Assembly (NCBI RefSeq): GCF_018614615.1
Contig: NZ_JAGGOK010000010.1
Span: 124,001-188,000, forward strand
Source of the DNA: Streptomyces sp. ISL-100
GTDB taxonomy: Bacteria; Actinomycetota; Actinomycetes; Streptomycetales; Streptomycetaceae
Reading direction: 5' to 3'
DNA length: 64,000 nucleotides
Shown: piece after piece, positions 1-64,000 of the stretch
How positions within the stretch are numbered: the first letter of the stretch is position 1
Layout: every line of letters begins with the position of its first letter
Notes under the pieces: generated by a model
What the model saw: only the letters and a program-made list of their open reading frames with translations
What the model was told of the DNA's origin: nothing
The model's database searches: none
Position numbers and translations under genes: made by a program

Positions 1-283
1 CGTCGACGAGGTTTCCGTACGCCTCTTCGAAAGCGGCGTTGGCCTGCTGGGCCTTGGCTTCGTCCCCGAAGAGGTGCCGGAAGACGGAGATCTTGGACTC
101 GCCCATGGTGGCGCGTACGTAGTCGAGCTTCGTGGCGTGATCGTCCGATCCCGGCTCGACGCCGAGGCGTTCGGCGGCGGTGGAGAAGGCCTGCTCGACG
201 AGTCCGCCGTCGGCGACGGTGGTGCCGGCCATGTCGAGGACCACGAGCTTGATCGAGTGCGTGTGCGTGTGCGTTTCATTCAT
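1..283 (-). CDS. Phosphonatase-like HAD hydrolase, N-terminal part
   Basis: Only the first ~94 residues are in the window; the gene runs off the left edge. After a short Thr/His-rich start (THTHTH) comes the HAD nucleophile motif at about residues 17-22, D-M-A-G-T-T. An Ala replaces the second Asp of the usual DxD, which is the phosphonatase (PhnX) style rather than that of a general phosphatase. Such enzymes cleave the C-P bond of phosphonoacetaldehyde or hydrolyse related phosphonates in the cytoplasm. It starts 8 nt after the stop of the FAD oxidase gene and so is the second gene of an operon. The neighbour family (an FAD oxidase seen in phosphonate loci) supports the assignment. The precise substrate is inferred. 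Confidence 0.8.
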   Translation of the reverse strand, partial: MNETHTHTHSIKLVVLDMAGTTVADGGLVEQAFSTAAERLGVEPGSDDHATKLDYVRATMGESKISVFRHLFGDEAKAQQANAAFEEAYGNLVD

Positions 284-290
284 CTTCGTT

Positions 291-1412
291 TCACCAGCCC
301 AGTTCGTTCGCGGTGGTTTCGGCGATGGCCGGTGAGCACGTCATGCCGCGCCCGCCGGGCCCGGTCACCAGCCACACGCCGTCGCGCACCTGCTGGCGGT
401 GTACGACGCGGCTCGTGTCGGTGCACTGCGCGTAAACACCCGCCCAGCGGTGCCGGATCTTGGGGAGCGGGCGGCCGAGGAAGGATTCGGCCACCCGGGC
501 GACGTGTTCGTACGGCTCCTCGACGACGTCGAAGGCGAAGGGGTGCTCGTACTCGTGGGTGTCACCGATGGTCAGTCCGCCGTCGCGGCGCTGGACCATC
601 AGCAGCTGCATCTTGTGAGCGGCGGCGGTCGGCTCCTGGGCCTGGGCGGCGTTGAGCGCGTCGAGGGCGTCGCTCGCGTAGGCGGGGTAGTAGCGGAAGC
701 TGTCGGCGTCGGCGACGGAGGTGGTGAGGGCCTCGCCGAGGGGCTCGGTCTGCATCATCTGGAGGCGGACGCGGCGTACGGGCAGATCGGGGACGAGCTC
801 CTTGACGAGCCCGCCGAGCCAGGCGCCCGTACACAGGACGACCGCGTCACCGGTGTGTACGTCGCCGTGGTCGTCCCGGACAGCGTTCTCACCTACGACC
901 TCACGGACTTCGCGCCCGCCGATGAAGGTGTACCGGCCGGACCGCAACAGTGCCTGCTTGAGGGCAAGTTGGGCGGTGCGCGGCTCGACGGCGGCGTCCC
1001 GCTCGCACCACAGGGCGGCTTGGAACGCGCCGCGCAGGGCGGGGTTCGCGGCGCGGGCCTCGTCGGCCGTCAGCAGCTTGTAGCCGCGGGCGGCCGCATC
1101 GGGACGGTTCAGGGCGGCCTCGGCGACGGCCAGCTCCAGGTCGCCCCGTACGGGCGTCAGCGAGCCGATGGCCCGGAAGCCGAGCTCGGGGATGCGGGCC
1201 CCGATGCCTTCCCAGAGCTCGCGGGCGCGCAGGGCGGTTTCGAGCTCCTCACCGCCCGCGCGGCCGCTGACCCATATCTGGCCGAAGTTGCGGAGGCTGG
1301 CCCCGCGGGCTTCGGTCTCGCGCTCGATCTGGACGACCTCGTGGCCGCGTTCCACTGCGTGCCAGGCGTGCACGGTTCCCACGACGCCGGCTCCAACGAC
1401 TATGACTCTCAC
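291..1412 (-). CDS. FAD-dependent amine oxidase of phosphonate-catabolism type
   Basis: About 373 residues. The protein opens with a Rossmann FAD-binding motif, VIVVGAGVVG, and has a DAO-type fold. It ends with a typical FAD-contact segment, VTGPGGRGMTCSPAIAE. This matches the DadA/ThiO-like family recurrently found beside phosphonatases, where members oxidise N-methylated or substituted 2-aminoethylphosphonate. The GTG start at 1412 was preferred over the longer frame because an AGGAG lies about 10 nt upstream and the FAD motif begins immediately. It is transcribed with the HAD hydrolase, 8 nt apart. The role in phosphonate use is inferred from family and context. Confidence 0.8.
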   Translation of the reverse strand: MRVIVVGAGVVGTVHAWHAVERGHEVVQIERETEARGASLRNFGQIWVSGRAGGEELETALRARELWEGIGARIPELGFRAIGSLTPVRGDLELAVAEAALNRPDAAARGYKLLTADEARAANPALRGAFQAALWCERDAAVEPRTAQLALKQALLRSGRYTFIGGREVREVVGENAVRDDHGDVHTGDAVVLCTGAWLGGLVKELVPDLPVRRVRLQMMQTEPLGEALTTSVADADSFRYYPAYASDALDALNAAQAQEPTAAAHKMQLLMVQRRDGGLTIGDTHEYEHPFAFDVVEEPYEHVARVAESFLGRPLPKIRHRWAGVYAQCTDTSRVVHRQQVRDGVWLVTGPGGRGMTCSPAIAETTANELGW

Positions 1413-1569
1413 GGCGGTCACGCTCCTGGCGGCGGGTGACCCGTATGGATCCGCCCGGCGACGGCACGGTGAACAGCCACCCAAGGACGGCCCAGACCCG
1501 TTACCTTTCTGTTATCTGACCTGGGAAAGTCATTTGCTCTGCCTGAACGACGCTGACATGGTCTCGGCC

Positions 1570-2412
1570 ATGCCAACCTTCTCCGCGCCCGACGGAACCA
1601 AGCTCGCGTACCACGTGTTCGGAGACGGCCCTCCTGTGGTCTGCCTGCCCGGAGGGCCGATGCAGGCCTCCGCGTACCTGGGCGACCTCGGCGGCCTTTC
1701 CGCGCACCGGCAGTTGATCACGCTGGACCTTCGGGGCACCGGCGAGTCAGCGATCCCGGAGGACCCCGACTCGTACCGCTGCGACCGGCTTGTCGACGAC
1801 GTGGAGGCCCTGCGCGAGCACCTCGGCCTCGACCGGATGGACCTGCTCGCGCATTCCGCCGGCGCGAATCTCGCCGCGCTGTACGTCGGCCGCCACCCGG
1901 AACGCGTCAGCAAGCTCGCGCTGATCACGCCGAGCACGAAGGCCGTCGGGATCGAGGTCACCGGAGACATCCGGCGTGAGACCGCGCAGCTCCGCCGGGA
2001 CGAGCCGTGGTTCGCCGCGGCGTTCGCGGCCTTGGAAGCGATTGTGGCGGGCCGGGCGACGGACGACTGCTGGCAGGCCATCGCGCCGTTCTTCTACGGC
2101 CGCTGGGACGAGGTGGCTCAAGCCCATCAGGCTGCTGAGGACGGGCAGAAGAACAAGGAGGCCGCGAACGCCTTCGTCGCCGAAGGCGCTTTCGACCCGA
2201 GCGCCACCCGCGCGGCGCTCGCACTGTTCGAGCAGCCGGTGCTCCTGCTGGCCGGAGAGGTCGACCTGACAGGTCCGCCTCCCGCGATGGCCGAGTTCAC
2301 GGGGCTGTTCCCGAACGCCGAGTTCGTCATTCAGCCGGGAGCCGGACACTTCCCGTGGCTGGACGATGCCGACTGGTTCGTGGCGACCACCGCGGCGTTC
2401 CTGGGACGGTAG
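1570..2412 (+). CDS. Alpha/beta-hydrolase fold protein
   Basis: About 280 residues of a classic alpha/beta hydrolase. It has an oxyanion-loop segment near the N-terminus (CLPGGPMQ), the nucleophile elbow A-H-S-A-G, an acid region near GEVDLTGPP, and the catalytic His in GAGHFPWLDD close to the C-terminus. The family includes proline iminopeptidases, haloperoxidase-like enzymes and lactone or ester hydrolases; the substrate cannot be told. The start at ATG 1570 (MPTFSAPDG) fits family N-termini, and ATG 1558 is an in-frame alternative; neither has a strong ribosome site. It is divergent from the phosphonate oxidase gene, with about 155 bp between them. Confidence 0.8.
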   Translation: MPTFSAPDGTKLAYHVFGDGPPVVCLPGGPMQASAYLGDLGGLSAHRQLITLDLRGTGESAIPEDPDSYRCDRLVDDVEALREHLGLDRMDLLAHSAGANLAALYVGRHPERVSKLALITPSTKAVGIEVTGDIRRETAQLRRDEPWFAAAFAALEAIVAGRATDDCWQAIAPFFYGRWDEVAQAHQAAEDGQKNKEAANAFVAEGAFDPSATRAALALFEQPVLLLAGEVDLTGPPPAMAEFTGLFPNAEFVIQPGAGHFPWLDDADWFVATTAAFLGR

Positions 2413-2478
2413 CGAATCGGCGGCGGAGGCGAGCAACCGGACAGGCCGCCCACGGCCCAACGCCTCACCCGGGTTGCG

Positions 2479-3261
2479 CTAACCCCGGTTGCCGAGCCGC
2501 ACCGTAAAGCTGAAGCGGTCTCCCCGGAAAAGCGTCCGCACCCGCTCCAGCGGCCGCCCCTCCACGTCCCGCGAGAGCCGGTGGATCAGCAGCATGGGAA
2601 GCGCCGGCGGAGTACCGATGAGGAGCGCCTCGCGAGGAGTCGCCAGGACCGTCTCGATGCGCTCGTCGGCGTCACCGAAGGACACGCCGACGCGATCATG
2701 AAGGTACGAGTAGAACGACGAATCAGGCTCGAAGTCCACGTCCAGGCGCGGGATGCGGGAGACGGCGACGTACGTACTCTCCAGCCCCACGCGCTCGTCG
2801 TCCGCGAGCAGCACCCGCTCCAGATGCCAGACCGGATCGCCGGCGTCCACCCCCACATCGGCGGCGAGGGCCGCCGGACAGGGGAAGCGGTCGAGCCCGA
2901 TGAGGTTACGTCCGGGCCCGCGGTTCTGCCGGCGTACGCCCTCGGTATAGCTGGCCAGGGCAAGTGGCTGTTCGAGCTTGGGACCGGCGACAACGGTGCC
3001 GCGCCCCTGCCGCCGCAGGCGCCCTTCCAGCAGCAGCTCTCTCAGCGCCTGGCGCACCGTCTCGCGGGAGACTTCGTACCGTACGGCGAGATCCCGCTCG
3101 GTCGGCAGAAGCTCACCTTCGCCCAACTCGCTGATCATCGCGGCGATATGGGCTTTGACGGCGTAGTACTTGGGAACGCGGCCGTGCTCCGGGATGCCGG
3201 AGCGGATCGGCGCGCCGGGGTCCTGGTCGTGCGCGTACGGGTAGTCCTTCGGGTAGTCCAC
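2479..3261 (-). CDS. GntR-family regulator, HutC/UTRA subfamily
   Basis: About 260 residues. An N-terminal winged helix (LLPTERDLAVRYEVSRETVR and onward) is followed by a UTRA ligand-binding domain resembling DasR/PhnF-type regulators. HutC-subfamily members sense small metabolites such as sugar phosphates, histidine intermediates or phosphonates. Given the phosphonate genes 1-2 kb away, it may regulate them, but that is inference and the alpha/beta hydrolase lies between. The GTG at 3261 (VDYPKDYPYAHD) was chosen because upstream sequence in the longer frame is out-of-family and Arg/His-rich. No clear ribosome site precedes it, so the mRNA may be leaderless. Confidence 0.85.
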   Translation of the reverse strand: MDYPKDYPYAHDQDPGAPIRSGIPEHGRVPKYYAVKAHIAAMISELGEGELLPTERDLAVRYEVSRETVRQALRELLLEGRLRRQGRGTVVAGPKLEQPLALASYTEGVRRQNRGPGRNLIGLDRFPCPAALAADVGVDAGDPVWHLERVLLADDERVGLESTYVAVSRIPRLDVDFEPDSSFYSYLHDRVGVSFGDADERIETVLATPREALLIGTPPALPMLLIHRLSRDVEGRPLERVRTLFRGDRFSFTVRLGNRG

Positions 3262-3332
3262 GGACTGGATGTTCGCAGACGATGTTGAACGCTTGCTGCG
3301 AGCGGCGGGGGACGAGCGCGGATCAGCGTAGG

Positions 3333-4559
3333 TCAGCGTGTTTCCCGGCTGCCTTGGGTGATGGAGAGGTAGACCCCAACGGCGACCGTGCAGGCGGCGA
3401 CCAGTCCGGCCAGCGGTACGGCCCAGTGCCCGGCGAAGCTGGTGGGGAGTACGAGCAGCGCGCCGACGAGCAGGACCATTTGCTGCGCGGTGCCTCGTTT
3501 GAAGTGGCGAGCGTGCACGAGCCACACCGTGAGCATGAAGAGGGCTGTGGGAACGGTGACGGCGAGGGAGGCCGCGAGCGTGGAGATGTGGGCGTGGTGC
3601 GTCGCCTGTTCGACCGCCACCTCGATGCCGGCGCCGATCGCGGCGGCAGAGCCGAAGATCAGGTAGTGGCCGTACCCCCAGAAGAACGCCTGCCGGTTGG
3701 AGCGGAGGTATTCGTGAATGGGCACGGCGAAGTAGATCCAGAAGGCGGCGAAGACGATGACCAGCCCGCCGGCCGCGATCGGCAGCAGTTCGTCGAGCGC
3801 CGCTGATTCGTCCAGGGCCGACTGCACGGCCACGGTGGCGGCGGCAATGGTTTCGCCGAGCATGATGATGGTGAACAAGCCGTAGCGTTCGGCGATGTGG
3901 TGCGGATGCCAGCTGGTCCGGTGGCGGTTCTCGGCGAAGGCCGGCACGGCGAGCTCGGCGGCGGCGAGCAGCAGGAAGCCCCACGTCCAGGCGGCGTCGG
4001 GCAGCAACAGCAGCAGCACCCAGCCCAGCTGCACCAGCACAAGCCCGGCGGCATAGCGCAGCGCCGCTGCTCTCGCGGCTCCTGTTTCACCGTGCGCGGC
4101 CCGCAGCCACTGGAGGGTGAGCGCGACGCGCATGATCAGGTAGCCGACGATCGCGACCCCGTAATCGGCGTGGTCGAAGGCGCGCGGGACTCCGGCGGCC
4201 AGGACGAGGACGCCGGAGATCTGCACCAGCGTGGCGAGTCGGTACGGGATGTCGTCGCTGTCGTAGGCGGACGCGAACCAAGTGAAATTGACCCAGGCCC
4301 AATAGATCGCGAAGAAGACGAACAGGTAGCCCGTGATCCCGTTCCCTGGGTCGCCCTCGGCCACGGCGTGCACCAGCCGCGCGCCGGCCTGCGCCACGGC
4401 CACGACGAAGCAGAGGTCGAAGAACAGCTCCAGCGGGGTGGCCGCCCGGTGCGGCTCGTCGGGGCGGCGAGCCCTCATCCGCACCAGCGGAACGACGACT
4501 CGGCCGTGACCGGCGCCGGAGGGGGTGGGGGCGGGGCTGGGGTGCTGGTTGGGATTCAC
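3333..4559 (-). CDS. LtrA family membrane protein
   Basis: 408 residues with the low-temperature-requirement A (LtrA) signature. The conserved segment TPLELFFDLCFVVAVAQ comes right after a basic cytoplasmic N-terminus, followed by about ten or eleven hydrophobic helices and a HHIAERYGLFTIIMLGE motif near the middle. The molecular function of LtrA proteins is not established. Its ATG overlaps the last bases of the upstream cell-wall protein gene (ATGA overlap at 4556-4559), so the two are translationally coupled. Confidence 0.85.
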   Translation of the reverse strand: MNPNQHPSPAPTPSGAGHGRVVVPLVRMRARRPDEPHRAATPLELFFDLCFVVAVAQAGARLVHAVAEGDPGNGITGYLFVFFAIYWAWVNFTWFASAYDSDDIPYRLATLVQISGVLVLAAGVPRAFDHADYGVAIVGYLIMRVALTLQWLRAAHGETGAARAAALRYAAGLVLVQLGWVLLLLLPDAAWTWGFLLLAAAELAVPAFAENRHRTSWHPHHIAERYGLFTIIMLGETIAAATVAVQSALDESAALDELLPIAAGGLVIVFAAFWIYFAVPIHEYLRSNRQAFFWGYGHYLIFGSAAAIGAGIEVAVEQATHHAHISTLAASLAVTVPTALFMLTVWLVHARHFKRGTAQQMVLLVGALLVLPTSFAGHWAVPLAGLVAACTVAVGVYLSITQGSRETR

Positions 4560-5488
4560 TGTCGCCGTCGCGTCGCTGCCGCCCGGAGGCGCCGGGATCC
4601 GACCATGAGCGCCCCGCCCGCGAGGAGGAGCGCGCCGGCGGTGGCCCCGAGTGTGAGCAGGCTGGCGGGGGTACGGCCGGTCATGGCCAGGCGGTCGGGG
4701 AGCTTGGCGATGGGCGGCGTACGGTCGTCATCGTCGCCGGGGTCGGGGGCGGGGTCGAGCTCGGCGTCGGGGCTGGAGCTGACGTCAGGATCGGCATCGC
4801 GTTCGGGATCGCGCTCGGCATCGCGCGACGGATCGGAATCGGGGTCGCGATCGTGGTCGGCGCTGCGGCCGGTGACGGCGAAGCGGTAGTCGTTGGACTC
4901 GCCGACCCACTCCCCGTCATCACCGTGCCGTTGTACGACGGCGGCGTTGGCGACGACGTCGCCGGGCCGGGCCCCTGCGGCGAAGGCGAGCCGTACCTTC
5001 ACGGTGACGGTCTTGCCCGCGGCGACGGTGAATCCGGTGAACCCGTGGCCGAATACGCCGATGTACTCGTCCGCGTCGGTCTTCTCGAAGGGGACCGAGC
5101 GCCAGCGCTCAGCACCGTCGTCGTAGAACTCGAACCGAGCCCGGTCCTCGGCCTTGTCGGACGTGGGTTCACGGTCGCGGCCGTCGGTGACCATGACGAT
5201 GACCGGGTGGATGTTGTGGCAGCTCTCGCCGGTCGCGTTGGTGAGTTCGAGGTACCAGTTCCTGAAGCCGCCGCCGGCCTCGTACGTGCCCGGGCCGCCG
5301 CGCAGGCGGGTGCGAATGGGGAAGTCCGCGGAGTCGGGATCACCGCACGAGGGCTCTTGGTCCGCGCCGGGGACGGGCGCCATGGCGAGGGCCGGCAGGG
5401 ACGGCGACGCAGCGTCAGCGACCGTCGCCGGAGCCATCGTGACTGCCGCGACTCCGAGGGCGATGGCGGGGGCACTGCGCAGTCGCAT
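4556..5488 (-). CDS. Secreted cell-wall protein with class E sortase signal
   Basis: 310 residues. There is a signal peptide at about 1-27 (cleavage near ADA-AS), a beta-rich extracellular domain of about 170 residues, and a long Asp/Arg/Pro-rich linker (RDPDSDPSRDAERDP and similar). The C-terminal sorting signal has LAMTG at about 267-271, a hydrophobic helix and a basic tail ending RRRQ. LAxTG is the pentapeptide preferred by actinobacterial class E sortases, and such a sortase is encoded at 11055-11894. The protein is therefore predicted to be covalently attached to peptidoglycan. No enzymatic motif was recognised in the exposed domain. Confidence 0.8.
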   Translation of the reverse strand: MRLRSAPAIALGVAAVTMAPATVADAASPSLPALAMAPVPGADQEPSCGDPDSADFPIRTRLRGGPGTYEAGGGFRNWYLELTNATGESCHNIHPVIVMVTDGRDREPTSDKAEDRARFEFYDDGAERWRSVPFEKTDADEYIGVFGHGFTGFTVAAGKTVTVKVRLAFAAGARPGDVVANAAVVQRHGDDGEWVGESNDYRFAVTGRSADHDRDPDSDPSRDAERDPERDADPDVSSSPDAELDPAPDPGDDDDRTPPIAKLPDRLAMTGRTPASLLTLGATAGALLLAGGALMVGSRRLRAAATRRRQ

Positions 5489-5604
5489 GGGAAACCTTTG
5501 CAGATCGCGGAGCGGTCGGGGTCATCCGGTCATGCCCCCATGACCCTGCCAGGAGCACAGCCCCCAACCGCGCATGCCACGACCGCGAGCGGTCATACAG
5601 TCCG

Positions 5605-6840
5605 CTAAATCCCCCCAACGGCCGAGTCGGCACTGCCGGCACCACTACCAGCACCCGAACCCGCACCGGCACTGGCACCGGTGCCGGCACCGGTGCCGGC
5701 ACCGGGAAACGCCACATCCGCATGCCCGAAGAGCGGCGCGAGGACCAGCTGCGCGGCCCCGTCGGCGACTCCGCGCCCATCGCCTCCTGCCGCGGCGACC
5801 GGCACGGCCGGGCCGCTGCCCTCACGCCGGGCGAGTTCGCTGAGCACCTCGCCCACGCCTCGTACAAAGACTTCTTCATGAGCGGCGATGACACGACCGC
5901 CGATCAGCACGCGGTCGATGTCGAGCAGGCCGACGAGGTTGGCGGCCCCGGCCCCGAGAACGCGTGCGGCCTCGGCGAGGTCGCCGCGGGCGACGGCGGC
6001 CAGGCACAACGCCTCAATGCAGCCGTGACCACCACAGCCGCAGACGGGCCCGTCCAGCTGCAGCGTCTGGTGCCCGAACTCACCCGCTCCGGTGCGCGCC
6101 CCGCGATAGAGCGCCCCGCCGAGCACAAGTCCGGAACCGAGCCCCGTACCGAGATGGAGGTACGCGAACGATCCCCCGGCGGGGCGGGCACGAAGAGCCA
6201 GCCCGAGGGCGGCTGCGTTCGTATCCTTGTCCACGACCACCGGCAGCCCGAGCCGCTCGCTCAGCACCTCCCGCAACGCGAACCCGTCCCACTGCGGAAA
6301 CCCGGTGACGCGATGCAACACCCCCCGACCGTGATCAAGCGGCCCGGGCGCGGCAACCCCGACCCCGAGCAGCGCCTGCCGACGCAGGGGCCGGGACGGA
6401 AGGTCGTCAGAGCCCAGTGCGGTGATCTCGCGGGACGCCGCTTCCAGCACCACCTCCGCCCCCGCCCCGAAGTCCAGCGGCGACCTCCGCGCGGCGACCG
6501 TCGTGCCCGCGAGGTCCACCAGGACCGCCGTCAGCTCGTCGCGGTCCAGGTGCAGCCCCACCGCGTACCCGGCGTCCGGCACCAGCCGCAGCACCGTCCG
6601 CGGCTTGCCGCCCGTCGACGCGCGCCGGCCGGCCTCCGCCACCAGCCCCTCCGCCCGCAGCCGTGCGGTGATCTTGCTGACGGCCTGCGGCGTGAGGCCG
6701 GTGCGCTCGGCGAGCTCGAGGCGGCTGATGCCGGCCTCGCCCGCCGTACGCAGCAGGTCGAGCACCAGCGCCGCGTTGTGGCTGCGCAGCGCCGGCAGGT
6801 TCGCGCACGTATTGCTCTTGTTCACGGACCCATTGTCCAC
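5605..6840 (-). CDS. ROK-family transcriptional repressor
   Basis: 411 residues. An N-terminal MarR-like winged helix (ELAERTGLTPQAVSKITARL, about 40-65) is joined to a ROK sugar-binding domain with DKDTNAAALG and the zinc motif GHxxLxxDGPxCGCGGHGCIE. NagC/Mlc-type ROK proteins repress sugar genes and release DNA on binding sugar. The last ~35 residues are a Gly/Ala/Ser low-complexity tail encoded by short tandem repeats (about 5625-5705). It is divergent from a sugar-type oxidoreductase gene with only 41 bp between starts, in which a 25-bp dyad lies, so it very likely controls that gene. The inducer is unknown. Confidence 0.85.
   Translation of the reverse strand: MDNGSVNKSNTCANLPALRSHNAALVLDLLRTAGEAGISRLELAERTGLTPQAVSKITARLRAEGLVAEAGRRASTGGKPRTVLRLVPDAGYAVGLHLDRDELTAVLVDLAGTTVAARRSPLDFGAGAEVVLEAASREITALGSDDLPSRPLRRQALLGVGVAAPGPLDHGRGVLHRVTGFPQWDGFALREVLSERLGLPVVVDKDTNAAALGLALRARPAGGSFAYLHLGTGLGSGLVLGGALYRGARTGAGEFGHQTLQLDGPVCGCGGHGCIEALCLAAVARGDLAEAARVLGAGAANLVGLLDIDRVLIGGRVIAAHEEVFVRGVGEVLSELARREGSGPAVPVAAAGGDGRGVADGAAQLVLAPLFGHADVAFPGAGTGAGTGASAGAGSGAGSGAGSADSAVGGI
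5625..5705. repeat. Short GC-rich tandem repeats encoding a Gly/Ala/Ser tail
   Basis: Repeated units built on CCGGCACCGGTG and close variants. They encode the alternating Gly-Ala/Thr/Ser tail at the C-terminus of the ROK repressor. The tail lies outside the normal ROK domain and is likely length-variable. Confidence 0.7.
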
Positions 6841-6849
6841 TGCGCTTGC

Positions 6850-6874
6850 ACTTTGGCAACAGCGTTGCTTAAGT
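6850..6874. promoter_or_regulatory. 25-bp dyad, candidate ROK operator
   Basis: Inverted repeat with the form ACTT-N2-GCAAC-N3-GTTGC-N2-AAGT, centred at 6862. It fills most of the 41-bp gap between the divergent ROK and Gfo/Idh/MocA genes and ends one base before the AGGAG of the latter. Binding there would block both genes. Confidence 0.6.
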
Positions 6875-6881
6875 AGGAGCC

Positions 6882-7991
6882 ATGACTGGCACCGGCACCG
6901 GCACTGACACTCGCGCCAACCCGCACGCCCCGCTGCGCGTAGGACTCGTGGGCTACGGCCTCGCGGGCTCCGTCTTCCACGCCCCGCTCATCGCCGCGAC
7001 CGAGGGCCTCGTCCTCGATACCGTCGTCACCTCGAATCCGGAGCGGCAGGAGCAGGCCCGCGCCCAGTTCCCCGGCGTCGGAATCGCGGCCTCGCCCGAC
7101 GAGCTGTGGGCGCGAGCGGACGAGCTGGACCTGATCGTGATCGCGTCTCCCAACAAGACCCACGTCCCGATCGCCACCGCCGCCATCAAGGCGGGCCTGC
7201 CGGTCGTCGTGGACAAGCCGGTCGCCGGCACCGCCGCCGAGGCGCGTGAACTGGCCGCGCTCGCGGAGGACCGCGGCGTTCTCCTCTCCGTCTTCCAGAA
7301 CCGCCGCTGGGACAACGACTTCCTGACTCTCCAGCAGCTGATCGCCTCCGGCGAGCTCGGCGACGTACAGCGCTTCGAGTCACGCTTCGAGCGGTGGCGC
7401 CCGCAGCTCAAGGGCGGCTGGCGGGAGTCGGGCGACCCGGCGGAGATCGGCGGGCTGCTGTACGACCTGGGCAGTCATGTCGTCGACCAGGCGCTGGTGC
7501 TGTTCGGCCCGGCGGTCCGGGTGTACGCCGAGTCCGATGTACGCCGCCCCGGCGCCGAGGCGGACGACGACACGTTCATCGCGATCACGCATGCGAACGG
7601 CGTGCGCTCGCACCTCTACGTGAGCGCCACCACCGCCCAGCTCGGCCCGCGCTTTCGGGTGCTCGGTTCGCGCGCGGGCTATGTGAAGTACGGCCTGGAC
7701 CCACAGGAGACGGCGCTGCGCGAGGGCGAGCGGCCCGCGGCGGACGGGAACTGGGGCGAGGAGCCGGAGGCGGCCTGGGGGCGCATCGGCGCGGGCGAGT
7801 CCCCGGCGACGGGCGGCGGCAGCCCGGTCCCGACGCTGCCGGGCGACTACCCGGCGTACTACGCGGCCGTAGCCACCGCCGTACGGGCGGGCACCGCTCC
7901 CCCGGTCACCGCGGCGCAGGCGGCAGCGGCACTCGACGTACTGGAGGCGGCGCGCCGCTCGGCCCGCGAGGGCGTCACGGTGCGGCTGTAG
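6882..7991 (+). CDS. Gfo/Idh/MocA family NAD(P)-dependent oxidoreductase
   Basis: 369 residues. The N-terminal Rossmann fold has VGYGLAGSVFHAPLI. The catalytic-lysine motif is VDKPV, and the substrate-domain motif is GLLYDLGSHVVDQAL, with the usual Asp/His. The enzyme probably oxidises or reduces a sugar, inositol or related polyol in the cytoplasm; the substrate cannot be read from the sequence. It has an AGGAG at 6875-6879. It is divergent from the ROK repressor, its likely regulator. Its 3' end overlaps the convergent Uma2 gene by 17 nt. Confidence 0.88.
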   Translation: MTGTGTGTDTRANPHAPLRVGLVGYGLAGSVFHAPLIAATEGLVLDTVVTSNPERQEQARAQFPGVGIAASPDELWARADELDLIVIASPNKTHVPIATAAIKAGLPVVVDKPVAGTAAEARELAALAEDRGVLLSVFQNRRWDNDFLTLQQLIASGELGDVQRFESRFERWRPQLKGGWRESGDPAEIGGLLYDLGSHVVDQALVLFGPAVRVYAESDVRRPGAEADDDTFIAITHANGVRSHLYVSATTAQLGPRFRVLGSRAGYVKYGLDPQETALREGERPAADGNWGEEPEAAWGRIGAGESPATGGGSPVPTLPGDYPAYYAAVATAVRAGTAPPVTAAQAAAALDVLEAARRSAREGVTVRL

Positions 7992-8589
7992 CGCCGCCCT
8001 TCTTCTGCTCGCGCGGGAACTCGTCCGTCCCGAGGGTGATGCCGACCAGCGTGCCGGTGAGGTCGATCTCGTCGCCGAAGTCGAAAGTCAGAGCCGTGCG
8101 GTACTTCCCGTCCCGCGGCCGCGTGTGGAGGTGGCACTCGCCGGTGTACGGATCGGCGATTACGTATACGGGTACGCCGGCGACGGCATAGGCATCCAGC
8201 TTGGGGCCGTAGTCGTTGCCTGCCGTGTCCTTGGAGATCACCTCGGCGACGAACTCGACGTCCTGGTAGCGCCAGCGGCCGTTGCCATCCTTGACCGAGT
8301 CTTCCTTGAAGGCGGCTACGTCGGAGGCGAAGCCGTTGAGGCGCCCGGGGAAGTCGATCCGGACATCGGAGGCGATGCGCTTGCGCGGGTAGCGGGCCCT
8401 CAGCTGCTCCACGATGTCCAGGATGATCTCCCAGTGTGTCTGGCGCTGCGGCGACATGTAGATGGCCCCCTGGACGATCTCGGCCTTGATTCCCTCGGGG
8501 ACGGGCATCCGCTCCAGCAGCTCGAACATCATGTCGAGCGTGAGTTCGCTCTGGTCGGCCATCACGATCCTGTCTTCCAGAACAGTCAC
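7975..8589 (-). CDS. Uma2-family PD-(D/E)XK nuclease-like protein
   Basis: About 204 residues of the DUF820/Uma2 fold. Recognisable parts are the N-terminal MPVPEGIKAEIVQG strand region, SDVAAFKED, and the nuclease core VEFVAEVISKDT followed by KLDAYAVAGVPVYVIADP, which carry the usual D, E and K positions. Streptomyces carry many copies of this family. Their biological role is unclear although the fold is that of restriction-type endonucleases. The GTG at 8589 was chosen because a GGGGAGGAG stretch lies just upstream; the longer frame adds unconserved residues. Confidence 0.8.
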   Translation of the reverse strand: MTVLEDRIVMADQSELTLDMMFELLERMPVPEGIKAEIVQGAIYMSPQRQTHWEIILDIVEQLRARYPRKRIASDVRIDFPGRLNGFASDVAAFKEDSVKDGNGRWRYQDVEFVAEVISKDTAGNDYGPKLDAYAVAGVPVYVIADPYTGECHLHTRPRDGKYRTALTFDFGDEIDLTGTLVGITLGTDEFPREQKKGGATAAP

Positions 8590-8686
8590 TGTGCCGCTCC
8601 TCCCCGCTGCCGCAGAGGCGCGCGCAGCCGCGTAGTGCAACGATAAGCCCGGCCTCCAGGTCACGCCGGGACACCGGGCACCGTGC

Positions 8687-9550
8687 CTACGCGTCCTTCA
8701 GCTCCTGCCGCTGCCGCCCCAGCCCCTCAACCTCAAGCTCGACAACATCCCCCGACCGGAGATACGGCTTGGGCTCCGCCTGCCCCATAGCCACACCCGC
8801 CGGCGTACCCGTGTTGATGACGTCACCCGGATACAGCGTCATGAACTGGCTGACATACCGCACCACTTCTCCCACCGAGAAGATCTGCTCAGCAGTGGTG
8901 CCGTCCTGCTTCAGCTCGCCGTTCACCCACAGCTTCAAACCCAGCGCCTGCGGATCCGGTACCTCGTCCGCCGTCACCAGCCACGGGCCCAGCGGGTTGA
9001 ACGTCTCGCAGTTCTTGCCCTTGTCCCAGGTGCCGCCGCGCTCGATCTGGAACTCGCGCTCGGAGACGTCGTGCGCGACCGCGTACCCCGCGACATGCGC
9101 GAGCCCGTCCTCGGCAGAGTCCAGGTAGCGGGCGGTACGGCCAATGACCACAGCCAGCTCGACTTCCCAGTCGGTCTTCGTGCTGCCGCGCGGTACGAGA
9201 ACCGTGTCGTCGGGACCGACGACCGTGTCAGGGGCCTTGAAGAAGATGATCGGCTCGGCGGGTATCGCCGCCCCCGTCTCGGCCGCGTGATCGTGATAAT
9301 TCAGTCCAATACACACGATCTTGCCGATACGCCCGAGCGGCGGCCCGACCCGAAGCGTCCCGGCCGCGTCGTCGATCACCGGCAGCTCACCACCCGCCGC
9401 CTCCGCGCGAACCCGGCCGAGCGCCGCCTCGTCGGCGAGCAGGTCACCGTCGATGTCCGTGACGAGGCCCGACAGATCCCGGAGCGTCCCGTCCTGGTCG
9501 AGCAGTGCCGGACGTTCGGCACCCGCCGTTCCCACACGCAGCAGCTTCAT
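8687..9550 (-). CDS. Fumarylacetoacetate hydrolase family protein
   Basis: 287 residues. A small N-terminal domain (MKLLRVGTAGAERPALL) is followed by the FAA-hydrolase C-terminal domain. That domain has the metal-binding and catalytic segments VCIGLNYHDHAAE, DWEVELAVVIG, GYAVAHDVSEREFQ and INTGTPAGVAMG. Relatives hydrolyse C-C bonds in acylpyruvates or 2,4-diketo acids in aromatic and sugar-acid breakdown, or decarboxylate oxaloacetate; the substrate is not determined here. The ATG at 9550 has AGAGGAGAC upstream. It is monocistronic between the Uma2 gene and yidC. Confidence 0.87.
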   Translation of the reverse strand: MKLLRVGTAGAERPALLDQDGTLRDLSGLVTDIDGDLLADEAALGRVRAEAAGGELPVIDDAAGTLRVGPPLGRIGKIVCIGLNYHDHAAETGAAIPAEPIIFFKAPDTVVGPDDTVLVPRGSTKTDWEVELAVVIGRTARYLDSAEDGLAHVAGYAVAHDVSEREFQIERGGTWDKGKNCETFNPLGPWLVTADEVPDPQALGLKLWVNGELKQDGTTAEQIFSVGEVVRYVSQFMTLYPGDVINTGTPAGVAMGQAEPKPYLRSGDVVELEVEGLGRQRQELKDA

Positions 9551-9672
9551 GGTCAGTCTCCTCTGGTCGAGAGTCACGTTCGGCCCCGGCCGATGGGTGC
9601 GGCCATCGGAGGATTGGCTGATCCTCCAAGGTCCGGTTCCAGTCCGCAAGACCCCGTTCACAGACTGGACCT

Positions 9673-9698
9673 CCCCCATAGCCTTAAGGGCATGGGGG
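9673..9698 (-). terminator. Hairpin downstream of yidC
   Basis: CCCCCAT at 9673-9679 pairs with ATGGGGG at 9692-9698. It lies directly after the yidC stop codon at 9684 (overlapping its last bases) and before the FAA-hydrolase start. There is no T run, as is usual in high-GC genomes. Confidence 0.5.
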
Positions 9699-10472
9699 GA
9701 CCCCCTTCGCAGCAGTAGCTACCGCCCTCTCACCAGCCGGAATGTCCCGGTACAGCCACGCCCGCTCAACCGCGCTCCACGTAGTGCTGGTGACGACGTA
9801 CAACGCGGCAGCCAACGGCACCACGGCCACCGTGACGATCGTCGCGAAGGACATCAGCGGCATCACCTTGGCCATCGCTCCCATAGCCCCGGCGCCCGGC
9901 AGCTGCACCCCGTCCGGCCCCGCGACCGGCATCCCGGGCGCGGCCGCCATCTGCTGCTTCGTACGCCGGTAACTGAACGTGGCCACCGCCGCGACGACCG
10001 CGAACAGCGCGACGTACAGCAGCCCCTGCGCCCCGAAGACCCCGCCGTCCGCCAGCGCGTCGGTCCAGCGGTCGCCGAGCGGGCTCGCGAAGAGGGTGTG
10101 TGTAAGGAGTTCGTTGGGTCCGCCCCCGATCTGCTGGTTCGAGAAGAGGTGGTACATCAGGAAGAACGCCGGCAGCTGAAACAGGCTGGGCAGGCAGCCC
10201 GACAGCGGTGAGACCTTCTCCTTCGCATGCAGCTCCAAGATTGCCTTCTGCAGGCGCTCAGGGTTCTTGCCGTGCTTCTTGCGCAGCTCGGCGATCTGCG
10301 GCGCGAGCTTGGTGCGGGCCTTCTGGCCGCGGGCCGTCGCCCGCGACAGGGGATGGATGGCGAGTCGTACACACGCCGTGAACAGGACGATCGCGGCGGC
10401 TGCGGCGGAGGCGTGGAAGAACGGTTCGAGCAGATCCGCGAGGCGTGCGACCAGGCTGGCGAAAACGGACAT
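9684..10472 (-). CDS. yidC: YidC/Oxa1-family membrane insertase
   Basis: About 262 residues with four or five membrane helices. The family core includes RLAIHPLSRATARGQKA and the cytoplasmic helical hairpin APQIAELRKKHGKNPERLQ, with the groove Arg in the first helix region. Further segments are SPLSGCLPSLFQLPAFFLMYHL and PLMSFATIVTVAVVPLAAALYVVTS. It inserts proteins into the cytoplasmic membrane. It lacks the rnpA/jag neighbourhood of the housekeeping oriC-linked copy, so it is likely a second YidC. The ATG at 10472 has GGAGGG upstream. It is paired with a small membrane protein gene. Confidence 0.85.
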   Translation of the reverse strand: MSVFASLVARLADLLEPFFHASAAAAAIVLFTACVRLAIHPLSRATARGQKARTKLAPQIAELRKKHGKNPERLQKAILELHAKEKVSPLSGCLPSLFQLPAFFLMYHLFSNQQIGGGPNELLTHTLFASPLGDRWTDALADGGVFGAQGLLYVALFAVVAAVATFSYRRTKQQMAAAPGMPVAGPDGVQLPGAGAMGAMAKVMPLMSFATIVTVAVVPLAAALYVVTSTTWSAVERAWLYRDIPAGERAVATAAKGVPPCP

Positions 10473-10602
10473 GGTGAGCCCTCCGAGGGGTCTCGTCGTG
10501 CCGGAAGAGAGAAAGATCGGCATTGACGACCCACGAGGGGCGATGCGTACGCGAGAACGCGAACTACTCGACGTCCTGCTTCAAAAGCGGCGGTGCGCGC
10601 CC

Positions 10603-10917
10603 CTACGCCGTGGTCGTCAGAAGACGACGACCCGGCGCCCGGGGCCTGGTCCGCCCGCGCGCATCGGGATCACGCTGGGGCAGGAACGCGGTGCGTATCT
10701 CCCGGTCCCGTATCGCCGTACGCACCCGTGTGCGCGGCACGGCGGGAACGGAGCGCGCCGCGACGAGCGCGCAGGCCGCGAGGGCGGAACCGGCCGCGGC
10801 GGTGGCGGCGAGTGCGACGGCGGCGGAAAAGCTGCCGTTCTCAATAAGCAGGATTTCGGTCAGCAGGAAGAGGACAAGACCGACCGTGCGCAACAACCGC
10901 GCCGAACAACGAATCAT
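10603..10917 (-). CDS. Small membrane protein upstream of yidC (DUF6412-like)
   Basis: 104 residues with two hydrophobic helices (about 11-30 and 33-52) and a basic Arg/Pro-rich cytoplasmic tail. It matches from memory the DUF6412 proteins that accompany the second actinobacterial yidC. No motif suggests a catalytic role. Its stop lies 130 bp before the yidC start in the same direction, so the genes may be cotranscribed and the product could be a YidC client or partner; that is inference. Confidence 0.6.
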   Translation of the reverse strand: MIRCSARLLRTVGLVLFLLTEILLIENGSFSAAVALAATAAAGSALAACALVAARSVPAVPRTRVRTAIRDREIRTAFLPQRDPDARGRTRPRAPGRRLLTTTA

Positions 10918-11054
10918 GATCCCCTCCTTCCCAACGACCGACTCTCAGCCGAAGACGAAGCCGATGCTACTGCCCGGCACTGACAACGCCCCCTGCCGGT
11001 ACCTCTTCCTTCACACCCCACTGACGCACAACGCGGCCACTAAGTTCCAAGGAG

Positions 11055-11894
11055 CTAGCGCGGCCGCATCGACGCCAACTTTCCCCACACCACCAGCCGG
11101 TACTTGGAGGTGTACTCGGGCGTACAGGTCGTGAGCGTCAGGTAGTAGCCGGGAGCGGTGTACCCGACATCCGTGCGCACATTGCTCCGAGGCACCTTCG
11201 CGATCACCCCGCTGTCGCGCGCCGAAGTCTGGGCGAGCCCTTTATCCACGACGTACGTGAAGACAGCGTCCCGCGTCTCCACTCGCACCTCGTCCCCGGC
11301 ACGCAGCCGGTTGATGTAGCGGAACGGCTCCCCGTGCGTATTGCGATGCCCCGCCAGCGCGAAGTTCCCGGCGCCGCCAGGCTGCGCGGTCTGCGGATAA
11401 TGCCCGACGTACCCCTTGTCGAGTACGCCGCCCTTGCTGACGCCCTGCGCGACGGGCGCGGTCACGCCGAGGCGCGGGATGCGGAGGATGGCGTACGCCT
11501 GATCCCAGCGGGGAGGCGACGGCGTACGGTCGCCGGCGCCCGCCCGGGACGTATCGCCGCCACCCCCACGAATCCCACCACCCTCAGCCACCTCACCATC
11601 ACCTGCGGCCACGCCATCAGGCACCTTCTCCGCCGCCGCATCCGGGAGAGCAGCCTCTCCCCCACTCCCCTCCCACTGCCTCTCCAGCGCCTGGACCTTC
11701 CGCTCGGCGCCGTCCCGGGCCTGTCGGTTGGTCCACCACAGCTGATGTACGACGAGGAGCAGCACGACGACTCCGAACGTCACGGCGGCCTCCGCACCCA
11801 CCCACAGCCCGCGCGCGGCCGCCGCACGCCCCCGGGAGGCGCCCTGCACCACCACCGGAATCCGCCTCTGCTCCCGCTCCCACACGGCGGGCAC
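11055..11894 (-). CDS. srtE: Class E sortase
   Basis: 279 residues: an N-terminal transmembrane anchor (about 30-55), a linker, then the sortase beta barrel. Visible active-site elements are NFALAGHRNTHG (catalytic His), LTLTTC (catalytic Cys about 257) and KYRLVVWG (catalytic Arg about 266). Class E sortases cleave LAxTG signals and attach proteins to peptidoglycan, and in streptomycetes they serve chaplins and other surface proteins needed for aerial growth. The LAMTG protein at 4556-5488 is a plausible local substrate. The gene is close to the second yidC, another envelope-biogenesis factor. Confidence 0.9.
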   Translation of the reverse strand: MPAVWEREQRRIPVVVQGASRGRAAAARGLWVGAEAAVTFGVVVLLLVVHQLWWTNRQARDGAERKVQALERQWEGSGGEAALPDAAAEKVPDGVAAGDGEVAEGGGIRGGGGDTSRAGAGDRTPSPPRWDQAYAILRIPRLGVTAPVAQGVSKGGVLDKGYVGHYPQTAQPGGAGNFALAGHRNTHGEPFRYINRLRAGDEVRVETRDAVFTYVVDKGLAQTSARDSGVIAKVPRSNVRTDVGYTAPGYYLTLTTCTPEYTSKYRLVVWGKLASMRPR

Positions 11895-11975
11895 GATAGG
11901 CCTTCCCCCGACAACTCTCCAGAGCCGCGCCCGTCACGTCCGCGCCCCGCCGCCCCGGGCTCTCTCACCCGCACC

Positions 11976-11991
11976 CCGTACAGCAGTACGG
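11976..11991. promoter_or_regulatory. Perfect 16-bp inverted repeat before the TPR/SEC-C gene
   Basis: CCGTAC-AGCA-GTACGG, 8 nt before the ATG at 12000. It could be an operator or an mRNA hairpin occupying the ribosome-binding region, where no purine-rich site is visible. Confidence 0.4.
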
Positions 11992-11999
11992 TGTGGTGC

Positions 12000-13016
12000 A
12001 TGCGCCCCGACACGCCTGCCGATCACGCCGATCACACCGCCGAAGCCGAGCGCCTGCTGCGTACCGCGGCGCAGTATCCCGAGGACCAGGAGCCGCTGTA
12101 CCTCCAGGCCGCGGCCCACCTGGAGCTGTCCGGCGACCGCGCCCGCGCGGCGACGCTGTACGACCACCTCCTGGCGAAGGCCCCGGACAATCCACCCCTG
12201 GTGAAGGCCCTCAAGGCGGCCAACCTGTGGGAGTACGGCCACGAGGCGGAGGCCCGCGCGATCATCGACGGCATCCGCGCCGCGTCGCCGCGCGAGGCGG
12301 CCCCGTGGGAGATCATCGCGGAGGCCCTGGAATCCCACGACGAACTCCACGCCGCCCACGACACGTTCACCGCCGCACTGACGCTCCTCACGGACCCATC
12401 GGAGGAGATCCCGTACGGAGCCCGCTCCCTCGTGACCGGCCGCCACCGCGTACGCCGCCTGCTGGGCCTGCCGCACGACGACTGGGACATGGTGGCGGAC
12501 ACCATGCACGCCGGCCCCATCCCCCTGGACGAGCTGCACGACCCGAAGCGGCTGTGGGCGCTGGGCTCGGACAACCCGGCGGAGCTCCAGGCCGAGATCG
12601 CCCGCCTGCGCGCCGAGCTGGGCACGTACCGCACGGCGCTCTCCCGCCCGTTCCCAGTGGCGATGCTGCACTGGCCGGAGGACGAACTGCGCGAACTCCT
12701 GACGGCGTACCCCGCTCTGACGACGGAGTACCCCACCCACGCGGCTCACCTCACCGCAATCGAGTCGTCCCTGCGCGACCTGTCCTCGACGGGCACCCAG
12801 AACCTAGGCACCGTAAGAGGCACAGTCCCCTCCTACGAGGCATTCGCAGCCTCAGAATCAGCGTCCCCAGCAGACGCCTCCCTCCTCCCCCAGTACGCCA
12901 CCACCCTGGCAGCCCGGGGCCGAGCAACCCCCTGGCCCCCGCCGCGCAACGCCCCGTGCTGGTGCGGCTCGGGCAACCCCTACCGCGACTGCCACGGCAC
13001 CCCCGACGTCCCATGA
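12000..13016 (+). CDS. Tetratricopeptide-like protein with C-terminal SEC-C zinc motif
   Basis: 338 residues. The first ~200 residues are alpha-helical, with TPR-type repeats (AERLLRTAAQYPEDQEP, AHLELSGDRARAATLY). A central unassigned region follows. The protein ends in a SEC-C motif, CWCGSGNPYRDCHG, the zinc-binding tail found on SecA and many standalone proteins. It probably works as a protein-binding scaffold; no enzymatic motif was seen. ATG 12000 was chosen because the TPR begins soon after; a longer in-frame extension would run antisense through the sortase gene. Confidence 0.75.
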   Translation: MRPDTPADHADHTAEAERLLRTAAQYPEDQEPLYLQAAAHLELSGDRARAATLYDHLLAKAPDNPPLVKALKAANLWEYGHEAEARAIIDGIRAASPREAAPWEIIAEALESHDELHAAHDTFTAALTLLTDPSEEIPYGARSLVTGRHRVRRLLGLPHDDWDMVADTMHAGPIPLDELHDPKRLWALGSDNPAELQAEIARLRAELGTYRTALSRPFPVAMLHWPEDELRELLTAYPALTTEYPTHAAHLTAIESSLRDLSSTGTQNLGTVRGTVPSYEAFAASESASPADASLLPQYATTLAARGRATPWPPPRNAPCWCGSGNPYRDCHGTPDVP

Positions 13017-13103
13017 CCTTCGCCGGGTTACTGACCACGCGGTCTTCGCGCTGCTGTCACTGCTACTCGGCATCACCACGACCCGTCGGAGCCATCGCGC
13101 GCG

Positions 13104-13208
13104 GTGGTAGAACGCACGAGCAAGTCGTACACGGCCAGGTCAATGCTGGTCTGGGGCATCTCGCTATGCGTATTCGCGGCAGTACTGCTGAGCCTGGCGG
13201 CGATCTGA
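13104..13208 (+). CDS. Putative 34-residue single-helix membrane protein
   Basis: The GTG start at 13104 has GGAG at 13088-13091. The protein begins VVERTSKSYTARSM and is followed by an uninterrupted hydrophobic stretch of 20 residues to the stop, giving one transmembrane helix with a positively charged N-terminus. It lies in the gap between the TPR/SEC-C gene and the nuclease gene. It resembles small conserved streptomycete membrane peptides, but conservation could not be tested. Confidence 0.4.
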   Translation: MVERTSKSYTARSMLVWGISLCVFAAVLLSLAAI

Positions 13209-13239
13209 CGAAGGCAGGAGCAGCGCCTGATTCAAAGTC

Positions 13240-14346
13240 CTAATCAGTCATGTTCCAGGTGGCAGCCATACGTGACCCTGACCATCCACCACCTGACTTC
13301 CATATCGACGCGATGCCCTGATCCTCCAGGTACGTGGAGTACACTCCGATATCCTCGGTGAAGAGGCCTATGAGGTACGGCGCCGGTTGATCGCGCTTCT
13401 GGTAGAGGAAGTAGCTGTACTCCTTCAGCTGACCAACGGCTTCACGCACAGCCGTCGTGGGATTACCGGTCTTCACCACCTTGGCCTCCACGAGCCACTC
13501 CGGGCCCTCCTCTCGCGCCTCACCTCCTCGATGCAAAATAAGGTCCTTGGGGTGAACCCGATCCGTGATCGGGACATACCCTCGCGACGCCGCATGTGGC
13601 CCAAAATCAGCGATGAGGCGCTCGTGGTCCCGCCTCTTCACCTGCTGCTTCGCAGCGATGTTCGCGATGTAGTCTCTGCTGCTCTTCGGGTGGAACCCAT
13701 CGAGTGTCCCTGCATCAGCATGCTTTCCAGGCTCGAATTCGACAGCCGGCAGGTCGGTACGCGCCTCATGCCACCACAGCTTTTCGGCTGCTGCTGCCCG
13801 TTGCAGGAGACTCGCCGCGTGGCTCAGGTCGTCCCGTAGATCGCTCTCCCCTGGTAGGCCAGCGATCGGGTAACGACGACCCACCACGTTGGCCGCCTCA
13901 TAGGCCTTAGGGCGGTCCCCTGTGCCGAAGGACGGGCGTTCAGTCCACCCTTGAATCAGACGCAGTGGAAGCGAGTCCAGCAGTTCCGCCGCACGGTTCT
14001 CAAGGTGCGCGAGGAAGTCTCTTCTCCGCGGGAACCGGTCTTCGAGCTTCGTGACTCCTTGTTGCAGAGTTAGCGTCACAGCGGACAGGTCTGCGCTGAA
14101 GATGTACGCAAGATAGAGGCCCTCCTTGGGGTCCGTATTGACATCCGGGTCGAACACGCCGATCCACGGACAGGTGCTGGCAGTGCCCTGCCCGCCATAC
14201 CCCTTCGCGAAGTACCGATCAGGCAAGAACAGATCCGTGCGACCCTCCACACCACGGAGAACACGCTGTCCCGCTACGCCCGCCCCCGTACCCCGCTTCT
14301 GGTCGTACTTTCCGGCCACTTCAATGAGCAACTCTCGCATCGTCAC
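13240..14346 (-). CDS. DUF3578 (McrB N-terminal-like) domain fused to PD-(D/E)XK nuclease
   Basis: 368 residues. The N-terminal half matches the MrcB/DUF3578 domain (about 10-190): QRVLRGVEGRTDLFLPDRYF, then PWIGVFDPD and GLYLAYIFSADLSAVTLTLQQG. This domain recognises modified DNA in McrB-type proteins. The C-terminal half carries a nuclease-like core: K-D268-L-I-L, E287-A-K289, and then Q306-L-K-E-Y310, the RecB-like QxxxY. A stand-alone modification-dependent endonuclease is the likely function. The coding sequence is visibly richer in A/T than its neighbours, suggesting acquisition. The start is GTG 14346 or ATG 14340, with no clear ribosome site. Confidence 0.7.
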   Translation of the reverse strand: MTMRELLIEVAGKYDQKRGTGAGVAGQRVLRGVEGRTDLFLPDRYFAKGYGGQGTASTCPWIGVFDPDVNTDPKEGLYLAYIFSADLSAVTLTLQQGVTKLEDRFPRRRDFLAHLENRAAELLDSLPLRLIQGWTERPSFGTGDRPKAYEAANVVGRRYPIAGLPGESDLRDDLSHAASLLQRAAAAEKLWWHEARTDLPAVEFEPGKHADAGTLDGFHPKSSRDYIANIAAKQQVKRRDHERLIADFGPHAASRGYVPITDRVHPKDLILHRGGEAREEGPEWLVEAKVVKTGNPTTAVREAVGQLKEYSYFLYQKRDQPAPYLIGLFTEDIGVYSTYLEDQGIASIWKSGGGWSGSRMAATWNMTD

Positions 14347-14395
14347 GTCACGACGCTAGATCACAGGTGAACGCTCACCGACCCGAATACACCAA

Positions 14396-14410
14396 AACAA
14401 GTCACTTGTT
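14396..14410. promoter_or_regulatory. Perfect 15-bp palindrome upstream of the DUF3578-nuclease gene
   Basis: AACAAGT-C-ACTTGTT, centred at 14403 and about 55 bp upstream of the nuclease start. It is AT-rich in a GC-rich genome and well placed for an operator. No local regulator gene is obvious apart from the XRE protein 1 kb away. Confidence 0.5.
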
Positions 14411-14484
14411 GGCCTGTAACAGATCAGCAGGCGTTGGAGATCTTTGCGCGAACCGGACGCTACGACAGCACGTCGATAGCGTTC

Positions 14485-15141
14485 TTACGCCCTGCTTGTG
14501 CCCTCCGCTTCGAAGTGCATCTGGGCGCGGTCGAGGGCCTCGTCCGGGTCGCGGCCGTGGGCGTGTAGCCAGTGGAGGAGGTCGGCGATCAGGTCGATCG
14601 TCGCCTCCTCCGCCACAGCCAGTCCCAGCGGTCCCGTCGGGTCGACAGTGGGGTGTGTAGCCCCGCGGTAGAGCGCCAGGAACGTCTCTGCCCTTGTCAC
14701 ACGGCCGCCACCTGTGTGTCCTGTTGGCGTAATGAGGTCCGTGGGAAGTTCGCACCACGTGACCTTGGAGTCGGCTCGCAGGACGACGCCCCAGCGGTCC
14801 GTGATCGCGTCGATGATCGCCATACCTCTACCCGACTCGTCGCGGTCCGTGGCAGCGAGCAAGGTAGGCAGTGCGCGCGCGTCCGGGTCATGGACTTCGA
14901 TGCGCAGTCGCGTGCCGGCCATGGAGACGACGAGGGTCGTTGGCGTCCCCGGGCCGATGTGCGTCAGGACGTTGGTGACCAGTTCGGTCACGCAGAGCTG
15001 CGCTGCGTCAGTCAGTTCGGACAGCCCCCAGAGTCTGAGGTGCAGGGCCATCACTCGTCGCAGCCCGGCAACTTCTTCGGCTTCTGCCAGGAAGGGCAGC
15101 TCCCATGCCTTCCTGGGAACCTCACACTGACTCTTATCCAT
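14485..15141 (-). CDS. Anti-sigma-factor-like ATP-binding protein (HATPase)
   Basis: 218 residues. The RsbW/SpoIIAB-type HATPase_c_2 domain is at about 15-130: ELVTNVLTHIGPG carries the N-box Asn, then VHDPDARALP and ESGRGMAIIDAITDRWG carry the ATP-lid glycines. The C-terminal ~75 residues form a small extra helical domain (DLIADLLHWLHAHG). Such proteins are common in streptomycetes next to XRE/DUF397 pairs; their partners are mostly unknown. The ATG at 15141 is preceded by GTGAGG. It is divergent from the XRE gene. Confidence 0.82.
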   Translation of the reverse strand: MDKSQCEVPRKAWELPFLAEAEEVAGLRRVMALHLRLWGLSELTDAAQLCVTELVTNVLTHIGPGTPTTLVVSMAGTRLRIEVHDPDARALPTLLAATDRDESGRGMAIIDAITDRWGVVLRADSKVTWCELPTDLITPTGHTGGGRVTRAETFLALYRGATHPTVDPTGPLGLAVAEEATIDLIADLLHWLHAHGRDPDEALDRAQMHFEAEGTSRA

Positions 15142-15211
15142 GCCGACAGTCCTCACTTTCACGAGTGCGGCGAGTGCGTGGCGCAGTGAGCCACACACAC
15201 AGCGTGACAGT

Positions 15212-15237
15212 GAAACTCTCAATATGGAACTCTCATT
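15212..15237. repeat. Two direct repeats in the ATPase/XRE divergent promoter
   Basis: G(A/G)AACTCTCA(A/T)T occurs twice at 15212-15223 and 15226-15237, 14 bp apart. The AT-rich block sits between the divergent starts and may be the binding site of the XRE regulator. Confidence 0.45.
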
Positions 15238-15348
15238 TGGGAATTGGGGGAGCATGCCTGCTCTGTGCGCGCCCCGGGCGTGCGCTGTCTTGCCTGTACG
15301 GCTCCGCGCCGTGCACGCTCAAGGCGATCGACATGAAGGGCCACGACC

Positions 15349-16194
15349 ATGCCAGTTGGACCAACTACCCGCAGGCGCCAACTCGGGGCGGACTTGCGTC
15401 GACTGCGGGAGCGCAAAGGGCTCTCACTGGAGGAAGCCGGAGCGCTCGTCGGCATCTCAAAGGCCACGCTGAGCCGTTACGAGACCAAGGGCGGAACAGT
15501 CAAGTGGCCCGCCGTACATGCTCTTTGTCGCGAGTACGACGCATCGGAAGAGGAACGCCAGGCTCTCGTCGAGTTGGCCAAAGAAGCCAAGATCCGCGGG
15601 TGGTGGCGGTCACTTGCCGATCCGATCCCTGAGTCCATGAACCTCATGCTGACCCTCGAAGACGAGGTCATCCGCGAGGACCACTACTCCTGTATGTACG
15701 TCCCGGGCCTGCTCCAGACGCGCGCGTACGCCGAGGCCGTGCATCGCGCTTCCGAGATGCGCTGCACCGAGCAAGAGATCGCGCACATGGTCGACATCCG
15801 CATGAAGCGGCAGGACCTGCTGGATCGGGAGGACCCGCCACACATCTGGGCGGTGGTCGATGAGGCGGTCATCCGCCGCATGGTCGGCGGCCGCGAAGTC
15901 ATGCGGGAACAGCTCCAGCACATTCGGGACCTGGCCAAGCGTCCTCACATCACGATCCAGATACTGCCGTTCGCCGGCGGAGCACACGCCGCAGCCGTCG
16001 GAAGCTTCGTGATTCTTGGAGGGCCGGCGCCTGAACTGGACGTCGTGTACGTCGACATCATCGGTGGCGGCCTATTCATGGAGAAGCCCGAGGAACTCGA
16101 ACGCTATAAGTTGGCGTTCCAGTACTTGCAAGCCCAGGCGTTGGATCTCAACGCCTCAACTGCACTCCTGAACCAGGCTTCCGAGGAGCTTTGA
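15349..16194 (+). CDS. XRE-family regulator with DUF5753 domain
   Basis: 281 residues. An N-terminal Cro/CI helix-turn-helix (LRRLRERKGLSLEEAGALVG, then ISKATLSRYE) is followed by the DUF5753 domain, with MYVPGLLQTRAYAEAV, RMKRQDLLDREDPP and HITIQILPFAGGAHAA. These proteins pair with a small DUF397 protein encoded immediately downstream (Scr1/Scr2, BldB-like pairs), a set linked to development and antibiotic control. The stop overlaps the DUF397 start by one base, so translation is coupled. Confidence 0.9.
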   Translation: MPVGPTTRRRQLGADLRRLRERKGLSLEEAGALVGISKATLSRYETKGGTVKWPAVHALCREYDASEEERQALVELAKEAKIRGWWRSLADPIPESMNLMLTLEDEVIREDHYSCMYVPGLLQTRAYAEAVHRASEMRCTEQEIAHMVDIRMKRQDLLDREDPPHIWAVVDEAVIRRMVGGREVMREQLQHIRDLAKRPHITIQILPFAGGAHAAAVGSFVILGGPAPELDVVYVDIIGGGLFMEKPEELERYKLAFQYLQAQALDLNASTALLNQASEEL

Positions 16195-16394
16195 TGGATC
16201 ACGAAGGCATCCGCTGGATCAAGTCCTCGTACAGCGGCGGCAGCGGGACTGAGTGCGTCGAGGTGGCGGCCCTCGTCGGGCGTACCGCCGTGCGCGACTC
16301 GAAAGTGGCCGATGGCGCGCGTATTGCCGTGGCGAACGGGGCGTGGGCGGGGTTCGTTCGGGCTGTGCGGCGTGGGGAGTTCGGCGCCGGTTAG
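16194..16394 (+). CDS. DUF397 small partner protein
   Basis: 66 residues with the DUF397 hallmarks W-x-KSSYSGG, TECVEVA and VRDSK, and a C-terminal WAGFVRAVRRGEF. Members are partners, possibly antitoxin-like or antagonist proteins, of the adjacent DUF5753 XRE regulator. The ATG at 16194 shares a base with the stop of that gene. Confidence 0.88.
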   Translation: MDHEGIRWIKSSYSGGSGTECVEVAALVGRTAVRDSKVADGARIAVANGAWAGFVRAVRRGEFGAG

Positions 16395-16396
16395 CG

Positions 16397-17305
16397 TCAT
16401 GCGGCTGCGTTGGGGGTGGCGGGCTCGCCCGGTGGGGTTGAGGCCAGGGCCTGGAGCAGGTGGCGCAGCTGAGGGCTTGGGGGTCCCGGAGGCGCGGCCA
16501 GGGACGTGGTGACAGTCAGGTCGGTCAGGGGGCGTACTGCTACGTGGGGGAGCCGCGGTAGGGCGGTTACCTCGTAGAAGGGGGTCCAGGAGGGGCATTC
16601 CGCTGTGCCGATTGCGGTGAGGGTCTCCTGGAGGGTCGTGAACGCGGGGCCGAGGCGTGGTTCTGCGCCGGCTTTGCGCAGGGCGGTAGTGATCAGGTCG
16701 TGGAAGGGTGCGTTGTTCTGGCGCGGGGCGAGTCTCAGTGGCAGGTCTGCCAGTTGCTCCAGGCTCAGGGCCGGCTCGGACGCAAGTGGGTGATCGCTGG
16801 GTACGGCCGCGTACAGGGGGTCGCGCCACATGGGCAGGAGTTCCAGGTCCGGGGCTGTTCGCAGGGCTCGTACCAGCGCCGCGTCGAGCTCGCCGGAACG
16901 TATCGCGGTGAGACGGTCGGGGAGCGGCAGACGGCGCGGGCGGACTTGGACGTGTGGGGCTACGGCCGCGAGGTTGTTCAGGAGGCGGTAGATCCGGTCG
17001 CCCGGGCCGTGGATCGTTCCCAGGCGTAGGACTCCTGTGGCGCCGGATGCTATTTCGGCGGCCACCTGGTGTGTGCGGTGCGCGGCCGCGAGGACCGCGT
17101 GTGCCTCCGGCAGCAGTCGTTCGCCGGCGGCTGACAGGCGCACCTGGCGCGTTGAGCGTATGAAGAGGGTTACGCCCAGCTCACGCTCCAGGCGGCTGAT
17201 CTGCTGGCTCACCGCCGACTGGACGATGCTCAGGCGCTCGGCGGCGCGGCCGAAGCCGCCCTCCTCGGCTACTGCCACGAAGTACCGCAGTTGGCGCAGT
17301 TCCAT
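16397..17305 (-). CDS. LysR-family transcriptional regulator
   Basis: 302 residues. The N-terminal winged helix has the invariant layout (MELRQLRYFVAVAEEGGFGR, then SIVQSAVSQQISRLERELG), followed by a two-lobe periplasmic-binding-protein-like effector domain. The ATG at 17305 has GGGGGAG directly upstream. It is divergent from a cupin gene with about 130 bp between starts and probably regulates it, as LysR proteins usually do. The inducer is unknown. Confidence 0.9.
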   Translation of the reverse strand: MELRQLRYFVAVAEEGGFGRAAERLSIVQSAVSQQISRLERELGVTLFIRSTRQVRLSAAGERLLPEAHAVLAAAHRTHQVAAEIASGATGVLRLGTIHGPGDRIYRLLNNLAAVAPHVQVRPRRLPLPDRLTAIRSGELDAALVRALRTAPDLELLPMWRDPLYAAVPSDHPLASEPALSLEQLADLPLRLAPRQNNAPFHDLITTALRKAGAEPRLGPAFTTLQETLTAIGTAECPSWTPFYEVTALPRLPHVAVRPLTDLTVTTSLAAPPGPPSPQLRHLLQALASTPPGEPATPNAAA

Positions 17306-17435
17306 ACGCTCCCCCGATTCATCACGATCCGCGATTTCTGCAGGCGACAACCGCTTCTGGTTCGCGGCTTCTTCCCGGGATGGGATGGACGTCGACCGAA
17401 GGAAGTCGATGAAAGAAGTCGATGAAGGGGCCGGG

Positions 17436-17957
17436 ATGACTCATCGGGCAATGGATGGTGTGGGCGGCGTGGGTGGTGCTGGCGGTGCGCTCGTCGTGGG
17501 GGCCGAGGAGGCCGAGCGTGTTCCGCTGCCGCATGGTGGTGGGTTTCGGTTGCTCGCCGATGGGGGGCAGACCGGTGGCGCGCTCGGGGCCAACCGGCTG
17601 ACCCTCGGGGAGGGCGCCGATGGTGCGCGGCCGCACTGTCACTCGCTGTCGTCAGAGTTGTTTTACGTACTCGACGGCACCGTGGAGTTTTTGCTTGATG
17701 GTGAGGTGGCGACCGTGGGGCACGGTGGCGTTGTTGTAGTGCCGCCTCGGATGCCGCATGCCTTCGGTGCCGCTCCTGGCTCGGATGCTGATCTGCTCGC
17801 CGTCCTGACGCCGGGCGTCGACCGCTTCGAATACTTCCGGGCCCTGGGGCGTATTCAGCATGGGGTCGAGGCTTTTGAGAGCCTGCTTGCCGAGCAGGAA
17901 CGGTACGACGTGCATTTTGTCGATGCCTCGGAGTGGCTGGCCCTGCGGAACAGCTGA
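17436..17957 (+). CDS. Cupin-domain protein
   Basis: 173 residues with a single cupin fold. Motif 1 (RPHCHSLSSELFYVLDGTVEF) holds His, His, Glu and motif 2 (VPPRMPHAFGAAPG) the last His, so a metal site is likely intact. It could be a dioxygenase, isomerase or small-molecule-binding protein. The N-terminus is Gly/Val-rich. ATG 17436 was chosen with a GGGG-rich site; ATG 17452 is possible. It is divergent from the LysR regulator and ends before a strong hairpin. Confidence 0.8.
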   Translation: MTHRAMDGVGGVGGAGGALVVGAEEAERVPLPHGGGFRLLADGGQTGGALGANRLTLGEGADGARPHCHSLSSELFYVLDGTVEFLLDGEVATVGHGGVVVVPPRMPHAFGAAPGSDADLLAVLTPGVDRFEYFRALGRIQHGVEAFESLLAEQERYDVHFVDASEWLALRNS

Positions 17958-17977
17958 GAGGTGGGACCGCTCATGGC

Positions 17978-18016
17978 GATGGCGGTCTTGCCGCTTGGTG
18001 CGACAAGACCGCCATC
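17978..18016. terminator. Bidirectional terminator between the cupin and propeller genes
   Basis: A perfect 13-bp stem (GATGGCGGTCTTG with CAAGACCGCCATC) with a 13-nt loop, between two convergent genes. Confidence 0.75.
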
Positions 18017-18043
18017 GTCTGCTGGCTACGACCTGTGGTGGTG

Positions 18044-19039
18044 CTAGTTCAGTGTGGCCAGGAGCAGGTTCGGGTTTGGCGGGGTGATGAAGTACGACGC
18101 GCTGGGGACGTAGACCGTCTTGCCTTGGACTGCCACGGAGGTGGGGTTCGACAGGCCGTCCTCCGCGGTTAGTGCGATGGAGTGCCTGCCGTTGGGGCGT
18201 ACTACGGCGACCTCGCTGCTCGAGATCAAAGCCGCCAGGACCGTGTCGTCATGCTTGGGGAAGGCGAAGGTGAAGTCGTCGATGCCGGTCAGGCCGGTTG
18301 CCCTGGTCTGGATCGGCCCTGCGGAGCCGTTCCGATTGACCGGGATGCGCAGCAGCAGGCCCTTGTCGGAGTTGGATACCCACACGGCGCCATTGCGCAG
18401 CTTGAGGCCGTTTGCGCCGACTCCCACAGCCGGCGGGGGCAACGGCTGGAGCTTGCTGCCCGTGGCCCATGCCTTCGGCTTGACGCAGCCGCGGCCCGGG
18501 GCGGCCTTCGCCGGTACGCGCCACACGGTGCCCTTGACCGAGTCGGCGGCGTACAGCACGCCGCGCTTCTCGTCGAGCGCGAGGCCGTTGGGGAAACCGT
18601 TCTCCGGCAGGCACGCGATCTGCTTGGCCGTGCGGTGCTTCGGGCTGACGCGCCAGACGCCCGTCAGCCTGTTGCCGGTGGCGTAGTTGACGTACAGAGT
18701 CCCGTCATGTGCCCGTGCGATGCCGGTCGTGACCGCGGCGCCGGCGATCGGGGTGTCCGGGTTCGCCACGGCGGGGAGCTCGGCGATGATGCGCGGCTCG
18801 TGGTGCGGGGAGAGGCGGGCGACCTGTCGGGCGAAGGCGAACGTGACGTTGGCCGAGCCGTCGGGTTCGAGTGCGATGTTCTCCGGCGTCTGGCCTTCGT
18901 CGAAGTTGAAGTGCTCGACGACGCGCGGGTCCGTCAACGTCGGCTCGTGGGCGGAGGTGGGCGCCGACGCGAGCGCCGCGAGGGCGACGGCGGCCGTGGC
19001 AATACCGGCCAGACGTGGGAAGCGGGACAAGCGGGGCAT
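18044..19039 (-). CDS. Secreted beta-propeller protein (ScyD/SMP-30-like)
   Basis: 331 residues. The signal peptide is at about 1-31 (ALAALASAPTSAHE). Six propeller-type repeats follow, with NGLALDEKRGVLYAAD, GVWRVSPKHRTAKQIACLP and NPTSVAVQGKTVYVPSA. The domain resembles ScyD/gluconolactonase-like extracellular propellers of unknown substrate. The ATG at 19039 has GGAGGAG upstream. No clear metal-ligand set for lactonase activity could be confirmed by eye. Confidence 0.75.
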   Translation of the reverse strand: MPRLSRFPRLAGIATAAVALAALASAPTSAHEPTLTDPRVVEHFNFDEGQTPENIALEPDGSANVTFAFARQVARLSPHHEPRIIAELPAVANPDTPIAGAAVTTGIARAHDGTLYVNYATGNRLTGVWRVSPKHRTAKQIACLPENGFPNGLALDEKRGVLYAADSVKGTVWRVPAKAAPGRGCVKPKAWATGSKLQPLPPPAVGVGANGLKLRNGAVWVSNSDKGLLLRIPVNRNGSAGPIQTRATGLTGIDDFTFAFPKHDDTVLAALISSSEVAVVRPNGRHSIALTAEDGLSNPTSVAVQGKTVYVPSASYFITPPNPNLLLATLN

Positions 19040-19392
19040 GGGGCTCCTCCGGCTGTGCACGAGGTGCGAGTGACAGGGGAGGCCAGAAGAACATGATGGT
19101 TCGTCAGCTAACGTGCGCCGGTCGCTCGCGGGCCGATAAATCGCCCGTATGGCCGAAAGCTGCGCGGGCTGGGCGATTGCCGCTCGGTGCCGGTGAACAC
19201 ACGTGGGGGGCCGTACGTACTACTGGGCAACTCCCCCATTTGCTGGGCGCGTGACCGACGACAGGCGGTTGCGCGCCCAGCGCGTGTGTGCCAGGGGGCG
19301 CGCAGCGCCTCTGCCGCCGGATGCGAGAAGCCGGCGGACCCTCCGGAGAGTCCGCCGGCTCGCCCGCCCCTTGGGCCATCTGGTTCCGTGGG
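19040..19392. other. Intergenic region, protease terminator only
   Basis: A 353-bp gap between the propeller start and the streptogrisin stop. Apart from the hairpin at 19330-19359 and presumed promoter sequence of the propeller gene, nothing was recognised. Confidence 0.5.
19330..19359 (-). terminator. Terminator of the streptogrisin gene
   Basis: A perfect 10-bp stem (GCCGGCGGAC with GTCCGCCGGC) with a 10-nt loop, about 35 bp past the protease stop. Confidence 0.7.
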
Positions 19393-20310
19393 CTAGAAGA
19401 CGCTTACTCCGTACGCGCTCAGCGCCTCAGTCACCGGCTGGAAGAACGTCGTACCGCCCGACGAGCAGTTGCCGCTGCCGCCCGAGGTCAGGCCGAGCGC
19501 GGTGCTGCCGGCGAACATGGCGCCGCCGCTGTCCCCCGGCTCGGCGCAGACGTTGGTCTGGATGAGGCCGTAGACGACGTCGCCGCCGCCGTAGTTGACG
19601 GTCGCGTTGAGGCCGGTCACCGTGCCGCCGCGAAGGCCGGTGGTGCTGCCGCTGCGCTGGACGGCCTGTCCGACGGAGGCGTTGCCTGCGGCCGTGATGT
19701 CGCGGTACGAGCCGTTGTAGAGGTAGACCCGGCCGTCGGCGGCGGAGCTGTTGGAGTGGCGGATAATGCCGTAGTCGTTCGTCGGGAAGCTGGAACCGGC
19801 AGTGGAGCCGAGCACCGTGGTCCTGGCCGAGTTGGTGTACCAGGTGCTGGTGTTGTTGGTGCAGTGGCCGGCGGTGAGGGCGTAGTACGTGGTTCCGCTG
19901 CGGACGTTGAAGCCGAGCGAGCAGCGGCCGGTGCCGCTGTAGATTGCCTGGCCGCCCGCTATGAGTTCCTTGAAGGTGCCGGGCGTGCGCTTGATCTCGA
20001 GGGCACCGGCACGTTCGCCCGCCGCCTTCTTGATCTTCGTGATCTCAGCGGCCGAGACGGTGCTGTCGGCCGTAACGACGAGCTTGCCCGAAGCCTTGTC
20101 CGTGTACCAGGCCGTGCCCGCCACGTCCGCGCCGAGCACGGCGTCGCCCGTTTCGGCGAGCTGGGCGGCGGTGGGCCGTGCGTTGTCGGTCGGTTCGGCG
20201 GCGGCGATCGGCGTTGCAAGCGCGGAGACGGTCAGCAGAGTCGATGCGACGGCGATCAGCCGTGCACGTCTCGCGACGCCGCCGAGGGGAGAGAGGCGCT
20301 TGAAGTTCAC
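19393..20310 (-). CDS. Streptogrisin B-like secreted serine protease
   Basis: 305 residues: a signal peptide (about 1-40), a pro-region, then a mature chymotrypsin-fold domain. The triad is visible as LTAGHC (His), TNDYGIIRH (Asp) and [12 protein letters not shown] (Ser). Two Cys pairs and the ending [17 protein letters not shown] are near-identical to streptogrisin B. It is an extracellular endopeptidase, synthesised as a zymogen and probably timed with mycelial development. The GTG at 20310 was chosen because GGAGG lies just upstream. Confidence 0.93.
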
Positions 20311-21088
20311 TACATCCTCCGGTGGGGGATCCCAAGGGCCCGCTGGGTGGGCAGGCCCGTCAGTACGCCGATGCAAGAACCACGACCATTCGTAGCAGTC
20401 ATGATCCTGACAAGCAGGCGGCTGGTAGGAATCCTGGCGGTCCGGTTGAAGCTTCTACAAGGGCGTCTTTCGGTCGCTCTACGCGCGTCCACCGCCGTCA
20501 GGCTTTGTGCCGCGCCAGGGAGTTCCCCGCGACGCCTTACGGTCCCCGGAAGCCCCGGAGGCAGTGTGGACTTGGCGGCCCGCCACCATGAGCGCGTCGG
20601 CGTGCGCCGTTCGTTTGCTGATTCGTCATCAACTGATCGCAGGGTCAGGAGTGGCGACTGCCTGTACGGCGACCCGGTCTCCGGATGCGGAACGACGGGC
20701 TCCTCTTTTCGCTGCTCAAAGGTGCCGAACAGCGAACGGCCCGTCACCCGCCGTGACGCGGCGCGTCCCTCCGCCTCCCCGCAAGGCAGCGCTCCCGCCT
20801 CCGTACCGATGTCGTGGCTTCTGCACACGCACCCCCTCCGTCCCGGGCATCCCACTGGACCTCCTCCGTCCCGTACCGCCCCAAGCGCACCGCCCAATTG
20901 CTCCAGCGCCGGGGCCGACCGCGCCCGCGACCGGGGCAGGCACCGCACGGCGTTATCAGGAGATACCTACCATTCCCGCACGGAGCGCGCCTGTCCGGAT
21001 CCGACCGGCGACCGGCGATTGACGACCGGCGACCGGCGACCGACGACCGGAGCGCCAGTCCCTCAGGCCCACTTCCGTCAGGCCGGCG
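20311..21088. other. 778-bp intergenic region
   Basis: No convincing gene on either strand: open frames here lack family-like sequence, and several cross each other. It holds the promoter of the protease and, at about 21001-21050, short tandem repeats of the type GACCGGCGAC and GACCGACGAC. Confidence 0.5.
21001..21050. repeat. Short tandem repeats (CGACCGGCGAC units)
   Basis: Four to five imperfect units of CGACCGGCGA/CGACCGACGA in the gap downstream of the DUF445 gene. No function can be assigned. Confidence 0.6.
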
Positions 21089-22426
21089 CTAACCGCCCAC
21101 CGCATGCGACACCGTGTAAATCAGCAGCCCCGCCAGCGCCCCCACCACCGTGCCGTTGATCCTGATGAACTGCAGGTCCCGGCCGATGTGCGCCTCGATC
21201 TTCTTCGACGTGTGCTCCGCGTCCCAGCCCGCCACCGTGTCGCTGATCAGTGAAGTGATCTCCGCGCGGTACGTCGTCACCACGTACACCGCCGCGCCCT
21301 CCAGCCACCCCTCCAGCTTCCCCTGCAGCCGCTCCTCCGACGCCAGCCGCGCGCCCAGGGAGATGAGTGAGGCCCGTACCCGCAGGCGCAGTTCGCTCTG
21401 CTCGTCCTCCGCCGCCGAAATAATCATCGCGCGTACGGACGCCCAGGCCGAGGCGATCACGTCCTGGACCTCCCCCCGCCCCAGAATCTCCGACTTCAGC
21501 CGCTCCACCCTCGCCCGCGTCTCCGCGTCCGACTGGAGGTCCGACGCGAAATCCGTCAGGAAGCGGTCGATCGCGCCGCGCGCCGGATGGTCCGACTCGT
21601 CGCGCATCTCGGAGATGAAGCGCAGCAGCTCCTTGTAGACCCGGTCGCCGACCTTCCGGTCCACGAAGCGCGGCGTCCAGCCCGGCGCCCCGCCCTCGAT
21701 CGCCTCCATCACCGAATCCCCGTGAAGCACCAGCCACGCATAGGCGCGCGTGCAGATCAGGTCCACCGCGCGGTCGTGCGCGCCGTCCGCCACGACGTTC
21801 TCCAGCGCCTTTCCGATCCCCGGGGCGATCTCGGCGGCGTCCGCGCGCCGCGTGATCGCCTCGCCGACGACCGCCTGGACGTCGGAGTCGCGCAGGACGG
21901 TCAGCGCGCCGCGCAACGCCGTGGAGAGCTCCTCCGTGACGCGGTCGGCGTGGGCCGGCTCCGCCAGCCAGGCTCCGACGCGGCTGCCGATGCCGATGGC
22001 GCGCAGGCGGGTGCGTACGACGTGCTCGGAGAGGAAGTTCTCGCCGACGAAGGAGCCGAGCGTCGTGCCCAGCTGGTCCTTCTTCGTCGGGATGATCGCG
22101 GTGTGCGGGATGGGCAGGCCCATCGGACGTTTGAAGAGAGCCGTTACGGCGAACCAGTCCGCCAGCGCGCCCACCATGCCCGCCTCGGCCGCCGCCGCGA
22201 CGTACGCCGGCCAGCCGTCGATCCCCGACTTTTCGGCCCAGGTGGCGAGTACGTAGATGAGCGCGACCAGGAGGAGCAGCCCGGTGGCCATCGCCTTCAT
22301 GCGGCGTACGCCCTGACGCTTCTCCTCGTCGGCCGCGCTGTACGCGAAGGGCGGCAGGGGGGCGGCCGCGGACCCGGAAAGCTCCTGGTCAGACGTGCCG
22401 TCAGGTCCCGTCGTCTTACGATCCAT
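21089..22426 (-). CDS. DUF445 membrane protein
   Basis: 445 residues. An N-terminal transmembrane helix (about 47-68) and a second hydrophobic segment carry the DUF445 signature GMVGALADWFAVTALFKRPMG and PHTAIIPTKKDQLG. A long coiled/helical cytoplasmic or extracytoplasmic region follows, with a final helix NGTVVGALAGLLIYTVSHAVGG (about 420-445). The function of this family (YjiN/YheB-like) is unknown. The ATG at 22426 has GGTGGAG upstream. Confidence 0.85.
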   Translation of the reverse strand: MDRKTTGPDGTSDQELSGSAAAPLPPFAYSAADEEKRQGVRRMKAMATGLLLLVALIYVLATWAEKSGIDGWPAYVAAAAEAGMVGALADWFAVTALFKRPMGLPIPHTAIIPTKKDQLGTTLGSFVGENFLSEHVVRTRLRAIGIGSRVGAWLAEPAHADRVTEELSTALRGALTVLRDSDVQAVVGEAITRRADAAEIAPGIGKALENVVADGAHDRAVDLICTRAYAWLVLHGDSVMEAIEGGAPGWTPRFVDRKVGDRVYKELLRFISEMRDESDHPARGAIDRFLTDFASDLQSDAETRARVERLKSEILGRGEVQDVIASAWASVRAMIISAAEDEQSELRLRVRASLISLGARLASEERLQGKLEGWLEGAAVYVVTTYRAEITSLISDTVAGWDAEHTSKKIEAHIGRDLQFIRINGTVVGALAGLLIYTVSHAVGG

Positions 22427-22613
22427 CCGCTCCACCCGTCAGCCTGGCACGCACCATCTCGTACGCACCATCTCGTACGTATTTTCCCTACCTGACCTAC
22501 TCCTGGAACGCACCGCGAGTTCCCGACGTCTATCAGGGCGGTGCAATGGCGCATCATTGGAGTGAGTTCGAACGGAGCCTCGGGCTCCCTGCGCCCGAGG
22601 AGATACACCGAGC

Positions 22614-23906
22614 ATGACCAAGCGCAACGGTTATGCCTTGCTCGCCGCGCTCGCCGCGGTGGTGGTCCTCATCTCGGGGGCCATATTCGCCGGAGCGACG
22701 CTCGGCGGTCACGGCCCTGACGACACCACAGAGGCCCGCCCCCGTACGCCGCTCCGTTCCGCGGCCCCCGCCACCTCCGCCTCGTGGATCGGCACCTGGT
22801 CCACCGCGCCGGCCTTCGCCGAGCCGGGCACGGAGCAAGGCTTCCCCGGGCGTTCCATTCGTAACGTCGTGCACACCAGCATCGGCGGCAGCAGCGCCCG
22901 CATCACCCTCTCCAACCTCTTCGGCGTACAGCCGCTGCACATCACGCACGCCTCGATCGCCGTCGCCGCCACCCCCGGCGCCCCGACGGCCGCCCAGGGC
23001 ACCATGCGCCGTCTGCTCTTCGGCGGCTCCCCTTCGGTCCTGATCCCGCCGGGCGGACAGGTCGTCAGCGACCCGGCGCTGCTGAAGGTGCCGTACGACG
23101 CGGACCTGCTCGTCACCACCTACTCCCCCACGCCCAGCGGCCCGGTGACCCACCATCCGCGGGCCCGCCAGACGTCGTACGTCGCGGAAGGCGACCGTAC
23201 GGAAGACCCGCTCGGCGACACCTACACCGGGCAGACGCCGTACTGGCGCTACCTCACCGCCGTCGACGTCCTCAGCGGCAAGGCCGAGGGCGCGGTCGTC
23301 GTCATCGGCGACTCCATCACCGACGGCGTCACGTCCACGGCCGGCGCGAACCGCCGCTGGACGGACGTACTCGCCGACCGCCTCGACGGGCGCTACGGCG
23401 TCCTCAACCAGGGCATCAGCGGAAACCGGCTGCTCAGCGACGGTACGGGTCCGAGCGGCCTCTCGCGCTTCGACCGCGACGTGCTCTCACGCTCCGGGGC
23501 CAAGGCGGTCGTCATCGTCCTCGGCATCAACGACATCCTGCGGCCGCCGCACGAGCGCGACGCGGAGCGCATCACGGCGGGCCTCGAACAACTCGCGCGC
23601 CAGGCACGGGCGCGCGGGCTGCGGGTCATCGGCGCGACGGTGATGCCCTTCGAGGGGACGCGGGCGCACACGCCGCAGCTCGAAGCGGTGCGGGACAGCG
23701 TCAACGAGGCGATCCGTACGCGCGGCATCTTCGACGCGGTCGTGGACTTCGACCAGGCGCTGCGCGACCCGTATGCCCCGGACCGGCTCCTTCCGGCGTA
23801 CGACTCGGGCGACCACCTGCACCCGAGCGACGCGGGCTACGAGCGCATGGGCATGGCGTTCGACCTCGCGAGCCTGAACAGGGGTACGGACGCGGCTGGG
23901 GTGTGA
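22614..23906 (+). CDS. Secreted SGNH/GDSL-hydrolase
   Basis: 430 residues. There is a signal peptide or anchor (about 7-30), an N-terminal beta-sandwich (about 55-215), then the SGNH domain. Block I is VVVIGDSITDGV (Ser), the oxyanion Gly and Asn lie in NQGISGNR and GINDI, and block V is GDHLHPSDAGYERM (Asp/His). It is likely an extracellular carbohydrate esterase or lipase acting on polymers. The stop is close to the convergent DUF1707 gene (37 bp), and no obvious regulator adjoins it. Confidence 0.9.
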   Translation: MTKRNGYALLAALAAVVVLISGAIFAGATLGGHGPDDTTEARPRTPLRSAAPATSASWIGTWSTAPAFAEPGTEQGFPGRSIRNVVHTSIGGSSARITLSNLFGVQPLHITHASIAVAATPGAPTAAQGTMRRLLFGGSPSVLIPPGGQVVSDPALLKVPYDADLLVTTYSPTPSGPVTHHPRARQTSYVAEGDRTEDPLGDTYTGQTPYWRYLTAVDVLSGKAEGAVVVIGDSITDGVTSTAGANRRWTDVLADRLDGRYGVLNQGISGNRLLSDGTGPSGLSRFDRDVLSRSGAKAVVIVLGINDILRPPHERDAERITAGLEQLARQARARGLRVIGATVMPFEGTRAHTPQLEAVRDSVNEAIRTRGIFDAVVDFDQALRDPYAPDRLLPAYDSGDHLHPSDAGYERMGMAFDLASLNRGTDAAGV

Positions 23907-23943
23907 GCGCGGGTCGGTCGGGCCGCAGTCGAGCTTCTTGCGG

Positions 23944-24741
23944 TCAGTCGGACCCGGAACCGGACCAGGAATCAGACCCGGACTCGGACTCGGACCCGGA
24001 CGAGGAGTCGGAACCGGACTTGGAACCGGACTTGGGCCCAGACTTGGACCCAGACCCCGACTCCGCCTTCTTCTCCAGCTTCTCGCGCTTGCGCGCCTCC
24101 TTGAGGCGCTGCTTCTCGGCGCGGGTGATCTTGTGTTCGACGTCCACCCCGCCCATCAGCGCGAACCCGGTGATCGTCACGCGCGGCGAGTCCGGCGCCA
24201 CCGGCTCGGACGACTCCGCCGTCCCCCGCTCACCGAAGCCGCCCATGATGCCGACGCCCTTGACGTTCACGTCCAGGCCCGGCGGCACCGTGACCGCCAT
24301 TCCGCCCATGATCGCGAAGCAGCGGATCACGGTGTCGCGGTCCTCGAAGCGCGCCTCGCGGAGGTCGATTTCGCCGCCGGCCATCAACGCGAACGCCGTG
24401 AACCTCCGGCCCACCGTCCACGTCCCCTTACGCCCGAAGCCGCCCCAGAAGGCGAAGGCGCCCCTGGACGAGGCCGGTCCGCCGATCCGGCCCCGCCAGG
24501 AGGTCGGCGTACCGGAAGAGGCGGGAGGGGCAACCGATGCGGCCGGGCCCGTACCCGGCACGGGCAGGTCGCGGACCAGCGGCTCCAGCTCGCCGTGCGT
24601 ACGCGCCTTGTAGACGGCATCGAGACGCTGGTCGAACTCCTCCATGTCCAGCCGCCCCTCGGCGACCGCATCGCGCAGCACCTCGGCGACTCGTTCACGC
24701 TCCGCGTCGGAGGCACGCATTTCCGGCAGTCCACTGGTCAT
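23944..24741 (-). CDS. DUF1707 SHOCT-like protein with Ser/Gly/Lys tail
   Basis: 265 residues. The N-terminal DUF1707 domain is clear: LPEMRASDAERERVAEVLRD, then GRLDMEEFDQRLDAVYKA. The middle region has LiaF-like repeats (FTAFALMAGGEIDL, CFAIMGGMAVTVPPGLDV, FALMGGVDVEHK). The last ~45 residues are low-complexity Lys/Ser/Gly, encoded by short tandem repeats. The role is unknown; LiaF-type domains are linked to envelope-stress signalling. It lies just after (downstream of) the SGNH gene, in the convergent orientation. Confidence 0.8.
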   Translation of the reverse strand: MTSGLPEMRASDAERERVAEVLRDAVAEGRLDMEEFDQRLDAVYKARTHGELEPLVRDLPVPGTGPAASVAPPASSGTPTSWRGRIGGPASSRGAFAFWGGFGRKGTWTVGRRFTAFALMAGGEIDLREARFEDRDTVIRCFAIMGGMAVTVPPGLDVNVKGVGIMGGFGERGTAESSEPVAPDSPRVTITGFALMGGVDVEHKITRAEKQRLKEARKREKLEKKAESGSGSKSGPKSGSKSGSDSSSGSESESGSDSWSGSGSD

Positions 24742-24781
24742 GAGGATGAGACTAGTCAACTCCCCGGCTCTGTCCCAGTGT

Positions 24782-25771
24782 TCAGAGCGTCGAGCGGTCC
24801 GCGTACATCTTCGCGATCACTGCCTCGATGTCCGGCTCCCGCACCGACAGGTCCACCAGCGGATACCTCTCCGCCACCGCCGCCACCAGCGGCGCCGCCG
24901 ACACCGAAGCCGGGAACGCCAGCCACTGCCTCGGCCCCTCCACCTTCACCACCCGCGCCCCGGCCACCTCGATCGGCGGCAGCTCGCGCTCCAGATCCAC
25001 CACCAGCGTCCGCTCGCTCTCGCCCACCTCGTGCAGCCCGGCCAGCGCCCCGTCGTACACCAGCCGCCCGTGGTCGATGACCATCACGCGCTTGCACAGC
25101 TGTTCGATGTCGGTCAGGTCATGCGTCGTCAGCAGGACCGTCGTGCCACGCTCCGCGTTCAAGTCCCGCAGGAAGTCACGGACCTTCGCCTTCGAGATGA
25201 CATCCAGGCCGATCGTCGGCTCGTCCAGGTACAGCACCTCGGGATCGTGCAGCAGCGCCGCCGCGATGTCGCCCCGCATCCGCTGCCCCAGCGACAGCTG
25301 CCGTACGGGTACATCCAGCAACTCGCCCAGGTCGAGGAGTTCGACGCAGCGCGCCATGTTCACCTTGAAGCGGTCGTCCGGGATCCGGTACATCCGGTGC
25401 ATCAGGCGGTACGAGTCGCGCAGCGGCAGGTCCCACCACAGCGTCGTACGCTGCCCGAACACCACCCCGATGCGCTGCGCCAGCCGCGTCCGCTCCCGCG
25501 ACGGATCGATGCCCGCGACCCGCACCCGGCCGCCGCTCGGCGTCAGGATGCCGGTCAGCATCTTGATGGTGGTGGACTTGCCGGCGCCGTTCGACCCGAT
25601 GTAGCCGACCATCTCGCCGCGCGGCACGGAGAAGCTGATGCCGTCGACCGCCCGCACCTGCGTCTTCTCGCGCCGCAGCCGACCGGTTTTGCGGCGTACG
25701 TCGAAGACCTTCTCGACGCCGTCGAGCTCGATGAAGTTCTCGATGAAGTTCTCGATGGGATCCATCTCCAT
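24782..25771 (-). CDS. ABC-2 exporter, ATP-binding protein
   Basis: 329 residues. Walker A GSNGAGKSTTIKM, the signature as LSLGQRMRGDIAAALLHDP, Walker B VLYLDEPTIGLD and switch His TTHDLTDIE are all intact. An N-terminal insertion (RRKTGRLRREKTQVRA) is typical of this exporter family, which pairs with two ABC-2 permeases. The N-terminus contains an 'ENFIENFIE' duplication, so the exact start among two nearby ATGs is uncertain. It is the last gene of a three-gene operon with the permeases, 6 bp after the second. The cargo is unknown. Confidence 0.9.
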   Translation of the reverse strand: MEMDPIENFIENFIELDGVEKVFDVRRKTGRLRREKTQVRAVDGISFSVPRGEMVGYIGSNGAGKSTTIKMLTGILTPSGGRVRVAGIDPSRERTRLAQRIGVVFGQRTTLWWDLPLRDSYRLMHRMYRIPDDRFKVNMARCVELLDLGELLDVPVRQLSLGQRMRGDIAAALLHDPEVLYLDEPTIGLDVISKAKVRDFLRDLNAERGTTVLLTTHDLTDIEQLCKRVMVIDHGRLVYDGALAGLHEVGESERTLVVDLERELPPIEVAGARVVKVEGPRQWLAFPASVSAAPLVAAVAERYPLVDLSVREPDIEAVIAKMYADRSTL

Positions 25772-25777
25772 GAAGTG

Positions 25778-26656
25778 TCAGCTCCCCGTGCTGCGGTACG
25801 AACGAAGGCCCACCCGCCACGCCACCCCGGCCAGCGCGCAGCACCCAACCGCCACCACCGGCGGCAGGAAGGCGAGCCAGGACGGCAGGTCCAGGGGGTA
25901 CGGGCGGTCCAGCACGTACAGCGCCGGCAGCCAGTTGACGAAAGCCAGCGGCAGCACGAACGTCACCCCGCGCACGAGGTCCTTCGCGAACACCGTCGGC
26001 GGGTACTGGAGCAGCGTGGTGCCGCCGTACGTGAAGGAGTTCTGCACCTCCGACGCGTCCTGCGCCCAGAACTGGAACGCCGCCCCCGCCACGAACACCG
26101 CCGCGAAGATCGCCGCCCCGCTCAGAATCATCACCGGCAGCATCAGCACCTTCAGCGGCGTCCACGCGATGTCCAGCACCACCAGCGCGTATCCGAGCAC
26201 CAGCAGCCCCTGCGTGATCCGGCCCAGCCTGCGCAGCGCGAAGCGGTCGGCCGCGATCTGCGCGAGGACCGGGACCGGCCGTACGAGCAAGGTGTCCAGC
26301 GTGCCGTCGCGCACCCGGCGCCCCAGCCGGTCCATCGAGCCCATGACCAGGTCGGAGAGTCCGAAGGCCGCGCCCGCCGTCCCGTAGAGGAAGGCCACCT
26401 CAGGCAGGGTGTAGCCGCCGAGCGCGTCCACGTGGGAGAACATCAGCAGGATTCCGACGAAGTCGAGGCCGGTCGCCGCGAAGTTCCCGAAGGCCGCCAT
26501 CGCGAAGGACGCGCGGTACGCCATCGTGGAGCGGATCCACATCGCCGCGATCATCCGGTACGCCCGGATCCCGGCCCGCAGCTGCCCCAGGGCCCCGACA
26601 ACCTCACGCGCCTCACCCGTCCCGGTCACCGGCGCGCTCTCCGTCGCCTCAGCCAC
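25778..26656 (-). CDS. ABC-2 exporter permease (second subunit)
   Basis: 292 residues with six hydrophobic segments and the family motif FLYGTAGAAFGLSDLVMGSMDRLGRRVRDGTLDTLLVRP, split here across helices 2-3. It forms a heterodimeric channel with the protein encoded at 26649-27449, with which it overlaps by 8 nt. Confidence 0.85.
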   Translation of the reverse strand: MAEATESAPVTGTGEAREVVGALGQLRAGIRAYRMIAAMWIRSTMAYRASFAMAAFGNFAATGLDFVGILLMFSHVDALGGYTLPEVAFLYGTAGAAFGLSDLVMGSMDRLGRRVRDGTLDTLLVRPVPVLAQIAADRFALRRLGRITQGLLVLGYALVVLDIAWTPLKVLMLPVMILSGAAIFAAVFVAGAAFQFWAQDASEVQNSFTYGGTTLLQYPPTVFAKDLVRGVTFVLPLAFVNWLPALYVLDRPYPLDLPSWLAFLPPVVAVGCCALAGVAWRVGLRSYRSTGS

Positions 26657-27449
26657 CCTGAACCACCACCCTGCGCGTAGCCACCGTCTGGAGCAGCCGC
26701 CCGGCCGTCAGCAGCACCGCCGCCCAGCCGATCTGGAAGGCGTACGCCTGGACCAGCCCCCAGCCGGTGTGCTTGCCGAGGAAGACGTCCGCCGGGATCT
26801 GAAGCAGCGCCGACCAGGGCAGCGCCTGCGCGAGTGCGCCCAGGGCGCCGGGGAAGAGGGTGAGCGGCAGGACCATCCCGGAGAAGAAGAGCCCGGCGAG
26901 CCAGGTGATCTGCGCGACACCCGCCCCGTCGATCAGCCAGAACGCGGACAGCGCCGCCAGGAACCGGATCGCGAAGCTGACGACGACGCCGAGCGCGACG
27001 GCGACCAGGAAGGCGACCCACACGAGCGGGTCGGCGGGCAGCGCCAGATCGAAGGCGAGCGCGCCGAGCGCCATCGGCACGACGCCGCGTCCGAGGAGGT
27101 GGAAGGCGGCCCGCCCCAGGTCGCTCGCCAGCCAGAAGAGCTGGAGGTCGGCGGGGCGGTAGAGGTCGATCGCGATGTCGCCGGTACGGATCCGCTCCAT
27201 CAGCTCGTTCTCGAAGCCGCCGCCCATCATGGCGGCGGTCATCAGCAGCGCCTGCCCGAGCCACACGTAGGTGAGGGCCTGCGACAGGTCGTACCCGCCG
27301 AGCTGCGGACGCTCGTCCCACAGGGCTGTGAAGGTGTACGCCACGATGAAGCCGAAGACGGTGTTGGTGAACACCCCGGCCGCCGTCGCCACCCGGTACG
27401 TCGCATGGCGCCGGAACCCACCGGCCGCGACGACCGCGTATACACGCAC
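26649..27449 (-). CDS. ABC-2 exporter permease (first subunit)
   Basis: About 266 residues, six predicted helices, and the segment GGGFENELMERIRTGDIAIDLYRPADLQ, equivalent to the conserved loop of its partner. The GTG at 27449 (VRVYAVVAAGGFRR) is preceded by GAGGGGG and is preferred to the longer open frame. First gene of the three-gene exporter operon; divergent from the penicillin-binding protein gene with 175 bp between starts. Confidence 0.85.
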   Translation of the reverse strand: MRVYAVVAAGGFRRHATYRVATAAGVFTNTVFGFIVAYTFTALWDERPQLGGYDLSQALTYVWLGQALLMTAAMMGGGFENELMERIRTGDIAIDLYRPADLQLFWLASDLGRAAFHLLGRGVVPMALGALAFDLALPADPLVWVAFLVAVALGVVVSFAIRFLAALSAFWLIDGAGVAQITWLAGLFFSGMVLPLTLFPGALGALAQALPWSALLQIPADVFLGKHTGWGLVQAYAFQIGWAAVLLTAGRLLQTVATRRVVVQGG

Positions 27450-27624
27450 GCCGACCCCCTCAATTCGCTTCGGCACCAAAACGCCCGACCGTAGCCCAAT
27501 GGGGTCAGCCGCCGCAGGCATTTTTCGCGGTGCGTGCACTATGGGCGTACAGGCGAATCGCCCGATACGACACAGTTATGCCGGAGAGTGAACCTCTGGC
27601 CACGCCCAGGGAGTCTCCACAAGC

Positions 27625-30165
<2,541 letters not shown>

Positions 30166-30240
30166 CGACCGCAAGTACACCGTGGTCTCGCCAGTACACC
30201 GTGGTCTGTGGTCCAGTGCCCCGAGGTGGTCTAGTGCCCC
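30166..30240. repeat. Two small direct duplications at the 3' end of gdx
   Basis: GTACACCGTGGTCT occurs twice (about 30175-30210), and AGTGCCCCGAGGT occurs twice (about 30214-30246). The second lies across the exporter's last codons and stop, so the gene's end has been partly copied just downstream of itself. Confidence 0.6.
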
Positions 30241-30551
30241 GAGGTCGCCTTCAGCCCGACCACCGCCACCAGCAGCAGGCACACAAAGAAAATCCGGGCG
30301 GCGGTCGCCGGCTCACCGAGCACCACCATGCCGAGGACCGCCGCACCGGCCGCGCCGATGCCGACCCACACGCCGTACGCCGTACCGATCGGCAGCGTCT
30401 TGGCGGCGTGCGACAGCAGCATCATGCTCGCGACGATCCCCGCGCCCGTGAACACACTGGGCCAGAGCCTCGTAAACCCGTCGGTGTACTTCATCCCGAT
30501 CGACCAGCCCACTTCGAGCAGACCGGCGACAACAAGCAGAACCCAAGCCAT
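30231..30551 (-). CDS. gdx: SMR-family guanidinium exporter (Gdx/SugE type)
   Basis: 106 residues and four transmembrane helices. It has the Gdx subtype pattern: G10, the essential E13, W16 (AGLLEVGWSIGMKYT) and FTRLWPS. Gdx proteins export guanidinium in exchange for protons as antiparallel dimers, while Qac-type members differ at these positions. The guanidine-III-like aptamer in its leader fits this function well. The ribosome site GGAGG lies at about 30562-30566 and is part of a proposed switching stem. Confidence 0.88.
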   Translation of the reverse strand: MAWVLLVVAGLLEVGWSIGMKYTDGFTRLWPSVFTGAGIVASMMLLSHAAKTLPIGTAYGVWVGIGAAGAAVLGMVVLGEPATAARIFFVCLLLVAVVGLKATSGH

Positions 30552-30596
30552 GACGGGGGCACCTCCGAAGACGAAACGCGGAAACAGCGATACATC

Positions 30597-30650
30597 GGGG
30601 TGCGTCGTCTTTGCGTAGAACCCGGTACGGCGCGTCTCGTCGGGGGTGCT
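30597..30650 (-). promoter_or_regulatory. Guanidine-III-like riboswitch
   Basis: Read on the minus strand, the leader of gdx contains CCCG-ACGAG, then GCGCCGT-ACCGGGT and, after a short link, AAGACGACGC. This matches the guanidine-III (mini-ykkC) aptamer layout. P1 is CCCG with CGGG, a compensated change from the CCGG/CCGG I recall for the Thermobifida RNA. P2 is GCGCCGT with ACGACGC, one C-A mismatch. The P1 strand overlaps GCACCCCC (30642-30649), which can pair with GGAGGTGC at the ribosome site (30559-30566). Ligand binding would therefore free translation. The match is from memory; a covariance search has not been run. Confidence 0.72.
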
Positions 30651-30676
30651 TCCAACATAGCAAAGGGCAGCGAAAG

Positions 30677-30702
30677 GGCCCGGTGACCCTGATCACCGGG
30701 CC
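30677..30702 (-). terminator. Terminator of the GroES-like gene
   Basis: A perfect 10-bp stem (GGCCCGGTGA with TCACCGGGCC), 6-nt loop, followed on the minus strand by CTTTCG. It isolates the gdx leader from upstream transcription. Confidence 0.75.
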
Positions 30703-30719
30703 TGACGCAAGCAGCCTGC

Positions 30720-31103
30720 CTACAAATACAAGCCGGTCGAGTCCTCCGAGACCCGCTCGGAAGCCACCGCGTGCAAATCGCGCTCCCGCATCAGTACGTA
30801 CGGGGTGCCGCGCACCTCGACCTCGGCCCGGTCCTCCGGGTCGTACAGCACCCGGTCGCCCGGCACCACGGTCCGTACGTTCTGGCCGACCGCGACCACC
30901 TCGGCCCAGGCCAGCCGCTTGCCGACCGCCGCGGTCGCCGGAATCAGAATGCCGCCGCCCGAGCGGCGCTCGCCCTCGGGGCTGTCCGACCTGACCAGCA
31001 CCCGGTCGTGCAGCATCCGGATGGGCAGCTTGTCGTGCGTGGTGTCGTGCGTGATGTCGTGCCTGGTGTCGTGCCTGGTGCCATGCGTGGTGTTCTCGCT
31101 CAC
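30720..31103 (-). CDS. GroES-like co-chaperonin-fold protein with His/Asp-rich N-terminus
   Basis: 127 residues. After an odd N-terminal segment (THGTRHDTRHDITHDTTHDK) of about 20 residues made of His/Asp/Thr repeats, the rest is a GroES beta-barrel domain: RMLHDRVLVRSD, then GGGILIPATA, VVAVGQNVRTVVPGDRVLYDP and the ending YVLMRERDLHAV. It is not the groES partnered with groEL, as no chaperonin lies nearby. The His-rich head could bind metal; the function is unknown. The first codons sit in short DNA repeats, so the true start could be at KLPIRM. Confidence 0.75.
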   Translation of the reverse strand: MSENTTHGTRHDTRHDITHDTTHDKLPIRMLHDRVLVRSDSPEGERRSGGGILIPATAAVGKRLAWAEVVAVGQNVRTVVPGDRVLYDPEDRAEVEVRGTPYVLMRERDLHAVASERVSEDSTGLYL

Positions 31104-31147
31104 GCCCCGAACCTACCTGTCCTCGCCGCCCGCCGTCGGCCCGAGGG

Positions 31148-31468
31148 TCAGCCTCGCCTGCGGCGCGCCGACAGGGTGAGCAACCCCACCAGTCCCACGG
31201 CCACCAGCGCCACCGGCACGAGTCGCTCAAGGCGCGGCGAGCCGTCCTCCGACACGAACTGCGCCTTCACATCGGACACCGTCCGGTTCACCGCGACGAA
31301 CGCCCGGCCCGCGGTCTGGTCCACGGTCGAGGCGACCCTGGCCTTCGCGTCACCGACGATCGTCTTCGGGTGCAGCCGCACCCCGATCTCGTCGAGCGTT
31401 ACGGCCAGCTGGTCACGCCGGCTCTTGATGTCCGCCTCGATCTGCGCAGGGGTCCTGGCATCCGACAC
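31148..31468 (-). CDS. DUF3618 membrane-associated protein
   Basis: 106 residues. The DUF3618 signature R-TPAQIEADIKSRRDQLAVTLDEI is at the N-terminus, followed by an amphipathic region (LHPKTIVGDAKARVAS) and a C-terminal transmembrane helix ending in a basic RRRRG. The role is unknown. It lies in a short run with the GroES-like gene (about 45 bp between them). It is divergent from bcp. Confidence 0.83.
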   Translation of the reverse strand: MSDARTPAQIEADIKSRRDQLAVTLDEIGVRLHPKTIVGDAKARVASTVDQTAGRAFVAVNRTVSDVKAQFVSEDGSPRLERLVPVALVAVGLVGLLTLSARRRRG

Positions 31469-31647
31469 TGCGCTGCCTCCGTGGTCGTGGGCCGAATCCG
31501 GTATTCCTTCGTCGACAGTCTGTCAGCTCGGGCCGTCCCATACCCCACGGCACCCCCATTACGCTCGGGACCGTATCCACGTACACCTCTGCTACAGCCA
31601 CAGCCACAGCTACAGAGCCACACCCCGCACGAGGAGACCGACGCCTT

Positions 31648-32118
31648 ATGACGAGCGAGCGACTTCAGCCCGGCGACACCGCCCCCGACTTCACCCTGCC
31701 CGACGCCGACGGAACCGAGATCTCCCTCGCCGCCCACAAGGGCCGCAAGGTCATCGTCTATTTCTACCCGGCCGCCCTGACCCCCGGCTGCACCAAGCAG
31801 GCCTGCGACTTCACCGACAACCTGGAGCTGCTGGCCGGGGCCGGATACGACGTCATCGGCGTCTCCCCGGACAAGCCGGAGAAGCTGGCGAAGTTCCGCG
31901 AGAAGGAAGACCTCAAGGTCACGCTGGTCGGCGACCCGTCCAAGGAGGTCCTGACGGCGTACGGCGCCTTCGGCGAGAAGAAGCTGTACGGCAAGACGGT
32001 GACCGGGGTGATCCGCTCGACGATCGTGGTGGACGAGGACGGCAAGGTGGAGCGCGCCCTGTACAACGTGAAGGCGACCGGCCACGTAGCGAAGATCATC
32101 AAGGACCTCGGCATCTGA
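31648..32118 (+). CDS. bcp: Thioredoxin-dependent peroxiredoxin (Bcp/PrxQ)
   Basis: 156 residues, a full Bcp. The peroxidatic Cys48 and resolving Cys53 lie in TPGCTKQACDF, with the N-terminal APDFTLPDADG and GVSPDKPEKLAKFREK. It reduces hydrogen and organic peroxides in the cytoplasm using thioredoxin. Start ATG 31648 is by family length. The upstream region contains a small CCACAG/CTACAG microsatellite. Confidence 0.93.
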   Translation: MTSERLQPGDTAPDFTLPDADGTEISLAAHKGRKVIVYFYPAALTPGCTKQACDFTDNLELLAGAGYDVIGVSPDKPEKLAKFREKEDLKVTLVGDPSKEVLTAYGAFGEKKLYGKTVTGVIRSTIVVDEDGKVERALYNVKATGHVAKIIKDLGI

Positions 32119-32268
32119 CAGTCCTTCCCTTCCAGGTGTGTTGTGACCAAGGTCCCGGCAAGTACAGGGGGCCTTGGTTTGCAGCACTGAATAATGGGTT
32201 TGCAGCACTGATTAAAAGGCAGAAGTCCCACTTGGACATTGGAAACGCGTCCGAGAAAGGAACCTGCC

Positions 32269-33774
32269 ATGGCCACCGGCCCCGGCTACGGCCCCGACCA
32301 CGTGGCCGATCCCGAAGCGATCAAGCGCCACCGCACGCTCTTCCGCGCCGCGAGGAGAAGGAAGAACCCGCCGCTTCGCCGCTCCGACATCACCGTCACC
32401 GACGAAGCGGCCGTCAGGCGGGCGGTCAAGGCCGCCTCGCTCGGCAATGCCATGGAGTGGTTCGACTTCGGCATCTACAGCTACCTGGCGGTGACGATCG
32501 GCCACGTCTTCTTCCCACCAGGGAACGACACGGCCCAGCTCCTCTCCTCCTTCGCGACCTTCGCCGTCGCGTTCCTGGTGCGGCCCATCGGCGGCATGGT
32601 CTTCGGCCCCATGGGCGACAAGGTCGGACGCAAGAAGGTCCTCGCGCTCACGATGATCCTGATGGCCATCGGTACGTTCGCGATCGGCCTGATCCCGTCG
32701 TACGCCACGATCGGCTTCTGGGCGCCGGTCCTGCTGATCTTCTTCCGCCTGGTGCAGGGCTTTTCCACGGGCGGCGAGTACGGCGGCGCGTCCACCTTCA
32801 TAGCCGAGTACGCCCCCGACAAGCGCCGCGGCTTCTTCGGTAGCTTCCTCGAATTCGGCACCCTGGCGGGCTACACCGGCGCGGCCGGCCTGGTCACCGT
32901 CCTGACGGCCTGGCTGGGCTCCGACGCCATGGAAGCGTGGGGCTGGCGCATCCCCTTCCTGGTGGCGGGCCCGCTGGGCCTCGTCGGCCTCTACCTGCGA
33001 CTCCGACTGGACGAGACTCCCGCCTTCCAGAAGCTGGAGGCCGGAAACATCCACGCCACCGAGGCCGCCGACACGGTGGAGACCACCGCCAAGGGGGACC
33101 TCGCGAAGATCTTCCGGCAGTACTGGCCGACGCTGATCCTGTGCATCGCCCTGGTAGGCGCGTACAACGTGACGGACTACATGCTGCTGTCGTACATGCC
33201 GACGTACCTTTCGGACGAGCTCGGCTACAGCGAGACGCACGGCCTGCTGATCCTGCTGGCCGTCATGGTGGCCCTGATGGCGATCATCAGCCAGGTCGGC
33301 CGCCTGAACGACCACTTCGGTCGCAAGCCGCTGCTGATGGCGGGCATGCTGGGCTTCTTCTTCCTCTCGCTGCCGTCCTTCCTGCTGATCAAGCAGGGCA
33401 GCATCCCCGCGATCGTCGCCGGCATGCTGATGCTCGGCCTGTCGCTGGTCTGCCTGCTGGGCACAATGTCGGCGGCGCTCCCGGCGCTGTTCCCGACGAA
33501 CGTCAGGTACGGCTCGCTGTCGGTCGGCTACAACCTCTCCGCGTCGTTGTTCGGCGGGACGACCCCGTTGGTCATCACGGGCATGATCAGCCTCACCGGC
33601 AACAACCTCATGCCCGCGTACTACTCGATGGCGGCGGCGCTCATCGGCATCATCGCGGTGGCGTGCATGAAGGAGACGGCGAAGAAGCCCTTGTCGGGCT
33701 CCCCGCCGTCGGTGGAAACGAGGGAGGAAGCGGCGGAACTGGTAGCGGCGCAAAGGCCGGAACCGAGGTTCTGA
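32269..33774 (+). CDS. MHS-type MFS transporter (ProP/KgtP-like)
   Basis: 501 residues and twelve membrane helices. The family signature is GNAMEWFDFGIYSYLAV in helix 1 and RPIGGMVFGPMGDKVGRKKVL in the 2-3 loop. The C-terminus is cytoplasmic. Relatives are proton symporters of osmolytes such as proline/betaine and of citrate or 2-oxoglutarate, and the sequence fits the ProP-type branch best. The ATG at 32269 has AAAGGAA upstream; a TTG start 30 nt earlier is possible. Confidence 0.88.
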   Translation: MATGPGYGPDHVADPEAIKRHRTLFRAARRRKNPPLRRSDITVTDEAAVRRAVKAASLGNAMEWFDFGIYSYLAVTIGHVFFPPGNDTAQLLSSFATFAVAFLVRPIGGMVFGPMGDKVGRKKVLALTMILMAIGTFAIGLIPSYATIGFWAPVLLIFFRLVQGFSTGGEYGGASTFIAEYAPDKRRGFFGSFLEFGTLAGYTGAAGLVTVLTAWLGSDAMEAWGWRIPFLVAGPLGLVGLYLRLRLDETPAFQKLEAGNIHATEAADTVETTAKGDLAKIFRQYWPTLILCIALVGAYNVTDYMLLSYMPTYLSDELGYSETHGLLILLAVMVALMAIISQVGRLNDHFGRKPLLMAGMLGFFFLSLPSFLLIKQGSIPAIVAGMLMLGLSLVCLLGTMSAALPALFPTNVRYGSLSVGYNLSASLFGGTTPLVITGMISLTGNNLMPAYYSMAAALIGIIAVACMKETAKKPLSGSPPSVETREEAAELVAAQRPEPRF

Positions 33775-33864
33775 GGCGGGGGCACGGGGGGCGGAACCAA
33801 GGATCGCTTCTGGGGTTTCGGGTCGTTCCCGAGCGCTCCAGGGTCGGTGGGCCGGACCGGCGCG

Positions 33865-34310
33865 TCAAGGGCGCTCCCTTCGGTCGCGTCGCTGCGCGAT
33901 GTGCCTACGGCCCACCCTTGACCCGCCGCCCCGGCCCACCGCTAACGCTTTCCACGGGGACGGCCCAAAGAAAAACGCCCTGCACGCGAGGTGGGGGATG
34001 GGCGAAGGTCGGGTTGGTGGCTTGCGGGTGAGTGGGTGGGGCGCGACAGGTTGAGCGGGTAGCTCGGCCCCAGGCTCAGCGACTGCGGGAACGGCCGCTG
34101 GTGCGACATCCCCATTCCCACGCACGCGAGCACCCACACCGGTGGGCGGCCGGCCTCTGCGGTCGACCTGCGGGTCGGCCGGTCCGCAGACGGGACGCAT
34201 GAGTTGAATGGGGTGACCCGGGTGGCTGTGGCGTCCACCCACCACGGTGGTCGGTGGAGCCTCAAGCACCTGGTCGGTGTGGGTGGGGGGACGGTTACCC
34301 AGGGGTGCGG
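33865..34310 (+). repeat. Left arm of large imperfect inverted repeat
   Basis: Inverted partner of 35030-35465. By eye the aligned blocks look about three-quarters identical, with several indels. Parts of the shared blocks stay in a common reading frame (VGARVRxNG, PAVAxxGAE), which may hint at an eroded coding ancestor. Confidence 0.7.
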
Positions 34311-35029
34311 ATCCTGCCGATGGTCCGGCCGGACGGATAGCGCGCCCGCGCGGCCGCGCGGCCGCTGGGGTGGGCCCGACGCTCTCGACGGGGCGCTCGC
34401 GGCACTCGACGGGCTCGGTGGGGCTCGAAGGGTGGCTCGGTGGTCCGAATCCATCACATGGCAACCCTGCATAACCATTTCGCCCCACTTTGGCCATATA
34501 AGGGCGGCTTGGGTGGGCGTGATGTGGTGGATTCGGTCCACGCGATGCCCCGCCAGCCACGTCAGCCCCCAGCGACACACGATTCGGCCGCCGAGGCGTG
34601 ATGCCTGCAAGCCGGGCTGACCGTCTGACGAGGAGGGGAACTCGACCGCCTCAGGGCGTTATCCCGGCGGGGGTGGGACGATATCGCTTCGGCGCGAGGC
34701 TGATGTGGCTGGTGCGGCGGCACCTCGACCACTCCGCCCCTGCCACGGCCGACACAGCGGCCCCCCTTCATCGTTAGTGGGATTCGGTCGCTGCAACGGC
34801 CCACTCCGGGCCGCCGGAACGCAATTAACCCGGCACTTGATGAATCCCAACACCCCTTTCCCATCCGCCTCAGCCGCGTGGCTGACCCACCCAGCCACCC
34901 ACAGACCACGTCGGCCAATGGAGAGCGCGGCCGGTGCGGGTGGGTGGGTGCGGAGGATCGGGCTCGTGGGCTCATGCGGCCGGAAGGCCGGGGTTGTCGC
35001 CGACAGCGCCCTGCCGCATTCCGAGTTTC

Positions 35030-35465
35030 GGTGCCCACCGCCCACCCACCCACACCAGCAACGCGCTTGAGGACCAACCGCCACCGGCCGGGGCGGACGC
35101 CCAACCCACCCGAGTCACCCCATTCAACTGCCGCGCCCCACCCGCGCAGACATGAGTCCGCAGGTCGGCTCGGCCGATCAACCGCCTCCGTCGTGGGTGC
35201 GCGTGTGCGTGAGAATGGGAACGGCGCGCCAATGGCCGTTCCCGCAGTCGCCAAGGCTGGGGCCGAGCCGTCCCCTCAACCTGTCGCGCCCCACTCACCG
35301 GGCCCGCCACCCGGTAACGGTGAACGGCCAATCCCCGGACCTCCCCGTGGGCTCCCCCCGGGGGCCGCCCCCCAGAAGCATTGCGGCGGAGGTCCGGCGG
35401 TCAAGGGTTAAGCGCAGCGCAATCGCCGCAGGCGACGCGACGCAGGAGCGCCCTTGAGGGGCGGA
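35030..35465 (-). repeat. Right arm of large imperfect inverted repeat
   Basis: Reverse-complement counterpart of the left arm; the outer end (about 35390-35465) carries the same TCAAGGG...CCCTTGA bounded segment. Confidence 0.7.
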
Positions 35466-35653
35466 CCTCCGCCGCCAACCTTGGTAAAGGCGGCCCCCAC
35501 ACCAGAAGTAATCACCGCCCCGGGCCGCCCAAAGCCCCCCTCCCCCCACCCCCAAGTGGCGCACGTGATTCCGCATTTCGGACGTAACTCTCCGATAAAC
35601 AGTTCGTTGATCCGTACGAGACCGCGAACACGCGGCCGGATGCGGAGGGGAAC

Positions 35654-36328
35654 ATGCCCGTAAGCCCGTACACGCGGGAGCGTCTCGTAGAGGCTGCGTC
35701 CTCGTCGAGAACGCTGTCCGAAGCACTCAACAGGCTGGGGGTCGACCCGAAGAGTCCCTCACGGCGTTATGTCCACGGGCGCATGAAGAAACTGGGCGTC
35801 GACATAGCGCACTTCGAGCGTGAAGGCGCGCGGTGGACCAAAGAGGTCCTCGAACCCGTCGTCGCCACCTCGACCACCATGTGTGACGTCCTGCGCCGAC
35901 TCGGTCTCGGAGTCGTGGGCGGACATCACACCCACATCAGCCGCCGGGTGAAGGCATTGGGGATCGACACTTCGCACTTCGATCCACAAGGACGCGCTGC
36001 GAACCGCGCAAGGCGACGCCATCGCACGGCACAGGAGGTGCTGACCCAGCAGGACCCTGCCAACGCCCGGCGCGAGCAGAGCACGCGGCTCAAGCGAGCG
36101 ATGCTCGAACTCGGGACCGCCGACAACTGCGCCCTCTGCGGAACAGAACCGGTGTGGCGCGGCTCGCCCCTCCCTCTTGAGGTGGATCACATCGACGGGA
36201 ACTGGCGCGACAACCGCATCGGCAACTTGCGTCTCCTGTGCCCGAATTGCCATGCGACGACCGACTCCTATCGCGGCCGGGGCAAGGGGCGCGCAACCCG
36301 GACGCCGGCGATCGGTGGCGGTCAGTGA
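35654..36328 (+). CDS. HNH endonuclease (first of a pair)
   Basis: 224 residues. Two N-terminal repeats look like helical DNA-reading modules: TRERLVEAASSSRTLSEALNRLG ending DIAHF, and TTMCDVLRRLGLGVV ending DTSHF. The C-terminal HNH domain has zinc pair CALC and CPNC, catalytic LEVDHIDGNWRDNR, and a final HATT. This architecture occurs in stand-alone homing-type or phage-linked HNH nucleases. The stop overlaps the start of the second HNH gene by 4 nt (GTGA). Confidence 0.85.
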   Translation: MPVSPYTRERLVEAASSSRTLSEALNRLGVDPKSPSRRYVHGRMKKLGVDIAHFEREGARWTKEVLEPVVATSTTMCDVLRRLGLGVVGGHHTHISRRVKALGIDTSHFDPQGRAANRARRRHRTAQEVLTQQDPANARREQSTRLKRAMLELGTADNCALCGTEPVWRGSPLPLEVDHIDGNWRDNRIGNLRLLCPNCHATTDSYRGRGKGRATRTPAIGGGQ

Positions 36329-36984
36329 GCCAGGCCCAGAAGTACACACGGGAGCGGCTGGCCGAGGCGGCGGGGCGTTGCACAGACATCGACGAGGTCA
36401 TCTCGTTCCTCGGCACCCGGCCGTACGGGCGCCTGCGCCGATACCTGTTCTCCCGCTTCGACCACTACGACATCGACGTTTCGCATTTCCATCGACGTGG
36501 CTACCGCAGGCGCGGCGGCGGCCCGGTCGCGAACAACTCCGCGAGGCCGTGGCCGCAGCCGTCTCCCTCGCCGACATCCTGCGTCGGCTCGGGCGACCCG
36601 ACAGCACAAGCCAGCGCACTGCTGAAGGAGTGGATGGCCGAGGACGAAATCCCTTCGGAGCATCTGCTCGGACAGGGGCATCAGCGCGGCAAGCGACCGC
36701 CGACACCCCTCAAAGGCGCTGCGGACATACTGCAGAAGCACAGCGGCGCCCGACGAACGAAGACCAGTCTCCTGCGTCGCGCACTGTACGAATCCGGTGT
36801 CCCCGACCGGTGTGACAGTTGCGGCACCGGCCCCGTGTGGCGCGAGAAGCCCATGACGCTGGAAGTCGACCACATCAACGGTGACTGGAGCGACGATCGC
36901 GCCGATAACCTCCGACTGCTGTGCCCCAACTGCCACGCGATCACCAGTACCTGGTGCCGAGGTGGCCGGAGGCGGCTCCCGTAG
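36325..36984 (+). CDS. HNH endonuclease (second of a pair), likely twice frameshifted
   Basis: An open frame of 219 codons from GTG 36325. It has the same layout as its neighbour: TRERLAEAAGRCTDIDEVIS with DVSHF, then HNH domain CDSC, LEVDHINGDWSDDR, CPNC. Between about 36517 and 36618 the open frame reads as Pro/Ser-rich nonsense (PWPQPSPSPTSC), whereas the -1 frame reads REQLREAVAAAVSLADILRRLG, clearly matching the second repeat of the first HNH protein. Two compensating indels are therefore likely, at about 36517-36524 and about 36618. Either the gene is damaged but open, or the sequence has two errors. Nuclease motifs are intact. Confidence 0.7.
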   Translation: MSQAQKYTRERLAEAAGRCTDIDEVISFLGTRPYGRLRRYLFSRFDHYDIDVSHFHRRGYRRRGGGPVANNSARPWPQPSPSPTSCVGSGDPTAQASALLKEWMAEDEIPSEHLLGQGHQRGKRPPTPLKGAADILQKHSGARRTKTSLLRRALYESGVPDRCDSCGTGPVWREKPMTLEVDHINGDWSDDRADNLRLLCPNCHAITSTWCRGGRRRLP

Positions 36985-37037
36985 TCGGCCTCTCCTCACA
37001 AGAGTCGGCTTCGACCAGTAAAGTGGGCGCGGTGCAT

Positions 37038-37113
37038 GCGCCCGTACGCCAAGGGCTGAGCGGCGATCTTTAGGTGGTCGTGTTTGTCGGTTCGAATCCG
37101 ACCGGGCGCACCA
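37038..37113 (+). tRNA. tRNA with UAG anticodon but class I (short variable loop) structure
   Basis: A complete cloverleaf, 76 nt with encoded CCA. Acceptor GCGCCCG/CGGGCGC, T45 (U8), a 3-bp D stem with GGG in its loop, anticodon stem CGATC/GGTCG, loop TTTAGGT (anticodon TAG at 37071-37073, reads CUA, Leu), variable loop TGTTT (only 5 nt), T arm GTCGG-TTCGAAT-CCGAC, discriminator A. Leucine tRNAs are normally class II with a long variable arm, so identity is uncertain. The anticodon loop is identical to that of ordinary tRNA-Leu(UAG). Confidence 0.85.
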
Positions 37114-37118
37114 TAACC

Positions 37119-37154
37119 GACGGCTCGGCTCGCGTACTCGCGAACCGAGCCGTC
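37119..37154. terminator. Terminator between the tRNA and rdgB
   Basis: GACGGCTCGG pairs with CCGAGCCGTC, with a second inner stem TCGCG/CGCGA. It starts 5 bp after the tRNA CCA and serves both convergent transcripts. Confidence 0.75.
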
Positions 37155-37169
37155 ACCATTGGACATGCC

Positions 37170-37772
37170 TCAGCCCAGCAGCTCCCGCACCACCGGTACC
37201 AGCGCCCGGAACGCCTTGCCTCGGTGGCTGATGGCGTTTTTCTCTGCCGAGGTCAGTTCCGCGCAGGTTACGGCGTAGCCGTCGGGCTGGAGGATGGGGT
37301 CGTAGCCGAAGCCGTTCGTGCCGGCGGGGGTGTGGCGGAGGGTGCCCTGGAGGCGGCCTTCGACTACGCGTTCCGTGCCGTCCGGGAGGGCCAGGGCCGC
37401 CGCGCAGGCGAAGTGGGCCGTGCGGTGGGGGTCATCGATGTCCGCCAGCTGGGCCAGGAGCAGGTTCAGGTTGGCGGTGTCGTCGCCGTGGGTGCCGGAC
37501 CAGCGGGCCGAGAAGATGCCGGGGGCTCCGCCGAGGACGTCGACCGCCAGGCCCGAGTCGTCGGCGACCGCGGGGAGGCCGGTGGCCTGGGCCATGGCGT
37601 GGGCCTTGAGCAGCGCGTTCTCGGCGAAGGTGACGCCGGTTTCCTTGACGTCGGGGATCTCGGGGTAGGCGTCCGCGCCGACGAGGTCGTGGCTGAGACC
37701 TGCGTCGGCGAGGATCGCGTGGAGCTCGGTGATTTTCCCGGCGTTGCGGGTGGCGAGGATCAGGCGGGTCAT
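37170..37772 (-). CDS. rdgB: RdgB/HAM1 non-canonical purine NTP pyrophosphatase
   Basis: 200 residues, full length. Motifs LILATRNAGKITEL, TFAENALLKA, ADDSGLAVDVLGG, SARWSG, GYDP and SAEKNAISHRGKA are all present. It hydrolyses ITP, dITP and XTP to the monophosphates and protects DNA and RNA from inosine. The gene is in the same direction as the lipoprotein and rph, typical for actinobacterial rph-rdgB. Confidence 0.95.
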   Translation of the reverse strand: MTRLILATRNAGKITELHAILADAGLSHDLVGADAYPEIPDVKETGVTFAENALLKAHAMAQATGLPAVADDSGLAVDVLGGAPGIFSARWSGTHGDDTANLNLLLAQLADIDDPHRTAHFACAAALALPDGTERVVEGRLQGTLRHTPAGTNGFGYDPILQPDGYAVTCAELTSAEKNAISHRGKAFRALVPVVRELLG

Positions 37773-37803
37773 GCCCCCACAGTATCTACGGGGCCTGCGG
37801 GGT

Positions 37804-38193
37804 CTACGGGCTGCAGACCTTGCCGATCTCGGTGGCAGCCTCGGTGACGGGCGCGATGTCTGGGGTTTCGTCGCCGTTGTTGACGGCGGTGCGGACGTTG
37901 TCTACGGCCTTGTTCAGGTCGTCGACGGCCTTCGAGAGGTCCGCGTTGTCCGTGGTGTCCTCGAGGCTCGTCAGTTCCTTGTCGATGTCGTTGAGGGCCT
38001 CGGTCAGCTGGGTGGGGTCGTCGGCCGCCGTGGACACGGCCGTGGACAGCTTGTCGACGCTGGTGGCTATGGCGTCGGCGGTCTGGACGCAGTCCATTGC
38101 CTTGTCGAGGGCTCCGCAGCCGCCGACGAGGCCGGTGAGCGCGACAGCGGTGACGACGGCGAGTGCGATACGGCTACTACGGCGACTGCGCAT
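37804..38193 (-). CDS. Putative lipoprotein
   Basis: 129 residues. The signal sequence ends in a lipobox, LVGGC (Cys26). The rest is helical and charged, with heptad-like Asp/Leu/Ala (DLSKAVDDLNKAVDNVRTA), suggesting a coiled coil. It ends with VCSP. No family was recognised. The ATG at 38193 has GGGGGAGGA upstream. It is located between rph and rdgB in the same direction. Confidence 0.7.
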   Translation of the reverse strand: MRSRRSSRIALAVVTAVALTGLVGGCGALDKAMDCVQTADAIATSVDKLSTAVSTAADDPTQLTEALNDIDKELTSLEDTTDNADLSKAVDDLNKAVDNVRTAVNNGDETPDIAPVTEAATEIGKVCSP

Positions 38194-38334
38194 GGAGCGG
38201 GTCCTCCCCCAGGTACACGGGTGTAAGGGTTTGCGGGTGTGCGGGTGTGCGGGATCGAGGGTGTGTGGACGGGCGTACGGTTCGGCCCGTACGCCCGTGT
38301 CATTGGGGACGCTCAAGTGGGCGTCCGCGGTTGC

Positions 38335-39069
38335 TCAGGCTCGCACGGTCTCCAGTGCCGTGGCCTGGATCGCGGTGAGGTCGGCGCAGCCGCCGCTCGC
38401 GAGGTCCAGGAGGGCGTTCAGTTCCTTGCGGTCGAACGGCTCCGCCTCCGCCGTGCCCTGGACCTCGACGAAGCGGCCGTCGCCGGTGCAGACGACGTTC
38501 ATGTCGGTGTCGGCGCGGACGTCTTCCTCGTAGCAGAGGTCGAGGAGGGGGACGCCGTCGACGATGCCGACGCTGACGGCGGCGACGGTGCCGATGAGCG
38601 GCTTGCGGCCGTGCTTGACGATCTTCTTGGCCTGGGCCCAGGCGATGGCGTCTGCGAGGGCGACGTAGGCGCCGGTGACGGCTGCGGTGCGGGTGCCGCC
38701 GTCTGCCTGGAGTACGTCGCAGTCGAGGACGATGGTGTTCTCGCCCAGGGCCTTGTAGTCGATGACCGCGCGGAGGGAGCGGCCGATGAGGCGCGAGATC
38801 TCGTGCGTACGGCCGCCGATCTTGCCGCGTACGGATTCGCGGTCGCCGCGAGTGTTGGTGGAGCGGGGCAGCATCGAGTATTCGGCGGTGACCCAGCCTT
38901 CGCCGCTGCCCTTGCGCCAGCGCGGGACGCCTTCGGTGACGGAGGCGGTGCAGAAGACCTTGGTGTCACCGAAGGAGATGAGGACGGAGCCCTCGGCGTG
39001 CTTGCTCCATCCGCGTTCGATGGTGACCGGGCGGAGCTGTTCGGGGGTGCGGCCGTCGATTCGAGACAT
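38335..39069 (-). CDS. rph: Ribonuclease PH
   Basis: 244 residues. The phosphorolytic exoribonuclease trims tRNA 3' ends. Hallmarks are [74 protein letters not shown] (split across strands) and a catalytic-site region [15 protein letters not shown]. First gene of the rph-lipoprotein-rdgB series, with 140 bp between it and the second. Confidence 0.95.
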
Positions 39070-39101
39070 GTGTGGAGCCTAGCCGCCGGACCCGGACATG
39101 C

Positions 39102-39181
39102 GTGAGGGGCCCGTTCCGGTTCGGGGGTTCGAGAGCTCGGGGGTTCGAGCTCGTGACCCGGATTTCGGAAGGGCCCCTCAC
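39102..39181 (-). terminator. Long hairpin downstream of nagF
   Basis: GTGAGGGGCCC (39102-39112) pairs with GGGCCCCTCAC (39171-39181), and there is some inner pairing around GAGCTC. It lies 19 bp beyond the nagF stop and before the rph start. Confidence 0.75.
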
Positions 39182-39199
39182 GGGCGAGTCATCGCTGAC

Positions 39200-39433
39200 T
39201 CACATCATGTCTTCGATGTCCGCCGCGATGGGGTCGGCGTCCGTGCCGATGACGACCTGGATCGCGGTGCCCATCTTGACGACGCCGTGGGCGCCGGCGG
39301 CCTTGAGGGCGACCTCGTCGACCAGGTCGGGGTTGTGGACCTCGGTGCGCAGGCGGGTGATGCAGCCTTCGATCTCGTCGATGTTGTCGATACCGCCGAG
39401 CCCGGCGACGATCTTCTCAGCCTTGCTGGCCAT
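39200..39433 (-). CDS. nagF: PTS EIIB component for N-acetylglucosamine
   Basis: 77 residues. A stand-alone glucose-family EIIB with the phosphocysteine in DEIEGCITRLRTEV (Cys24). It receives phosphate from EIIA and passes it to sugar carried by the EIIC proteins NagE1/NagE2, encoded divergently. In S. coelicolor this set is nagF/nagE1/nagE2. The ATG at 39433 has GGGAGAAAG upstream. Confidence 0.88.
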   Translation of the reverse strand: MASKAEKIVAGLGGIDNIDEIEGCITRLRTEVHNPDLVDEVALKAAGAHGVVKMGTAIQVVIGTDADPIAADIEDMM

Positions 39434-39601
39434 GTCTTTCTCCCTGTGTGAAAAGCACGAAGTCTCGGCCCACCGTGACCGTGGCCGCTTTGTCACGGTA
39501 ACTCACGGTTGGACCAACTTCGCGGGCGAGTAACCACCCTGTACCGAATGATGGCGATCACCGGTGCCCTGTCTTCCGGCCGAGCCCCGGACCGTACCGC
39601 A

Positions 39602-39617
39602 ACTGGTCTACACCAGT
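39602..39617. promoter_or_regulatory. dre site (DasR operator) upstream of nagE1
   Basis: ACTGGTCTACACCAGT: a 16-bp near-palindrome matching the known DasR element A(C/G)TGGTCTAGACCA(C/G)T apart from the central base. It lies 45 bp upstream of the nagE1 start in the nagF/nagE1 divergent region. DasR is inactivated by glucosamine-6-phosphate. Another weak palindrome, GGTTGGACCAAC, lies near 39507, closer to the nagF start. Confidence 0.88.
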
Positions 39618-39661
39618 TTCCCCACGCCCGCCAAACCTGGCTTGTTTCCGGGAGGACGCCG

Positions 39662-40963
39662 ATGAGTTCGAATGCGAACAGCGGGGCCGAGCCGCGGAGG
39701 AAGTGGTGGAGCGGCACGTTCAAGGGGCTGCAGAAGATGGGGCGGAGCCTTCAGCTCCCCATCGCCGTGCTGCCCGCGGCCGGCATCCTGAACCGCCTCG
39801 GTCAGCCGGATGTCTTCGGTGACGACGGTCTGGGCTGGACGAACGTCGCCAAGGTCATGGCGGGGGCCGGCGGTGCGCTGCTCGACTCTTCGCTGGGGCT
39901 TCCGCTGCTGTTCGCGGTGGGTGTGGCCATCGGCATGGCGAAGAAGTCGGACGGTTCGACGGCGCTCGCCGCGGTGGCCGGTTTTCTCGTCTACTACGCG
40001 GTGCTTCATCAGTTTCCGGTGGACTGCCCGGCGGGCACCACGACCGTTACGGGCGGCTGCCTCGCCGGTGACGACACCTTCACGGCGGCGACGTATCAGA
40101 ATCCGGGGGTCTTCGGCGGCATCGTCATGGGCCTGCTGTCGGCGTGGTTCTGGCAGCGCTTCCACCGGGTGAAGCTGGTGGACTGGCTCGGCTTCTTCAA
40201 CGGCCGCCGTCTCGTCCCGATCATCATGGCGTTCGTCGCGATCGCTTTCGCGGCGCTCTGTCTGTGGGTGTGGCCGCCGGTCGGTGACGCGCTGACGAGC
40301 TTCAGCGAGTGGCTGGTGGATGCGGGGTCGTGGGGTTCCGGCATCTTCGGTGTCGCGAACCGCGCACTGCTGGTGGTCGGTCTGCACCAGTTCCTGAACG
40401 TCTTCGTGTGGTTCCAGTTCGGTGACTTCACGAAGCCGGACGGCACGGTCGTACACGGTGACATCAACCGCTTCCTGGCGGGCGACCCGACGGCCGGTCA
40501 GTTCCTCACCGGTTTCTTCCCGATCATGATGTTCGCGCTGCCGGCCGCGGCGCTGGCGATCGCGCACACGGCGAAGCCGCATCGCCGGAAGGCGGTGAGC
40601 GGCATGATGCTGTCGGTCGGTCTGACGTCGCTCGTCACCGGTATTACGGAGCCGATCGAGTACTCGTTCCTCTTCATCGCGCCGCTGCTGTACGTGATTC
40701 ACGCGCTGCTCACGGGTGTCTCGATGGCCGTGACGTGGGAGCTGGGTGTGAAGGACGGCTTCAGCTTCTCGGCCGGATTGATCGACTACGTCATCAACTG
40801 GAGCCTCGCGACGAAACCGTGGTTGATCATTCCCATTGGCCTGGTCTTCGCGGTCATCTATTACGCGATCTTCCGGTTCGCGATCGTCAAGTTCAATCTG
40901 CCGACCCCGGGGCGGGAACCGGAGGAGGTCGAGGAAGAGATCGAACGGGACATCACCAAGTAG
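39662..40963 (+). CDS. nagE1: PTS EIIC component, N-acetylglucosamine type
   Basis: 433 residues, about ten membrane helices. EIIC glucose-family motifs are QLPIAVLPAAGILNRLG, KKSDGSTALAAVAGFLVYY, GFFNGRRLVPI and GITEPIEYSFLFIAP (substrate-site Glu). It carries GlcNAc across the membrane with phosphorylation by EIIB. An insertion with a Cys pair (VDCPAG ... GGCLAGDD) in an outer loop distinguishes it from NagE2. The ATG at 39662 has GGGAGGA upstream. Confidence 0.9.
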   Translation: MSSNANSGAEPRRKWWSGTFKGLQKMGRSLQLPIAVLPAAGILNRLGQPDVFGDDGLGWTNVAKVMAGAGGALLDSSLGLPLLFAVGVAIGMAKKSDGSTALAAVAGFLVYYAVLHQFPVDCPAGTTTVTGGCLAGDDTFTAATYQNPGVFGGIVMGLLSAWFWQRFHRVKLVDWLGFFNGRRLVPIIMAFVAIAFAALCLWVWPPVGDALTSFSEWLVDAGSWGSGIFGVANRALLVVGLHQFLNVFVWFQFGDFTKPDGTVVHGDINRFLAGDPTAGQFLTGFFPIMMFALPAAALAIAHTAKPHRRKAVSGMMLSVGLTSLVTGITEPIEYSFLFIAPLLYVIHALLTGVSMAVTWELGVKDGFSFSAGLIDYVINWSLATKPWLIIPIGLVFAVIYYAIFRFAIVKFNLPTPGREPEEVEEEIERDITK

Positions 40964-40998
40964 GCGCCCCTGCATAAGCGCCCCTGCCCGGCCGCTCA

Positions 40999-41031
40999 AA
41001 GGCTCTCGGACCTGCCCGGTCCGGGAGCCTT
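40999..41031 (+). terminator. Terminator of nagE1
   Basis: AAGGCTC-T-CGGACC pairs with GGTCCG-G-GAGCCTT around a 5-nt loop, about 35 bp after the nagE1 stop. Confidence 0.72.
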
Positions 41032-41103
41032 CGCCGTGCGTGGGCCGGTGTGTTCTGGAGCACGGGAAGCGCAGGTTCCTTATCCGTCCTTCACCATGCT
41101 AAA

Positions 41104-41119
41104 ACTGGTCTACACCACT
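41104..41119. promoter_or_regulatory. dre site 1 upstream of nagE2
   Basis: ACTGGTCTACACCACT, one of two adjacent dre sequences. Confidence 0.88.
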
Positions 41120-41120
41120 G

Positions 41121-41136
41121 AGTGGTGTAGACCACG
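41121..41136. promoter_or_regulatory. dre site 2 upstream of nagE2
   Basis: AGTGGTGTAGACCACG, one base after the first site. The tandem arrangement about 80 bp upstream of nagE2 suggests tighter DasR control of this gene than of nagE1. Confidence 0.85.
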
Positions 41137-41216
41137 TGGCGAGTGCGCCGCGATGTCCCCGAGACGCCGCCGTCCCCCGTTTCCCCCGGGCGGCGCCTTG
41201 CCCCATGGAGGAAATG

Positions 41217-42497
<1,281 letters not shown>

Positions 42498-42539
42498 GCC
42501 CCGGCCGTACGTAGCGGCGTACGCGGCGGCGTACGCACA

Positions 42540-42580
42540 AGAGGGCCCCCGGACCGTAGTTACTGGTCCGGTGGCCCTCT
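42540..42580. terminator. Strong terminator after nagE2
   Basis: A long stem AGAGGGCC-CCGGACC with GGTCCGG-T-GGCCCTCT and a 9-nt loop. It also serves the convergent MBL gene. Confidence 0.85.
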
Positions 42581-42602
42581 TCGGTGCGTATGCCGGAGTG
42601 CT

Positions 42603-43355
42603 TCAGACCTCGTACTCCGTGCCCGCCACTGCCAGTTCCACCGGACCGTCGTACACCGCGCGCGCATCGGCCACGTTCGCTTCCGCGTCCGTCCACGGCG
42701 GGATGTGCGTGAGGACCAGCCGGCGGGCACCCGCCCGCCCCGCGCACTCGCCCGCCTCGCGGCCGTTGAGGTGGAGGCCCGGGATGTCCTCCTTGCCGTA
42801 CGTGAACGACGCCTCGCACAGGAACAGATCGGCGCCGGCGGCCAGTTCGTCCAGCGACGCGCAGACTCCGGTGTCGCCGGAGTACGCGAGGGACCTGCCG
42901 CCGTGCTCGATGCGGATGCCGTATGTCTCGACCGGGTGGGCGACCTTCTCCGTACGAACCGAGAAGGGGCCGATGTCGAACGTGCCGGACTTGAGCGTGT
43001 GGAAGTCGAAGACCTCGGCCATCGACTTCTCGGTCGGGGTGTCCGCGTACGCCGTGGTGAGGCGCTGCTCGGTGCCCTCCGGGCCGTACACGGGGATCGC
43101 GGGGGCGCGGCCGCCCTCGTGCCGGTAGTAGCGCGCGACGAAGTAGCCGCACATGTCGATGCAGTGATCGGCGTGCAGGTGGCTGAGGAAAACGGCGTCG
43201 ATGTCGTAGAGACCGACGTGGCGCTGCAGCTCGCCGAGGGCGCCGTTGCCCAGGTCGAGGAGCAGCCGGAAGCCGTCGGCCTCGACGAGGTAGCTCGAGC
43301 AGGCCGATTCCGCGGACGGGAACGACCCTGAGCAGCCGACGACGGTGAGCTTCAT
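42603..43355 (-). CDS. MBL-fold metallo-hydrolase (RNase Z/phosphodiesterase-like)
   Basis: 250 residues. The zinc-binding motif HLHADHC, later SYSGDTG-like segment (LAYSGDTGVCASL), His near HPVETYG and LTHIPPW define the beta-lactamase fold of the RNase Z/PhnP/ElaC branch. The length suggests a cyclic nucleotide or phosphodiester hydrolase. The specific substrate is unknown. It is common in streptomycetes next to the PTS and CysM genes. Confidence 0.85.
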   Translation of the reverse strand: MKLTVVGCSGSFPSAESACSSYLVEADGFRLLLDLGNGALGELQRHVGLYDIDAVFLSHLHADHCIDMCGYFVARYYRHEGGRAPAIPVYGPEGTEQRLTTAYADTPTEKSMAEVFDFHTLKSGTFDIGPFSVRTEKVAHPVETYGIRIEHGGRSLAYSGDTGVCASLDELAAGADLFLCEASFTYGKEDIPGLHLNGREAGECAGRAGARRLVLTHIPPWTDAEANVADARAVYDGPVELAVAGTEYEV

Positions 43356-43533
43356 GGAGCGTGAACCTCCGTAACAGGGACGGGGAGGGTTCGTGCGGGT
43401 TCAGGTTCGTCGAGCGTAAGGCGCGAAAGACGCGGTCGCTCCTCGATGAGGGGGCGTTGTGGCTGATGTCACCGACGCTGTCACCGGTTCGGGCGGAGCG
43501 CGCGGGGCGGGCGGGCGCCGGTACCGTCGGGGC

Positions 43534-43998
43534 ATGGATACGTCTTGGTGGCCGGTGCTCGTCGGCGTGGTGGTGCTTCTTGCGCTGGTGGCGGCTGTCG
43601 TCGACGGGCGCGGGCGGGGACGCGGACGGCGGCCCGGGGGGCGCACGCGACCGCCGGGGCGGCCGGGTCCGCGCCGGCCGGAGCGGGTGCCTCGGGCTGG
43701 GGAGATCTGGTGGGCGGATGTGCCGTACGAGGACGGGCCCGGGTCGAAGGACCGGCCGTGCCTGGTGTTGTCCGTACGGGGTGAGCGCGCCCTGGTCGCG
43801 AAGATCACGAGCAAGTACGTCGACGGGCGGGCCGGGGTGATCGCGTTGGCGCCGGGGGCGGTGGGGGACGCGCGGGGGCGGCCCAGCTTCCTGGAGACGG
43901 ATGAGCTGCGGGATGTGGGGGTGCGGGGGTTCCGGCGGCGGGTGGGGGTGGCGGAACCCGAGGTCTGGGACCGGGTCCGCCACCTTGCCGGCGGTTAG
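43534..43998 (+). CDS. Membrane-anchored PemK/MazF-like protein
   Basis: 154 residues. A short N-terminal transmembrane helix (WWPVLVGVVVLLALVAAVV, about 5-23) and an Arg/Gly/Pro-rich linker lead to the PemK/MazF beta-barrel: GEIWWADVPYEDGPGSKDRPCLVLS, split here by the conserved loop, then VAKITSKYVD and FLETDELRDVGVRGF. MazF toxins are soluble mRNA endonucleases, so the anchor is unusual. No antitoxin gene adjoins, so a housekeeping role is possible. ATG 43534 is preferred to a longer frame. Confidence 0.78.
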   Translation: MDTSWWPVLVGVVVLLALVAAVVDGRGRGRGRRPGGRTRPPGRPGPRRPERVPRAGEIWWADVPYEDGPGSKDRPCLVLSVRGERALVAKITSKYVDGRAGVIALAPGAVGDARGRPSFLETDELRDVGVRGFRRRVGVAEPEVWDRVRHLAGG

Positions 43999-44039
43999 GC
44001 GTGGCCCGGCGGGAGTGGGCGGGCCGGACTGGCCGGCCG

Positions 44040-44147
44040 CTGCGCGGGGCTTGTTCCCCGACCCGCCCCTTCCCGAACTGGGGCAAGCCCCAGGCCCCGG
44101 ACCACACAGACGCCCTGCGGGCGTGTCCTCAAACGCCGGACGGGCTG
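44040..44147. repeat. Interspersed palindromic element, copy A (left half)
   Basis: Contains GCTGCGCGGGG, GCCCCTTCCCGAACTGGGGC and GCGGGCGTGTCCTCAAACG, which also occur in the left half of copy B, but without its right half. It lies between the convergent PemK-like and cysM genes. Confidence 0.75.
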
Positions 44148-44170
44148 GATTTGCCGGTTGCGGCCATTCC

Positions 44171-45399
<1,229 letters not shown>

Positions 45400-45408
45400 G
45401 GCTTTCGA

Positions 45409-45421
45409 CTCCTGTCAGGAG
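45409..45421 (-). promoter_or_regulatory. Hairpin hiding the cysO ribosome site
   Basis: On the minus strand CTCCT-GAC-AGGAG: the AGGAG nine bases before the cysO ATG pairs with a preceding CTCCT. This could make translation of cysO dependent on events in the upstream leader ORF. Confidence 0.5.
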
Positions 45422-45506
45422 GGTGGCTTGAAAGGCGCGCGGCAGTTCGTCCCCCGCGCAGGGGCAAGCGTGTGCGTGTACGTGCGTGTACTGGATGGCC
45501 CGCGGC

Positions 45507-45620
45507 TCAGGCCGTGGCCGTCGTACAGATAGCGCTGGCGAGCCGGCACAGGTCGACGTGCAGGCGCGCTACGAGCAGCACGGTGCTCGGCGTCGTCTCA
45601 CTCACGTCGTGGGGAACCAT
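45507..45620 (-). CDS. Leader peptide with two cysteine codons upstream of cysO
   Basis: 37 residues, MVPHDVSETT..., containing ARLHVDLCRLASAICTTATA near its end. This matches the streptomycete 'putative leader peptide' type found before sulfur and cysteine genes (consensus LHVDLCRLASAIC). Two Cys codons (TGC, TGT) lie close to the stop, as expected if ribosome stalling at low Cys-tRNA controls expression of cysO, about 107 nt downstream. No function beyond regulation is expected. Confidence 0.78.
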   Translation of the reverse strand: MVPHDVSETTPSTVLLVARLHVDLCRLASAICTTATA

Positions 45621-45689
45621 GCGGTCATCGTATAGATTCCCGGGCCCCTTCCCGGTATGTGATCTCACATGGTGGGCGAAAAATGCTCG

Positions 45690-46466
45690 TTAGGTGGACA
45701 CAGGGAGGTAGACGACGGTCGGTGCGCCGGTCTTCGGATGGGTGCTGACCTCGGCTGATACCCCGTAAACGGTGTGCAGGAGGTCGGCCGTGAGGACTTC
45801 CTCCGCGGTGCCGGATGTGACGACCCGGCCGCCGTCCAGGACGTAGAGGCGGTCGCAGTAGTAGGCCGCAAGGTTCAGGTCATGCAGGGCGAGCAGGTTG
45901 GTGGTGCCCAAGTCGCGCACCAGGCTGAGGATCTGCAGCTGGTAGCGGATGTCCAGGTGGTTGGTCGGCTCGTCGAGTACGACGAGGGACGGCTGCTGGA
46001 CGAGGGCGCGTGCCATCAGGGCCCGCTGGCGTTCGCCGCCGGAGAGGGACGGGAAGCCGCGGTCCGCGAGGTCCGCGATGCCGACGCGGGCGAGGGCGGT
46101 CCGTACGAGCTGGGCGTCGGTTTCCGTGTCCTGTTCCCAGAAGCGTTTGTGCGGGGAGCGGCCCATGGCGACGACGTCGCGGACGGTCAGCTCGAAGCCC
46201 GCCGCGCCGCCGTCCTGCGGGACGGTCGCGATGCGCCGGGCGCGGGTCTTCGGGCTCATGGCGTGCAGGTCGTCGCCGTCGAGGAGGACGCGGCCGTGGG
46301 TGGGGCGGAGCGTTCCGTACACGCAGCGCAGGAGGGTCGTCTTGCCGCTGCCGTTGGGGCCGACCAGGCCGACGGTCTCGCCGTCGGCGGCGGTCAGGGT
46401 GACGTCGTCGACGAGGTGGCGGCCTTCGGTGCCGTACGAGAGGCCTTGTGCGGTCAGGGTCGTCAC
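45690..46466 (-). CDS. btuD: Vitamin B12 ABC transporter, ATP-binding protein
   Basis: 258 residues. Walker A GPNGSGKTTLL, signature LSGGERQRALMARALVQQP, Walker B LVVLDEPTNHLD, switch LALHDLNLAA. The FecE/BtuD branch supplies energy for uptake of siderophores, heme or cobalamin; the upstream cobalamin riboswitch makes B12 the best guess. The GTG at 46466 overlaps the permease stop (GTGA). Confidence 0.9.
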   Translation of the reverse strand: MTTLTAQGLSYGTEGRHLVDDVTLTAADGETVGLVGPNGSGKTTLLRCVYGTLRPTHGRVLLDGDDLHAMSPKTRARRIATVPQDGGAAGFELTVRDVVAMGRSPHKRFWEQDTETDAQLVRTALARVGIADLADRGFPSLSGGERQRALMARALVQQPSLVVLDEPTNHLDIRYQLQILSLVRDLGTTNLLALHDLNLAAYYCDRLYVLDGGRVVTSGTAEEVLTADLLHTVYGVSAEVSTHPKTGAPTVVYLPVST

Positions 46467-47527
46467 GCCGGGGCTCCTTCGGTTGCGCCTCCCGGGCGGC
46501 GGCGCAGCATCCACAGGAAGAACGGGCCGCCGGTGAGCGCCGTGAGTACGCCGACGGGGATGTCCTGGGGCGCCGCGACGGTACGGGCCGCCAGATCGGC
46601 CAGGACCAGGAAAACCGCACCGCCCAGCGCGGCGACGGGCAGCAGCCTGCGGTGTCCGGCGCCGACGGCCATGCGGGCGGCGTGCGGGAGCATCAGGCCG
46701 ACGAAGCCGATCGCGCCGCTGAAAGCGACGAGTACGCCGGTGAGCAGCGAGGCCAGGACGAAGACGGCGGCGCGGAAGCGGGCGGTGTCGAGGCCGAGGA
46801 CGGTGGCGCCCTCCTCACCCACCAGGAGCAGGTCGAGCGGCCGGGCGAGGGTGACGAGGAGGGCCGTACCGACGGCGAGGACGGTCGTGGGGAGCGCGAG
46901 CATGTCCCAGCGGGCGCTGCCGAGGCCGCCGAGGGTCCAGTAGAGGGCTTCTCTGAGGTGGTCGGCGCGGGCCGAGGTGACCATCAGAAGGCTGGTCAGG
47001 GCGGACAGGATGTACGAGACGGCGACTCCGGCGAGGACGAGGCGGCCGGTGGTCATGGCGCCGCCGCCGCGCGCGAGCCCGTACACGAGGACGAGTGAGC
47101 CGAGCGCGCCCGCGAAGGCGGCGAGCGGGACGGTGACGGTGGTGGCGAGGCCGGCACCCGCGCCCCCGCCGATGCCGAGGACTATGACGCCGACCGCGCC
47201 GACCGATGCCCCGGATGAGACGCCGAGGAGGAAGGGGTCGGCGAGCTGGTTGCGCACGAGGGCCTGGAGGACGGTGCCGATGACGGCGAGCCCGGCGCCG
47301 ACGACGGCGCCGAGCAGGACGCGCGGCAGCCGTACGTCGAGGACGATCGTGCGGTACGGGCCGGGGTCAGCGGCGCCGGTGACGATCTCCAGCACCTGCG
47401 TGGCGGGGATGCGTACCGAGCCGAGGGCGAGTCCCGCGACCGCCGCCGCGCCGAGCAGGGCGGTGAGCGCGGTGAGGAGGAGGGGGTAGCGGAGCCGCCC
47501 GCGGGTGGCGGGGGTCTTGCAGGTCAC
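46463..47527 (-). CDS. btuC: Vitamin B12 ABC transporter, permease (FecCD/BtuC type)
   Basis: 354 residues, ten predicted helices. FecCD motifs are RLPRVLLGAVVGAGLAVIG, LADPFLLGVSSGASVGAVG and GLMLPHAARMAVGAGHR (coupling to BtuD). GTG start at 47527, shortly after the binding-protein stop (about 13 bp). It forms the BtuC2D2 complex with the ATPase. Confidence 0.88.
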   Translation of the reverse strand: MTCKTPATRGRLRYPLLLTALTALLGAAAVAGLALGSVRIPATQVLEIVTGAADPGPYRTIVLDVRLPRVLLGAVVGAGLAVIGTVLQALVRNQLADPFLLGVSSGASVGAVGVIVLGIGGGAGAGLATTVTVPLAAFAGALGSLVLVYGLARGGGAMTTGRLVLAGVAVSYILSALTSLLMVTSARADHLREALYWTLGGLGSARWDMLALPTTVLAVGTALLVTLARPLDLLLVGEEGATVLGLDTARFRAAVFVLASLLTGVLVAFSGAIGFVGLMLPHAARMAVGAGHRRLLPVAALGGAVFLVLADLAARTVAAPQDIPVGVLTALTGGPFFLWMLRRRPGGATEGAPA

Positions 47528-47539
47528 TGCCGCCGCCCG

Positions 47540-48550
47540 CTACTTCTTGCGCTCGTTGAGTTCGGGGTGGAGCTGGCGCGCGAGAGTGTCTACGGCTGCG
47601 GGTGCGCGGACGCCGAGGACCATGTCGGAGAGGGGCAGGACGGCGAAGCGCTTGTTCTTGACGGCGGGGACGTCGGCGAGGGCCGGGTCGTCGAGGAGGC
47701 GCTGCTTCTTCTGGGCGACGGTGGTCCCGCCGTAGTCGAGGATGACGATCGTCTCGGGCTTGCGGTCCACGACGTTTTCCCAGGCGGCGTCGGCGAACGG
47801 CTTGGGGAGGTGGGCGAAGACGTTCTTGCCGCCCGCGCGCTTGATCATCTCGTTGCCGATGCCCGTGCCGCCGACGGTGGAAGCGGTCTTGTCGCCGCCG
47901 TCGTAGACGAAGACGGAGACGGGGTCGACGCCCGTCAGCTTCTTCTCGGTCGCGGCGTTGCCCTTCTTGGCGTCGGTGATCCAGCGCTCGGCGCGGTCGG
48001 TGACGCCGAAGGTGCGGCCGACTTCGCGGATCTCCTGGTAGAGGGCGTCCATCGAGGTCTTGCCGTCGGCGCAGTATTCGGTGTTCAGGCGGGAGTTGAT
48101 GCCGGACTTCTTCAGTGTCTCGCGGCTGCGGCCGTCGCCGGCGGAGAAGGCGGAAGCGTAACCGCCGTACACGAAGTCGGGGTTGGTGGCGAGCAGCTTC
48201 TCGTACGACGGGTACTCCTTGGCCAGCACAGGGGTGGCCTTGTACTCCTTCTCGTACTTGGGGAGGACCTTGTCGTCGAGGTAGGCGGTCCCGGCGAGGG
48301 ACTTGGCGAGGCCGAGCTCCAGCATCACCTCGGTGACGTGCTGGTTCATGGTGACGACGCGGGTGGGGGCTGCGGTGTAGGTGGTCTTCACGCCGCAGTT
48401 GGTGACGGTGTAGGGGAAGCCGGCGGCGGCCTTTGCCGCGGGCGCGGGCTGTTCCTCGGCCGCGGTGCAGGCGGTGAGGGGGAGCAGGGCGGCGGTGGCG
48501 GTGGCGGTGGCTATGAGCGCGCGGCGGGTACGGCGGGTACGGCTGGACAC
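47540..48550 (-). CDS. btuF: Vitamin B12-binding lipoprotein (BtuF-like)
   Basis: 336 residues. The signal peptide has lipobox LTAC (Cys28), so it is a lipoprotein that captures ligand outside the membrane and hands it to BtuC. The class III binding-protein fold shows as TRVVTMNQHVTEVMLELGL and NPDFVYGGYASAF. Siderophores would also fit the fold; the riboswitch in its leader argues for a corrinoid. First gene of btuFCD. Confidence 0.88.
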   Translation of the reverse strand: MSSRTRRTRRALIATATATAALLPLTACTAAEEQPAPAAKAAAGFPYTVTNCGVKTTYTAAPTRVVTMNQHVTEVMLELGLAKSLAGTAYLDDKVLPKYEKEYKATPVLAKEYPSYEKLLATNPDFVYGGYASAFSAGDGRSRETLKKSGINSRLNTEYCADGKTSMDALYQEIREVGRTFGVTDRAERWITDAKKGNAATEKKLTGVDPVSVFVYDGGDKTASTVGGTGIGNEMIKRAGGKNVFAHLPKPFADAAWENVVDRKPETIVILDYGGTTVAQKKQRLLDDPALADVPAVKNKRFAVLPLSDMVLGVRAPAAVDTLARQLHPELNERKK

Positions 48551-48601
48551 AGTGGTGCCTCCTCCGGGGGATTTCCTCGTCCCCTGGTCGGTGGTGAAGA
48601 A

Positions 48602-48725
48602 GGCGGCAGGTCAGTTCCTGGCTTCCAGGCGGAGCTCAAGGCGCTTGATGAGCGTGGCTGAGCGCGGCCTGGTCACAGTGGCGGGACCGTGCCGGATTCA
48701 CACCGGCTTCCTGAGTCCTGCCGCC
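48602..48725 (-). promoter_or_regulatory. Cobalamin riboswitch
   Basis: Read on the minus strand: GGCGGCAGG begins P1 and CCTGCCGCC ends it (48602-48610 with 48717-48725). Inside are AGGAAGCCGGTGTGAATCC, GGCACGGTCCCGCCACTGTG and, near the 3' end, GAAGCCAGGAACTGACCTGC. These are the conserved B12-box and core strings of cobalamin aptamers. It lies about 50 bp before btuF and should repress the transporter when B12 is abundant. Confidence 0.95.
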
Positions 48726-48764
48726 CGGGTCGTGCACAGTCTGTCAGTGCGTCCGGTGTCGTGG

Positions 48765-49403
48765 TCATTCGGGCCAGGCGGAGTTCTGGATGGTCTCGAC
48801 GAAGTCACCGCGCTCGTAACCCGGCACGAAGTGCTCCAGTACGGACTTGACGTTGCCGAAGGTGGTGTCGGGCTTGGGGGCGATGCCTTCGGTGAAGGCG
48901 GCGAGGATGCGCTTCTTGAAGTCGGGGCGGGGGTGCAGGGCGGTGATCGCGGCGCGGTCGTCCGGGGAGATGTCGTCGTAGCCGATGCCGAGTACGTCGT
49001 ACTCCACCCCGGCGGTGACGAGAGCGACCTCCGGCTCCATGAACTGCGGGATGCCGGGCGTGGTGTGCAGGGCGATGGCCGTCCAGACGCGGCGGATGCC
49101 GTCCTCGGGGACGCCGTGGCTCTGGAGGAAGCGGCGGGCCTCGTCGGCGCTGTCGACCTCGAAGCGGCGGCCGCTGGTGCGGAGCTCCTGGTTGAGGCCG
49201 AGGTCGTGGAACATGGCGCCGATGTAGAGGAGTTCGGGGTCGAAGTTCAGGGCGCGGGTGCGGCCCTGGAGGCTGCCGAACCAGAACACTCTGCGGGAGT
49301 GGTGCTAGATCAGCTCGGTTGTCGTGTCGCGGACGAGTTCGGTGGCGGCGGAGGCGAGGTGGGTGTCGGGGGCGGTGATTCCGGCGGCGGTTTTGTTGGT
49401 CAT
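48765..49403 (-). pseudogene. HD-domain hydrolase interrupted by an in-frame amber codon
   Basis: Read from ATG 49403, the frame encodes MTNKTAAGITAPDTHLAS... ELI, then TAG at 49307-49305 (codon 33), then HHSRRVFWFGSLQGR without any frame change. The rest, about 180 codons, has the HD-domain features (LYIGAMFHDLGLN, IALHTTPGIP) to the stop at 48765. Family members seem to have a Tyr (TAC) in this position. The break is therefore one base: a nonsense mutation, a sequencing error or, less likely, read-through. Downstream GTG at 49289 could restart translation. Confidence 0.8.
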
Positions 49404-49736
49404 GGGGTCAGCTTGCGCGCGTGCGGGGCGGCGCCGCCATGTCCTCTGGGTCACCCTTCCCACACATCGGGACACGCGGGTCCCGGCTGCGGGTTGCGGC
49501 GGCGGGCTGCGGGTCCGGGCTGCCGCTGCGCGGGGTGTCTTCCCCACCCCGCCCCTTCCCGAACTGGGGCAAGCCCCAGACCCCGGGACGCCCTGCGGGC
49601 GTGTCCTCAAACGCCGGACGGGCTGAAAAGTCAGCCCCTCCGGCGCTTGAGGAGCGAGGTCTGGGGCAGCGCCCCAGTGCAGGAAGGGCGGGGGTGGGGA
49701 ACAAGCCCCGCAAGGCGCACGCTCTAACCTCTGGGC
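49404..49736. other. Intergenic region holding palindromic element copy B
   Basis: A 333-bp gap between the divergent HD pseudogene and GlxA-type gene. Most of it is the palindromic element (49521-49717). Confidence 0.6.
49521..49717. repeat. Interspersed palindromic element, copy B (complete)
   Basis: A long imperfect palindrome of about 195 bp. The left half GCGGGGTGTCTTCCCCACCCC, split by 2 bases from the consensus, has inverse GGGTGGGGAACAAGCCCCGC on the right. The inner TCCTCAAACGCCGGACGGGCT pairs with the right-half GCCCCTCCGGCGCTTGAGGA. The centre is TGA-AAAG-TCA at about 49623. This is the best-preserved of three copies. Confidence 0.8.
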
Positions 49737-50813
49737 ATGGCTCACTCAGTGGTGGTGTTCGCGTTCGACGGTGTGCGGCTCATGGATGTTTCCGCTCCGC
49801 TGGAGGTCTTCACCACCGCCGGGAACGGCTACACCGTGCGCGTCTGCACCCCCGACGGCCACGGCGTCACCACCTCCACCGGCCTCCGGATCGGCGCGGA
49901 CCTCGCGGCCGGGGACGTGGGCCGGGCCGACACCCTCGTCGTGCCGGGGGCCGTGGATGTGGGCGCGCTCCTGCGTACGCCGGGGCCAGTCGGCCAAGTC
50001 GCCGCGCTGGCAGCGGTGTCGGGGCGGGTGGCCGCCGTGTGCACGGGGGCGTTCGCGCTTGCCGCCGCCGGGCTGCTCCAGGGGCGGCGGGCGACGACGC
50101 ACTGGGAGCATGCCGCCGAGCTCGCCCGCCGGTTTCCCGAGGTGGCCGTGACGCCGGACGCCATCTACGTGCAGGACGGGCCGGTCTTCACCTCCGCCGG
50201 GGTGACCGCCGGCATCGACGTGTGCCTGGCCATGGTCGAGCAGGACCGGGGGCCCGAGGAAGCCCGGCGCGTGGCGCGCGACCTTGTGGTGTTCCTCCAG
50301 CGGCCCGGCGGCCAGTCGCAGTTCTCCGCCGCGTCCCGTACGCCCCCGACCCGCCATCCGCTCGTACGCCCGCTGCTCGACGCTGTCGCCGCCGACCCGG
50401 CGGCCGATCACAGCCTGCGGGCAATGGCCCGCAGCGCCGGCGTGAGCACGCGCCACCTGACGCGGCTGTTCCGGGAGCAGACGGGCACCTCGCCCGCCGG
50501 GTTCGTGGAGAGCGTACGGCTGGAGGCGGCACGCATCCTGCTGGAGGCGGGCGCCGGGGTCACCGCGGCGGCCGCGCGCAGTGGCATCGGCAGCGACGAG
50601 AGCCTGCGCCGGGCCTTCGCCCGGCACTTCGGGGTGACCCCGTCCGCGTACGCCGCACGCTTCCGCAGTACGGCCGTGGGCGACAGCAGCGGCAGCGGCG
50701 GTTACGCCTCGACCTTGACTTCTTCCTCCGTGATCACGCCGTCCACGATGCGGAACGAACGGAACTGGAACGGGCCCGCATCGTCCTTGTCCGCCGTGGA
50801 CACCAGGACGTAG
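49737..50813 (+). CDS. GlxA-family AraC-type transcriptional regulator
   Basis: 358 residues. The N-terminal DJ-1/PfpI-like amidotransferase domain (AVCTGAFALAAAGLLQGRRATTHW) and C-terminal AraC helix-turn-helix (SLRAMARSAGVSTRHLTRLF and RRAFARHFGVTPSAYAARFR) are complete by about 50680. The frame then runs about 35 more codons over the 3' end of the convergent mec gene (112-bp overlap), with low-quality Ser/Thr-rich sequence. The expected stop near 50690 is missing. Targets are unknown. Confidence 0.85.
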   Translation: MAHSVVVFAFDGVRLMDVSAPLEVFTTAGNGYTVRVCTPDGHGVTTSTGLRIGADLAAGDVGRADTLVVPGAVDVGALLRTPGPVGQVAALAAVSGRVAAVCTGAFALAAAGLLQGRRATTHWEHAAELARRFPEVAVTPDAIYVQDGPVFTSAGVTAGIDVCLAMVEQDRGPEEARRVARDLVVFLQRPGGQSQFSAASRTPPTRHPLVRPLLDAVAADPAADHSLRAMARSAGVSTRHLTRLFREQTGTSPAGFVESVRLEAARILLEAGAGVTAAAARSGIGSDESLRRAFARHFGVTPSAYAARFRSTAVGDSSGSGGYASTLTSSSVITPSTMRNERNWNGPASSLSAVDTRT

Positions 50814-51118
50814 TGCGCGCCGGGCTCGTTCGCGTAGCTGATGTCCGTCCGCGACGGGTAGGCCTCGGTCGCCGTGTGCGAGTGGTAGATGATCACCGGC
50901 TCTTCGTCCCGGTCGTCCATCTCGCGATAGAGCTTCAGCAGATCCTGCGAGTCGAACTCGTAGAACGTGGGCGAGCGGGCGGCGTTCAGCATCGGGATGA
51001 AGCGCTCGGGGCGCCCGGACCCGGCCGGACCCGCGACCACGCCGCACGCCTCGTCGGGGTGGTCGGCGCGGGCGTGCGCGACGATCTGGTCGTACAGGGC
51101 CTGGGAAAGGGTCAGCAT
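50702..51118 (-). CDS. mec: CysO-cysteine peptidase Mec (JAMM metallopeptidase)
   Basis: 138 residues. The JAMM motif is intact: Glu in HPDEACGVVAG, then IIYHSHTATEAYPSRTD, where H-x-H-x10-D binds zinc. In M. tuberculosis the homologue releases cysteine from the CysO adduct made by CysM. It lies 5.3 kb from cysO, separated by the B12 genes, yet is in the same direction. It could also trim the two residues after GG in CysO. Confidence 0.9.
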   Translation of the reverse strand: MLTLSQALYDQIVAHARADHPDEACGVVAGPAGSGRPERFIPMLNAARSPTFYEFDSQDLLKLYREMDDRDEEPVIIYHSHTATEAYPSRTDISYANEPGAHYVLVSTADKDDAGPFQFRSFRIVDGVITEEEVKVEA

Positions 51119-51138
51119 GGGCCCCAGGATAAGCAAAG

Positions 51139-51175
51139 GGTCCCGCCCGTACCGAGGGGTGGTACGGGCGGGACC
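51139..51175 (-). terminator. Strong terminator after the amino-acid permease
   Basis: A perfect 15-bp stem (GGTCCCGCCCGTACC with GGTACGGGCGGGACC) and 7-nt loop, between the permease stop and mec start. Confidence 0.88.
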
Positions 51176-51198
51176 GCATGCTGGACTCCCAGGAGGGG

Positions 51199-52656
51199 TT
51201 ACGCCTTCGGCTCGACGCTCTGCGACGCCGACGCCGACGCGCGCTTCTTCAGCACCAGCCACGAAACGCCCAGCAGCAGCGCCCACAGCGGCGCGCAGTA
51301 CAGCGAGATCCGCGCGTCCTTGTCGATGCCCATCATCACGATGACCATGCCGATGAAGAGCAGGGCGAACCAGCTCGTGTACGGCGCTCCCGGGGCCCGG
51401 AAGGAGGACTTCGGCAGCTCGCCGCGGTCGGACTTGGCGCGGTAGCGGATCTGGCTGACCAGGATCATGATCCAGGCCCACATGCCGGAGATGGTCGCGA
51501 AGGAGACGACGTAGTTGAACGCCTCGCCCGGCCACTGGTAGTTGATCCACACACCGACCAGCATCAGGGCGGCGGAGAAGGACGTGCCCGCCAGCGGCAG
51601 GCCGTTCTTGGTCAGCTTGGTGAAGAACTTCGGGCCCTGGCCGTTGAGCGCGAGGTCGCGCAGCATGCGGCCGGTGGAGTACATGCCCGAGTTGCAGGAG
51701 GACAGGGCGGCGGTGAGGACCACGAAGTTGACGATGGCCGCGCCGACGCCGAGGCCCATCTTCTCGAAGGCCGCCACGAACGGCGAGACGCCCGGCTGGA
51801 AGTGGGTCCACGGGACGACCGAAAGGATCATGATCAGCGCGCCGACGTAGAAGACGGCGATGCGCCACGGGACGGTGTTGATGGCCTTGGGCAGGACCGT
51901 CTTCGGGTCCTTGGCCTCGCCTGCGGTGACGCCGACCAGCTCGACGGCGAGGAAGGCGAACATGACCAGCTGGAGGGTCATCAGCGTCTGGCCGATGCCG
52001 TTGGGGAAGAAGCCGCCCTGGTCCCAGAGCATGGTCACCGAGGCGGTGTCACCGGCGTCGGAGAAGCCGATGGTGAGGATGCCGGCGCAGATCAGGATCA
52101 TGCCGACGATCGCGGTCACCTTGATCATCGAGAACCAGAACTCCAGCTCACCGAAGAGCTTCACGGAGATCAGGTTCACGCAGAAGAGGAGGACCGTGAA
52201 GATCAGGGCGAAGACCCACTGCGGCTGATCGGTCCAGCCGTCCGTGTTCTTGGTCCAGTACTGCATGTACTCGGAGGCCGCGGTGACCTCGGTGATGCCG
52301 GTGACGACCCAGAAGAGCCAGTACGTCCAGCCGGTCACGAAGCCCGCGAAGGGGCCGACGAACTCGCGGGCGTACTCCGAGAAGGACCCGGAGACCGGGC
52401 GGTACATGAGGAGCTCGCCGAGCGCCCGCATGATGAAGAAGATGACCAGGCCGGCCATGGCGTAGGCCAGGATCAGGCTGGGGCCCGCGATGGAGATGCC
52501 CTTGCCGGCGCCGAGGAAGAGGCCGGTGCCGATGGCGCCGCCGATCGCGATCATCTGGATCTGGCGGGCGCCGAGTCCGCGCTGGTAACCCTCGCCGGAT
52601 GTTGCGCCTTCGGCCTCACTGCCGTCGTGCTGTTTGTCGACCTGCACTGAGGTCAT
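51199..52656 (-). CDS. Amino-acid permease (APC superfamily)
   Basis: 485 residues and twelve helices. The AAT family motif is GARQIQMIAIGGAIGTGLFLG near the N-terminus, with FIMRALGELL and PVSGSFSEYA following. Closest in appearance to ProY/CycA/GabP-type permeases. It imports amino acids with protons; the specific substrate is not known. The ATG at 52656 is in agreement with family starts. Confidence 0.9.
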   Translation of the reverse strand: MTSVQVDKQHDGSEAEGATSGEGYQRGLGARQIQMIAIGGAIGTGLFLGAGKGISIAGPSLILAYAMAGLVIFFIMRALGELLMYRPVSGSFSEYAREFVGPFAGFVTGWTYWLFWVVTGITEVTAASEYMQYWTKNTDGWTDQPQWVFALIFTVLLFCVNLISVKLFGELEFWFSMIKVTAIVGMILICAGILTIGFSDAGDTASVTMLWDQGGFFPNGIGQTLMTLQLVMFAFLAVELVGVTAGEAKDPKTVLPKAINTVPWRIAVFYVGALIMILSVVPWTHFQPGVSPFVAAFEKMGLGVGAAIVNFVVLTAALSSCNSGMYSTGRMLRDLALNGQGPKFFTKLTKNGLPLAGTSFSAALMLVGVWINYQWPGEAFNYVVSFATISGMWAWIMILVSQIRYRAKSDRGELPKSSFRAPGAPYTSWFALLFIGMVIVMMGIDKDARISLYCAPLWALLLGVSWLVLKKRASASASQSVEPKA

Positions 52657-53002
52657 GGTGTATCGCGCCTTTCTCCATGCCGATCCGGCCTTGAGCGGCT
52701 CGGATCGACTGTGACGATCCTTTGAGGGGCGGACCCCCGGATGTGGGATGGAGTGCGGGCCGGCGGTCAGCCGGCGTCAGCGCCCCCGGGCACAGGGGTG
52801 GCGTCCCCGGGCGGTCGTGAAGATTTATCACGCTCGCAACAGTGATCCACTGCGCCCAATGTGGCGCACACCACTGGAAAAATGGAACAAATAACGCCTG
52901 GGGCGGCAAAGAGGCCCCAGGCGTTAATGCGATCGTTATCCGGATTTGAGTGTCCGTTGAGCGAACGCCATGATCGATATGTCCGGACAGATCAGGTCAT
53001 AG
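52657..53002. other. Permease promoter region and DUF2017 terminator
   Basis: A 346-bp gap. It contains the hairpin at 52893-52925 and, nearer the permease, an AT-rich segment around 52825-52885 that is probably its promoter. No riboswitch or gene was recognised. Confidence 0.5.
52893..52925 (-). terminator. Terminator of the clpS-DUF2017 transcript
   Basis: AACGCCTGGGGC pairs perfectly with GCCCCAGGCGTT around a 9-nt loop. On the minus strand it is followed by ATTTGTTCCATTTTT, a true T-rich tail. Confidence 0.85.
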
Positions 53003-53614
53003 TCACGGCATAAGCGTTTCGACGAGGCTTTCCTGGAGCGCGCCGAGCCACAGATACGCCATCACCATCGGCTTGCGCGGGTCGGAGTCCGGCAGCCGGT
53101 AGAGCTCGCCCGTCTCGTCGCCCTCGTCCTCGTCGGTGACCTCCAGGCGGGTGCCTATGGTCAGCCGCAGATCGTTGAGCGCGCCGAGCCAGCGCTTGCA
53201 CTCGTCGTCCGTGAGCTTGAGTACGGCGCCGCCCTCACCGGCGGTGTTCAGCGAATCGAGGCTGCGTACGACCGCGAGGGCGTCCTCGCGCTTGCGCTCG
53301 CGCAGGTCGTTCTCGGTGAAACGCCGGAACTCGGCCGAGTTGGCGCGCACCTCGCGCTCGTGCGCGTCGTCGGGATCGGCCTGCGGATCGCCGTACGCGT
53401 CGGGGAAGAGCCGGGCCAGCGCCGGATCGGACGGTGCCTCGCTCGGCCCCTGCGCGAACAGTGCGGCCAGCGGGTCCCCGCCCGCCGTCGGCTGCTCGCC
53501 GGGACCGACCAGCTCAAGCAGTTGTACGGCCAGGCTGCGCAGGATCGAGATCTCGACCTCGTCGAGCACGACGGCCGCGCCGCCGCCCGGGATCTCCTCG
53601 AAGAGCCCGGCCAT
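53003..53614 (-). CDS. DUF2017 domain protein
   Basis: 203 residues. [28 protein letters not shown] is the typical DUF2017 start (here split after 20 residues as [20 protein letters not shown]). Acidic, helical, soluble, of unknown function. Always found after clpS in actinobacteria, so a link to N-end-rule degradation is suspected. Its ATG overlaps the clpS stop (ATGA). Confidence 0.88.
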   Translation of the reverse strand: MAGLFEEIPGGGAAVVLDEVEISILRSLAVQLLELVGPGEQPTAGGDPLAALFAQGPSEAPSDPALARLFPDAYGDPQADPDDAHEREVRANSAEFRRFTENDLRERKREDALAVVRSLDSLNTAGEGGAVLKLTDDECKRWLGALNDLRLTIGTRLEVTDEDEGDETGELYRLPDSDPRKPMVMAYLWLGALQESLVETLMP

Positions 53615-53928
53615 CAGCCGCGGTCCTGAGTGAGCGTGGCCCAGAGCCCGAAGCCGTGCATCGCCTGCACGTCGCGCTCCATCTCCTCGCGGCTGCCGCT
53701 GGATACGACCGCGCGGCCCTTGTGATGGACGTCGAGCATCAGCTTGTGCGCCTTGTCCTTGGAGTAGCCGAAGTAGCTCTGGAAGACGTACTCGACATAG
53801 CTCATGAGATTGACGGGGTCGTTGTGGACCAGCGTCACCCAGGGGACGTCCGGTTCGGGGACGGCGGAGGTTTCCTCGGCCGACTCTGGGCGTTCGATCT
53901 CTACGGGAGCCGTACTCACTTGTCCCAT
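53614..53928 (-). CDS. clpS: Clp protease adaptor ClpS
   Basis: 104 residues. Conserved [19 protein letters not shown] and [20 protein letters not shown]; the former forms the pocket that binds N-terminal Leu, Phe, Tyr or Trp. It delivers N-degron substrates to ClpC/ClpA. An extra N-terminal acidic region (~30 residues) is normal for actinobacteria. Overlaps DUF2017 by one base; divergent from pncB. Confidence 0.93.
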
Positions 53929-54009
53929 GGTGCCACCGGTCAGGGGCCATCGCACAAACGGCCACGTAGAAATCGTCACTCTGACGAGATTGGGGGTAGC
54001 ATCCTTGCC

Positions 54010-55338
54010 ATGAACACTGCGGACCTTGGGCTGCCGGTGGATGTGCCGTCGACAGCGCTCTTCACCGACCAGTACGAGTTCACGATGCTGCAGGCCGCCC
54101 TCAGGGCCGGCACCGCCGACCGGCGCTCGGTCTTCGAGGTCTTCACCCGCAGACTGCCCGAAGGGCGCCGCTACGGCGTCGTCGCGGGCACCGGGCGGGT
54201 CCTGGACGCCGTGGAGAACTTCCGCTTCGACGCGGGCGTGCTGGGCTTCCTGCGCGAATACGCGATCGTCGACGAGCCGACGCTGGAGTGGCTCGCCTCG
54301 TACCGCTTCTCGGGCGACATCTGGGGCTATCCGGAGGGCGAGGTCTACTTCCCGGGCTCGCCGATCCTGCGCGTCGAGGGCAGCTTCGCGGAGTGCGTGC
54401 TGCTGGAGACGGTGATCCTTTCGATCCTCAACCACGACTCCGCCATCGCCGCCGCCGCCTCCCGGATGGCCGCGGCGGCGGGGAGCCGGCCGCTGATCGA
54501 GATGGGCGCCCGGCGTACGCACGAGCTGTCCGCCGTCGCCTCGTCGCGCGCGGCGTACGTCGGCGGCTTCAGCTCGACTTCGGACCTCGCGGCCGGTTTC
54601 CGGTACAACATCCCGACCGTCGGCACGAGCGCGCACGCCTTCACCCTGCTGCACGACAGTGAGCGCGACGCCTTCCAGGCGCAGGTCGCCTCGCTCGGCA
54701 GCGGTACGACCCTCCTGGTCGACACGTACGACGTCGCGCAGGCCGTCCGTACTGCCGTAGAGGTGGCCGGGACGGGCCTGGGCGCGGTCCGTATCGACTC
54801 GGGCGACCTGCTGCTGGTCGCGCACCGGGTGCGGCAGCAGCTGGACGAGCTGGGGGCCACCGGGACCCGGATCGTGGTGACCAGCGACCTCGACGAGTAC
54901 GCGATCGCCTCGCTGGCGGCGGCTCCGGTCGACGCGTACGGCGTGGGCACGCAGCTGGTCACGGGCAGCGGGCACCCCACCTGCTCCATGGTCTACAAGC
55001 TGGTCGCCAGGGCCGACTCGGCGGACCCGAAGGCTCCGCTCCAGCCGGTCGCGAAGAAGTCGACGGGCGGGAAGACGTCGATCGGCGGCCGCAAGTGGGC
55101 GGCGCGGCGGTTGGACGCGCACGGCGTCGCGGAGGCGGAGGTCGTCGGCACCGGCCTTGTGCCGCCCGAGCTGGCGGACCGGCAGCTGCTGGTCGAGCTG
55201 GTCAAGGGCGGCGATGTCGTGGCGCGCGAGCCGCTGGACGACGTACGCCGGCGGCACATCGCGGCGCGCGGCGCCCTGCCGATGTCCGCGGTGCAGTTGT
55301 CCAGGGGCGAGCCGGTGATCCCCACGGAGTACGCATGA
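54010..55338 (+). CDS. pncB: Nicotinate phosphoribosyltransferase
   Basis: 442 residues, full length. [14 protein letters not shown] at the N-terminus, catalytic His region [11 protein letters not shown] and [15 protein letters not shown]-site [10 protein letters not shown] and end-domain GVGTQLVTG. It converts nicotinate, ATP and PRPP to NaMN. The neighbouring pncA supplies nicotinate, making a two-gene NAD salvage module. ATG 54010 is about 80 bp from the divergent clpS start. Confidence 0.95.
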
Positions 55339-55533
55339 ACGGGGGGTGAGCGGGCAGCGGGAAGCGAGAGGGCGGGCGACGGGGGTCCGGTCGGCCCTCG
55401 CCGGCCGCCGCTGACCCTCGTCGGCCGTTTAGCAGCCAAAGGCCCCCTGCCGCAAGGCCGTTGGAATCTCTACTCTCGAACCATCACCCCACAGCGGACA
55501 CCCGCCGCCGAATCCCCACTGAAGGGCCCCGCC

Positions 55534-56118
55534 ATGCACCGCGCCTTGATCGTCGTGGACGTTCAGAACGACTTCTGCGAGGGCGGGAGTCTCGCGGTGG
55601 CGGGCGGCGCCGACGTCGCCGCCGCCGTCACCGACCTGATCGGCGAGGCCCCGGCCGGCTACCGCCACGTCGTCGCCACCCGCGATCACCATGTCGATCC
55701 CGGGGACCACTTCTCGTCCAACCCGGACTACGTCCACTCCTGGCCGGTGCACTGCGTCGCCGGTACGGAGGGCGTGGGCTTCCACCCGAACTTCGCGCCG
55801 GCCGTCGCGTCGGGCGCCATCGCCGCCGTGTTCGACAAGGGTGCGCACGCGGCGGCGTACAGCGGCTTCGAGGGCACCGACGAGAACGGCGTCGCCCTGG
55901 CGGACTGGCTGCGGGCGCGTGGCGTCACCGAGGTCGACGTGGTCGGCATCGCCACGGACCACTGCGTGCGGGCGACGGCGCTGGACGCGGTCCGTGAGGG
56001 GTTCACGACGCACGTACTGCTCGATCTGACGGCGGGCGTGTCGGAGGCGACGACGGAGCGGGCGCTGGAGGAGATGCGTGAGGCGGGGGTTGAACTGTCG
56101 GGCAAGCCGGTGGTTTAG
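55534..56118 (+). CDS. pncA: Nicotinamidase
   Basis: 194 residues. Isochorismatase-like fold with catalytic Asp9 (IVVDVQNDF), the metal-ligand segment DPGDHFSSNPDYVHSW, Lys in FDKGAHAAAYSGFEG and nucleophile Cys in IATDHCVRATALDA. It deamidates nicotinamide to nicotinate for PncB. About 195 bp after pncB, so possibly with its own promoter. Confidence 0.95.
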   Translation: MHRALIVVDVQNDFCEGGSLAVAGGADVAAAVTDLIGEAPAGYRHVVATRDHHVDPGDHFSSNPDYVHSWPVHCVAGTEGVGFHPNFAPAVASGAIAAVFDKGAHAAAYSGFEGTDENGVALADWLRARGVTEVDVVGIATDHCVRATALDAVREGFTTHVLLDLTAGVSEATTERALEEMREAGVELSGKPVV

Positions 56119-56125
56119 CCACCCA

Positions 56126-56225
56126 TACGCCCTGCGGGCGTGTCCTCAATCGCCGGACGGGCCCCTATGGAGTATGGAAGCCCGTCCGGCGATTGAGGAG
56201 CGGGTGGGGGAAAGCCGGCGCAGCG
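56126..56225. repeat. Interspersed palindromic element, copy C (central hairpin)
   Basis: CCTCAATCGCCGGACGGGC (56144-56162) pairs perfectly with GCCCGTCCGGCGATTGAGG (56180-56198), flanked by the same GCCCTGCGGGCGTG string as copies A and B. The 19-bp stem should also stop pncA transcription. Confidence 0.82.
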
Positions 56226-56233
56226 GCCCGCTC

Positions 56234-56560
56234 CTACGCCCGCGCAGCGTCCGGGCGTACAGGCCTGAGCAGGGCCCGTATCGGATGCCAGAGTTCCACC
56301 GTCTCCTGCGGCGCCGTGCGCCACAGCAGGCCGTCCGGATGGTGCAGGACCGCCGTGATCTCGTCCAGCGTCGGCGGGTGGGCGTTGCCCCGCAGGTAGA
56401 CCGCCCGCAGGCCGAGGTTGCGCAGCCGCGTCAGGGCGCGGGCCCGGTTCACGGAGTGGACCAGGACGCGGACCTTGTGGCCTTCGGCCGTCGGGCTGGG
56501 CAGCGTGAGAGCTACCACCACACTGCCGCCGGGCAGCCGTACGAAACCTCCACCGGACAT
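56234..56560 (-). CDS. Conserved streptomycete protein of unknown function
   Basis: 108 residues with a beta-rich start (SGGGFVRLPGGSVVVALTL) and the segments VHSVNRARALTRLRNLGLRA and NAHPPTLDEITAVLHHPDG. Appears to be a conserved actinomycete small protein. No catalytic motif was recognised. ATG 56560 has a G-rich site; a TTG start 9 nt earlier is possible. Confidence 0.7.
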   Translation of the reverse strand: MSGGGFVRLPGGSVVVALTLPSPTAEGHKVRVLVHSVNRARALTRLRNLGLRAVYLRGNAHPPTLDEITAVLHHPDGLLWRTAPQETVELWHPIRALLRPVRPDAARA

Positions 56561-56624
56561 GCCGATCAATCCCCCATAAGACGTGGTGTCAACAAGAGCT
56601 GGTCAAGAGGCATCTAAACGTGAA

Positions 56625-56654
56625 CGGCCGCCGCCCGCTAGAGGGCGACGGCCG
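56625..56654 (-). terminator. Terminator of the M6 protease gene
   Basis: CGGCCG-C-CGCCC pairs with GGGCG-A-CGGCCG, about 30 bp downstream of the stop. Confidence 0.75.
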
Positions 56655-56682
56655 ATCATGCTCTGACCTGCGGTGTTACGAA

Positions 56683-59091
56683 TTACTTACCGGAGGGACC
56701 GACCTTCACCGTGATCGTCGAGCCGCTCTTCGGCTCGCTCACGATCGAGATCTTGGTGTTGGTGTCAGTGACCTGCACCCCACCGGTCGGGTTCTCCTTG
56801 TACCAGTACGTCCCCTTGCGGTCGTCAAAGACCGAGACGCCCTTCTGCGACGCCAGCTTCAGCGGCACATCCGCGTTGTGCAGCGTGAAGCCGTCCGTGC
56901 GGTAGCGGCTGAAGGTGGAGTCGAAGGACTGGATCTTGTTCCGGAGGAGCTTGCCGTCCGCCCACTTCAGGGGCTTGGCGTGCGCGTCGACCGGCAGGAT
57001 CAGGCCCTTGCCGTGGTGCTGGCTGGTGTTGTTGTCCTTCTGCGAGGTGTCCCAGAGCCAGACCATCAGGCCGTTCTGGTACGGGTAGTGCTCGACCCAG
57101 CTGGGACGGGTCGTGGCGAAGCCGAAGTTGTACGGGCCGACGGCGAGCGTCTTGTCGTACGACACGTACTGGCGGTTCTCTGCCAGGTAGTACTGCTCGT
57201 ACTGCTTGGTGAAGGACTCGCCGATGCGCGAGAAGCCCTTGGCGGTCCAGCCGTTGTCGTCGGCGCCCTCGGCGTTGTCCGTGAAGAGCGGAGCGCCGTC
57301 GGCCGTCACCGTGATCGCGTCGGCCGCGAAGCCCTTGCCGCCCGCGCCGCCGTCCGTCTGGTAGCGGAAACGGAGGTCCACCTTCTTGCCGGCGTACGCG
57401 TCGAGCGGGAAGGCCAGCTTCTTGTACGCGCCGCCCACACCGGTCAGCCCCGGGTTGCCGGCGGCGTCGCGCGCGAGCGCCTTGCCGTCGGCCGTGCCGT
57501 CCACGACGGTCCACGTCTTGCCCGCGTCGGTCGAGACCTCGGCGTACAGCCAGTCGTACTCCGCCTCGATGTCCCACCAGCCCTGCAGCGACAGCTCGGC
57601 CTTGGCCTTGCCGGTGAGCTCCACCGACCGGGTGAGGGTGTTCTTGAGGTCGTCACCCATGTCGCTCCACCACTGCTTGGAGCCCTCGGCGGGCTTCACG
57701 ACAGTCGTGGTCTCGGACTTCTTGGGCAGCTCGACGACGAGCGCCTGCGGGTTCTTGGTGTTGTACGCCGAGACGCCCAGCTTGTGCTTCGACTTCGTCG
57801 CGGCCTTGGCCTTGTCGTAGTCGAGCCAGCCCAGCTGGAGCTTGTCCCAGGCGGTCATGTCGCCGGGCAGGTCACCGATTTCGGTCTTGCCCTTGCCGAG
57901 CCATGAACCGGCCGACATCAGCGACCAGAAGCCGACGCCGTTCTCGCCCTTGCCCGAGGTGTCGTACAGGTCGGGCAGGCCGAGGTCGTGGCCGTACTCG
58001 TGGGCGAAGACGCCGAGGCCGCCGTTCTCCGGCTGCATGGTGTAGTCGCCGACCCAGATGCCGGTCTTGCCGATCTGGGCGCCGCCGGCCGGGTTGCCCG
58101 CCGGGCCCGTCTTGCCGGCGTCCGTGCCGTACGCGTACCAGCGGTGCGCCCACAGGGCGTTCTCGCCCTGGGCGCCGCCGCCCGCCGACTCGTCCTCGCC
58201 CGCGTGGACGATCTGGAAGTGGTCGATGTAGCCGTCGGACTCGTTGAAGTTGCCGTCGGAGTCGAAGTCGTAGCGGTCCCACTGGTCGTAACCGGCGAGC
58301 TGCGCCTTGATCTCGACGTCCGTCTTGCCCTTGGCCTTCTGGTCGGCGGCCCAGGCGGTCACGCCGTCGCGGACGGTGTCCCACACGTTGGAGCAGTTGC
58401 TGCTGCCGCAGTAGTTGGAGCCGTAACGGGCCTCGTTGTAGTCGACCTTGACCCAGTCGGAGACTTCGCCGTCGACCGAGTAGCGGCCGGACGAGGTCTT
58501 CTCGTAGTACGTCTTGAGGGAGTCCTTGCCCTTGCCCTCGCCGAAGTACAGCTCCTGGAAGTGCTTCTGGTCGTAGTCCTTCTGCCAGGCCGTGGAGTTG
58601 TCCTGCGTACGGTCCGGCTCGGCTATTCGGTTGTGCGCGGGGCCGGCCTCGCCGCCGTACTTCTTCACGGGCGGCTTCGGTCCGTCGCCGTCCGGGTCGA
58701 ACATGGTGGTGTCGTCGACCTTGTCGCCGAACTCCACCAGGATCGTGAAGATCTTGTCGGTCTTCTCCCGGCCCAGTTCGACGTACTTCTTGTCGTCGAG
58801 CTTCACGACCTTGGAAGCGCCGCGCTTTTGCACCGTGGCGTCGCCGGCTATGACCTGTTCGAGCGCCGCCTTGCGCTCCAGCTCCTGCTGCTTGCTGAAC
58901 GGGCCTTCGAGATCGTGCTCGACATGACCCTTGGCGGGCGCCGGGTCGCGGCGCTCGATGTTGGCCTTGTCCCCCGTACCCGCCGGCTTCTCGTCTGCCT
59001 GGGCGGTGGCGAATGCGGATGCCGTCGCGGCGGTCGCGGCCATGGCCACGACTACGGCGGCGGCTCTGATCCGCCCTCTGTTGGTGGTCAC
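56683..59091 (-). CDS. Secreted M6-family metalloprotease (immune inhibitor A type)
   Basis: 802 residues. Signal peptide (about 1-30), pro-region, then peptidase M6 domain with zinc site HEYGHDLGLPDLYD (His364, Glu365, His368). Further back, two jelly-roll-like domains (about 500-700) with tandem beta strands and a C-terminal beta domain. Ca-binding-like DFDSDGNFNESDGYIDHF region precedes the catalytic site. An extracellular protease processing environmental or developmental proteins. A 17-bp palindrome lies upstream. Confidence 0.93.
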   Translation of the reverse strand: MTTNRGRIRAAAVVVAMAATAATASAFATAQADEKPAGTGDKANIERRDPAPAKGHVEHDLEGPFSKQQELERKAALEQVIAGDATVQKRGASKVVKLDDKKYVELGREKTDKIFTILVEFGDKVDDTTMFDPDGDGPKPPVKKYGGEAGPAHNRIAEPDRTQDNSTAWQKDYDQKHFQELYFGEGKGKDSLKTYYEKTSSGRYSVDGEVSDWVKVDYNEARYGSNYCGSSNCSNVWDTVRDGVTAWAADQKAKGKTDVEIKAQLAGYDQWDRYDFDSDGNFNESDGYIDHFQIVHAGEDESAGGGAQGENALWAHRWYAYGTDAGKTGPAGNPAGGAQIGKTGIWVGDYTMQPENGGLGVFAHEYGHDLGLPDLYDTSGKGENGVGFWSLMSAGSWLGKGKTEIGDLPGDMTAWDKLQLGWLDYDKAKAATKSKHKLGVSAYNTKNPQALVVELPKKSETTTVVKPAEGSKQWWSDMGDDLKNTLTRSVELTGKAKAELSLQGWWDIEAEYDWLYAEVSTDAGKTWTVVDGTADGKALARDAAGNPGLTGVGGAYKKLAFPLDAYAGKKVDLRFRYQTDGGAGGKGFAADAITVTADGAPLFTDNAEGADDNGWTAKGFSRIGESFTKQYEQYYLAENRQYVSYDKTLAVGPYNFGFATTRPSWVEHYPYQNGLMVWLWDTSQKDNNTSQHHGKGLILPVDAHAKPLKWADGKLLRNKIQSFDSTFSRYRTDGFTLHNADVPLKLASQKGVSVFDDRKGTYWYKENPTGGVQVTDTNTKISIVSEPKSGSTITVKVGPSGK

Positions 59092-59459
59092 TTGATGATG
59101 TCCTCCCCCGCGGGCCGCGTCAGCACGGAAGAGGGTGAGGGGTATCCGGGCGCGGCGCGCGTCTCAAGTGACGACATTTGACCGGAGTTACCGAAGAAAA
59201 GACAGATCTTGACTTGAGCAGCTCAAGTGCACTATGCAGTTCTTCGATTCCGGATACCGGACGTTCCGGTGGGCCGGGCAGGCGCGTCGATCTCACCTGA
59301 TGAGATATGGAATGACTCCGTGCGCCCCCGATGCACCGGCACCGTGGGTTAGGTCACGCTTACTACCGGTTCCGTGCGGGCACTCACCGTCGTAGAGTCG
59401 CCTGCAGTGCGACCCGGTTGAGACAGACCCCCTATCGCTGCTCCGAGGACGGAATCGCC
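59092..59459. other. Protease promoter region
   Basis: A 368-bp gap between two divergent genes. It contains the palindrome at 59212-59228 and repeated CTCAAGTG strings; otherwise no gene. Confidence 0.5.
59212..59228. promoter_or_regulatory. Perfect 17-bp palindrome upstream of the M6 protease
   Basis: ACTTGAGC-A-GCTCAAGT, 121 bp before the protease start. CTCAAGTG from one half recurs at about 59163. A good operator candidate, regulator unknown. Confidence 0.6.
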
Positions 59460-59738
59460 ATGCCGCGTCCGACTGCCGCACAGTTCGCATACGGTCCAGC
59501 CACCGTCGTCTTCTCGACCCTCGCCATGCTGCTGCTGTCCCAGACGGCGTCGGGCATCGGCATCGCGATCATCGCCCTCGCCGCGCTCGCGCTGGGACTG
59601 CTGGTCGCGCTGACGGTGCCCATGCCGAAGACGGCGCGCACGGTTCGTCGTACCAACGATGCGGCCGTCTCCGAGACGGTCACCGCGCGGCCCTCACGAG
59701 CCCACTCCACGGTCGGCGGGCACTCGCTACGTAGTTGA
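59460..59738 (+). CDS. Small membrane protein
   Basis: 92 residues with two hydrophobic helices (about 12-28 and 31-53) and a basic/Ser-Thr tail. No family recognised. The ATG at 59460 has GAGGAC upstream. The 3' end overlaps the convergent RDD gene by 12 nt. Confidence 0.65.
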   Translation: MPRPTAAQFAYGPATVVFSTLAMLLLSQTASGIGIAIIALAALALGLLVALTVPMPKTARTVRRTNDAAVSETVTARPSRAHSTVGGHSLRS

Positions 59739-60458
59739 GACCACCACCGTCTTGGCCGCCTTGTCGTGCAGCCCCTGTTTGTAGGGCTTGTCGACCAGGA
59801 TCATCACCAGGTTGATGAGCCACCAAAGGCAGAAGCAGCAGATCAGAGCCGGCACCCACAGGATCACGGCGCGCAGCAGCGACGCGTTCATCTCCGGGAC
59901 CATGCCGTTGTTGAGCATCGCTACGCGCAGGTTCATCAGCCGCTTGCCGACGGTCTGGCCGTCCTTGGCCGTCAGGTAGGTGTCGTAGCCGATGTACACG
60001 ACCATGCTGACGAGCTGCCAGATCAGCGACTTGCCGTCGGACATGGTCGAGACTTCGTCCCAGTCGTCGCTGTTGTAGCTGTCGAACATGCCGATCAGCC
60101 AGCCGATGAGCCCCAGCGGGATGCCGACGATCAGTGCGTCGATGATGCGGGCCGCGACGCGCTTGCCGGTGGGGGCCAGCGGTGGCATCCCCGCGAGCGG
60201 GTCGGCGGCGCCCCCGCTGTAGGGCGGGGGCGGTGTGCCGTACGGGGAGCCGCCGTACGGGGAGCCGGGGCCGGGTGGGGTGGGGCCGCCGGGATCACCG
60301 GGTTCGGCGGGGTCGCCGGGACCACCGGTGCCGCCTTCCCCGTACGGGCCGCCGCCGGACGGGGGTGGTGGCGGCGTCGACGGCGGTTCCTGCGGCGGCT
60401 TCTTGCGGAACGGGTCGTCATCGGGCGACGGACCGGTCGGCGGCTGATCGTTGCTCAT
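59727..60458 (-). CDS. RDD-family membrane protein with Pro/Gly-rich N-terminus
   Basis: 243 residues. About 90 residues of Pro/Gly-rich cytoplasmic sequence precede the RDD domain: GKRVAARIIDALIVGIPL (Arg-Asp pair), YDTYLTAKDGQTVGKRLMNLRV and a second Asp motif near the end (KQGLHDKAAKTVVV). Three membrane helices. RDD proteins have been linked to ion (Na+) exchange, but this one's role is unknown. Confidence 0.88.
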   Translation of the reverse strand: MSNDQPPTGPSPDDDPFRKKPPQEPPSTPPPPPSGGGPYGEGGTGGPGDPAEPGDPGGPTPPGPGSPYGGSPYGTPPPPYSGGAADPLAGMPPLAPTGKRVAARIIDALIVGIPLGLIGWLIGMFDSYNSDDWDEVSTMSDGKSLIWQLVSMVVYIGYDTYLTAKDGQTVGKRLMNLRVAMLNNGMVPEMNASLLRAVILWVPALICCFCLWWLINLVMILVDKPYKQGLHDKAAKTVVVSTT

Positions 60459-60528
60459 AACCGCAGTCGACCGCGCCCGCCCGCCGCCCGCATCCGGTCA
60501 GGTGCCGTTCGGGGGACCTGGGTGCCCG

Positions 60529-62364
60529 TCAGTCCCCCGCCACGAACGTACGGGCCGCCTTGTCGTGCCAGCACTGCCGCCACGGGCGGTCGAACAGGCA
60601 CCACGCGGCGTTGACGATCCCGATGGCGAGGACGCCGAGCACTCCGTAGACCAGCCAGCGGCGCAGCGCGGCGCCGAACGTCGGGGGTTCGTGCGCCTCG
60701 ATGTCCCGCACGTGCATCCGGCACAGCTTCTTGCCGAGCGTACGGCCCCACTTGGCCGTCGGCAGCACCTCGTACACCACTCCGAGGAGGAGGTACGCGC
60801 CGAGCACGATGCCGAAGTACCCGGCGGTGGTTCCGTCGAGGAGCCATACGGTCACGGTCTCGCCGGAGAGCTTCGCCGCCTCGATCTTGTCGTCGATGTG
60901 CGCGAGCGCGGCGGACACGAGCGGTACCGCGACCGCGCTGACGCCTGCGCCGAGGACGACCGTGTCGATCAGCCGGGCGGCCAGCCGCTTGGCGAGGCCG
61001 GCGGGCCTGGCCGCGGCCTGGGCCTGGGCGGCTTGCAGGAACGGATCGCTGACCGGCGGCTTCCAGGGCACGACGGGCGGCGCGCCGGCCTCGTCCTGGT
61101 CCGGCTGCGCGAGCTGATGCACCTGCTGCGCCCAGGAGGCGGCCCCGCCGCCCGCCCCGGAAGAAACGGGAGCGGCAGCGACCCCATCGCCGGCCTGCGG
61201 AACCTGCGCCTGGCCCTGCCCCTGGCCGGATCCGGGGCTCTGTGCCGGTACGCCGAACTGTCCGGCGGCGTGGCCCTGGCCGGGGGCCTGCGCCCGGCCC
61301 GGGGCTGCCGCCTGCCCGTGCCCGCCGGCCCCGGGGAACGACCCCGGAGCGTGCGGCTGCCCGGGTACTTGGCCCTGCCCCGGCGCCTGCCCCTGGCCGG
61401 GAGCCTGCCCCTGCGCGGGGGCGTGTCCCTGGGCGGAAGCGTTCCCCTGGCCAGGGGCCTGCGCCGGGCCGGGAACCTGCCCCTGCGCGGGGGCCTGTCC
61501 CTGCCCGGGAGCCTGACCCTGGCCCGGGGTCTGGGGGCCGGGTTGGCCCGGGAGTTGGCGGCCGCCGGCTCCCGGGGTCATGGTCCTGATGGCCATGGTG
61601 CCGTCGGCCTGGGCCGTGCGCGGGGACTGGGCGTCGCCGCGGCGCAGGGCGCGGATGGTGACCGTGCCGTCGTGGGGAGGAGGCGTACGGACGCCGGGAA
61701 GCGCACCGCCGCTGGGGTCCGCGCCGCCGGCGCCGCGCGGGCCGGCCTCGGCCGGGGCTGCGGGCGTACCGCCACGGGGTGCCGTGCCCGAGGAGGCTTC
61801 CGGCGCCGAGCCGCCCGTACGCCGGAGGTCGATCCCGCCGCCGCGGCGCTGATCGCCCGAGGCGTCACCCGGCGCCGTCGCCGCAGCGCGCCGGGGGTCA
61901 TCCGACCCACGGCCCTCGCCAGAAGCGGAACCGCCGGTACCGGCAGACGTACCGCCGGCGGCCGCAGATGTGGTGCCCGTGGCGGGGTCCGGCCGGGAGG
62001 AGCCCCACGAGACGCGGCGGTCGCGTTCGCCACCGAAGCCGGTCTGGCGGGACGCGTCCGCCTGCCAGGCGGACGCCGGTTCCGGGGGGCTGCCGTGCAG
62101 GTGCGCGCCCTCGGGTTCCTCGTCGAAGAAGAGCGGACCGGTCTCCTCGACGGCGGGGGTGGGGGCAGGAGCAGGGGCAGGGGCGGGGGACGCCGTGCCC
62201 GCGGGCGCGGCCGGCATTCCCTCGCCGTCCGACGGGGCGGGGCGACTGGTTCCGGGCACCCATGAGGCCCCGTTCCAGAACCGGACGTAACCGGGGATGG
62301 ACGGGTCGGGATAGTAGCCAGGAGTGGGGCTGCTGTCGCCGCTGGCCGGGGTGGGGGCGCTCAT
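60529..62364 (-). CDS. DUF2510/RDD protein with long Pro/Gln/Gly repeat linker
   Basis: 611 residues. N-terminal DUF2510-like module TPGYYPDPSIPGYVRFWNG (Trp-rich) and then ~350 residues of low complexity: APGQGQAPGQG-type repeats. The C-terminal RDD domain is intact: LAKRLAARLIDTVVLGAGV, WGRTLGKKLCRMHVRD, RQCWHDKAARTFVAGD. Same direction as the preceding RDD gene; 70 bp lie between them. The DNA of the linker is strongly repetitive. Confidence 0.87.
   Translation of the reverse strand: MSAPTPASGDSSPTPGYYPDPSIPGYVRFWNGASWVPGTSRPAPSDGEGMPAAPAGTASPAPAPAPAPTPAVEETGPLFFDEEPEGAHLHGSPPEPASAWQADASRQTGFGGERDRRVSWGSSRPDPATGTTSAAAGGTSAGTGGSASGEGRGSDDPRRAAATAPGDASGDQRRGGGIDLRRTGGSAPEASSGTAPRGGTPAAPAEAGPRGAGGADPSGGALPGVRTPPPHDGTVTIRALRRGDAQSPRTAQADGTMAIRTMTPGAGGRQLPGQPGPQTPGQGQAPGQGQAPAQGQVPGPAQAPGQGNASAQGHAPAQGQAPGQGQAPGQGQVPGQPHAPGSFPGAGGHGQAAAPGRAQAPGQGHAAGQFGVPAQSPGSGQGQGQAQVPQAGDGVAAAPVSSGAGGGAASWAQQVHQLAQPDQDEAGAPPVVPWKPPVSDPFLQAAQAQAAARPAGLAKRLAARLIDTVVLGAGVSAVAVPLVSAALAHIDDKIEAAKLSGETVTVWLLDGTTAGYFGIVLGAYLLLGVVYEVLPTAKWGRTLGKKLCRMHVRDIEAHEPPTFGAALRRWLVYGVLGVLAIGIVNAAWCLFDRPWRQCWHDKAARTFVAGD
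61240..61545. repeat. Tandem repeats encoding the Ala-Pro-Gly-Gln linker
   Basis: About 25 imperfect 9-15-bp units within the DUF2510/RDD gene. Copy number is probably unstable, and assembly here may be error-prone. Confidence 0.75.
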
Positions 62365-62632
62365 CACCGTGTCCCGTATCTAGTCGATGGCCTCGTTATC
62401 GAGGTCCACATCTATCAGACCGCCGCGACGCGCCGGGCCGGTCCCAATGGAAGCACTTCTTTCCGGGCATCCCCACACCCTCCCCGTGGCCTCCCCGTGG
62501 CCTCCCCACGGACGCCCGAAAGACTTTGAAGTCATTGAGAGAAGTCGCGTAATGAACCGACGCCAAGCCCCTCTCTCCCTGTGAGGCCCGCTCGAAGGCG
62601 CAGGCCCCGTACCCGGAGAGAAAGGCACCCTC

Positions 62633-63109
62633 ATGCACACCGTGGTGGAACGCGAGCTCGAACTGAACCTGGTGCTGTCGCCCGAGCGCAGCATCCCCGT
62701 CCCGGCCCGGCTGACCTACCGCACACAGGACCCGTACGCCGTGCACATCAGCTTCCACATCGGCTCGGACTCCCCGGTGAACTGGACGTTCGCCCGCGAG
62801 CTGCTCGTCGAGGGCGTGTTCCGGCCGTGCGGCCACGGCGACGTCCGGGTCTGGCCGACCAGGATCGACTCGCGCAGCGTGATCTGCGTGGCCCTGACGT
62901 CGCCCGACGGTGACGCCCTCCTGGAGGCGCCGTCCCCGGCCGTGTCCGCCTGGCTGGAGCGGACGCTGCGCGCGGTCCCGCCCGGGACGGAGTCCGGACG
63001 GCTGGGCATGGACGAGGCGCTGGCCGAGCTGCTGACGCCGACCCCGGCCGACGACCTGTGGCTGCGCGATCCGTGGCCGTCGGACGAGTCCAAGGACGGC
63101 GAGGCATGA
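62633..63109 (+). CDS. ssgG: SsgA-like sporulation/cell-division protein
   Basis: 158 residues, SALP family. ERELELNLVLSPERSIPVPA, YAVHISFHIGSDSPVNWTFA, RELLVEGVFRPCGHGDVRVWP (each cut to 20 here) and DALLEAPSPAVSAWLERTL are diagnostic. SALPs control septum placement and peptidoglycan remodelling in aerial hyphae. In S. coelicolor ssgG lies a short distance after the CysO/NAD/M6 genes; the symbol therefore rests on order recalled from memory. SsgG guides septum positions. Confidence 0.85.
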   Translation: MHTVVERELELNLVLSPERSIPVPARLTYRTQDPYAVHISFHIGSDSPVNWTFARELLVEGVFRPCGHGDVRVWPTRIDSRSVICVALTSPDGDALLEAPSPAVSAWLERTLRAVPPGTESGRLGMDEALAELLTPTPADDLWLRDPWPSDESKDGEA

Positions 63110-63127
63110 CGGAAGACGAGAGTGGCT

Positions 63128-63511
63128 TCAGTCGGTCACGTACGTATGGGTGATGAACTCGACGGAGTGGCCGTCGGGGTCGTCGATGTAGAACCCGCGC
63201 CCCTGGAAGAGGTGGTTGATCTGCTGCGACTTCTCGTGGTGCGGGTCGGCCCAGTAGGGGAGTTCGCGCTCCTTCACCCGCGCGAGGATCTCGTCGAATT
63301 CGCTGTCCGGCACCAGGAACGCCAGATGCTGCGAGACGATCCGCGCGCTTTCGGAGTCCATGTAGTCGAGGGTGACGCCATTCTCCAGCGGCACGCTCGC
63401 GAAGGGGCCGAAGGGCTTCGGCTCCGGGGCGCCGATCAGCTCCGTGAGGAAGCGGGCGGCGGCGAAGCGGTCGCGGCTGTGGACGATGGTGTGGTCGAGG
63501 CGCGCGGGCAC
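63128..63511 (-). CDS. VOC-family (glyoxalase-like) protein
   Basis: 127 residues with the βαβββ fold, ARLDHTIVHSRDRFAAARFL, then GRGFYIDDPDGHSVEFITHTY, with metal-ligand His/Glu retained. Dioxygenase, resistance or isomerase roles are possible. The GTG at 63511 has an AGGAGGAA site; the longer frame adds Gln-rich unlikely sequence. Convergent with ssgG. Confidence 0.87.
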   Translation of the reverse strand: MPARLDHTIVHSRDRFAAARFLTELIGAPEPKPFGPFASVPLENGVTLDYMDSESARIVSQHLAFLVPDSEFDEILARVKERELPYWADPHHEKSQQINHLFQGRGFYIDDPDGHSVEFITHTYVTD

Positions 63512-63607
63512 GGTTCCTCCTCGTTGAGGCTGCTGCTTGACCTGCCTCCCCACGCTATGCGCAGCACCGCGCCCGGGCCATCGGGCTTTGGCCGTACGTC
63601 TGGGGCC

Positions 63608-64000
63608 TCAGAGGACCTTGCCCGGATTGAGCAGCCCGAGCGGATCGAAGGCCGCTTTGACCGCCTGCTGCAACTCAACTCCCACAGCCCCGAGTTCGCG
63701 CGCCAGCCATTCCTTCTTCAGTACGCCGACACCGTGCTCGCCGGTGATCGTGCCGCCGAGTTCAAGGCCGAGCGCCATGATCTCGTCGAAGGATTCACGG
63801 GCGCGCCGCGACTCGTCCTCGTCCAGATGGTCGAAGCACACCACGGGATGCGTATTGCCGTCGCCCGCGTGCGCGCACACCCCGATGACCAGGTCGTACT
63901 TCTCCGCGATGACGGCCGTCCCCTCCAGCATCGCGCCGAGCTTCGAACGCGGCACGCAGACATCGTCGATCATCGTCGCCGACTTGACCGCTTCCAGCGC
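63608..64000 (-). CDS. FAD-linked oxidase (GlcD/D-lactate dehydrogenase type), C-terminal part
   Basis: About 131 residues of the C-terminal domain; the N-terminus is beyond the window edge. The motifs VCAHAGDGNTHPVV and GGTITGEHGVGVLKKEWL are typical FAD-oxidase C-domains, ending DPLGLLNPGKVL. The enzyme probably oxidises glycolate, D-lactate or another 2-hydroxyacid. Confidence 0.9.
   Translation of the reverse strand, partial: ALEAVKSATMIDDVCVPRSKLGAMLEGTAVIAEKYDLVIGVCAHAGDGNTHPVVCFDHLDEDESRRARESFDEIMALGLELGGTITGEHGVGVLKKEWLARELGAVGVELQQAVKAAFDPLGLLNPGKVL

Follow-up and report, generated by a model that had tools for sequence, protein, structure and literature searches.

A guanidine-III riboswitch ahead of a gdx-type gene in Streptomyces, and a proposed role for its P2 strand in masking the ribosome site

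The gdx locus and its guanidine-III aptamer

The window (the whole stretch of DNA analysed here, 64,000 nucleotides from Streptomyces sp. ISL-100) carries on its minus strand a gdx/sugE-type gene for an SMR transporter of 106 aa (30231–30551). The protein matches Pfam SMR (PF00893) at 93.4 bits (cut-off 23.7) and, as the best of 21 families, NCBIfam SugE (NF008512) at 124.3 bits, with a cut-off of 126. Its nearest PDB sequence is 6wk5 (E 1.1e-33), which we take to be Gdx-Clo. A cmscan of the whole window gave a single match to RF01763 (Guanidine-III), at 30666–30599 on the minus strand, covering model positions 1–67 of 67 with 45.3 bits (E 3.3e-6) and thus exceeding the gathering score of 36. 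The match ends 47 nt ahead of the SMR gene and its 5´ part overlaps a promoter element. No Rfam match to guanidine-I, -II or -IV reached the gathering score anywhere in the window; these classes are described as having the same ligand and the same kind of genes (PMC7736828, PMC7266159, PMC12186494), and their folds differ from that of guanidine-III. A preliminary description, made from the letters of the stretch, had named guanidine-III as the class and gdx as the target, and had suggested a covariance-model search; the significant match from that search and the Pfam, NCBIfam and PDB matches of the gene directly behind the aptamer bear it out on both points. By comparison with the family, membership of the guanidine-III class is as good as certain, and guanidinium is the ligand that the RNA would be expected to bind.

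The layout is given in the numbering of the T. fusca crystal, with all window positions on the minus strand. P1 is formed by CCCG (nt 1–4, 30641–30644) and CGGG (nt 21–24, 30621–30624). The core GACGAG (nt 4–9, 30636–30641) includes the binding-site bases C6 and G7 and is followed by A10 (30635), the third-strand base that goes with A38. The 5´ strand of P2, GCGCCG (nt 12–17, 30628–30633), includes the binding-site base G17, and AAGACG (30606–30611) runs into the 3´ strand of P2, CGACGC (30602–30607). The segment GACGACGC (nt 34–41, 30602–30609, with A38 at 30605) holds this P2 3´ strand and is also the proposed anti-RBS (ribosome-site) strand; the flank ACCCC (30597–30601) is its proposed anti-SD extension beyond P2. 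The Shine-Dalgarno sequence (SD) GGAGG lies at 30562–30566, and the spacer TGCCCCCGTC (30552–30561) ends in a conserved GTC that adjoins the start codon.

The T. fusca guanidine-III (ykkC-III) RNA (PDB 5NWQ, RF01763) shares with the window the H-type pseudoknot, built from P1 and P2, and the core GACGAG / GUACC / AAGACG. The bases C6, G7 and G17, which PMC5696562 describes as the binding-site bases of guanidine-III, are all in place in the window. The 5´ hairpin of the Rfam model does not form properly there, since two pairs of its short stem are non-standard; this hairpin is not needed for the fold, because the crystal construct, as described in PMC5696562, begins at P1.

Elsewhere in the window, a cobalamin riboswitch match lies at 48592–48736 on the minus strand (45.0 bits, cut-off 31.5). 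A PBP1A-family gene (27625–30165, plus strand) converges on gdx, and its protein ends in a long C-terminal tail of low complexity, rich in T, D and G.

Related loci and the distribution of the class

RF01763 is present in 175 of 394 genomes sampled from the class and in 54 of 61 sampled from the genus. Six of the 54 (G395, G401, G413, G420, G429 and G435) have an RF01763 match, yet only distant gdx relatives, while the other 48 have a close gdx relative (E 1.8e-38 or better). In the seven genus genomes with no RF01763 match (G396, G018, G406, G414, G418, G437 and G442), the best gdx match is E 1.5e-24 or weaker. The named genomes with a window-like leader are mostly Streptomyces. For the genus, both the element and its gene are commonplace, a known class of riboswitch where it would normally be met.

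Comparisons were made on 208 fetched loci, the class part of which consists of the best matches listed, with weaker class matches absent. An SMR frame stands behind the aptamer in 186 of them, a start codon was found in 183, and 181 leaders were analysed. One locus (L197) was brought in by means of a fixed string; L093, L136 and L163, with starts more than 300 nt away, were left out, as were L098 and L124. The 181 leaders comprise 63 of the Streptomyces type and 118 others. The former were picked by the string GACGAGACGCGCCGTACCGGG, which fixes A10, C15 and G22 by selection and leaves C3, A38, the flank, the RBS and the promoter free. A second set of 80, out of at least 119 matching stretches from named genomes, may overlap the first in its organisms; an SMR start lies within 130 nt in 68 of these loci (41 Streptomyces, 17 other Actinomycetota and 10 from other phyla).

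Several guanidine-III loci are found ahead of other genes. The genome of the window has a second match (L001, 1501–1568, G000 contig 11; 45.9 bits), directly followed by a gene for an MBL-fold hydrolase (1580–2464; Pfam Lactamase_B, 44.9 bits). The same arrangement is seen in four loci of the genus (L047, L161, L172 and L185), the proteins being 71.9–82.2% identical, and a limited literature search returned no report tying guanidine-III to MBL-fold hydrolase genes. In five further loci of the genus (L176, L191, L192, L195 and L196), ACGACG stands in place of the AAGACG or similar sequence of the other loci, 70–80 nt ahead of OsmC-like genes (assigned by Pfam in L176 only, by eye in the others). 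Three of the five were rescanned and lie above the Rfam cut-off (42.0–45.4 bits), and the exact pattern is present in 11 of 295 genus genomes; these variants may have changed their ligand or be decaying as switches. Finally, in one family (f4: L003, L007, L009, L011, L012, L019, L117 and L119) the aptamer precedes arginase-family genes whose eight proteins are 82–97% identical (Pfam Arginase, 219 bits, for L019 only). This agrees with the report of speB genes behind ykkC-III (PMC2864571).

Compensated change in P1

The window P1 reads CCCG/CGGG in place of CCGG/CCGG, a paired change that leaves all four pairs canonical. The pair 3–22, G–C in T. fusca, is C–G here. Across the 208 loci, of which one (L204) is a misparsed row in the tables for the P1 and P2 pairs and for A10, pair 3–22 is G–C in 144, C–G in 63 and U–A in one. 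The neighbouring pairs vary less: pair 1–24 is C–G in 198, G–C in seven, U–A in two and something else in one, and pair 2–23 is C–G in 205, U–A in two and something else in one. The paired change already remarked on in the preliminary description is therefore one case of a compensated pair and, as judged from the aligned loci, P1 is kept by compensatory changes.

The C15·A38 opposition in P2 and its partner A10

The single C–A mismatch that had been seen in P2 is C15·A38, so that the P2 of the window, unlike that of the crystal, is not fully Watson–Crick. It is common to 62 of the 63 Streptomyces-type relatives. In the T. fusca crystal, G10 is described as the third base on the C15–G38 pair (PMC5696562); the three corresponding positions of the window are A10, C15 and A38. 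C15·A38 occurs in 84 of the 208 loci, all of which have A10. The 85th A10 row is the misparsed L204, and C15 is kept in 84 of the 85. A fully Watson–Crick P2 is thus no defining feature of the class, since 84 of 208 members share an opposition that goes with A10.

The second set (80 of at least 119 stretches) comprises 64 loci with A10 and C15·A38, one with A10 and U15–A38, four with G10 and C15·A38 (Corallococcus 2, Myxococcus 1, Actinomadura 1), two with C10 and C15·A38 (Kribbella) and nine others. All 65 loci with A10 have A38, and 64 of the 70 with C15·A38 have A10; the link is perfect in the 208 loci, but six of the 70 C15·A38 loci of the second set lack A10, and these sets may share organisms, the first being mostly from one genus. 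C15 is kept in 64 of the 65 A10 loci of the second set, although U15 would restore a Watson–Crick pair. Records with the A10/C15·A38 state in these 80 stretches come from Actinomycetota, Myxococcota, Legionella, Planctomycetota and Verrucomicrobiota. A pattern search of 396 genomes of the phylum matched 13, of which 12 have A10 with C15·A38 and one has G10 with U15·G38. The SMR protein tree has three changes of A10, and C15·A38 is in step in all three independent pairs, too few for significance.

Our reading of this comparative link is that a G·G to A·A exchange may have taken place within the base triple, with C15 left opposite A38, where an A+·C pair could form. It is a rather doubtful extension of this reading that a protonated A10·A38·C15 triple couples guanidinium sensing to pH, in an aptamer that, placed at the extreme 5´ end of the mRNA, would both free the ribosome site and shield the transcript.

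Promoter element and probable RNA start

An extended -10 element, TGC-TATGTT, is located at 30654–30662 on the minus strand. The usual discriminator has six bases. Together, the box and such a discriminator place the likely RNA start at or near A30647, three bases before P1, and the aptamer would then form the 5´ end of the mRNA, while the GC of GCACCCCC may be untranscribed. A -35/-10 consensus scan gave no match, which would be no surprise for a promoter of the extended -10 kind. TAnnnT stands 15–20 nt before GACGAG in 59 of the 63 Streptomyces-type leaders (5.3 in shuffles, with a maximum of 11) and in none of the 118 others. TTGCTA at that site shows the same division (56 of 63 and 0 of 118), and TAnnnT recurs in 36 of the 41 Streptomyces loci of the second set. 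Where the Streptomyces type has its -10 box, most other leaders carry a hairpin, an upstream hairpin with an MFE of -6 or lower being present in 102 of the 118 as opposed to 14 of the 63. The conserved box suggests a 5´-terminal placement of the aptamer in the Streptomyces type.

Just upstream of the gdx promoter, the inverted repeat GGGCCCGGTGACCCTGATCACCGGGCC (window 30676–30702), which is also in the consensus of related leaders, is perhaps the terminator of the upstream GroES-like gene (30720–31103), although it was not picked up in the scan for terminators.

Transcription attenuation, in which the ligand would control a terminator in the leader, is the mode that PMC5696562 gives for guanidine-I. 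The scan of 30500–30780 found no terminator-like site and there is no T-run between aptamer and gene, and attenuation was rejected as highly improbable at this locus.

Which strand can mask the ribosome site

The preliminary description had assigned the masking of the ribosome site to the 5´ strand of P1, whose pairing within P1 on binding guanidinium would release it. The complement is present: GCACCCCC (30649–30642) and GGAGGTGC (30566–30559) form seven of eight pairs, with one C·A opposition, and -13.3 kcal/mol is the pairing energy of the P1-side strand with the window gdx RBS. The 3´ strand of P2 with its flank, GACGACGCACCCC, is in turn complementary to GGAGGTGC...GTC-AUG, and the P2-side value is -14.4 kcal/mol. 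Either value is equalled by three of 74 background RBSs, taken by a crude reading-frame rule from other genes in these loci and in the window; the complement alone is therefore only mildly unusual, and the relatives must decide.

Among the 63 Streptomyces-type leaders, GCACC is found in six P1 5´ strands as opposed to 58 P2 3´ strand/flank sites. In the duplex comparison, made after adjustment of eight aptamer ends, the 5´ strand of P1 gives -9.6 kcal/mol with its own RBS; swapped RBSs do as well (-10.0 ± 0.2) and shuffled letters less well (-8.6 ± 0.3), while the P2 3´ strand and flank reach -13.1 kcal/mol with their own RBS and -9.3 ± 0.25 with shuffled letters. Swaps on the P2 side (-13.05 vs -13.1) are uninformative among the 63, because this strand hardly varies there. 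The complement of the P1 strand is also absent from the two nearest relatives by gdx protein (L043 and L050, 98% identical), where the P1 side reads GACACCCG and the P2 side pairs with the RBS at -20.2 and -18.3 kcal/mol. What speaks for the P1 strand outside this group is that native P1–RBS pairing in the 118 other leaders is somewhat better than swaps (-10.15 vs -9.66 ± 0.20); P2-side and RBS segments overlap in short-linker loci, and the P2 values of these leaders are not relied on. As a general anti-RBS strand the P1 strand was rejected on conservation and partner swaps, and it keeps some chance for the window sequence itself.

The bases complementary to the P2 side are themselves conserved. 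GTC at -3 to -1 precedes 52 of the 63 riboswitch genes, vs two of the 74 other genes and none of 20 SMR paralogues without a switch. GGTGC in the spacer is present in 49 of 63, vs one of 74 and none of 20 (Fisher test against the 74, p 3e-24 for GTC and 4e-23 for GGTGC, with the kinship of the 63 uncorrected). The 41 Streptomyces loci of the second set have GTC in 39 and GGTGC in 34. The rarity of both motifs in control genes and paralogues argues that neither SMR genes nor these genomes have such a complement as a rule. Along the 63 leaders, the conserved stretch extends beyond P2 through AAGACGACGCACC into ACCC; conservation then falls off, stays low across the linker and rises again at the SD and in the spacer.

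Covariation of a start-proximal helix between U37 and A(-4) was also considered. A is found at -4 in eight of 19 U37 loci, vs six of 99 G37 loci that are not of the Streptomyces type; it was rejected, independent branches agreeing in a mean of 0.8 of three pairs. An anchored-helix swap in the other loci gave 3.40 vs 3.25 ± 0.07, with nothing within the U37 or G37 groups.

The two Legionella loci of our sample also have A10 with C15·A38, and the guanidine-III work of Richards and Belasco in 2021 reportedly concerns Legionella. In the model proposed for that guanidine-III RNA, a member of the same class, the riboswitch acts as an obstacle to RNase, a mode reported in PMC12186494 (citing Richards and Belasco 2021). 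At the gdx locus, a bound 5´-terminal pseudoknot would stabilise the mRNA by blocking RNase E or a similar enzyme, with or without an effect on the RBS. The -10 box that sets the RNA start beside P1 in 59 of 63 Streptomyces-type leaders would suit this model, which leaves unexplained the feature by which the window differs from the Legionella case, namely the complement between its P2 side and the RBS, together with the conserved bases of the spacer. Stabilisation is held to be an unlikely explanation, and the most serious of the alternatives.

Energetics of opening the ribosome site

The RBS-opening, strand-swap, dereplication and second-set calculations avoid the overlap of P2-side and RBS segments. 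In the 63 leaders, opening the region from the SD to the start costs 10.6 kcal/mol with the P2 strand free and 8.9 with it sequestered (41 up by more than 0.5, 18 down), and in the 118 others 8.2 and 5.4 (82 up, 23 down); the values for shuffled strands are 8.9 in the 63 and 6.7 in the 118. In the second set, the costs are 11.0 free vs 9.1 sequestered for the 41 Streptomyces loci (25 up, 7 down), 9.1 vs 7.4 for the 17 other Actinomycetota (9 up, 7 down) and 9.4 vs 5.9 for the 10 loci of other phyla (9 up, 1 down).

Outside the Streptomyces type, swapping P2 strands within families lowered the mean opening cost in 100 of 100 trials (8.16 vs 7.53 ± 0.15). By family, the native value was reached in 1/200 swaps for f26, 0/200 for f36 and 0/200 for f4; f17 alone gave no signal (69/200). 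After mild dereplication (59 loci), 0/300 swaps reached the native value, and the signal was lost on stronger dereplication to 28 loci (112/300), as well as to 22 and 12. Folding the leader with the aptamer constrained had been suggested in the preliminary description, and globally this shows no release of the SD: with P2 forced, the SD becomes more open in 15 and less open in 9 of the 63 Streptomyces-type leaders, and more open in 27 and less open in 69 of the 118 others.

Averaged over the 63 leaders, 9 nt of the P2 strand without flank add 0.10 kcal/mol to the opening cost, the 9-nt P1 strand 1.5 and the 13-nt P2 side with flank 4.1, the 13-nt P2 side adding more than the P1 strand in 49 of 63. 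The step from 0.10 to 4.1 kcal/mol indicates that the flank, which lies outside the P2 uptake, does much of the RBS holding. For the window itself the order is reversed, nine nucleotides of the P1 strand adding 8.7 kcal/mol and the 13-nt P2 side 3.7. In the folded window leader the winner depends on the 5´ end and the coding length included. With the GC of GCACCCCC the P1 strand wins (0.54–0.87); from A or C it loses if the fold takes in 33 nt of the coding sequence (0.00–0.01 vs 0.69) and is ahead with 6 nt (0.46–0.54 vs 0.14–0.17). Transcription probably begins downstream of this GC, which, with the evidence of the relatives, makes release of the ribosome site through P1 formation a quite improbable mechanism.

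Proposed mechanism

The reading that we prefer, at a probability of roughly 0.55 for the mechanism as a whole, places the masking arm on the P2 side; our confidence is lowered because the P1 strand competes well in the window's own sequence. Transcription would start a few bases upstream of P1, leaving the aptamer at the 5´ end of the mRNA. Without guanidinium, the P2 3´ strand and flank, GACGACGCACCCC, would pair with GGAGGTGC...GTC-AUG. Guanidinium would fold the pseudoknot, with P2 and the third strand taking up nt 34–41, so that the RBS would be freed and translation would rise. The switch and its direction are thus proposed on sequence grounds, and a translational ON switch is the expectation published for guanidine-III (PMC5696562, PMC12186494), whose action at the ribosome site is described as less well established in PMC5696562. 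The general idea of an ON switch in the preliminary description agrees with this expectation; its choice of P1 as the masking arm does not fare as well, the particular strand being poorly kept among the relatives.

To the known class these results would add an expression platform that is a stronger candidate than the P1 strand, an explanation of the mismatch and the 5´-terminal placement in the Streptomyces type; parts of the platform and mismatch findings may be in print already. With the A10/A38 link, what looked like a defect in P2 becomes comparative support for the base triple of the crystal. The conserved complement between nt 34–41 with their flank and the bases adjoining the start codon would give this widespread switch a specific and testable platform.
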